Shown here: piece after piece, positions 1 to 39,060 of the stretch
How positions within the stretch are numbered: position 1 is the stretch's first letter
Layout: each line of letters begins with the position of its first letter
Made by a program: the position numbers and the translations under genes
Notes under the pieces: model-generated
What the model was told of the DNA's origin: nothing
Seen by the model: the letters and a program-made list of their open reading frames with translations, nothing else
Database searches by the model: none
DNA from: Candidatus Moraniibacteriota bacterium
GTDB taxonomy: Bacteria; Patescibacteriota; Minisyncoccia; Moranbacterales; UBA9337
NCBI GenBank assembly: GCA_029865125.1
Contig: JAOUHN010000005.1
Location: 1 to 39,060 of the forward strand
Reading direction: 5' to 3'
DNA: 39,060 nt

Positions 1-236
1 CTCGTACATCTCCCTCCGGGAGACACTTTCTTTGCGGAGAGAACAGGATTCGAACCTGCGTAGAGTTGCCCCTAATCTCCCTCCGGGAGACGCCTTGATG
101 CGGTAAGACTGGGATTCGAACCCAGGGTACGATTACTCGTACATCTCCCTTCGGGAGACACTTTCTTTGCGGAGAGAACAGGATTCGAACCTGCGTAGAG
201 TTGCCCCTAATCTCCCTCCGGGAGACACTTTCTTTG
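1..236 (-). repeat. Tandem array of tRNA-Ser 3' fragments alternating with a 15-nt palindrome (TCTCCC-TCC/TTC-GGGAGA)
   Basis: Palindromes at 9-23, 76-90, 144-158 and 211-225 (spacing 67, 68, 67). Intervals alternate between fragment A (gcggagagaacaggattcgaacctgcg...) and fragment B (gcggtaagactgggattcgaacccag...), each holding a T-arm and 3' acceptor strand but no 5' half. Confidence 0.85.
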
Positions 237-323
237 CGGAGAGAACAGGATTCGAACCTGCGTAAGGTTTTACCCCTAACACGCTTTCCAAGCGTGCGCC
301 TTCAACCACTCGGCCACCTCTCC
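237..323 (-). tRNA. tRNA-Ser(GGA)
   Basis: Minus strand ggagaggtggccgagtggttgaaggcgcacgcttggaaagcgtg...ggttcgaatcctgttctctccg; long variable arm, anticodon GGA, paired acceptor stem. Confidence 0.93.
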
Positions 324-327
324 ATTA

Positions 328-573
328 TTAACTTTTCAATCTTTTTAATAAAACCTCTTTTTGTTGACTATTTTTCTTCAATTCATTTTCTCTTTTGCGC
401 GCCATGCTATAAGTCTGATATGCTTCATAGTAAACTAAATCTAAAGGCCTATGGGGTTTTGTTGACATTACTCTTCCCTGTAAATGCCTTTCAAATCTTT
501 CCCGCAAATCCTTAGTAGACCCAACATAAAACCAGTTTTTATTTTTACTTTTTAATACATACACATAAAACAT
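328..573 (-). CDS. GIY-YIG endonuclease family protein
   Basis: MFYVYVLKSKNKNWFYVGSTKDLRERFERH... ; GIY-YIG-like N-terminal motif. The internal Met at 573 is a likelier start than 618. Confidence 0.88.
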   Translation of the reverse strand: MFYVYVLKSKNKNWFYVGSTKDLRERFERHLQGRVMSTKPHRPLDLVYYEAYQTYSMARKRENELKKNSQQKEVLLKRLKS

Positions 574-720
574 ATCAAATAACTTTAAATAAATTCCCTT
601 CTCCCTTCGAGAGATCACCCTTCCATTATTATTCAGTTTTCCAACCTATCTATACTTACACAAAACTCGCTACTTTTCAAGATCTTTCCACTTCAGTGCA
701 TAATTCAATAATACCTCGGG

Positions 721-793
721 ATTCCGGATAAGTTAATTTCTAAGGGCTCTCCGCCTGCTGGCGGATCACCCAAAAAATTATACTTTCCGGAAT
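721..793. repeat. Imperfect palindromic (MITE/REP-like) intergenic element
   Basis: attccggataagttaattt (721-739) is nearly the reverse complement of aaattatactttccggaat (775-793); inner hairpin CCGCC-TGCT-GGCGG at 751-764. Confidence 0.7.
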
Positions 794-811
794 GACAGGA
801 GGTGAGATGTC

Positions 812-833
812 AAAAGGCGCTCTGTCGAGCGCC
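812..833 (-). terminator. Rho-independent terminator-like hairpin downstream of pyk
   Basis: GGCGCT-CTGTCG-AGCGCC followed on the minus strand by TTTT. Confidence 0.6.
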
Positions 834-880
834 AAGAATTTACTCCCTACACTTTAACTTTACAGGCTTTTAACTTCCAG

Positions 881-2353
881 CTACTTAATTTCCCGAATTC
901 CCACCAATCTCATCTTCTCCCCGCAAGGAACTCGACCAAGAATCACAACAACCTTGTCACCTTTTTTGAGTTTTTTGTCTTTCTTTGTTTCAGCCAAAAG
1001 CTTATCAATCAAAACCTCAAGATTTTCTTCTTTAAAATAATATGAATCCACACCCCAAACAATAGACATTTGATGATGGGTTTTTTGATTGTTTGTTGCC
1101 ACAAAAATTTCCTGATCAGGTCTGAAATGAGAAATTAATCTTGCAGTGAAACCACTCACACTAATCATTGCAATAGCCTTGGTGTCAAAACTTTTTGCTA
1201 ATTCATAAGCACTTTTAATAATGATCGCGTAATCACTTTCAATGTTAGTTTGCATCACCTTATATATATCATCATATGGAGATTCTTCTGTGCTGTGAAT
1301 GATGCTACTCATGATCCCTACTGTTTCAACTGGATATTTTCCATTTGCAGTTTCTCCGCTAAGCATCACGGCATCAGAATGATCAATAACCGCATTGGAA
1401 ACGTCACTAATTTCAGCTCTTGTTGGGCGAGGATGATCAATCATACTATTGAGCATTTCAGTAGCCATAATCACTGGAGTTGCTTTTCTAAGACTACTTG
1501 CAACAATTTTCTTTTGATATACTGCCAGATGAGCTGGGCTTGTTTCTGTTGCCAAGTCTCCTCTAGCCACCATGACCACATCAGTTTCGTCAATAATTTC
1601 TTCTAGATTTTCAATTGCTTCTGCTCTTTCAATTTTTGAAACGATATGAGGAAGATCCTGATCTCTTCCTAATTCTTTTTTGATCATATTCCGAAGCCTC
1701 GCAATATCATTACCTGATTTCACGAAAGAAAGTGCAATAAAATCAACCTCATTTTTCAAAAGAAATTTCAAATCTTTTTTGTCTTTCTCGGTAATCACAT
1801 CAATAGACAAATCAGCAGCAGGAATATTCACTCCTTTGTGATTTTTGATTATTCCACCATCAATAACTTTGGTTCGCAAAAGTTTCTTTTCTTTTTTGAT
1901 AACTCTCAAGCGAATGATTCCATCTTCAATGAGAATTTCATGTCCTTCTTTCAATTCTTTAATAATCCCAGGATAATCCAAAAAAAACATTTCTGATGAA
2001 AAATCGTCAATATTTTTTCGAAAAGAAACATCACTCACCAAAATTTCTTTTCCTCTTCTGGCGTCTATGTCACTTCCAGTACTAACCCTGATTCGAGGAC
2101 CTTGAAGATCTCCCATGATTCCAACATTAGTGCCAAGTTCCTCAGAAACACTTCTCACATTATCAATTACTTTTTGATGCCAAGAGTGATCATTATGCGA
2201 AAAATTAAGACGTGCAACATTAAGTCCGCTCTTAATCATTTCTTTGAGTTTTTCCTTGCTCTCTGAAGGAGGTCCGATTGTGGCTACTATCTTTGTTTTC
2301 TTATTTCCTGCCTTTATTTTACTTAAATGTAACATTTTTTTATTTTTTATCAT
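881..2353 (-). CDS. pyk: Pyruvate kinase
   Basis: KTKIVATIGPPSESKEKLKEMIKSGLNVARLNFSH, MVARGDLA, PVIMATEMLNSMI, RPTRAEISDVSNAV, SGETANGKYP. Confidence 0.97.
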   Translation of the reverse strand: MIKNKKMLHLSKIKAGNKKTKIVATIGPPSESKEKLKEMIKSGLNVARLNFSHNDHSWHQKVIDNVRSVSEELGTNVGIMGDLQGPRIRVSTGSDIDARRGKEILVSDVSFRKNIDDFSSEMFFLDYPGIIKELKEGHEILIEDGIIRLRVIKKEKKLLRTKVIDGGIIKNHKGVNIPAADLSIDVITEKDKKDLKFLLKNEVDFIALSFVKSGNDIARLRNMIKKELGRDQDLPHIVSKIERAEAIENLEEIIDETDVVMVARGDLATETSPAHLAVYQKKIVASSLRKATPVIMATEMLNSMIDHPRPTRAEISDVSNAVIDHSDAVMLSGETANGKYPVETVGIMSSIIHSTEESPYDDIYKVMQTNIESDYAIIIKSAYELAKSFDTKAIAMISVSGFTARLISHFRPDQEIFVATNNQKTHHQMSIVWGVDSYYFKEENLEVLIDKLLAETKKDKKLKKGDKVVVILGRVPCGEKMRLVGIREIK

Positions 2354-2461
2354 TTAAAATCCAGAGACAAAACCAACACTCAAAAACCACTTGTGCCTCT
2401 GATTATAATTATAAACTAAAACAGGCAAAACAAAAAGCTTACCTGTCTTTATCTTAATAAT

Positions 2462-2881
2462 CTATTTCAAAATTTGAATTCCTCCAATAAGTGGCATTTC
2501 TTTCATTTCTCCTTGTGCAGCATGAATTATTCCCAAAATCATAAATACAATCAAAATTGTGATTCCTATTGGACCCAGCAAAAACCATCCAATAAATGGA
2601 AATGAAGCAACAATGTTAACAACAATCCACGCAATCAAAAGTACCAAATGTTGATTAGCGTGAAACTTCGCAAAAGGATCATTTTTTGCATCAGTCAAAA
2701 GTGGCACAAAAAACAAAACTGGCAAAAGATATCCGAGAATTGCCAATGCCTTGTGTTCATCGGTGCTTTTTGAACCACCCTCAATGCTTTGTGATGGTGT
2801 TTCTGATTGTTGCTCCTTCGGAGCTTCATCCTGAGATTGATTAGATTGCTGTTCTTGATTCTCGTTTTTTTGCTCTTCCAT
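2462..2881 (-). CDS. DUF4870-like membrane protein with Gln-rich N-terminus
   Basis: ALAILGYLLPVLFFVPLL...FAKFHANQHLVLLI...; hydrophobic segments typical of DUF4870. Confidence 0.75.
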   Translation of the reverse strand: MEEQKNENQEQQSNQSQDEAPKEQQSETPSQSIEGGSKSTDEHKALAILGYLLPVLFFVPLLTDAKNDPFAKFHANQHLVLLIAWIVVNIVASFPFIGWFLLGPIGITILIVFMILGIIHAAQGEMKEMPLIGGIQILK

Positions 2882-2972
2882 ATTTTTTAATTTTTTTTAA
2901 GCTAATTAATTTAAAAAGTTTTATTTTATAATTAAATTCTAGCACTGCCTTTATGAGTTGCCAAATTCACAA

Positions 2973-3401
2973 CTATTCAATACTCTCAATTTCTTCTAGA
3001 ATTTCATCGGGAATGGGATTGTTTTTTGGACTCACTCCGGGATATTTCCAGGCACTGATAATTTTGATCTGCTTACTATTAGCTAGGTTTAGAAAATTTG
3101 GATTCAAATTCTGTATCCCTAAGCTTTCAAGCCTCTTTTGACTTTCAACTTTCGACCTTCGACTTAATTTATACATCACCCAAATCTCACTTTTCCATGT
3201 TAATTCACCTTTTTCATTTCTTCGAGTTGAAACAGGCTGCATGACAGCCACGGTGCTTTTGACAATTCCACTTTCAGTTCGTTTTGGTGCACGAATCACT
3301 CTTGTCACTCTTTGCCCACTAAGTCCATATTGTCGCATTTTGATAATACTATGTTTTGTCCAATAATATTTCTCAGTATTTTTCGGAATTTTAAATTGCA
3401 T
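2973..3401 (-). CDS. Hypothetical protein, possibly DUF4258-like
   Basis: 142-aa ORF; KYYWTKHSIIKMRQYGLSGQRVTRVIRAPKRTESG; weak resemblance only. Confidence 0.6.
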   Translation of the reverse strand: MQFKIPKNTEKYYWTKHSIIKMRQYGLSGQRVTRVIRAPKRTESGIVKSTVAVMQPVSTRRNEKGELTWKSEIWVMYKLSRRSKVESQKRLESLGIQNLNPNFLNLANSKQIKIISAWKYPGVSPKNNPIPDEILEEIESIE

Positions 3402-3418
3402 ACAATAATTTCAATAAA

Positions 3419-3697
3419 TCATTTTCTTTCTTCTGGTCTTCGAATCATACTAATCTCATGAACAAGTTTAGCTTTTTCATTTGCAGTTGGCTGAAGCTTC
3501 CTGTCTTCTATATATTCCTCAAGTATTTCTAAATCACTAATCCACACATCTTCAGGAAGGTCAGCTAATTCGAATTCAATAACCTCTCTAAATCCAGTTT
3601 TTCCACCAAAATAATATTTAATCAGTTCTTCGGTGCTTCTCTCCTCCTTCTCGTTTTTAATATTTTCACTAATAACTCCTGAAATCTCTTTCATCAT
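3419..3697 (-). CDS. Hypothetical acidic protein
   Basis: ORF 3419-3733; starting at the internal Met (MKEISGV... or MMKEI) removes the overlap with htpX. Confidence 0.6.
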   Translation of the reverse strand: MMKEISGVISENIKNEKEERSTEELIKYYFGGKTGFREVIEFELADLPEDVWISDLEILEEYIEDRKLQPTANEKAKLVHEISMIRRPEERK

Positions 3698-3701
3698 AAA
3701 A

Positions 3702-4595
3702 TTATCCAACTTCCATTCCTCGAAGATTTGCAACTCGCTCTTCTATGGCTGGATGTGTCATGAAAAACTTAGAAACCTTTTTTCCCTTGAAGGGATTTGA
3801 GATGTATAGATGCGCTGTGGCGCGGTTTGCTGCCTCAAGTGGCTCTGGGTCAGCTGCAATCTTTTCCAGCGCCCTTGCGAGTCCCTCTGGATGTCTTGTG
3901 AGAAGCGCTCCATCAGCATCTGCCAAAAACTCTCTTTTTCTTGAAATTGCAAATTGCATGAGCATCGCAGCAATTGGGGCCAAAATTGAAAGCACAACTG
4001 CACCGATTATCATGATGAGTTGCAATTGCCCTCCTCCATTATCATTGTCTCTCTTTGAAAAAAACGCCCAGTGCCGAAACCAATCTGCAAGAAGTGTTAC
4101 AAATCCAACCAAGACAACAATTACAGTTGAAAGTAAAATATCCCTATTCCCGATATGAGAAAGCTCATGAGCAATTACTCCTTCAAGCTCTGCTTTTTCA
4201 AGTTTTTTCAAAATTCCAGTCGTGAAGCAAATCACTCCGTGTTCTGGATCACGTCCAGTTGCAAAAGCGTTCGGCGCGCTGTCTTCAATAATATAAATTT
4301 TTGGCAAAGGAAGTCCTGCAGTAATACACAGATTTTCAACAAGATGATACAATTCTCTGGCATTTTCATGAGTCACTTCTTTTGCACCACTCATTGCAAG
4401 AACAATTTTATCACTCCACCAATATGACCCAAAACTCATCACGATTGAGAAAATTACAGCACCATACAAAATTGTGCTATTTCCCATTGCACCTGCAAAA
4501 ACATATCCCACAAAAATAACAAAGATTAAAAATCCCGTAATATACACCCAGGTCAATTTTATGTTTCTATCTGAATGCGTATAAAGTGTCGCCAT
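3702..4595 (-). CDS. htpX: M48 family zinc metalloprotease HtpX
   Basis: HEXXH in GVIAHELSHIGNRD; transmembrane segments; SRKREFLADADGALLT; MTHPAIEERVANLR. Confidence 0.95.
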   Translation of the reverse strand: MATLYTHSDRNIKLTWVYITGFLIFVIFVGYVFAGAMGNSTILYGAVIFSIVMSFGSYWWSDKIVLAMSGAKEVTHENARELYHLVENLCITAGLPLPKIYIIEDSAPNAFATGRDPEHGVICFTTGILKKLEKAELEGVIAHELSHIGNRDILLSTVIVVLVGFVTLLADWFRHWAFFSKRDNDNGGGQLQLIMIIGAVVLSILAPIAAMLMQFAISRKREFLADADGALLTRHPEGLARALEKIAADPEPLEAANRATAHLYISNPFKGKKVSKFFMTHPAIEERVANLRGMEVG

Positions 4596-4639
4596 AATTG
4601 TGCCAAATTTATCTACCTGTTACTCAACCAAATTTACCG

Positions 4640-4725
4640 TGTCATCCTGAACTTGTTTCAGGATCCCCGCATTTTAGCACACGCCTGGTTATATTTTGGG
4701 ATTCTGAATCAAGTTCAGAATGACA
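4640..4725. repeat. Inverted pair of REP-like palindromes
   Basis: tgtcatcctgaacttgtttcaggatccc at 4640 and the inverse copy gggattctgaatcaagttcagaatgaca at 4698-4725. Confidence 0.75.
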
Positions 4726-4758
4726 AAAAGACAGTTGGTAATTATTTAAAAAATAATA

Positions 4759-5322
4759 TTAGAATTCAACCTTAACATTTTCTCTTTCTTTCTCATCTTC
4801 AATTTCAAAGAATTCTCTCTTTGTGAATTTCAACATCCCCGCAATAACATTGTTTGGGAAAAGCTCAATTTTAGTATTGAAGTCTCTCACATTTCCATTG
4901 TAGAATCTTCTTGAAGCCTGAATTTTGTCTTCAGTATCAGTCAATTCTCTTTGAAGTTCCAAAAAATTTTGATTCGCTTTCAAATCAGGATAATTTTCAG
5001 AAAGAGCAAAAATTGATTTCAGTGTTGATGAAAGTGTATTCTCAGCTTCAGCTTGTGCTTTTGCATCTCCTGAGTCTTGCGCAACCATTGCAGCATTTCT
5101 TGCCTCCACAACGGCTTCCAAGGTTTTGCTTTCATGAGCAGCATATCCCTTGACGGTTTCAATCAAATTCGGAATCAGATCATATCTTCTCTTGAGTTGA
5201 ACATCAATATCACTCCATGCTTCATCCACTCTGTTTTTGAGTCGAATGAGTCCATTGTATACAACAACAACCCATAAAACTACTACAACCAAGACAACTA
5301 ACAAAATAATTCCTATAGACAT
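4759..5322 (-). CDS. lemA: LemA family protein
   Basis: YNGLIRLKNRVDEAWSDIDVQLKRRYDLIPNLIETVKGYAAHE; NVRDFNTKIELFPNNVIA. Confidence 0.96.
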   Translation of the reverse strand: MSIGIILLVVLVVVVLWVVVVYNGLIRLKNRVDEAWSDIDVQLKRRYDLIPNLIETVKGYAAHESKTLEAVVEARNAAMVAQDSGDAKAQAEAENTLSSTLKSIFALSENYPDLKANQNFLELQRELTDTEDKIQASRRFYNGNVRDFNTKIELFPNNVIAGMLKFTKREFFEIEDEKERENVKVEF

Positions 5323-5349
5323 ACTTTTTTTATTTTACTTATTATTTTT

Positions 5350-6588
5350 TTAATTATTTATTATTTTTTTTATCAACTCTTTGATGCTCATCACTTCACC
5401 ATCATCTCCATCTCTTCTCTTCACCTCCACTCCACCATTTTCAAGTGATTTTTTGCTCACAACAACTCTCCATGGAATTCCAATTAAATCACTGTCAGCA
5501 AACTTTTCTCCAGGCCTTGTGTCTCTGTCATCAAAAAGAACCTCGATTCCAGCTTTCTCAAGTTCATTATATACCTTTTCAGCTTCCTTGTCTTCATTTA
5601 AACTCAATAGATGCACTTGAAAAGGTGCCACTGATTCAGGCCATACAATTCCCTTTTCATCTGACAATGTCTCCACAATAGTCCCCATCACTCTTCCTGG
5701 TCCAATTCCATAACAACCCATAATCACAAATTGCTTTTCTCCTTTCTCATCATTATATGTCAGACCTAATGCCTCAGAAAATCTAGTCCCCAAAGAAAAA
5801 ATATTTCCAACCTCTATAGATTTACCTTCTTTTAATTTGGAATTTCCACACTCAGGACACTTGTTTTGCTCTTTAATTATTTCTTCATTAACAGCTATAG
5901 AACATTTTTCGCAGATATAAATTTTGTCTTCGCCTGCATCTGAAATCGTTTGAAATTCATGAGAATATTTCGAAAAACTCCCACCTGAGGCAAACGTCTT
6001 GAAAGTTTTGTCTCCAACTCCAACAGTGTTAAATATTTTCATGTAAGCCTCTCCTGCTTTTTGATAGAATTCATCATGTTCTTTTTCATCCCTAGAAAAA
6101 GAATACAAATCCTTCATCATAAATTCTCTTCCTCTCATAATCCCACTCTTTGCTCTTGCCTCGTTTCTGAATTTAGTTTGAATTTGATATGCAGAAAATG
6201 GAAGATCCTTGTATGACGAAATGTAGTTCGTCATTATTCTTGTGATTGGCTCTTCATGGGTGAATCCAAGTCCAAGTTCAGTTCCGTTTTTTAGAGATGT
6301 TTTGAACCAATTATCAATCACATCATCGCTCCAACGACTTGTTTTCTCCCAAATATTCTTATCTTGAAGTGCTGTCATGAAAATCTCTTGTCCTCCAATT
6401 GCATTCATTTCCTTTCGGATAATGCTATTAATCTTATCCAAGACTCTGAGTCCCAGTGGCAAAAAAGAATACACTCCTGCCATTTCTTTGTGCACAAATC
6501 CAGCCCGAATCAAAAGTTGGGCATTCTTTGACACCTCATCTCTTGGAGCTTCTTTTCTTGTTTTAGTAAAAAGTTGTGATTGTTTCAT
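5350..6588 (-). CDS. proS: Prolyl-tRNA synthetase lacking the INS editing domain
   Basis: MKQSQLFTKTRKEAPRDEVSKNAQLLIRAGFVHKEMAGVYSFLPLG; MRGREFMMKDLYSF; MGCYGIGPGRVMG. ORF opens at 6648; likely start at 6588. Confidence 0.94.
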   Translation of the reverse strand: MKQSQLFTKTRKEAPRDEVSKNAQLLIRAGFVHKEMAGVYSFLPLGLRVLDKINSIIRKEMNAIGGQEIFMTALQDKNIWEKTSRWSDDVIDNWFKTSLKNGTELGLGFTHEEPITRIMTNYISSYKDLPFSAYQIQTKFRNEARAKSGIMRGREFMMKDLYSFSRDEKEHDEFYQKAGEAYMKIFNTVGVGDKTFKTFASGGSFSKYSHEFQTISDAGEDKIYICEKCSIAVNEEIIKEQNKCPECGNSKLKEGKSIEVGNIFSLGTRFSEALGLTYNDEKGEKQFVIMGCYGIGPGRVMGTIVETLSDEKGIVWPESVAPFQVHLLSLNEDKEAEKVYNELEKAGIEVLFDDRDTRPGEKFADSDLIGIPWRVVVSKKSLENGGVEVKRRDGDDGEVMSIKELIKKIINN

Positions 6589-6709
6589 AGTTATTTTATC
6601 TTGTATTATTTTTCTTAATTTCTGTCTCTTATCATTTTGAAAAAACATAAACTAACCCCCAAGGGGGAATTCAAATCTTTTGAAAATAATACATGATTCA
6701 AACATAAAC

Positions 6710-7873
6710 TTAAAATATTCCTATTATCTTTCCAAAAATATCAAATCGCATGAAATCACGAAGAGTGACCACGATCATAATTCCAATCAAAAGGAAGAAT
6801 CCAACGGTGTGACTGAAATTTTCAAATTTTTGACTAATCGGAGAACCTTTGATTTTTTCAATCATGATGAACAAAATTCTTCCTCCATCCAATGCAGGAA
6901 TTGGAAGAGCGTTGATGATTCCAAGATTGATGCTCAAAACAGCAGCAAAACGCAAAAGATACGCCATTCCCAATTCAGTCACTTGTTTTGTGAGAACAGC
7001 GATTCCAACTGGTCCTGCAACATCGTCCATTCCAACCCTAGAACCGAAAACAATCCCTTTGATCAAAATAACGAATGCTTTGAAAACCATGAACCCAAGC
7101 ATCACTGTGGCCAGCAAACCTTGCCATACGGATTCGATGAAAGAATATTTCTTGATTGCTGTTCTTGCTAAAGACACTCCCAGTGGACCTTGATCCTCTG
7201 GATAGTCATCTCTAATGAACCCCTTTGTGTTGATGTCCTGATTTCCTCTCTTCACCTTCAAAGCGATCTCTTGTCCTTGATTAGCCTTTGTGAATTCTTG
7301 AACATCAGAAACATATCTGAAAACCTGACATTTGTGCGTGCTCATTCCACATCCTCCAAGGATTTCATCACCAACCTTGATTCCCATTTCTTCAGCTGGA
7401 GTCCCTGCAATCACACCTGAAATTTGAACTTTTGAATTTGATACCACTTCACTGTCATCAATAGCTTCTGGCATTCCAATGAAAAAAACAATGGAAAGCA
7501 AAAACCATCCCAAAACAAAATTCATAATCACACCAGCAGCCAACACTTTAACTCTAACCCAGGCTGGTTTCGAAGCAAAGCTGTCTGGTGATTTTTTCTC
7601 TTCTCCACCCTCTCCCTTGATTTTGACAAATCCACCCAAAGGAATCCAATTCACAGAATAAACTGTGTTTTTTGACTTAATGTCCTTATTGCCCCACACA
7701 AACTTAGTTTTTCCGGTTTTCGGGTTCTTCCAAAAACCAAAGATTCTTGGAGGAAATCCAAATCCAAACTCATCCGCCTTAATTCCATTTCGAATTGCAA
7801 TCAAGAAATGGCCCATTTCATGAACAAAAACCAAAACACCTAAAACAATAATAAATACAATAATTGTGATCAT
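6710..7873 (-). CDS. rseP: RseP-like site-2 zinc protease with PDZ domain
   Basis: VFVHEMGHFLIA (HEXXH), PDZ segment, INALPIPALDGGRILF. Confidence 0.93.
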   Translation of the reverse strand: MITIIVFIIVLGVLVFVHEMGHFLIAIRNGIKADEFGFGFPPRIFGFWKNPKTGKTKFVWGNKDIKSKNTVYSVNWIPLGGFVKIKGEGGEEKKSPDSFASKPAWVRVKVLAAGVIMNFVLGWFLLSIVFFIGMPEAIDDSEVVSNSKVQISGVIAGTPAEEMGIKVGDEILGGCGMSTHKCQVFRYVSDVQEFTKANQGQEIALKVKRGNQDINTKGFIRDDYPEDQGPLGVSLARTAIKKYSFIESVWQGLLATVMLGFMVFKAFVILIKGIVFGSRVGMDDVAGPVGIAVLTKQVTELGMAYLLRFAAVLSINLGIINALPIPALDGGRILFIMIEKIKGSPISQKFENFSHTVGFFLLIGIMIVVTLRDFMRFDIFGKIIGIF

Positions 7874-7917
7874 AAACTAATTTGATGTGCGCCCATAACA
7901 CTGTTAACTACTTAGGA

Positions 7918-8475
7918 TTAAACTTTCATTATTTCTTTTTCTTTGCTCTCTCTCACTTCTTCAATTTTTTTATTATAATCATTAATCATTTCCTGTAGCC
8001 GTTCTTTTCCAATAAACTTCTCGTCCTCTGCTATTTTTCCTTCTTTTTCCATTTTGTTAATTTCTTGCCCAGCCTCTTCTCGAATATTTCTCACAGCAAT
8101 TCTTGCTTCTTCAGCTTTACTATTCAAAAACTTAACTATTTCAACTCTTCTCTCCTCATTCAAAGGAGGAATTCCAATTCTGATCACTTTTCCATCATTA
8201 TTAGGATTAGCATTTAAGTCAGATAACTTAATTGCTGCTTCAATATTCGCCAAACTATCAGTATCCCATGGTTGAATCAAAACTAATCTTGCCTCTGGAA
8301 CAGTGACACTAGCAACTTGTTTCAATGGAGTTTTGTTTCCATAATAATCTACCATAAGATTTTCAAAAACCTCTGGATTTGCTCTTCCTGTTCTAATCTT
8401 CTTTGCTTCTTCCTTGAAATGATTAAGTGCTACTTCTAACTCTTTCTTTTTTTCTTCAATAATTTCCTTATACAT
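7918..8475 (-). CDS. frr: Ribosome recycling factor
   Basis: KKIRTGRANPEVFENLMVDYYG; IPPLNEERRVEIVK. Confidence 0.97.
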   Translation of the reverse strand: MYKEIIEEKKKELEVALNHFKEEAKKIRTGRANPEVFENLMVDYYGNKTPLKQVASVTVPEARLVLIQPWDTDSLANIEAAIKLSDLNANPNNDGKVIRIGIPPLNEERRVEIVKFLNSKAEEARIAVRNIREEAGQEINKMEKEGKIAEDEKFIGKERLQEMINDYNKKIEEVRESKEKEIMKV

Positions 8476-8503
8476 GTTTTTATTTAAAAAAATTAAATAT
8501 TAT

Positions 8504-9550
8504 TTATTTGAAGTTTCTAATCGTCGCATAGACAACTCCAGAATTATTTCTATCAAAAATTATGTTACTCACACCCCCACCTCTTTCAGTGTCAAAAATT
8601 GCCCAGCTTTTGCCTTTATCATAAGATGAATACAATCCCTGAAAAACACTATATACCACTCTATTACTATCATACGGATCAATGGAAACAGAGCGAGTTG
8701 TGTACTTATCAGAAACACTAAGAGTATTGACTCTAATTAGCTTACCTCCTATTCCTCTTCCAAAAAACAATCCTCTGTCAGTTCCAATATACACTTCATC
8801 TGTCTTTCCAAAACTCACTGCCATGGAAAATGGATTTCCAATGTCGCTTGAATTTTCATCTGTAAATTCAATGTTTTCAAATGACCTGCCGTTATTTTTT
8901 GACATGAGAATGTCTTCACCATAAATGAGTATTAACATCTTGTTGCCCTTCACTTCAATATCAGAAATCTTCCCATCAGCGTCATATAGGTTTTGCCATG
9001 TCTCTCCAGCATTTATTGTCTTAAAAATCATTCCGTCACTTGTTCCAACATAGATTACTTCTTCTTCCACATCTTCATCGATTGTCATTGCTGTGATTTC
9101 ACTGCCTTGTGATGGTTCAGAATAAATTTCTTTCCACTCATTTTTCTCCTCAGAAACCCTGTAAATCTTTCCTTTCTGATTCACTTTTCCAGAAACATAT
9201 ATAATTCCTTTTTCTCTAATGCTTGGACATATTGAATATACTTTTTTCAAGGAATTTTCTAGTTTTTTCCAAGACTCAGCGCCATTGTTTGAAATGAAAA
9301 TCCCATCATTCTCTGTTCCAACATAAACAATACTGGAGTTAAATGGGTTTATTGCCATTGATAAAATATTATCCATGATAACACGCTTACCTCCAATCAC
9401 CTCACTCTTAGTCTTCCATGTTTTTCCTCCATCTTCTGATTTCAAAAAAAATCCCTGACCTCCACCACCTTTGATGTCTATTGGGATTGAACATCCCGAA
9501 AAAATGAAACTCACCAAGCAAATCAGCACTATGTTCTTCAATCTCTTCAT
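8504..9550 (-). CDS. BNR/sortilin-like beta-propeller lipoprotein
   Basis: Lipobox IFSGC after signal peptide (MKRLKNIVLICLVSFIFSGC); repeated SxDGGKTW / NNGAESW / NAGETWQ / DKGKSWAIF motifs. Confidence 0.8.
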   Translation of the reverse strand: MKRLKNIVLICLVSFIFSGCSIPIDIKGGGGQGFFLKSEDGGKTWKTKSEVIGGKRVIMDNILSMAINPFNSSIVYVGTENDGIFISNNGAESWKKLENSLKKVYSICPSIREKGIIYVSGKVNQKGKIYRVSEEKNEWKEIYSEPSQGSEITAMTIDEDVEEEVIYVGTSDGMIFKTINAGETWQNLYDADGKISDIEVKGNKMLILIYGEDILMSKNNGRSFENIEFTDENSSDIGNPFSMAVSFGKTDEVYIGTDRGLFFGRGIGGKLIRVNTLSVSDKYTTRSVSIDPYDSNRVVYSVFQGLYSSYDKGKSWAIFDTERGGGVSNIIFDRNNSGVVYATIRNFK

Positions 9551-9627
9551 TGCAACAAAAACAGAAAAATTATTTTCACTCAGGTTGATTATATTACAAA
9601 ACAACAAAAAAATCCAGTATCTGTGCA

Positions 9628-9683
9628 AAAATTAAAACCACCTCTCTGGGTGGTTTTAAAATTCTGTGCGCCGTGAGGGATTC
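9628..9683. repeat. Direct repeat copy 1: terminator plus tRNA-Lys 3'-end fragment
   Basis: aaaattaaaaccacctctctgggtggttttaaaattctgtgcgccgtgagggattc, identical to 9780-9835. Confidence 0.9.
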
Positions 9684-9785
9684 CTCCTCGCTCCGACTCG
9701 GAGCCTGGGCGCTACACACAGAAAGCTCGCACTTGCTCGATTTCGACTCGCGCCCTTCGAATCCCATCACAAGAATAGGAAAATT

Positions 9786-9809
9786 AAAACCACCTCTCTG
9801 GGTGGTTTT
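9786..9809 (-). terminator. Hairpin terminator of tRNA-Lys
   Basis: AAAACCACC-TCTCTG-GGTGGTTTT with T-rich flank on the minus strand; second copy at 9634-9657. Confidence 0.8.
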
Positions 9810-9818
9810 AAAATTCTG

Positions 9819-9891
9819 TGCGCCGTGAGGGATTCGAACCCCCGACCATCAGCTTAAAAGGCTGTTGCTCTACCGACTGAGCTAACGGCGC
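9819..9891 (-). tRNA. tRNA-Lys(TTT)
   Basis: Minus strand gcgccgttagctcagtcggtagagcaacagccttttaagctgatggtcgggggttcgaatccctcacggcgca. Confidence 0.93.
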
Positions 9892-9983
9892 ATGTATTCA
9901 CGCGTAATCAAAAAATATATGTCACACTAATTGCATAACAAATACCATTATACTAATTTGAAATAAAAAGTCAAGCTTAAAAT

Positions 9984-10484
9984 CTACTTCTGATTTTTAT
10001 TTATAAACACAAGAAATATGAGTGGTACAATCATCCACAGAAGTCCTGCATATTCCGATGCAAAAAAACTATACGCTTCCGGTGTCACATATTCAAGCAT
10101 CAACTTCTTGGGAAGCATTGAAATAACCACACTGAAAATGAGTCCCATTTCAAAAAAACTCATGAGAAACAATCTCCAAAAAAAACTATTTCCTGATCCT
10201 GAAATATGAATGTCAAAAAGATTATTATCTGCCAAACTCAAAATTAAAATCATAATGAAAAACAAAAATATATTCGCATTATCATGAAATCCTAAAATAA
10301 CTTCTGGAATAACACTCAAAATCGCAATTGAGATATAGATATTGATCAAAACATTCACCAACTTAAACCTTCCAATAAAAAGACCAAATCCAATACTAAT
10401 CATAATAAAAATCAAAAAGAGTGCAATGTCTCCAGCAAATTCATATGAGAAACCGAATTTTGCCAATAGTTCCTGAAGCAACAT
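9984..10484 (-). CDS. Hypothetical multi-pass membrane protein
   Basis: 166-aa ORF with several hydrophobic helices. Confidence 0.7.
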   Translation of the reverse strand: MLLQELLAKFGFSYEFAGDIALFLIFIMISIGFGLFIGRFKLVNVLINIYISIAILSVIPEVILGFHDNANIFLFFIMILILSLADNNLFDIHISGSGNSFFWRLFLMSFFEMGLIFSVVISMLPKKLMLEYVTPEAYSFFASEYAGLLWMIVPLIFLVFINKNQK

Positions 10485-10556
10485 AATAGTAAAGTTAAAA
10501 AAATTATTAAATTCAGTACATTTGCATTATATATCAAAAAATCTTTTTTTAACAAC

Positions 10557-10590
10557 AAAAAACCGTTTCGCTTATCGCGAAACGGTTTTT
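10557..10590 (-). terminator. Rho-independent terminator downstream of fusA
   Basis: aaaaaccgtttcgc-ttatc-gcgaaacggttttt; strong stem with A/T tracts on both sides. Confidence 0.85.
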
Positions 10591-10613
10591 CTATGAAAAA
10601 GTCTTCAGATTTA

Positions 10614-12722
10614 CTATTTCTTTCCTTGGGTCAATTCTTCAGCAACATTATTTGGAACTTCAGCATATTTCTCAAATTCCATCATATAATTTGCTCTACC
10701 TTGAGTCATACTTCGAAGTTGAGTAGCATATCCAAACATAGATGAAAGTGGAATTTCTGATTCAATTTCTTTGATAAGCGCAGATCCTTCTCCCTTGTCA
10801 ATAATTTCCTTGATGATTCCTCTTTTTGCATTAACGTCACCAACAACATCTCCCATGAATTGTTCTGGTGTAGTCACAACCACTTTCATGATTGGTTCCA
10901 ATAACACAGGAGTTGCTCTTCTAGCAGCTTCCTTGAAAGCCATTGATCCTGCAATTTTAAATGCTGATTCAGATGAATCCACATCATGAAAGCTTCCGTC
11001 ATATACAGTAGCTTTAATGTCCACCATTGGATATCCTGCTACAACACCAGTTGTCATAGCCTCCACGATACCTTTTTCAATATGAGGAATGAATTCTTGT
11101 GGAATAGCTCCACCTTTAATTTCATCAGCAAATTCAAATCCAATTTTTTTCTTATCTTTTTTAACCTCTTCTGCGCCCTCTTCAATAACCAATGGTTCAA
11201 TTCTAATCAAACAATGACCATATTGACCACGACCTCCAGACTGCTTAATATATTTTCCTTCAGCTTCAGCCATCTTTTTAATGGTTTCTCTGTATGCCAC
11301 TTGTGGTTGACCGATATTAGCCTCAACTTTGAATTCTCTTCTCATTCTATCCACCAAAACATCCAAATGAAGTTCCCCCATTCCTGAAATAATAGTTTGC
11401 CCTGTTTCTTCATCAGTTTTCACTCTAAATGTTGGGTCTTCTTCTGAAAGTTTCTTTAGTGCAAGTCCCATTTTTTCTTGATCAGCTTTTGTTTTTGGTT
11501 CAATTGCAATATCAATAACTGGCTCAGGGAAAACCATTTTCTCTAAAACAATAGGCTTATTTTGATCACAAAGAGTGTCTCCAGTTGTAGTGTTTTTAAG
11601 TCCCACTAGAGCTCCGATTTCACCTGCTACCATTTGATCTACTTCTTCTCTTTGATTAGAATGCATCTTTAGAATTCTTCCAACTCTTTCTTTTTCTCCT
11701 TTGGTTGAGTTATAAATATATGATCCTGCTTTAAGAGTTCCAGCATAGATTCTGAAGAAAGTTAATTGTCCTACATATGGATCAGTTGCTACTTTGAAAG
11801 CCAATGCTGCAAGAGGTTCTTCGCTTGAAGGAATAACCTCAACTTCTTCTTCAGTTTTTTCATTAATTGCTTTTACATTTGGAAGATCCACTGGGGCTGG
11901 AAGATAATCGACAACAGCATCAAGCACCAATTGAACTCCTTTATTTCTAAGAGCAGTTCCAGTGAAAACAGGAATTAACTCAACATTAATAACAGCTTTT
12001 CTAAGAGCAGTCTTAAGCTCATCCTCTGAAATCGCCTCTCCACCCAAATATTTGTCAACTAAAACATCGTCGGTTTCAGAAACTCTTTCTACTAATCTTT
12101 CTCTCGCTGTCTTTGCTTCATCAAGAAGTTCCGCTGGAATTTCTTTTTCAACAACGGTTTCACCCATTGGTCCTTCGAAGTTGTATGCTTTCATCTTAAT
12201 CAAATCGATAACTCCTTCAAAGGCATCTCTCTCTCCAATTGGCAATTGAGCAGCTACTGCTTTTGGGCTCAATCTATCATGAATTGATTGAATGGCATTT
12301 TTGAAATTAGCCCCTTCTTTATCAATTTTATTGATAAAACATATTCTTGGAACATGATATCGATCTGCTTGTCTCCAAACAGTTTCTGACTGAGGTTCAA
12401 CACCTTCTTTTCCATCAAAGATAACCACCGCTCCATCCAAAACACGAAGAGATCTTTCCACTTCAACCGTGAAATCTACGTGACCAGGTGTATCAATGAT
12501 GTTGATTTGATGTTCCTTCCAAAAACAAGTTGTAGCAGCACTAGTGATTGTAATTCCTCTTTCTCTTTCTTGTTCCATCCAGTCCATAACCGCCTCACCT
12601 TCATGCACCTCACCAATCTTGTGACTGATTCCAGTGTAAAACAAAATACGCTCAGTAGTGGTTGTTTTTCCACCATCAATGTGAGCGATAATTCCAATGT
12701 TTCTCAGTTTTTTAATATCCAT
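10614..12722 (-). CDS. fusA: Elongation factor G
   Basis: [68 protein letters not shown] track start 12731; ATGGATATT is the likelier start. Confidence 0.98.
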
Positions 12723-12817
12723 GGTTTTCAATTTGAATTATTAAGTTATGTGAGGCTCTAGGCTTCATCATAAATTTTCAATTCTTTTACATTTTATCCT
12801 TTAATTTTAATTAAAAC

Positions 12818-12860
12818 AAAAGGCTTTTTCAAACATTTTTCAGTCCATCAAAAGCCTTTT
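12818..12860. terminator. Inverted repeat between rpsG and fusA
   Basis: aaaaggctttt (12818-12828) and aaaagcctttt (12850-12860) are exact reverse complements. Confidence 0.55.
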
Positions 12861-12903
12861 AATAATATACAATACAAATATTTTTCTGAAAAGATACGAG
12901 GCT

Positions 12904-13371
12904 TTATGCAAAGTGAGCAAATGCTCTGTTTGATTCTGCCATTCTGTGAGTGTCCTCTCTTTTTTTCATTGCAGCACCAACTTTGTTAGATGCGTCTACA
13001 AGTTCATCTGCCAATTTTTCAGCCATTCCTTTTCCTTTTCTTCCCTGACAAGCGTTTTTGAGCCAAGTCATTGCAATTGTTTGTCGCCCATCTCCTGAAA
13101 CTTGAATTGGAACTTGATAATTAGCTCCACCAATTCTTCTTGATTTCACAATCAACAAAGGTGAAACGTTCTTGATCGCTTGTTCGAAAACATTCAAACC
13201 ACCTTTTTTTGTTTTTTCATGAATAATATCAAAAGAGTCATAAACGATATTCTCTGCAATACCTCTTTTTCCATCCTGCATAATGTGACCCACAAAGCGA
13301 CCTACAAGCATATTTCCATATCTTGAGTCAGCTTTCCAATGTTTTGGGAATTTTCTACTTCTTCTTGCCAT
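12904..13371 (-). CDS. rpsG: 30S ribosomal protein S7
   Basis: YGNMLVGRFVGHIMQDGKRGIAE; RRIGGANYQVPIQV; MAEKLADELVDA. Confidence 0.98.
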   Translation of the reverse strand: MARRSRKFPKHWKADSRYGNMLVGRFVGHIMQDGKRGIAENIVYDSFDIIHEKTKKGGLNVFEQAIKNVSPLLIVKSRRIGGANYQVPIQVSGDGRQTIAMTWLKNACQGRKGKGMAEKLADELVDASNKVGAAMKKREDTHRMAESNRAFAHFA

Positions 13372-13462
13372 ATTAAAATTAGTGTTAGAAACTAGTAGCC
13401 ATACTCACCTCTTTTAAGGAAGTAACTAGTAACTATAAATATAATTATTTAAATTTTTTTTA

Positions 13463-13879
13463 TTATTCTCCTTTTGGTCTTTTTGCACCATATTTTGATC
13501 GCCCTCTCTTTCTTCCGTCTACTCCAGCAGTGTCCAAAACTCCACGCACAACGTGATAACGCACACCAGGAAGATCTCTTACTCTTCCTCCACGAATCAT
13601 TACGATTGAGTGTTCTTGAAGATTGTGTCCAATCCCAGGGATATATGCTGTAACTTCCATTCCATTTGTAAGTCTTACTCTTGCAATCTTTCGAAGTGCT
13701 GAGTTCGGTTTTTTCGGAGTAGTAGTTTTAACACTAAGACAAACCCCTCTTTTAAACGGTCCCTGTGAGTCAATTGGCTTATTCTTCAAAGTGTTGAAAA
13801 CATAAGTCATTGCAGGAGATTTTGATTTTCTGCTTGCTGTTTTTCTTGGTCTTTTCTTTAGTTGGTTGATTGTTGGCAT
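13463..13879 (-). CDS. rpsL: 30S ribosomal protein S12
   Basis: [65 protein letters not shown]. Confidence 0.99.
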
Positions 13880-14138
13880 TAAATTCCTGAAACATAGAAC
13901 ATGGAGTGTAGAACAAAAATGCTATCGCAAATTCATTCCAATCCACAGGATCTATTTACCTATTTATAAATTGATTACAATACAAAAAATTGCTATTTGA
14001 CTAGCGAATACTATATTACACAAAGATACAGAAATTGTCAAATGAAATTTAGTCGAAAGTCTATAAAGTCCTTAAAGTCGAAAGTCTGTAAAGTTAAAAG
14101 AAGATTCAATATCACAAATCAAATATCAAAACAAAGAC

Positions 14139-14320
14139 ACTGTCATCCTGAACTTGATTCAGGATCCCGAAATTTTAGCACATAAAACATAAAGCATGGA
14201 ACATATGACACATAGCATGGAGCATATAACATGGAACATATAACAAAAAACACTGTCATCCTGAACTTGTTTCAGGATCCCGAAATTTTAGCACATAAAA
14301 CATAAAGCATGGAACATATA
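14139..14320. repeat. Two direct copies (113-bp offset) of a REP-like palindrome with AT-rich tail
   Basis: cactgtcatcctgaacttg(a/t)ttcaggatcccgaaattttagcacataaaacataaagcatggaacatat at 14139 and 14252. Confidence 0.85.
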
Positions 14321-14337
14321 ACACAAAAATTCAACAA

Positions 14338-14376
14338 AAAAACAGAGGCGAGCTTGATATGTATCAAGTCCGCCTC
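14338..14376 (-). terminator. Rho-independent terminator of the GC-rich cassette
   Basis: GAGGCG (14345-14350)/CGCCTC (14371-14376) with inner CTTGAT-ATGT-ATCAAG; followed on the minus strand by TGTTTTTTT. Confidence 0.85.
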
Positions 14377-14394
14377 AAATGCATGGATATGGCT

Positions 14395-14459
14395 GCGCTT
14401 TTCCTAGGATGCGATCATCCTGGAAACATTAACAATGCATTACCTGTTAATGCCAGCGC
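14395..14459 (-). ncRNA. Putative structured 3'UTR / small RNA with three-way junction
   Basis: GCGCT (14395-14399) pairs AGCGC (14455-14459), enclosing TTTCC-t-AGGATG/CATCCT-GGAAA (14400-14426) and CATTAACA/TGTTAATG (14427-14452). Confidence 0.55.
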
Positions 14460-14466
14460 CAACGTT

Positions 14467-15018
14467 TTATGCCATTAAATTTAAGCCGCCGCCGGGGATT
14501 GCGAAATGAGTATGACCCGGAATGTAGGTTGTTCCGCTTCCGATTTGGATGGCAGATGCGTCCACGAGCTGGGCGAAATCACCTCCCTGAGATCTCAGTG
14601 CATCGGAAAAGGTTTGAGTTGCAGTAAGGGCGTTTCTTGTTTTGACCAATGAAAAGTTTTCCGGAGCAGCCATGGGGAGAGAATGGGCAGAATCGATGAA
14701 CATGCAATGTCCGGAAATTGCGTTCGGGTTTACATCCTCGCAAACACGCAACGCGTCACCCCCTTGATTTACCGCGGCAGAGAACTGACCCAACTCCAGG
14801 TCACCTTGAATTGAAACCGCACCGGTATAGTGGCATGCGCTGCAATTTGATTCAGCACCACTCGCACTCAGAACCGGACAACCGTCGAACGCCGCCAGCA
14901 CCGAGCCGGGCGCCACCGCAAACATCATTGCCAGAATCATGGCCAGCCAAGGCCATTTTGCAATTAACTTCTTCACGTGTTCCTCCATCTCAATAATGGT
15001 TAACGTTTTTAGCAGCAC
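14467..15018 (-). CDS. Secreted protein with a c-type-heme-like CxxCH motif
   Basis: GTG start 6 nt after GGAGG; signal peptide LAMILAMMFAVAPGSVLA; NCSACHYTG. Composition visibly richer in GC than neighbours. Confidence 0.75.
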   Translation of the reverse strand: MLLKTLTIIEMEEHVKKLIAKWPWLAMILAMMFAVAPGSVLAAFDGCPVLSASGAESNCSACHYTGAVSIQGDLELGQFSAAVNQGGDALRVCEDVNPNAISGHCMFIDSAHSLPMAAPENFSLVKTRNALTATQTFSDALRSQGGDFAQLVDASAIQIGSGTTYIPGHTHFAIPGGGLNLMA

Positions 15019-15082
15019 GCCTTACCTCCTTTTGTGTTGCACTGCGTTGATTTGAAGAACTGATTTGTTTTAACTTACCTCA

Positions 15083-15112
15083 ATGATAGCGCGGAATAAA
15101 TGTATTTGTCAA
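15083..15112 (-). promoter_or_regulatory. Sigma70-like promoter of the cassette
   Basis: Minus strand TTGACA - 18 nt - TATCAT. Confidence 0.6.
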
Positions 15113-15214
15113 ACGGGAATCATGAAGCACACAACATAAAACACATAACAAAAGGCAAGGCCTTTGCCTTGCACTATGCACTCATGTTATATGTTGCGTG
15201 TTATATGTTATGTG

Positions 15215-15772
15215 TTACATACTTTTGAGTTCCCTCGAAACCTTCTTGCAATCAGGAACAGCCAGTGAAACCAATTTCCAAAAACGCCTGCTGTGATTCA
15301 TTTCTTTCAAATGACAAAGTTCATGCACAATCAAATAATTCACCATGTGTTCTGGCAAAAAGACGATTCTGAAATTGAAATTCAAATTCTTTTTTGAAGA
15401 GCAACTCCCCCACCTAGTTTGCTGATTGCGAATGCAAATCTTATTATATTCAAAATGATACACCTCATTTAACTCTTTCAATTTAGACTCGACCAATTTC
15501 CTCGCATCCTCTTTGTGCTCAACATAGTCCTTTTCTGTTTTTTGAAAAAACAAACTCTCTTTTCGCATATTCTCCATCTCTCTTTTTTTTCTCAAAATCC
15601 AAGCCGCTTTCTTGAAGATGAAATTTTCAATATTCCCAATTCCCAGCCACCTCGGAGCCACCACCGTCAAAGCACCTTCACAGCAAACCATCAGACGCAT
15701 GTTTTTTGCTCTTGCATTCTCTCTTAGAGTGTATTCGATTTTATTCCCTTCTAGCATAATTTCTCTTTTCAT
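15215..15772 (-). CDS. YgjP-like (DUF45) metallopeptidase
   Basis: NQQTRWGSCSSKKNLNFNFRIVFLPEHMVNYLIVHELCHLKEMNHSRRFW. Confidence 0.93.
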   Translation of the reverse strand: MKREIMLEGNKIEYTLRENARAKNMRLMVCCEGALTVVAPRWLGIGNIENFIFKKAAWILRKKREMENMRKESLFFQKTEKDYVEHKEDARKLVESKLKELNEVYHFEYNKICIRNQQTRWGSCSSKKNLNFNFRIVFLPEHMVNYLIVHELCHLKEMNHSRRFWKLVSLAVPDCKKVSRELKSM

Positions 15773-15833
15773 TTTGTTTTTTGTTTTATTTTTTTTGTTT
15801 TTTTCTCAACTCTCCCTTCTCAAATCTCTATTC

Positions 15834-17036
15834 TCACGACATAATTTCCGCCTTACTTTTGTTGTCCACCAGCATGAAAGCTGGATATAGTGCAGAAAAT
15901 GCAATTATGGCCACCAAAAGAAATACTGCTTTTATTGAAAAGAAGTATATCACCACAGTAGCCAAAAACATTGTCACAATATACGCCACTGGCTTTGATG
16001 TTTTGAAAAAATTAATCACATCAACGTCACTAGCGTCAATTCTCTTGTAGAAATATGATTCTCGCAAAACCTCAATGAGAGCCGCTCCAACTCTAGTAGC
16101 AAAAAGAATTATCGTCCACGTCATGATCTCGTACGAATCAAGTAAGAAAAAAGCTAACGAAGAAACACCCATAATCGCAATGGCTAAAATCAAAAACTCT
16201 TTCTCCCCTGTTCTTCTGTCAGCCAAAATACCCATGGGATACTGCACAACAATAAATGGAATTAACATAATCGTAAAAGCGATACCTAGTTGCTCCCAAC
16301 TAAAACCTTTTCCCAGAAGATAAATTGGAACATATGCAACCATAAGAGCATAGAAAGCTTCAAGAACAAATGAAATGTAATATATTCTTATCACATTCTT
16401 TCTTCTCACCACGTCCTTTATGAGATTTTTTACTGAAATACTTTTTTTAAATTTATAACCTGTTCCACGAAGACCGAAAAGTGCCGTAGAAAAAATAAGC
16501 GCATGAATAACCAGCACCACCACAAATATACCCGCAAAGTCATATCTTTCTAGTATTTGAGAAGAAAGAAGTGGTCCCACAATGAATCCTGTGTTCATAA
16601 TTGCAAGATGAGAACCTCTAATTCTTCCAGATTCACTATCTTTTGAAAAAGCCTCCAAAATGACATCTAACGCCACCCATGAAACGGCTTCCGCAATGAT
16701 ATACGCGACCAATAAAATTGCGCTAGCCATCGAAATAGGCATCATAATCAAAAAAACAATTGCTATTATTTTTATGATAAACGCCAAATGAAACACAAAC
16801 GATTTTCCTGAAATATTAACCAGCTTATGCAGATTCAAAAGAATAGCCAAAATAATCGCATATGCAATCAAATAAAATATACCAATATTGTCACTCCCTA
16901 TAGCTCGAGAAAAATATGTTGACACAACATAAGCAAGCATTGCACTTGCAAAACCCATGAAAAATGATAATACATCAATGAACCTAATTTTCTTTTCATC
17001 AAGTCTTTCTGTGTGATTAAAATCGTTTATCTGCAT
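15834..17036 (-). CDS. Major facilitator superfamily transporter
   Basis: About 12 hydrophobic segments; GFIVGPLLSSQILERYDFAGIF; YPMGILADRRTGEKEFL. Confidence 0.85.
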   Translation of the reverse strand: MQINDFNHTERLDEKKIRFIDVLSFFMGFASAMLAYVVSTYFSRAIGSDNIGIFYLIAYAIILAILLNLHKLVNISGKSFVFHLAFIIKIIAIVFLIMMPISMASAILLVAYIIAEAVSWVALDVILEAFSKDSESGRIRGSHLAIMNTGFIVGPLLSSQILERYDFAGIFVVVLVIHALIFSTALFGLRGTGYKFKKSISVKNLIKDVVRRKNVIRIYYISFVLEAFYALMVAYVPIYLLGKGFSWEQLGIAFTIMLIPFIVVQYPMGILADRRTGEKEFLILAIAIMGVSSLAFFLLDSYEIMTWTIILFATRVGAALIEVLRESYFYKRIDASDVDVINFFKTSKPVAYIVTMFLATVVIYFFSIKAVFLLVAIIAFSALYPAFMLVDNKSKAEIMS

Positions 17037-17076
17037 CTTTTATTTTTTTTGTTTAATTTTTTATTTTTTTTTATAA

Positions 17077-17460
17077 CTATTTTTCACTTTCAAGTATTCC
17101 TATTAATTTTTTGATTTCTTCCACTGCCTCCGAAGGTGTATAGGCTGACTTTGTAATATATGCTATGGCACCAAGTTTGCTTGCTTCATCAAAATGCTCC
17201 TCTTCTCCAAGATTACTGAAAATTGCCACATTAGTATCCGCAATATTATGATCTGCTCTGATTTTTCTCAAAACATCCATCCCTGTCATTTCAGGCAAAA
17301 CCAAATCAAGTAACACTAAATCAAATTTTTGTTTTTTCAAGTGCGCCAAAACTTCTCCTCCAGTGCGCGCACTAATCACATCAAAACCTGCTGACTCAAA
17401 TTTTTTGTTATAAATGTCTGAAATCATTGGATCATCCTCCACAAAAAGAATTTTTGTCAT
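17077..17460 (-). CDS. Response regulator receiver (CheY-like) protein
   Basis: ILFVEDDPMISDIYNKKF; DLVLLDLVLPEMTGMDVLRKIR; AYITKSAYTPSE; no output domain. Confidence 0.95.
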   Translation of the reverse strand: MTKILFVEDDPMISDIYNKKFESAGFDVISARTGGEVLAHLKKQKFDLVLLDLVLPEMTGMDVLRKIRADHNIADTNVAIFSNLGEEEHFDEASKLGAIAYITKSAYTPSEAVEEIKKLIGILESEK

Positions 17461-17530
17461 ATTTTTTTATTTAATCTTAGAAAATAAGCTTATGTAAATA
17501 ATATCATAAATTAAGCTTTTTTTCATTTTT

Positions 17531-18421
17531 TTAATATTTTTTTAAATATTCAACAATTTCATTAATCACCCAATTAGGCGAGGATGCTCCTGCTGTCACT
17601 CCAGCACTATTTTTTCCTTCAATCCAACTCTCATTAATATCATTAATTCTTTCCACAAAATGCGTATTTGGATTTTCAGCCTTAGCAATTTCATATAATC
17701 GATTTGAATTTGAACTTTCAGGAGATCCGATCACAAAAACAACATCATTGTTTCTCGCAATATCAACTACCTCACTCTGACGATTTTTTGTTGTGTCACA
17801 AACAGTGTTATACATTTTCGCTTTTGGGTATTTCTTGCAAATAGCTGCAGCAATTTCATCAACCCAATCCTTGTTTTGAGTTGTCTGAGAAATAACAACA
17901 ATTTTCTCATTCTCATCTAATTTCAATTCATCAACCTCGTCCTTACCTTCAACAATGAAAGCCTTTTTGTTTGACCAACCATGAATCCCTTGAACTTCTT
18001 TGTGTTTTTTTTCTCCAATAATCACGATTTGATATCCCCTCTTTAAAAAAACCTGCGCCAATCGCTGAACTTTGATCACCTTTGGACAAGTTGTGTCCAC
18101 CACATCAATCCCTTTTTCTTTGGCAATATCAAAAATTTCCGGACCGATTCCATGCGCAGTGACAACCAATGTTCCAATGTTATCATCAATTTCCTTTTTA
18201 ATTTTTTCGATATCGCCATCAAAATCAATCTTTCCTATTCCTATTTTTTTTATCCTATTAACAACATCCGTGTTGTGAACCAATGAGCCCAAAACAACTA
18301 CAGGCTTTTTCACATCAGAATCTTTTGAAATTTTTTCAACAATGTCATACGCTCTTTTCACACCGTCGCAAAAACCCGCATATTCACTAAGAGTTACTTT
18401 CATATTTTTCAAACTTACCAA
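17531..18421 (-). CDS. ispH: 4-hydroxy-3-methylbut-2-enyl diphosphate reductase
   Basis: SEYAGFCDGVKRAYDIV; VTAHGIGPE; DTTCPKVIKVQ; GVTAGASSPNWVINEIV. Confidence 0.96.
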   Translation of the reverse strand: MVSLKNMKVTLSEYAGFCDGVKRAYDIVEKISKDSDVKKPVVVLGSLVHNTDVVNRIKKIGIGKIDFDGDIEKIKKEIDDNIGTLVVTAHGIGPEIFDIAKEKGIDVVDTTCPKVIKVQRLAQVFLKRGYQIVIIGEKKHKEVQGIHGWSNKKAFIVEGKDEVDELKLDENEKIVVISQTTQNKDWVDEIAAAICKKYPKAKMYNTVCDTTKNRQSEVVDIARNNDVVFVIGSPESSNSNRLYEIAKAENPNTHFVERINDINESWIEGKNSAGVTAGASSPNWVINEIVEYLKKY

Positions 18422-18523
18422 TTTATTAATTTAATTATAACCTATGTAACGTTTTTTATCCAAACAGTTTAAATAAACTCAGAAATGTATTATTATATAT
18501 TCATAAAGATAAAAAACAAATAA

Positions 18524-20119
18524 ATGATTTTTGATCCCAATAAAATTAGTCCTCGAATCGAATCACCAGAAAAGGAAGTATCTCCAGAAAAACTAACAAC
18601 ACCTATTCGCAAGGAGATAAAAATTACTGACATGGGAAAGCAAATCAAAGCAGAGACAGAAAAACTTTCTATTTCCAAAAATAAAGATATTGCAAAAGAG
18701 GTTATTGATGACAGAAGAAGGGATTTTTTAAGATTATCCGGGGCAACACTCCTGACACTTGGGGCTCTAGAAGCTCACACAAAAAGAAAAACTATTATTG
18801 ATTTTCTCAAAAAATTATACTCAACGGAAACAGAATCTACGAAAGACACTTTTCAGACCCCACAAGAAGAAGAAATGGGAGCGGAACTTGAAGCAGAAGA
18901 AATGACATCAGAAAACGAAAAAAAGGAAGTGGATCACAACCCACAAGAGGAAGGAGTCCTAAACCCACAAACTCCTTGCGAATTCAACTCCGTTTTAACA
19001 GAGAAATATAACAAGTGTGAAGCCGAATATTTCATTCAGCAAGCAACACTAGAAAAAGAAATAGGCACAGAGCCTATCAATGAAGAATTACTTGAAATTT
19101 TTGATTTTGACAATGAAAACAAAATTGAAATCAATGATGAAATAAAAAACAAAATCTTCAAAAGATATTTTAATCTTTTTCGACCAACTCAAGGCTCAAA
19201 ACATGGAAAATATCATGAAAGTGTTCGAGGTGGTCTTGAGAGGATGAACCCCTGGATGGATAACATCAAAGAAATTTTCAAACAACATGAAATTCCAGAA
19301 AAATATCTTTATCTTCCAATTGCAGAAACATTTTTCAGAACAAGTCAAAAATCTAGCGCTGGAGCAGGTGGACCATTTCAGTTTCTGAGAGTCACAGGAG
19401 AAGAATACGGACTAAAAATTGAAAAAAATATTGACGAAAGAGAGGATCCTCTTCTAAGTGCTGAGGCTACTGCAAGAAAACTGAAATCGCTCTACACCAC
19501 CCTTGGAGACTGGGATTTGGCTGTGCGTGGATATAATGGTGGTTTTGTGTATCGATACAGATCTACAAGAAATGAAAAAAACATAACCGATTTAAGTGAT
19601 GATGATTTCTTGAAATATCTCTCTGAAAATCTAAACACAAAAAAAGAAATAGCAAAAAATCCTAAAAATTCTTCTTTTGTATACAAAGTTCTCAATAAAG
19701 GAGCAACTCTCGATGCTGTTGCGAAAAAATTCAACATACCCGAAAGAGAGATTAAAAAAATTGGAGAAGGAAAATTCAAGATACCCCTGAAAAATACAAG
19801 TCAAAGAAAGAAAGTATACACAGCTTGGGCAAACGCAAAAGGAGTGATCCAAAATTTGAGTTATCCTGAAAAAATAAACGCGATTCGAAGTGTAATTGAA
19901 AAATATAAGCTCGATCAAAAAACTTCACAGCCTCTGGAATTCACAGAATACATGCCAGAAAAAGAATTTACCCTTCAAGAAATTGCAGCTAGTCATAAAG
20001 TTAACTTGAAAAATCTTGAAAACATCAATCCGGCAATTCTAGATTCAAACAAAAAATTACCAAAAGGATACTCAATTAGGATCCCTGCGAAAGATCAGTT
20101 TATCGCTTCATTGAAATAG
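18524..20119 (+). CDS. Lytic transglycosylase (MltD-like SLT) with C-terminal LysM-like repeats and Tat-like signal
   Basis: LYLPIAETFFRTSQKSSAGAGGPFQFLRVTGEEYGL; AVRGYNGGFVYRY; DDRRRDFLRLSGATLLTLGAL; FTLQEIAASHKVNLKNLENINPAI. Confidence 0.88.
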   Translation: MIFDPNKISPRIESPEKEVSPEKLTTPIRKEIKITDMGKQIKAETEKLSISKNKDIAKEVIDDRRRDFLRLSGATLLTLGALEAHTKRKTIIDFLKKLYSTETESTKDTFQTPQEEEMGAELEAEEMTSENEKKEVDHNPQEEGVLNPQTPCEFNSVLTEKYNKCEAEYFIQQATLEKEIGTEPINEELLEIFDFDNENKIEINDEIKNKIFKRYFNLFRPTQGSKHGKYHESVRGGLERMNPWMDNIKEIFKQHEIPEKYLYLPIAETFFRTSQKSSAGAGGPFQFLRVTGEEYGLKIEKNIDEREDPLLSAEATARKLKSLYTTLGDWDLAVRGYNGGFVYRYRSTRNEKNITDLSDDDFLKYLSENLNTKKEIAKNPKNSSFVYKVLNKGATLDAVAKKFNIPEREIKKIGEGKFKIPLKNTSQRKKVYTAWANAKGVIQNLSYPEKINAIRSVIEKYKLDQKTSQPLEFTEYMPEKEFTLQEIAASHKVNLKNLENINPAILDSNKKLPKGYSIRIPAKDQFIASLK

Positions 20120-20125
20120 AGAAAT

Positions 20126-21229
20126 TTATTCTTCCAGTCTTGGCTTGTCAATTGATTCCGCTTCGATTTCTCTCTCACCTCCCGTAATTTTGACTACATC
20201 TTTGTCGATTTTGTTTAATTCTTTGTAGCCCGTGTTATAGTGACTTACTGTGGTTGCCATGCTATTTCCAAGTTTTTTGTAATATAAATCAAATGCCACA
20301 ATATGCTTTTGAAGTCTTTCCACATTAGAACGAATTTCTTTGGCACTTTCTTCAATTTGCATAGAGCGAAGACCCTGAAGAACCGTTTGAAGATATGCAA
20401 GAAAAGATGTTGGTGAGACAATAATCACATGCTTGTCTCTGAAAGCATATTCAATCATACTTCTTGTGTCCACTTTGACTGCTCCAACTTTATTGATTAG
20501 CAAGTCATAATAAATCGCCTCTGATGGAATAAACATGAAAGCAAACTCCATTGTTCCTTTCTCTGGCTTAATATATTTTGATGTTTCATCAATTCTGTTT
20601 TTCAAATCTTGCTTGAAAGATTTTTCGAGTTGTGCTTTTTCCTTGTCATCATTTGAATTTAAAATTCTCTCATAATTCTCAAGAGAAAATTTAGAATCAA
20701 TTGGAACAATTTTATCCTTCACAAAAACAACCGCATCCACAATGTGTCCATCTTCAAAATCATATTGCATTTGATATGACCCCGGTGGCAAAACATTTTT
20801 CAAAGTATCCTCTAAAAAATATTCACCCAAAACTCCTCTTTGTTTTGGATTTTTCAAAATGTCTTGAAGATTTTTGAGTTGCTCTGAAAATCCAACCACT
20901 TGCTTGTTAGTTTCTTCAAGTTTAGAAAGTTTTTCTGTAATTCTTGTAATTTGATTCACTGATTGACGATGCATTTCATTCATGCTTTGTGCACTATTGG
21001 AAATATTTCTTTGCGTAGATTGATGCGCCTCAGAAAGCTTCAAATCAACTGATTTTCTAAGCTCATCATTTTGTCGCATTAAGCTCAAGTTTTGCTCCGC
21101 CAAAACAGACAATCTCTCCATCATTTTTGAAATTTTTTCATCTCCACTTCTATCTCCTTTCTTATTTATGAGCAAAAGAATGACAGCGGCAACTGCTACG
21201 GTTAGTATTATAAGTAAAATAATTTCCAT
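20126..21229 (-). CDS. rmuC: RmuC family protein
   Basis: KNPKQRGVLGEYFLEDTLKNVLPPGSYQMQYDFEDGHIVDAVVFV; PIDSKFSLENYERI; AFMFIPSEAIYYDLL. Confidence 0.96.
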   Translation of the reverse strand: MEIILLIILTVAVAAVILLLINKKGDRSGDEKISKMMERLSVLAEQNLSLMRQNDELRKSVDLKLSEAHQSTQRNISNSAQSMNEMHRQSVNQITRITEKLSKLEETNKQVVGFSEQLKNLQDILKNPKQRGVLGEYFLEDTLKNVLPPGSYQMQYDFEDGHIVDAVVFVKDKIVPIDSKFSLENYERILNSNDDKEKAQLEKSFKQDLKNRIDETSKYIKPEKGTMEFAFMFIPSEAIYYDLLINKVGAVKVDTRSMIEYAFRDKHVIIVSPTSFLAYLQTVLQGLRSMQIEESAKEIRSNVERLQKHIVAFDLYYKKLGNSMATTVSHYNTGYKELNKIDKDVVKITGGEREIEAESIDKPRLEE

Positions 21230-21331
21230 ATTTTTTATTTCTTTTTAGTTTTTTATACTGGTGATATTATATCACTAAAAATGAGTTTTTTCAAACACAC
21301 TTATCCACAAATTCTCATTCAGCAATTACTG

Positions 21332-21817
21332 TTATTTTCCGACATCACCTATTTGATTATCATATGCATTCTTTGCTAGCAATAGAAAATTAAAATCTCT
21401 ATTGTTAATTTCTCTTGAAAAATTATTTTTTGGATTTGCATTTTCAAATAATTTAACAGCTTCATCAAATGAAACCCATTGCAAACAAAAATCATTTTCT
21501 TTTTCCCATTTATCAAAATTAACCTTTCCTTTTTCTCCAATAGTGATCCCCATATAACAAGTAGAATAATGTCGGATACCTTCTTTGAAATCAAAAAATT
21601 CATGATTACCCAAAAAATTCAAAATCTTAACATCACAACCACACTCTTCAAGAGCCTCTCTTCTAGCTGCATTCTCCAAACTCTCATTTTCTTCAATAGC
21701 TCCTCCTGGAATCTTAAAAAACTCTCCGCCTCTAACGCTCAAAAGGGCTATTCTCTCGTTATTATCAAACACCACAACTCTTGCAGCCTCTTTGGTTTTT
21801 GTAATTTCTTTTACCAT
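21332..21817 (-). CDS. NUDIX hydrolase
   Basis: Nudix box GGAIEENESLENAARREALEECGCD. Confidence 0.94.
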   Translation of the reverse strand: MVKEITKTKEAARVVVFDNNERIALLSVRGGEFFKIPGGAIEENESLENAARREALEECGCDVKILNFLGNHEFFDFKEGIRHYSTCYMGITIGEKGKVNFDKWEKENDFCLQWVSFDEAVKLFENANPKNNFSREINNRDFNFLLLAKNAYDNQIGDVGK

Positions 21818-22003
21818 TTAGTTATTTTGGAATTAACACAATTCATTATTTATGCTAAATAATCACACATTAATTAAATTCTAGGTTATTTCACATATTT
21901 AATCAAACATCGAAAAACAACTCTTGCTTTTCTTCTAAATTTATGCTAAATTGTCTTGTGTGGGTTGACCGCATTTTTTAATATTTTCTTGAAAATATAG
22001 CAT

Positions 22004-22075
22004 GGCGACTATAGTTCAATGGTAGAACACTGGTTTGTGGTACCAGGTACGAGGGTCCGATTCCCTCTAGTCGCC
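22004..22075 (+). tRNA. tRNA-His(GTG)
   Basis: ggcgactatagttcaatggtagaacactggtttgtggtaccaggtacgagggtccgattccctctagtcgcc; G-1 opposite C73. Confidence 0.94.
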
Positions 22076-22154
22076 CAAAAACCACCCTTGTGGTGAAGCT
22101 GGATGTTGCATTAAGAAAACCGCGAAGCACAGTGAAGCTCATCCTGCGCAGAGT

Positions 22155-22227
22155 GCGCTTGTAGCTCAATGGATAGAGCACTTGACTTCGGATCAAGGGG
22201 TTGCAGGTTCGAGTCCTGCCAAGCGCA
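22155..22227 (+). tRNA. tRNA-Arg(TCG)
   Basis: gcgcttgtagctcaatggatagagcacttgacttcggatcaaggggttgcaggttcgagtcctgccaagcgca; anticodon TCG. Confidence 0.94.
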
Positions 22228-22290
22228 CTTTGCACAGGAAGACAAAGCTTTTCAATTCAACTTTCATCTCAATAAGAACATGGAAATTCA

Positions 22291-22326
22291 AAAAAACATC
22301 TCAACAGAATTGAGATGTTTTTTTGT
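22291..22326. terminator. Bidirectional terminator between the tRNA-Arg and pil loci
   Basis: aaaacatctcaa-cagaa-ttgagatgtttttttt. Confidence 0.85.
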
Positions 22327-22333
22327 TTTAATC

Positions 22334-22654
22334 TTATTGTTGTGGTAATTCGAAAATATTATTTATTGGCTCAAATCTTCTTTCAGAAAAACCATGCCTC
22401 CTGTTAATGCTTTGAATAACTTGATCAAATTGATCTTTTTTTAATGTTGTCACACTTTGTTTTGAACTTATATATTCTTGCTTTTTCTCATCACTCCAAT
22501 CAGACAGATATATATTTTTATACAAAAGATACGCCCCGAATAAACTCACTGAAATAAAAATTAATAAGAAAAATAATCCATAATGATCAAACCAAAAACG
22601 ATTTATCTTATTTAATATTTTTTTAATTTTTTTGACTATTGTTCCAATTTGCAT
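22334..22654 (-). CDS. Hypothetical single-TM protein in pil operon
   Basis: 106-aa ORF, one hydrophobic helix, downstream of pilO-like gene. Confidence 0.7.
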   Translation of the reverse strand: MQIGTIVKKIKKILNKINRFWFDHYGLFFLLIFISVSLFGAYLLYKNIYLSDWSDEKKQEYISSKQSVTTLKKDQFDQVIQSINRRHGFSERRFEPINNIFELPQQ

Positions 22655-22684
22655 TTTATTTTTTTTGAAACTCTAATTATTCTT

Positions 22685-23398
22685 CTATTTGCTAATATTC
22701 TTTTTATTTTCCAGATAAAACACCATGATTAGTTCGGTGTCGATTACATTTTTCTCTTCAGCCTGAACTTCCTCAACTACCTTATTTTCTTCACCTTCCT
22801 TAGCTTCTTTGAAAATAGTTGATGGCCTCACTGGAACAGAAGTTGCTTGAGTTTTTTTCACTGCCACATCAATGGACTCTATATCATTATAATATTTTAT
22901 GCCCTTTAAGCGCTGGATAAACTCCACCATGCTATCATATCGCCCAGAAAGATTCACTCCTATTCTAACTATTTGCTCTTCCGGAAAAACAATTAGACTT
23001 TCTGCTGTTTTTTTCTCACTTCTACTTTTGACCTTATTATCCTCAAAAACTTCGATTGAAATTTCATTTCTTGTTTCAGTTGCCATTTTTTCTAATAGCT
23101 TTACCAGAGAAACTATCTGATCTTCTTGAAAAAATTCATCTAACACGGAGATATGCGGTTCAATCTCATTAAATTGATCTCTGGTTCCAGGAAGTTGCGC
23201 TAACATCTTGATGTTATTTTCTTGATCAGCAATAAGCTTTTGAGTTTCAATGGAAACTTCATTTATTTTTTGAAGAAAAAATCTTGTAAAAAAGGTCACA
23301 CCAAAAACAATTATCAAAAATAATATTGTTATGATAATATATTTCTTATTTTGATTGGTAGCACCATTCTCGTTCATCATTCTTTTGTTTTTAAACAC
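22685..23398 (-). CDS. pilO: PilO-like type IV pilus assembly protein
   Basis: N-terminal TM and coiled coil, LPGTRDQFNEIEPHISVLDEFF, position after pilM-pilN. Confidence 0.7.
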   Translation of the reverse strand: MFKNKRMMNENGATNQNKKYIIITILFLIIVFGVTFFTRFFLQKINEVSIETQKLIADQENNIKMLAQLPGTRDQFNEIEPHISVLDEFFQEDQIVSLVKLLEKMATETRNEISIEVFEDNKVKSRSEKKTAESLIVFPEEQIVRIGVNLSGRYDSMVEFIQRLKGIKYYNDIESIDVAVKKTQATSVPVRPSTIFKEAKEGEENKVVEEVQAEEKNVIDTELIMVFYLENKKNISK

Positions 23399-23934
23399 TC
23401 TTTGTTTATTTTTAACTCTATTTTGAAATCTATATCTTCTTTTTTGACAATATTAGACAAAGGAACATCTACTTCCAAAAAACATCCGGAGGCCTCTAAT
23501 TTGTCTTTCAAAACAATCAGATTATCTCTTGAATTAGATCTTCCCATTAGTGTGACACTTGACTGATTTGTGGATAAACTACTTAACTTTATGCCTTCTG
23601 GAATGATTCTGCTTAACTCATAGAAAAAATTTGTCCAGTAGAAATCATTTTTCTGAATTTCTCTTACTACTGATGCGCGCTTATTTACATTAGCAAATTC
23701 TTGTTCATATTTCTTCATTTCCTTAAATTCACTTCGATTGAAATATTTTTCTCCATCTTTTTGAATATTTTGAAAATTAATTCCCAGAATAAAATTAGTA
23801 CTAAAAAGTACTGCAAAAAAAACAATTGCAGTAAAGATGATTAAAACTTCTTGCCATATAATAAACAACAAGAATTTTCTTCTCTTTATATCTTTTTTTC
23901 TTTTCTCTGGAAGAAGATTGATTGCAATTTTCAT
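23377..23934 (-). CDS. pilN: PilN-like type IV pilus assembly protein
   Basis: MKIAINLLPEKRKKDIKRRKF + TM helix; FFYELSRIIPEGIKLSSLS. Confidence 0.85.
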   Translation of the reverse strand: MKIAINLLPEKRKKDIKRRKFLLFIIWQEVLIIFTAIVFFAVLFSTNFILGINFQNIQKDGEKYFNRSEFKEMKKYEQEFANVNKRASVVREIQKNDFYWTNFFYELSRIIPEGIKLSSLSTNQSSVTLMGRSNSRDNLIVLKDKLEASGCFLEVDVPLSNIVKKEDIDFKIELKINKECLKTKE

Positions 23935-23962
23935 TTTATTTTATTTCTTTATTTCTATTTTT

Positions 23963-25054
23963 CTATCTATTTTCTTCAAATCCACTTTTAATGGCCAATC
24001 CAATTGGTGTTGTATATCTCACGATTTCATCCCGGTTAATAATTGGCAAACCTTTTTCCATTTCAACATTTACCCAAGGATTTCCTAATATAATTTCTCT
24101 TCCTAATTTCTTTGAAAGATAGGGAATTATTCCCTTTGCATTAGCTCCTCCACCACAAACAATTGTCTTATCCACAGATTTGGAATATTTCAATCCATTT
24201 AAATAAAAATCGATTGATTTTTCAATTTCATTCACCAAACTATTCAAAATTGGTCGAAGCGCCCTGAAAATTTGATCTTCTTTAGCAACTGATCCGATTC
24301 CGTAGTTGATTTTTATTTTTTCAGCTTCACCAGCAGAAATACTCATTTCTTTTGCTATTGCCTCATCAAAAGAACGCAAGGAGAGCGGAATACTCGAAGT
24401 GAAACATGGGATATTTCCAACAGCAAAAAGGAAGCTGATATTTTCTTTTCCCATATCAACAATTAAGCTTGTGGACTTATCATCTTCTCGAATAAGACTT
24501 CTAGCTTGTGCAATTGATTCCACTTCCAGATTTATAACTTCCAATCCAGCTGCTTCGATTATTTCAATAAATTGCCCTACTACTGTTTTTGCAGAAGCTA
24601 ACACTAAAACATCCACACTATCCTTAGTTTTTCCTTCTTGAATCTTTTGATCTAAAATTTGCCAATCATAATATACTCTATTCAAAGGCAATGGAATATT
24701 TGCTTCTATTTCCCATTTAATCGCTTCCGCCATTTCAGCTTCTTCTAGCTTGGGCATACTAATGATGCGCAAAAAAGATTTTGATTCCGGAAGAGAACAA
24801 ATAACTTTTTTTGTTTTTATTTTTCTTGGCTTTGAATTGGTAATTGCTTCTTGAATCTTTGAAACTAAAATATCTTTTTTTATAATTTCTCCGCCAGAAA
24901 CAACTCCCGGAGGGATACTAGCATATCCATATCCGTTTATTTCATAGCTATCTGCTGTTTTTTTGAGTTGAACAATTTTAACAGAAAGATCATTTATATC
25001 TAATCCGAAAGCATCATCTGAAAAGTTAATAATTTTTTTAGTAAAAAAGGCCAT
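23963..25054 (-). CDS. pilM: PilM-like actin-fold pilus assembly protein
   Basis: FGLDINDLSVKIVQLKK; EAIKWEIEANIPLPLNRVYYDWQIL; SLIVDMGKENISF; IVCGGGANAKGIIPYLSKKLGREI. Confidence 0.93.
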   Translation of the reverse strand: MAFFTKKIINFSDDAFGLDINDLSVKIVQLKKTADSYEINGYGYASIPPGVVSGGEIIKKDILVSKIQEAITNSKPRKIKTKKVICSLPESKSFLRIISMPKLEEAEMAEAIKWEIEANIPLPLNRVYYDWQILDQKIQEGKTKDSVDVLVLASAKTVVGQFIEIIEAAGLEVINLEVESIAQARSLIREDDKSTSLIVDMGKENISFLFAVGNIPCFTSSIPLSLRSFDEAIAKEMSISAGEAEKIKINYGIGSVAKEDQIFRALRPILNSLVNEIEKSIDFYLNGLKYSKSVDKTIVCGGGANAKGIIPYLSKKLGREIILGNPWVNVEMEKGLPIINRDEIVRYTTPIGLAIKSGFEENR

Positions 25055-25136
25055 TTTTGTTTTTTTGTCTTAAACTTAAAGCTACAACACGAAATCACAT
25101 TCCCCGCAACTACACTATACCATAAATTCTAGAAAA

Positions 25137-26459
25137 TCATAAAGCATTCCAATGATCCAATTTATATATTCCTTCAATTGGAAAATATGGCGGCGGATTA
25201 AATATCAGTGAACTATCAAAAATAATATCTTTATGGGTGTATCCTGAAAAACCATATCCTTGATTAGTTGCAATCGCTCCATAAATTGTTATTTTACTTT
25301 TTGTGTTTCCATAATCACTTCTTCCCACTCTTCCAACTTGAGCCATGAGCGCTGCGTCAATTCGAAGATCATCTTCAGCTTCTTCAACCACTTCAATATC
25401 ATTTTTCGCCACCAATCCAAGCACGGTTCCGCTAGTGTAATCATCATATCTAATATCATTGCTAATAAAAATATTTCCATGCGAAACACTCGGGTTATTT
25501 GAAGCAATCACTAATTTCTTTCCAGCAGCTAAATGCCCTTCCACCCAAATATTCTTATCCACATAAATAGCACCAATATCAGGCAGGTTAATATTGAGCT
25601 GAGTTGGATGTGTCTTCGTTACAACTCCTTTATCAACATTTAACACTTCATAAACATCAATATTGTTTCCATCTAAAACAATTAGACGACCCTTGGTTGA
25701 AGGACTGTAATTTAGGCTAATCTCTTCAGCAGCGTCAAATATTTGAGAAAAGCTAGCTGTCACAGTATCAAAATCCTTTTCCGGAACTGGAAATTTCTTT
25801 CCTACCAAAAAAACATTACTTCCCATATTGGTATTATATTCACCGGCCCAACTGGTCCAAACTCCGTCTTTTGTGTTTCCATTATATGAATAACTTGAAA
25901 CCGCACTCGAAACAGTATTGTGTGCTACACCATCAAATCTCACTCCTCCATTGGAGTGAACCTTTCCGTCAATATCCTCTCCATCCTCAATAACAATATC
26001 CGTGTTGGCTAAAATCACATATTCACTCCATGAACCCACTCGAAGTCTTGCTTCAATGGTTCGAGTTATTTCTGGCTTGTCATATGTCCACCCTACTGAT
26101 TCGACTGTGATAATTGTAGATCCAGCATTTGGTGGTGTCACGGTTAATCTAAATTTTCCAACACCATTAAAATCATGTTCATATGGAACATCCACTCCAT
26201 ATGGATAAGGACTGGTTTCGTCCCAAAAATCAATGATTTCCTGCATCTGCATTCCATCCGTCTTGTGAGCTAAATACCATTTATAAAAATCGATTCCAGC
26301 GTCAGCAACATGCAATGCCTTTTCAGAAGCTGCTACTCTCAAGCTATAATTTATCTGAGAGGCAACATATCCCACAAGTCCTGAGAATAATATAGCTGCG
26401 ATTGAAACTATTATCAAAGTAAACGCCATTGCACTAGCTTTTTTGTTTTTTGTTCTCAT
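25137..26459 (-). CDS. PilX-like pilus-associated protein with long C-terminal domain
   Basis: KKASAMAFTLIIVSIAAILFSGLVGYVASQINYSLRVAASEKALHVADAGID. Confidence 0.75.
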   Translation of the reverse strand: MRTKNKKASAMAFTLIIVSIAAILFSGLVGYVASQINYSLRVAASEKALHVADAGIDFYKWYLAHKTDGMQMQEIIDFWDETSPYPYGVDVPYEHDFNGVGKFRLTVTPPNAGSTIITVESVGWTYDKPEITRTIEARLRVGSWSEYVILANTDIVIEDGEDIDGKVHSNGGVRFDGVAHNTVSSAVSSYSYNGNTKDGVWTSWAGEYNTNMGSNVFLVGKKFPVPEKDFDTVTASFSQIFDAAEEISLNYSPSTKGRLIVLDGNNIDVYEVLNVDKGVVTKTHPTQLNINLPDIGAIYVDKNIWVEGHLAAGKKLVIASNNPSVSHGNIFISNDIRYDDYTSGTVLGLVAKNDIEVVEEAEDDLRIDAALMAQVGRVGRSDYGNTKSKITIYGAIATNQGYGFSGYTHKDIIFDSSLIFNPPPYFPIEGIYKLDHWNAL

Positions 26460-26465
26460 TTAATA

Positions 26466-27068
26466 TTATACATTAACGTTTCTTAAGGCCACCATTGAAT
26501 TAATCTCCACATCATTAATATTTTCAGGATCAGAATTCACAAAAACAGTAATTTTCACCGCTTTGACAGCATATACATTCACTGGAGTAGTCATAGCCAC
26601 GCCATTATTATCAAAATAAGTAAAAATTGGTTCTGTTGAAGTATCATTAACGATATCATCCGCAATCTCAACCGTCACTTCATCACCTACTGGATATGTT
26701 GGATTGGTTCCTAGAATTGGTTCTGCTGTTCCCATCTTCAAAGAATCACCCTCTAAATAATAATGTATTCTTTCAAGATATCCGTCGTTATCAGTGTCGC
26801 TATAAAATATAAATTCAAAATCATCTCCGGAATCAAGCATATATGCTCCACTCTCTGCCTGTGCTGATTTTCTAATGAATCTCACCATCTTGTTAACACT
26901 ATTTGAAGCCACTAATATTGATTGTCCTCTGCTAATTTCAACAGCTTTGGATCTCCACAAATAGGCAAAAAATGAGCTCATTCCAACTGTAACAATACCC
27001 AAAATAAACATAGCTATCAAAAGCTCCAATAAAGACATTCCTTTTTTTGTTTGAATCATTTTTTTCAT
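26466..27068 (-). CDS. Type IV pilin-like protein (PilW/PulJ-like)
   Basis: Prepilin motif KKG|MSLLELLIAMFILGIVTVGMSSFF. Confidence 0.88.
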   Translation of the reverse strand: MKKMIQTKKGMSLLELLIAMFILGIVTVGMSSFFAYLWRSKAVEISRGQSILVASNSVNKMVRFIRKSAQAESGAYMLDSGDDFEFIFYSDTDNDGYLERIHYYLEGDSLKMGTAEPILGTNPTYPVGDEVTVEIADDIVNDTSTEPIFTYFDNNGVAMTTPVNVYAVKAVKITVFVNSDPENINDVEINSMVALRNVNV

Positions 27069-27078
27069 AAAATAACTA

Positions 27079-28455
27079 TTATGGGCTCATACTAATAGTC
27101 TCCTGAACGAGTTGATTTATTGTTACTGTAGAATTTTCATCGCCATATCCTGTCGCACTCACACTCACATCATATGTCTCTCCATTGACCAGTACATTCA
27201 GCTGATCATCTGGGAAAAAAGCATATCCATATTGATCAGTGCTCACTGTTTCACTATATGAAAGCAAAGTATTCTCAAGTGTTACACTTGCTGCTTCAAT
27301 TGGGCCTCCGGTAACCGCATCAATAATTCTCACAAAATATGAATCCACACTCTCATCCAATAAAATAATATCCTGCACATATGGCTTTTGTCCTTGAGGA
27401 AGAATGATCTCATCCGGTTCATTTCCAAGCACTGAATTACTTTTCCATGCAACATAACCCGTTTCAGTGATCGCAAATGAATATTGACCTGGACTCAAAT
27501 TAGAAATGGTTATAATTCCGTCCGCATCACTCTCCAATGAATCACTGTAATTATATACCGGTGAACCATCCGTTTCATTTCCCATTAATCTACCTCCGTT
27601 CATATCAAAATCAACATTACCAATAGAATCTCCGTATGGGTCTACAAATTGAATTTCCAAATCAGAGAGCTGACCTATTGTAATCACAGAATTAGTAATC
27701 ATTCCTTCGACTACTGAAGCATGAACATTTACTGGATAATATGATGTTGTTGGATATGGAGGTAATGTTCCTGCTGATTCATATCCACTCTTTGAAACAG
27801 AAATTTCATAGTTTTGATCGGATGGCTCTGATCCAGGAATGGAAACGCTACCATTTGCATCTGAGACAATAGTCTGATTTACAATTGGTGAAACATGATC
27901 ATTATAAACGTTTACTGAAGCACCTGAGATAGAAGATCCATTGGTGTCAATAATATTAATCGAAAGAGTTCCTCCCCCAATATCCGCCTCAGTTCCTGCT
28001 GGAGCAATATTCGAAATCAACGTAACATTCTGACTTGAAAGCTCCTCTTTCCACTTAACATCAATTTGTATCCGCTTGTAATCATTAGGGGTGTCGTCTC
28101 CGGATCCTTGTATTCCATCATCTGGATCATCCACATACACGATATATGTCAAAACATGAAACTGCTGTCCACCTGAAACAACATATTCATCCGGATCAAT
28201 GTCTCCACTTGGATTTCCACTCACCACTCCAATTGAACCATATTCCAATCCACGAATTCTTTCCATTTTTTCAGTGACAAGACCAGTGGCCAACAATCGC
28301 CTTTTTGATTCTGCAATTAGATTGCTCCCGGAAGCAAATATTCGATAAAATGAAATTGTTACAATCAAGAAAATAGAAAGCACCATCAAAACCTCTATAA
28401 GAGAGAAGGCTTTGAGTCTTTTTTTTCTCATTACTCTTGAAAGTACTTGGAACAT
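27079..28455 (-). CDS. Pilin-like protein with carboxypeptidase-regulatory-like domains
   Basis: KAFSLIEVLMVLSIFLIVTISFYRIF; three Ig-like modules (SINIIDTNGSSISGASVNVY; LEIQFVDPYGDSIGNVDF; VRIIDAVTGGPIEAASVTL). Confidence 0.85.
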   Translation of the reverse strand: MFQVLSRVMRKKRLKAFSLIEVLMVLSIFLIVTISFYRIFASGSNLIAESKRRLLATGLVTEKMERIRGLEYGSIGVVSGNPSGDIDPDEYVVSGGQQFHVLTYIVYVDDPDDGIQGSGDDTPNDYKRIQIDVKWKEELSSQNVTLISNIAPAGTEADIGGGTLSINIIDTNGSSISGASVNVYNDHVSPIVNQTIVSDANGSVSIPGSEPSDQNYEISVSKSGYESAGTLPPYPTTSYYPVNVHASVVEGMITNSVITIGQLSDLEIQFVDPYGDSIGNVDFDMNGGRLMGNETDGSPVYNYSDSLESDADGIITISNLSPGQYSFAITETGYVAWKSNSVLGNEPDEIILPQGQKPYVQDIILLDESVDSYFVRIIDAVTGGPIEAASVTLENTLLSYSETVSTDQYGYAFFPDDQLNVLVNGETYDVSVSATGYGDENSTVTINQLVQETISMSP

Positions 28456-28464
28456 AATTTAATT

Positions 28465-28491
28465 GTTTTTTGTTTTTTGTTTTTTGTTTTT
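28465..28491. repeat. Heptanucleotide tandem repeat (GTTTTTT)n upstream of pilin start
   Basis: G at 28465, 28472, 28479 and 28486, separated by T6. Confidence 0.85.
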
Positions 28492-28531
28492 CTAAATCAG
28501 CTATTACTACGAAACGTTTTACTCGTTGAGC

Positions 28532-28620
28532 TAAGATGCTGCTATTTTTGAGTCGTTGATGAGATTCATATTTTTTTTAATACTCGCATCGAATCACAGA
28601 TGTAAAATAGTAGCATCTTA
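28532..28620. repeat. Long-loop inverted repeat
   Basis: taagatgctgctatttt (28532-28548) vs aaaatagtagcatctta (28604-28620), one mismatch. Confidence 0.8.
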
Positions 28621-28643
28621 GAGAAGCTCCAGATAAACTTATT

Positions 28644-29579
28644 CTATTTCAACTTCAATTTCTTATATGCGCTTCCTGCTGCAATAGCTCCCTCAGCAAC
28701 AGCAGTGATGATTTGTCTGAACTTATTTGATCCCGTTGTCACATCTCCAGCAGCAAACACATTTTCAATATTTGTTTCTTGAGTTTGATCCACAATAATA
28801 TAACTCTTATCATCCGTTTTAACTCCCAAATCAATTGCAATTGCCACTCCTGGAACTGATCCGATTTCCACAAATACACCACTTACAGAAAGCTCTTTTT
28901 CTCCTTCACCGCATTCATATACAAGCCCAGTAACCTTATCTTCTCCTTTGATTTCTTTGATATTATCACAAGAATGCATTTCTACTTTTGGATTTTCTCT
29001 TGCCTCCTCTTCTCTAGCTGGATTCCAAGCTATTCCATCTTTTCTATACACCAAATAAACCTTGTTCGCAAACTCACTCAAATGAGTTGCAGCCATTGCT
29101 GCTGCGTCTCCACCACCAATTACTACAACGTCCTTCTCCTTGAAAAATGAAGCATCGCACGTAGCGCAATATGAAACACCTTTTCCAACTAAACCTTCTT
29201 CTCCTTTGATATTCATTCTTCTTGGCTTCATTCCCAGTGCCAATATTATTCCTTTAGCTTCATATTTCTCACCTTTTCCTGTGTGAATCTCAAAAGAACC
29301 ATTCTTTTTTTCAATTTTTTTCACATCATCTTGAATAATCTCTCCTCCGAGTGATTTGGCTTGATCAATGAATTTGTCCATCAATTCTTTTCCAGAAATC
29401 AATTTTTCTCCAGCCCAATTTTCAATTTCACTTGCCTCCACCACTTGCCCGCCAATTTCACTTGCGATCACCAAGTTACTCATTTTGTATCTTGAAGCAT
29501 ATATTGAAGCTCCGAGTCCCGCTGGTCCCGCACCAACAATCACCAAATCATACTTTTTTTCCATATTTTCATTTTTCAT
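28644..29579 (-). CDS. trxB: Thioredoxin-disulfide reductase
   Basis: YDLVIVGAGPAGLGASIYASRY; GVSYCATCDASFFKEKDVVVIGGGDAA; NVFAAGDVT. Confidence 0.96.
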   Translation of the reverse strand: MKNENMEKKYDLVIVGAGPAGLGASIYASRYKMSNLVIASEIGGQVVEASEIENWAGEKLISGKELMDKFIDQAKSLGGEIIQDDVKKIEKKNGSFEIHTGKGEKYEAKGIILALGMKPRRMNIKGEEGLVGKGVSYCATCDASFFKEKDVVVIGGGDAAAMAATHLSEFANKVYLVYRKDGIAWNPAREEEARENPKVEMHSCDNIKEIKGEDKVTGLVYECGEGEKELSVSGVFVEIGSVPGVAIAIDLGVKTDDKSYIIVDQTQETNIENVFAAGDVTTGSNKFRQIITAVAEGAIAAGSAYKKLKLK

Positions 29580-29683
29580 ATTAATTTAAAATTATTTCAT
29601 AATTCATTAAGTGCTTCACTGCGAAATCCTACGAAAATTCTCACATAACCTCATAATATCATCTTTTTGCCATTTGGTAAAAA

Positions 29684-32600
29684 TTACATCGGAGGAGCAA
29701 CACTGAGATCGTTCACTTCAACAATCCACCAGTTAAACTCAATGTTGTGATCCACAGGGCTGTCTACTTTCACTTCAAAACTTTCTTCATCCACCACGGT
29801 TCCAACATATGGAGCTTGTCCTCTTGTAGAGCTTGTTGGTGTGATGTAGATGTTGCTGTTTGGTCCAACTGCCTTTGTTTGAACAATAGCGCTTACTGCC
29901 CCTGTCACAATCGGAAGTCCTGTCACATCATCAATCCAGTTAGCATCTTCGTCAACTGGCATCGCTTCGCCAGTAGTATCTTCAAGTCCATCAGTATCTG
30001 CGTCAACTGGAATGTGAACACCACTACAATCATCCAAACCATCAGCATCAGAATCAAGTGGCAAATATCCACAGATCATTCCTTGTCCAATTGTTGGAGC
30101 AGTATCGTCCACAATTTTGATTGTAAGAAGTCCTCCTTCAATACTCACTACCTCAATCTTTCCGCTCAAGAAAACATTTCCGTCAATATCTTGAGTCACG
30201 AAACCATCAGTGTCCAGTGCAAGCATAAAATCAACCAGAGCTTGAGTTTGAATCTTCAAATTGTCAATTTCAGCAAGTTGAGCTGAAACATCAGCCTCAA
30301 GCGCTGTGATTCTGTCATCTTGAGTAGTATCCAAAAGATTAATGTCTCCGATTTCACCAGAAACAACTGCAAGTTGAGTATCCACTAAAGCTTGAAGCTC
30401 ATTCACTGTAGTTGCATTTGCATCAGTCTGAAGTCCAATCTCATCAATTACAGTAGCTTTCTCATCAATAATTCCTTGTTGCTCCTTAATCGCTTCCACC
30501 AAAAGACCAGATGTTTCACCATAGTTAATTCCATAATATCCATCCCCTCTGTCAAAAACCAACTCAGGCATCTGAGGAAGAACCTCTTGAGCAATCATAC
30601 CTGTCATTCTTCGATCATTATTTGGATCAATCCAGTTATATGTCACACCACGCATGTTCATAACTCGATCCAATGCATTGTCAATTGTTAGAATATCCCT
30701 TTTTAATCTTTCATCAGAAGTAGCTACAGTCAGGTCACCACTTCCTGAAATATTAATATTAGCACTATATGAAGGACCAATCGTGTCTCGAACTCTAACC
30801 TCACCATTAACATCCAAATGATTATCCGCTCCAGCACCACTCCAATTATCAGCAATAACAACTCTTCCCTCGTTCGCATCTCCACTTGCCTGAGATGCAT
30901 CGATCCATAAAATTGGATCCACGGTATTTAGTGACCAATATTGAAGATCCCTAGTTAAAAAATTAGAATTAAATTGCAACCTATCATTATATTGATCGTA
31001 AGCAATTTTAATATTCTCGCCAGAAAGCCCTAAGTTCAATTCCCCTTGAATATATGCATTCCTCCATCGAAGTGAATCTGATCCTAGATCCTTAACATTA
31101 TTAGAGCTAGGAAAAAGAGAACTTGTAATAGTTAAATTAGTACCATCGTTATACAAATACTGACCAGTATTATTTTGAAAATACACATAATCATCTACCA
31201 TTAATTGACCAAAAACGTTCAATTTTGCAGCAGCAGTCGCAGTCGCTCCAATTCCAACATTATTCAAACCTGCATCTAGATGAAGTAGGTTGGTAGTGGT
31301 TCCATTAAACGTCACATCCTCATCAGAAAGCCCTGAATTGAAAAGAACATTCATTGTTCCTCTGTCAATAATATACTCATCTGTACCACCGTTAACACCA
31401 AGAATAATCCTGTCATATAAATACAAATCCCTCCACCTTACATCACTTGTGCCAACATCAAATCCAAGTCCGGATGGCTCAATATCTCCAGTTCCAAAAG
31501 TATAATCATCATTCACTTCATCATATGACAAATAATATGAAACATAGTTAGTTCCAAATCCAATCTTTCCTCCTCTTGCAAAAATTCCTCCATTAACATC
31601 CAATGATCCATAACCAGGAATAATTCCAACTCCCACCTTATCAGCTGAAACATCAACATATAAATCATTATTTCCAATATTAATATCGTCAGAAATTTTT
31701 GCAGTACCAGTAACATCCAAATCAGCACTTGCCACTGTTCCACCATTAATCACCAAACCAGTGTTATGTGGATCCCAGGAAAGCACTGCATTATTCGCTT
31801 GAACCAAATTATCATGTTGGAATACGATTCCATTATCGCTATATGAACTTGGTGTGTCTGTCAGATCCAAGAAACTTGTTGAACTTCCTCCCTCAACAGC
31901 AAACGTCACCCAAGTTGTTCCATCATACATCTTAAATTTCCCTAATGAATTAACATAGAATTCACCTTTTTGATTTGAGGTTGGATCTCCTGAATTTGAA
32001 GGAAGAATCTTGAGTGATGCCTTCGTTGCAGTAGCTGTTCCAACATTCAAAAGAGCAGTCATTGAAGCGCTAGCAATATTAACACCCACTTCATTGTTTG
32101 CTGAATCCACTCTAAACATGTTGTCAGTAGCATCAACAACCACATCACCAACCACATCAAGTGCAACAGATGGATAACTCTTTCCAATTGATAATCTCTT
32201 ATTTACAGAATCAATGTGCACAGCAGGTAAGGTCTTGGCCTCATCAGCATATGCAATGAAATCTCCCGCAGTTGTCAACAGATTAGAATTTGGATTATAT
32301 GAGAATGGAGCTTCCCCTGCAACAGTATTGCCGTCCATCCAATAGGTAACGTATCCCCACGCAGGAGTTCCTGAAATGTCCACTGTTCCTCCAGCACCTC
32401 CTGTCAATTCATTCCAACTTGTTCCATCATACATATACAAATTTGAATCTACTGAATTCAAAAAGATGTCTCCGAGTACCGGTGATGCTGGTTGTGATCC
32501 TTGTCTGATTCTAAGAGATGCAATACTTGTTGTTGATCCTTTAACATCCAAAAATGCTGCTGGATTTACTCCGATTCCAACTCTGCCAATATCATCCACA

Positions 32601-35600
32601 GTGAGTGCTGGGGTTGAATCCCAACTATTTGCAAAAACATTCATTCTGTCATCATTATTACCAGGCAATGTTGAAAATGCTGTTGGAGCAGTTGTGAGAG
32701 TTGTTGCCTTAATTCTTACCCAAAATGCAGAAGTTCCATTCACTGATGTTTGAGTCCAATCTACTGGCTCGGAAAAAGTAATTGTTCCATCAACTGAAAG
32801 AGATGAGGTGTTATCAGTTTTTGTCAAAGCTGTCCATGCACCATTATAATATTCCACACTCAATGTAATTCCAGATCCAGCTGTGTCGAAATCAAAATAT
32901 ATTTCATTAAATTTAATATCATCACCAACATAGAAATAATCATTAGTATCAGCCAAAACAGTATACACTACTCCTTGTTCAGTTCTTGCTTTTTCTGTAT
33001 TGTTTGTATAAGTTGAACCTCCATCAAAATTTAAAACTGAAGAAAATCTTCTTGTATTTGAAATTGTTATCACAGCTCCTGGGGCAGCCTTTCCAATTCC
33101 CAAATATCCATTATCTTGAAGGATTAGATCTGTATTTGCAAAATAATCTTTAACAGTCATTTTGGCTGGCAATCTTTCTGGTGTAGTATCATTAGCAACA
33201 TCTGAAAAAGCAGTGTTTACTTCTAGTGATGTATTGCTATGGATTGCAGTAACTGTTCTTATTTCACCACTCACTCTCAACCTATCTCCAACTGCAATTT
33301 GTGTTGTAAATGATGTTCCCACTCCAGTCACCACATTTGTTGCTCCATCGGGATCGATACTTCCGGTTATAAGTGAGATGTCATTTCCCTTAACATTCAT
33401 TTTTCCATTGATATCCAATGTCGCTGTTGGAGTAAGAGTTCCCATTCCAAATCTATTATTTGCTTCGTCATATGCAAAGCTTGAACCAAAAATTATTGAT
33501 CCTTTAGTTGCATTTGAGGTTGAGCTTAAAATCAAATCATCTCCTGCTTCAGTTCCACCAATCAAAGTTTGTCCTCCAATTCTTCCTGCAAGAAGTGCGT
33601 ATTGAGTATGATCATCATCACCCTTTCCACTAAGACTTCCATGATCCACATCTCCCAAGTTTCCACTTGTAATTACTGTTCCATTTGCATCTGGGAAAAT
33701 ATATACTCTGTCATCTGTCAAATTACCAATATCCAGAGTTCCATAGAACGCATCCCCAATAGATTCTAAAATTTTCAATTCACTTAGAGCATTGTTTAAA
33801 ACAATATCATATTCACCACTCTGAATCCAATCACTATCTGTAAGATTTCCCAATTCCAATGTAATGCTTCCTGCTCCATTTATCACCTTAATTCCATCAT
33901 TGCTTCCTCCAACTCCAAGTCCAGAATTGATCGTGGTCAATGTGTAATTCTCTCCAGCGGTGCTTCCTACTAAAATTTGACCATCAGTTGGAAGTGTAGC
34001 TAGTCCTGTTCCACCACTTCCTACTGGAAGTGTTCCTGAAACATGTGCATTAAGTCCAACTTTACCCCAAGTTGGTGTTGTTCCTGAAATCAAAACATTT
34101 CCACTAACAGCAGCGCTGAGTGCTGAAATTGTATTTGCAGCAGAAGCATACAAAATATCACCAGTAGCGACAGTTGAAAGACCGGTTCCACCAGCTGTCA
34201 CAGGAAGTTGTCCAGTAAGATCAGTTGAACTCAAAGAAATTCGATCAAATGTAAATGATTGAGTTCCAGCAGTAAAATCAACATAGCCAACTGCATTTGT
34301 TTCTGTCACAGCAGCTGCTGCATGAATATCATCAGTAATCGCCAATTCTCCGGCTGTGGTTGGAAGTGTCAAAATGAGATTACCTGTATGAGCAGTAGAC
34401 TTAAGTTCAATATAATCTGTTGTCTCTGTTCCACTACTGAATCTCAAATATGATCCTTTTCCATCAGTTCCATCAAAACAAGCTCCATATGTACAATCTC
34501 CAACAGCAGTAATATCACCCGCTCCCGCACCTCCACTCACATCTGCCCATGACAAATTATTTGTAGGGCCCATCATCAATACTTGACCCTCATTTCCAGT
34601 AGCTGTTGGAAGGGTATATGTGATATCTACAGATTGATCACCTCCTTGAAAAGTTGTTGTTTTTGTTGGAGTTGTCCCACCTTCCAAAATCTTCAATGCT
34701 CCATTTAGTAGCACATCTGGATTTGTCACAGTATTTCCAAATGTAATCAACTCTGAATCAACAGTAGTGTCAATATTGATGTAGTTGTTATTTGATGGAT
34801 CCTCAATAGCCCAAGCATTGGTACCTATTGGAAGATTATCAAGAACAAGCATTCCACTAGCCACTGGAAGATTGATTGTGACATTTCCAGTGTATGCTGT
34901 GGATCCAAGTTGAATGTAGTCACTAGCCCCTGTTCCACTACTGAATCTCAAATATGATCCTTTTGTATCTTCCCCAGTGAAACACGCTCCTCCAGTACAA
35001 TCTCCAACTCCTTCAACATCTCCAACTCCTGAAACTCCTGAAACAGTTGCCCAAGAAAGGGTTCCTGCTGAATTTACTTGCAATACCTGATCATTTTCAG
35101 GAGTATCAATAGGAAGGGTATAAACTAGATTTCCCGCCTGATCACCCGCCTTGAATATTGTTGTAAATTCTGGACTTGCTCCACTCTCCTTGAATGACAA
35201 AACACCCTCAATTTGAACAATTGTTCCATCTGTTCCTAGGCTCTTGTCTCCCAAAACAATAGACTCTGCATCATTTGTTGTGTTGATCACAATATAATCA
35301 TTAACATCCTCTCTTACATACCATGCGGCGCTAGTGTGATCTACTAAGTCTGGAACCAAAGCATCATCCCAATCAAGATCTCCCGTGCTACTTGTCAATC
35401 TCAAGAATTGTCCAGAAGCTCCATCATCAGCAGGTAGTGTGTAGGTTGTACTTTCTGTCATCGTTGCGTGTGGTGTGAATGTCACGGAAAAGTCAGTTAC
35501 TCCTTGTTCGGAATAAATCACCAATGATCCATCTTGATTATTTGCTCCTAATGTTATCTTCCCTCCATTGATTGTTAAGTCTCCTGTTAGAGTTGCGTCT

Positions 35601-38600
35601 CCCACATTTGCATTATCAGTTATTGAAAATAATGTGTTTGTTCCGTCTCTAAATACAATACTTCCTGTGTCAGCCACATCAATATTGAAAGTTGTTTCAT
35701 CTGTTGCAATAACTCCATTATTTGCATTCAAGTTTCCCTCCACTGTCAACGCTCCTCCTATTGTAGTTGTCTTTGTTCCCAAGAATGAATAAGTTGGACT
35801 ATCAACTGTTGCATTTCCAAATGAGATATTCTCTGATCCATTAGTAGTATTAATGTTGATGTAGTTATTCGTACTCTCTTGAATATCTAATGCATTGGCC
35901 TGGTTATCAACCAAAGCTGAAACCACGGCACTTGCCCATCCAAGATCTCCTGTGCTACTTGTGAGTTTCAGAAATTGACCACTCACTCCATCATTAGCAG
36001 GAAAAGTATAAACGGTATTTTCTGTCATTGCGTCATGAGTTTTGAGTGTCACAGAGTAATCACTTGGACCTTGCTCAGAATAAATCACCAGCACTCCATC
36101 TTTACCATTTACACCTACATTAAGAGTTCCCCCTCCGACTGTTAATGCAGTATCCGTAATAGTCACCACTCCTGTTCCAATTGATCCAGAATCTATTGTA
36201 AGATTTCCATCTGAAGTAATTTGATCTCCATTCACCGCAAGTACTCCGTTTATTGTCATAGCTCCTGTTAGGGTTGCGTCTCCCACATTTGCATTATCAG
36301 TTATTGAAAATAATGTGTTTGTTCCATCTCTAAAAACTATATTTCCTCCAGTTGCAGGCACATCGATGTTTAGTGTTGATGATGTAGTGGTGATGTCCCC
36401 ACCGTTTACTGCTAAGTCTCCAGCAATTGTTACTGCTTTGTTTCCCAAAAATGAGAATGTTGGATTAATACTAGTATTTCCAAAAGAAATATTCTCTGAT
36501 CCTATTACAGTACTAATATTAATGTAATTCTTTCCATTTTCATCCTCAACATCAAAAGCGTCCAATTGATTAACAGCTAGAACTGATGACGTAATATCCT
36601 CCCATGTTAGATTTCCACTGGCATCTGACTGAAGGAATAGTGAACCATTTGATGGAGTGCTTGCAGGGAATGTATAAGTTGAACTCTCAGTCATTGTTGT
36701 GTGTGGTGCAAATGTCACGGAAAAGTCAGTAGTTCCTTGCTCGGAATAAATCACCAAAGAACCGTCTTGACCATTAGCTCCTAATGTTGCTTGTCCTCCA
36801 CTAATTGTCATGTCACCTGTCAAAGTTGCATTTCCTGTGTCTGCATTATCAGTTATTGAAAATAATGTATTTGTTCCATCCCTAAAAACTATACTTCCCC
36901 CTGTAGCAGGAACATCAATGTTCAAAATGGATTGATCTGTCACAATGCTTCCACCATCTGCATTCAAAACCCCTTCGATTGTCAAGGCTCCTCCTATTGA
37001 AGTTACTCCTGTTCCCAAAAATGCAAAACTTGGATTAGCACCCGCGCTTCCAAAAGAAATGCTCGGTGCTAAGGTGTTGATGTGAATATATTCATTTGGA
37101 ATCGTGTCAGCAATGACCATCGCATTAGCATCACCAGTATTCAATTCCGCTGTCAACACTGATTGCCATGTCAAACTTCCGGTTAAATCTGATCGGAGGA
37201 ATTTTGGACTGTCCGTAGGATAGTTATCAGGAAGAGTGTATGTTGTGCTTTGTGTCATTGAAGAGGTGGAAGGCCTGAAAGTCACAGTGTGGTCAGTGAC
37301 ACCCTCTTCAGAATAAATCACCAAATTTCCATCTTGATTATTCTTTCCAATGGTTATTGTCCCTCCTCCCACTGTCAAGTTATCATCTGCAATGTCTATC
37401 ACTGATCCTGCTCCTGATGCATTAATTGTAAAAGTTGTTCCAGAAGAAGAAATTTGATTTCCGTTCACTGTAAGAGTTCCGCTTATTGTCATGTTTCCAG
37501 TAGATCCAACATCCGCAATTGAGAACATTGAATTGGATCCATCTGTGAAATCAAGTGTTCCAGACACTGCATTTGAAATTGTCATTCCATTTCCAAATGT
37601 GATGTCATTTCCAGACACTATCAAATCTCCACCGAATGTCGCTGCTTTGTTTCCCAAGAATGAAAATGTTGGATTAGTAGTTGCGTTTCCAAATGAGATA
37701 TTTTCTGATAGGTCGGTTGTGTCAATATTGATATAGTTATTTGTGTTTTCATGCACATTAAGTGCGGTTGCATTAGCATCAGGTATTGATGATGTCAAAG
37801 CATGTGCCCAAGTCAATGTTCCTGTTCCATTGGTTTGCAAGAAATATGTATCAGTCAAAGAATCTGGGAGAGTGTATGTAATGTTATCACTCATAGAATC
37901 ACTTGGGTTAAATGTCACAGCATAATCAGTTGTGAGTGTATCAGAATAAATCACCAGCGATCCACTGTGTCCATTGGATCCAAGTGTCGTAGTTCCACCA
38001 TTTATTGTCACATTTCCACTAACTGTCATATTTCCTGTGGATCCAGCATCTATAATCGAGAACATTGAATTTGTTCCATCTGTGAAATCAAGTGTTCCCC
38101 CATTCGCATTTGAAATCTTCATCGCATTTCCAAAAGTAATGTCATTTCCACTCACCAAAACATCTCCACCAAATGTTGCTAGCCCACTGCCCAAGAATGT
38201 GAAATATGGATCATTAGCAACATTTCCAAAAGACATAATTTCTGCTGCAGTATCAATATTGATATAATTCTGAGACAAATCATCTCTGATTTGAAGAGCA
38301 GAACTTGAGTTGCTGTTAATTGTACTCAAAAGCACTGTTCCTGTTTGATCTGGGAAGGTATAAGTCCTATCTGTTGTCAAATCTCCAACATTAAGTATTC
38401 CATAATATGTTTCTCCTGATGATTCCATAATCCTAAGATTACCACTTGCATTTCCCAAAGTCACAACTCCTGCATCATCCACAGAGAATACTGAAGAAGC
38501 TCCTACCTGTGCATCAAGAAGAAGGGATGTTCCTGGGCTCAACGTGTCAGTCTTTGAAATCAAAAGTCCCGTATCATTTCCAGCTGCTTTGTTGGTTGTG

Positions 38601-39060
38601 TAATTCAACTGCATCGCAAACTCATCTCCAGTTGCAGCACTTAGAGTTTCAGTAAGAGTGAGTCCTCCGGTAATGTCCAGAGAATCACTCAATTTGAATC
38701 GGTCCGTTGTTGTTCCATCAAAATAGAAAGTTTCTGCGTTTGTGTTTCCGAATTGAAGAGTGATGTCCACAGCTGCAGCATCAGAAGCGTTTCCAAGAAT
38801 AAACGTTGTTTGATTTGTTCCGGTATCAGTATTTTGAGTGTGCATTGAGCTGGTTGTAGTACAAACTATTCCATTAGTTGTGGAGTATGTACAAATCTGT
38901 CCATCCGTAAGTATTCCAGATGAAACCAACACTGTCCCTGTTCGATCTGGGAATGTGTAAGTTGTATTAGCACTAAGATCTGTCACATCAAAAGTTCCAT
39001 AGAAACTTTCTGCTACTCCTGATCCTTTAATTTGCAATTGACTGTCTGCATTATCAAGAA
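29684..39060 (-). CDS. Giant repetitive surface/tail-fibre-like protein with peptidase S74 chaperone domain (5'-truncated by window)
   Basis: Frame open to the window edge (LDNADSQLQIKGSGVAES...). Repeats GxLVIYSEQG...TYTLP...LxW and ENISFGN...FSFLG; S74 SDERLKRDILTIDNALDRVMNMRGVTYNW...GMIAQEVLPQMPELV. Confidence 0.93.
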   Translation of the reverse strand, partial: LDNADSQLQIKGSGVAESFYGTFDVTDLSANTTYTFPDRTGTVLVSSGILTDGQICTYSTTNGIVCTTTSSMHTQNTDTGTNQTTFILGNASDAAAVDITLQFGNTNAETFYFDGTTTDRFKLSDSLDITGGLTLTETLSAATGDEFAMQLNYTTNKAAGNDTGLLISKTDTLSPGTSLLLDAQVGASSVFSVDDAGVVTLGNASGNLRIMESSGETYYGILNVGDLTTDRTYTFPDQTGTVLLSTINSNSSSALQIRDDLSQNYINIDTAAEIMSFGNVANDPYFTFLGSGLATFGGDVLVSGNDITFGNAMKISNANGGTLDFTDGTNSMFSIIDAGSTGNMTVSGNVTINGGTTTLGSNGHSGSLVIYSDTLTTDYAVTFNPSDSMSDNITYTLPDSLTDTYFLQTNGTGTLTWAHALTSSIPDANATALNVHENTNNYINIDTTDLSENISFGNATTNPTFSFLGNKAATFGGDLIVSGNDITFGNGMTISNAVSGTLDFTDGSNSMFSIADVGSTGNMTISGTLTVNGNQISSSGTTFTINASGAGSVIDIADDNLTVGGGTITIGKNNQDGNLVIYSEEGVTDHTVTFRPSTSSMTQSTTYTLPDNYPTDSPKFLRSDLTGSLTWQSVLTAELNTGDANAMVIADTIPNEYIHINTLAPSISFGSAGANPSFAFLGTGVTSIGGALTIEGVLNADGGSIVTDQSILNIDVPATGGSIVFRDGTNTLFSITDNADTGNATLTGDMTISGGQATLGANGQDGSLVIYSEQGTTDFSVTFAPHTTMTESSTYTFPASTPSNGSLFLQSDASGNLTWEDITSSVLAVNQLDAFDVEDENGKNYINISTVIGSENISFGNTSINPTFSFLGNKAVTIAGDLAVNGGDITTTSSTLNIDVPATGGNIVFRDGTNTLFSITDNANVGDATLTGAMTINGVLAVNGDQITSDGNLTIDSGSIGTGVVTITDTALTVGGGTLNVGVNGKDGVLVIYSEQGPSDYSVTLKTHDAMTENTVYTFPANDGVSGQFLKLTSSTGDLGWASAVVSALVDNQANALDIQESTNNYININTTNGSENISFGNATVDSPTYSFLGTKTTTIGGALTVEGNLNANNGVIATDETTFNIDVADTGSIVFRDGTNTLFSITDNANVGDATLTGDLTINGGKITLGANNQDGSLVIYSEQGVTDFSVTFTPHATMTESTTYTLPADDGASGQFLRLTSSTGDLDWDDALVPDLVDHTSAAWYVREDVNDYIVINTTNDAESIVLGDKSLGTDGTIVQIEGVLSFKESGASPEFTTIFKAGDQAGNLVYTLPIDTPENDQVLQVNSAGTLSWATVSGVSGVGDVEGVGDCTGGACFTGEDTKGSYLRFSSGTGASDYIQLGSTAYTGNVTINLPVASGMLVLDNLPIGTNAWAIEDPSNNNYINIDTTVDSELITFGNTVTNPDVLLNGALKILEGGTTPTKTTTFQGGDQSVDITYTLPTATGNEGQVLMMGPTNNLSWADVSGGAGAGDITAVGDCTYGACFDGTDGKGSYLRFSSGTETTDYIELKSTAHTGNLILTLPTTAGELAITDDIHAAAAVTETNAVGYVDFTAGTQSFTFDRISLSSTDLTGQLPVTAGGTGLSTVATGDILYASAANTISALSAAVSGNVLISGTTPTWGKVGLNAHVSGTLPVGSGGTGLATLPTDGQILVGSTAGENYTLTTINSGLGVGGSNDGIKVINGAGSITLELGNLTDSDWIQSGEYDIVLNNALSELKILESIGDAFYGTLDIGNLTDDRVYIFPDANGTVITSGNLGDVDHGSLSGKGDDDHTQYALLAGRIGGQTLIGGTEAGDDLILSSTSNATKGSIIFGSSFAYDEANNRFGMGTLTPTATLDINGKMNVKGNDISLITGSIDPDGATNVVTGVGTSFTTQIAVGDRLRVSGEIRTVTAIHSNTSLEVNTAFSDVANDTTPERLPAKMTVKDYFANTDLILQDNGYLGIGKAAPGAVITISNTRRFSSVLNFDGGSTYTNNTEKARTEQGVVYTVLADTNDYFYVGDDIKFNEIYFDFDTAGSGITLSVEYYNGAWTALTKTDNTSSLSVDGTITFSEPVDWTQTSVNGTSAFWVRIKATTLTTAPTAFSTLPGNNDDRMNVFANSWDSTPALTVDDIGRVGIGVNPAAFLDVKGSTTSIASLRIRQGSQPASPVLGDIFLNSVDSNLYMYDGTSWNELTGGAGGTVDISGTPAWGYVTYWMDGNTVAGEAPFSYNPNSNLLTTAGDFIAYADEAKTLPAVHIDSVNKRLSIGKSYPSVALDVVGDVVVDATDNMFRVDSANNEVGVNIASASMTALLNVGTATATKASLKILPSNSGDPTSNQKGEFYVNSLGKFKMYDGTTWVTFAVEGGSSTSFLDLTDTPSSYSDNGIVFQHDNLVQANNAVLSWDPHNTGLVINGGTVASADLDVTGTAKISDDINIGNNDLYVDVSADKVGVGIIPGYGSLDVNGGIFARGGKIGFGTNYVSYYLSYDEVNDDYTFGTGDIEPSGLGFDVGTSDVRWRDLYLYDRIILGVNGGTDEYIIDRGTMNVLFNSGLSDEDVTFNGTTTNLLHLDAGLNNVGIGATATAAAKLNVFGQLMVDDYVYFQNNTGQYLYNDGTNLTITSSLFPSSNNVKDLGSDSLRWRNAYIQGELNLGLSGENIKIAYDQYNDRLQFNSNFLTRDLQYWSLNTVDPILWIDASQASGDANEGRVVIADNWSGAGADNHLDVNGEVRVRDTIGPSYSANINISGSGDLTVATSDERLKRDILTIDNALDRVMNMRGVTYNWIDPNNDRRMTGMIAQEVLPQMPELVFDRGDGYYGINYGETSGLLVEAIKEQQGIIDEKATVIDEIGLQTDANATTVNELQALVDTQLAVVSGEIGDINLLDTTQDDRITALEADVSAQLAEIDNLKIQTQALVDFMLALDTDGFVTQDIDGNVFLSGKIEVVSIEGGLLTIKIVDDTAPTIGQGMICGYLPLDSDADGLDDCSGVHIPVDADTDGLEDTTGEAMPVDEDANWIDDVTGLPIVTGAVSAIVQTKAVGPNSNIYITPTSSTRGQAPYVGTVVDEESFEVKVDSPVDHNIEFNWWIVEVNDLSVAPPM

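Follow-up and report, generated by a model that had tools for sequence, protein, structure and literature searches.

A GC-rich, probably foreign gene for a predicted secreted orphan protein lies upstream of rpsL in a Moranbacteria genome, at a site shared with a second genus

Introduction

CPR bacteria get by with small gene sets and rely on other cells, and little is known of what they export to their surfaces. Several described systems resemble the locus reported here in part. Single-heme c-type cytochromes, like the protein studied here, combine a signal peptide with one CxxCH motif (in this case CSACH); unlike them, our protein matches no cytochrome family and is encoded in a genome in which no maturation proteins were found. 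Integron gene cassettes are likewise compact single-gene units with a structured tail; however, the unit described here carries its own promoter and terminator. Inspection of the unit by eye gave no convincing attC-type site. PEP-CTERM proteins normally need an exosortase. Those found without one in the same order as our genome share with the present protein a small size, predicted export, a single-gene unit and the lack of the expected processing enzyme, and most of their units exceed their flanks in GC content, as does ours; however, our protein has neither the motif nor any family resemblance to them.

The locus lies in a Candidatus Moranbacteria (CPR) draft genome (G000; 1.03 Mb in 72 contigs, estimated 92% complete with 2.55% contamination), on contig 29, which is our window, the whole 39,060-nt stretch that was analyzed. 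An earlier note had described in it a GC-rich, self-contained unit for a secreted CxxCH protein and had suggested recent horizontal acquisition. Drawing on the directly observed anatomy, composition, lack of PF01578 and ResB matches, and same-site counterparts, we favor, with moderate confidence, the view that this is a single-gene cassette for Sec-dependent export, likely derived from a higher-GC bacterium, at a site upstream of rpsL that is shared with another genus.

Results

The cassette occupies positions 14338 to 15115 (about 775 bp) on the minus strand, as established by reading both strands, and sits between rpsL and ygjP, inside AT-rich repeats (Table 1). The elements expected from the earlier note, namely, a promoter-like sequence of the sigma-70 type, a signal peptide, the CSACH motif, a folded 3' untranslated region, and a strong terminator, were all located. 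Promoter-like matches are not above chance in the region (4 against 3.8 expected), and terminator-like matches are (5 against 1.2 expected). The GGAGG Shine-Dalgarno (SD) sequence and GTG start that had been described are both present, but there are two SD/start pairs, and the signal peptide starts at the inner one. We prefer this inner GTG, at 14976, because the signal peptide then falls at the very N terminus; it is preceded by GATGGAGGAACAC, and its 169-aa product begins with MKKLIAKWPWLAMILAMMFAVAPGSVLA, followed by AFDG. The predicted mature protein has about 141 residues and five cysteines and contains one CSACH.

Table 1. Features of the cassette, its surroundings, and its counterparts (window positions unless a locus is named)
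Feature	Position	Strand	Basis or remark
rpsL (S12), next gene downstream	13463..13879	-	Own promoter near 14041-14013
AT-rich repeat array with REP-like hairpins	14122..14336		Dispersed through the genome
Intrinsic terminator, GAGGCGGACTTGATACATATCAAGCTCGCCTC then T-run	14336..14376	-	Folding and sequence; strong hairpin
Folded 3' untranslated region, predicted three-way junction	14377..14466	-	z = -3.0
Preferred ORF, 169-aa orphan secreted protein	14467..14976	-	GC3 0.52; no family
Long ORF form, 183 aa, from GTG 15018	14467..15018	-	May serve as in-frame leader
CSACH motif, the sole CxxCH	14830..14844	-	Sequence; position by script
Signal peptide, MKKLIAKWPWLAMILAMMFAVAPGSVLA	14893..14976	-	Read from sequence, predicted
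Second SD, GGAGG, 5 nt ahead of GTG 14976	14982..14986	-	Sequence
First SD, AAAGGAGG, then GTG 15018	15025..15032	-	Sequence and pattern match
Promoter-like TTGACA-18-TATCAT	15083..15112	-	11/12 consensus positions
AT-rich repeat array, other flank	15116..15235		Degenerate repeats
YgjP-like metallopeptidase, gene upstream	15215..15772	-	Directly adjoins rpsL in genome G002
G009 secreted-protein gene upstream of rpsL	L073:4513-5031	As cassette	GC3 0.52
G005 secreted-protein gene upstream of rpsL	L100:772-1266	As cassette	GC3 0.57

The 3' region as a whole (14335-14480) folds with a z score of -4.1; with the terminator left out (14377-14470), the z score is -3.0, and none of 200 shuffled sequences was equally stable. 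Neither the leader nor the 3' untranslated region matched Rfam, even at E values up to 1, and no further copies of the cassette were found in its own genome. Of the 153 GGAGG-led ORFs scored in the sampled genome, none showed a second SD (AAGGAGG) 20 to 75 nt ahead of its start; the cassette's own pair, in which both starts share one frame, is left out of this count. As a genome-wide marker, the double SD was rejected: 14 of 190 genomes match, which is not far above a reversed-pattern control. The anatomy suggests that the gene would be transcribed by itself and translated from GTG 14976, possibly with coupling to the upstream SD and GTG, and that the protein would be exported via Sec and then either set free or retained on the cell surface, where it may act toward neighbors or hosts.

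The distinct composition that had been reported for the unit was borne out. In 500-nt windows its GC content peaks at 0.534, compared with a mean of 0.366 (standard deviation, 0.036) over 663 kb of sampled sequence from this genome (approximately 65% of it), where only six islands have a GC content of 0.48 or more. The GC3 of the ORF exceeds the genome mean of 0.33, its codon-usage z score is about -6.4 to -6.9 (7th by z score, or 11th per codon, among 603 ORFs), and its codon preferences run counter to those of fusA and rpsG. Composition and codon use are thus both atypical, as in horizontally acquired genes. The most GC-rich island sampled, stronger than the cassette, is L108:16601-20000 (G000:C69:56601-60000), which encodes an AAA_33/KTI12-like kinase, a radical SAM-like protein, and others and looks like a mobile element; a milder GC-rich pair with a bpMoxR ATPase lies at L103:6186-8631 (G000:C3).

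The AT-rich degenerate repeats noted earlier on both sides are indeed present, and, together with REP-like hairpins (TGTCATCCTGAACTTGATTCAGGATCCC), they are scattered over more than 60 sites of the genome. Such repeats, the step in composition, and the contamination estimated for this draft genome would be compatible with a short foreign contig misjoined into a Moranbacteria contig at the repeats. We judge a chimera of this kind to be unlikely, since exact matches between the junction regions and other sampled sequence of the genome (65% sampled) are no longer than 35 nt, neither end of the unit is truncated, and comparable GC-rich secreted-protein genes occupy the same site in two other genomes. 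Elsewhere in the window, a very long, repetitive ORF of 3117 aa (29684-39037) lies at one contig end, and its C-terminal part resembles an intramolecular chaperone domain by eye; at the other contig end, a tandem 67-nt repeat (8-264) overlaps a tRNA-Ser gene.

The protein had been said to match no recognized family, and searches of Pfam, NCBIfam, PHROGs, and PDB agree with this. Beyond the protein itself, no relative was detected in its own genome or among 143 relatives, and no match was found in plasmids, phages, viral contigs, or 85,462 species (one genome each), in collection scans that require a short near-exact peptide and that distant relatives would escape. A weak profile match in genome G398 (19.7 bits) was judged to be due to chance. 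AlphaFold prediction was uninformative for the cassette protein (pLDDT, 36), and for both this protein and the alignment of its counterparts, described below, confidence was too low for structure searching.

The region upstream of rpsL was surveyed in 29 genomes, in a few of which the contig ends too soon (for example, G006 and G019). A GC-rich orphan secreted-protein gene was found there in only two others, Candidatus Moranbacteria bacterium GW2011_GWF2_35_54 (G009) and G005, which are two species of one other genus in the same family as the window genome; in other members of the order this place is mostly taken by an M50 protease gene or by unrelated genes. The rpsL promoter region just downstream is conserved in all three genomes. 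Like the cassette, the G009 and G005 genes have the same orientation, an upstream AAAGGAGG, a second SD ahead of a signal peptide, and their own terminator; they belong to no known family, have similarly high GC3, and belong to the strongest codon-use outliers within the sequence sampled from their respective genomes. The two proteins are homologous to each other (36% identity), and their genes have promoter and terminator sequences in common. Unlike the cassette protein, they contain no CxxCH, their promoter and terminator sequences differ from those of the cassette, and sequence similarity to the cassette protein was not detectable: profile comparison gave a probability of 1.3%, with the signal peptide alone aligned. 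Homology of the leaders was also rejected, as the similarity between the window and G005 or G009 lay within the range of shuffled sequences, and that between G005 and G009 was clear. The upstream SD of G005 leads a separate 10-codon frame (VLPKQFIHLT and a stop; L100:1266-1330), whereas in the window and in G009 the corresponding start is in frame.

We read the site upstream of rpsL as either shared by descent or repeatedly filled, on the evidence of position and layout. Because the sequences are dissimilar, the argument for a shared origin of the cassette and the G005 and G009 genes is one of position and architecture, drawn from only three genomes, in which two of the genes are homologous to each other. 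One version of descent is that the cassette is a native, fast-evolving Moranbacteria gene, orthologous to that of G005 and G009, whose GC-rich codons are kept by selection. The site, orientation, and double-SD layout are the same in two genera, and G005 and G009 keep their promoter, terminator, and high GC3 at so low a protein identity, which indicates that high GC persists over long divergence. However, the profile comparison gave no homology, no such gene was seen in the remaining family members whose locus could be read, and the codon use of the cassette runs against that of fusA and rpsG; we consider a native origin less likely than import.

One CxxCH follows the signal-like N terminus of the cassette protein, as in single-heme c-type cytochromes, and exported CxxCH proteins are rare in this genome (three ORFs in the 663 kb sampled, including the cassette protein). 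The earlier note had read the motif as one for c-type heme attachment and had proposed a search for ccm and ccs genes. PF01578, which covers CcsA, CcmC, and CcmF, was found neither in the host genome, at its estimated 92% completeness, nor in the other nine genomes of the family, and ResB (PF05140) was not found in the host genome, in which, at that completeness, a missed locus is possible. Among 20 relatives, the sole PF01578 match is on a small contig (L042; G013:C210) of an assembly in 250 contigs with 5% contamination, and it may be contamination. Of the two remaining exported CxxCH proteins, one is identified by Pfam as a T4SS pilin and one carries a thioredoxin-like CPHC motif, and hence CxxCH does not mean heme here. 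The cassette protein showed no similarity to cytochrome c families in Pfam, NCBIfam, or PDB. Since PF01578 and ResB were not detected and an exported pilin also has CxxCH, the heme reading is not supported: it is unlikely that this is a c-type cytochrome or heme protein in this cell, and a single-heme cytochrome that works either here or after transfer to a host is a very improbable alternative. For the cysteines, a role in disulfide bonding or metal binding is most likely.

Of 57 genomes of the order, 14 encode PEP-CTERM proteins that score above the curated cutoff. Exosortase was detected in one of the 57, itself PEP-CTERM bearing, leaving 13 of the 14 without a detectable exosortase as judged by one family model in incomplete genomes. 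Several PEP-CTERM genes form single-gene units with GC content above that of their flanks, and one in G009 (GC content, 0.50) comes with promoter-like and terminator-like sequences of its own. Some are unremarkable in GC3, and recent import is therefore not apparent for every one of them. PEP-CTERM loci were noted at L187 to L204 (order-level relatives) and at L163:3556-4179. The cassette protein has no PEP-CTERM motif (no Pfam match, and no PF07589 match in G000). A literature search combining PEP-CTERM or exosortase with CPR or Patescibacteria found no report of such proteins without exosortase in the collection of papers covered.

Discussion

The cassette is likely of foreign origin, as its composition, its codon use, and the absence of relatives indicate, and acquisition from a higher-GC bacterium is the most likely route; no donor was identified in the collections scanned. 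Of the recent horizontal acquisition proposed in the earlier note, the foreign origin stands; however, the word "recent" is weakened, because another genus has an equally GC-rich gene in the same place, something not predicted by a single recent event. The earlier note had named orthologues with ordinary composition at the locus as evidence that would count against acquisition; none were found, and the counterparts in G005 and G009 are themselves GC-rich. The cassette sits directly before the rpsL promoter, and a GC-rich gene for an orphan secreted protein is likewise maintained at this position in at least one further genus of the family. What is new, and of greater interest, is this sharing of the site with a second genus, seen in three genomes.

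The PEP-CTERM proteins in genomes without a detectable exosortase suggest, but do not prove, that the order has repeatedly acquired genes for secreted proteins without the machinery that processes them. It can be envisioned, as a speculative and rather doubtful extension, that Moranbacteria repeatedly capture single-gene units for exported proteins, without processing machinery, from Gram-negative neighbors or hosts and keep them at preferred sites such as that upstream of rpsL, so as to present envelope proteins resembling those of the host on the cell or release them, the cassette being one such unit.

In such genomes, a CxxCH motif should be read as a cytochrome only with caution. A site with foreign-looking genes for exported proteins in two genera, along with the PEP-CTERM proteins of genomes in which exosortase was not found, would offer a means of finding out with which neighbors these bacteria exchange genes and what they display to them.
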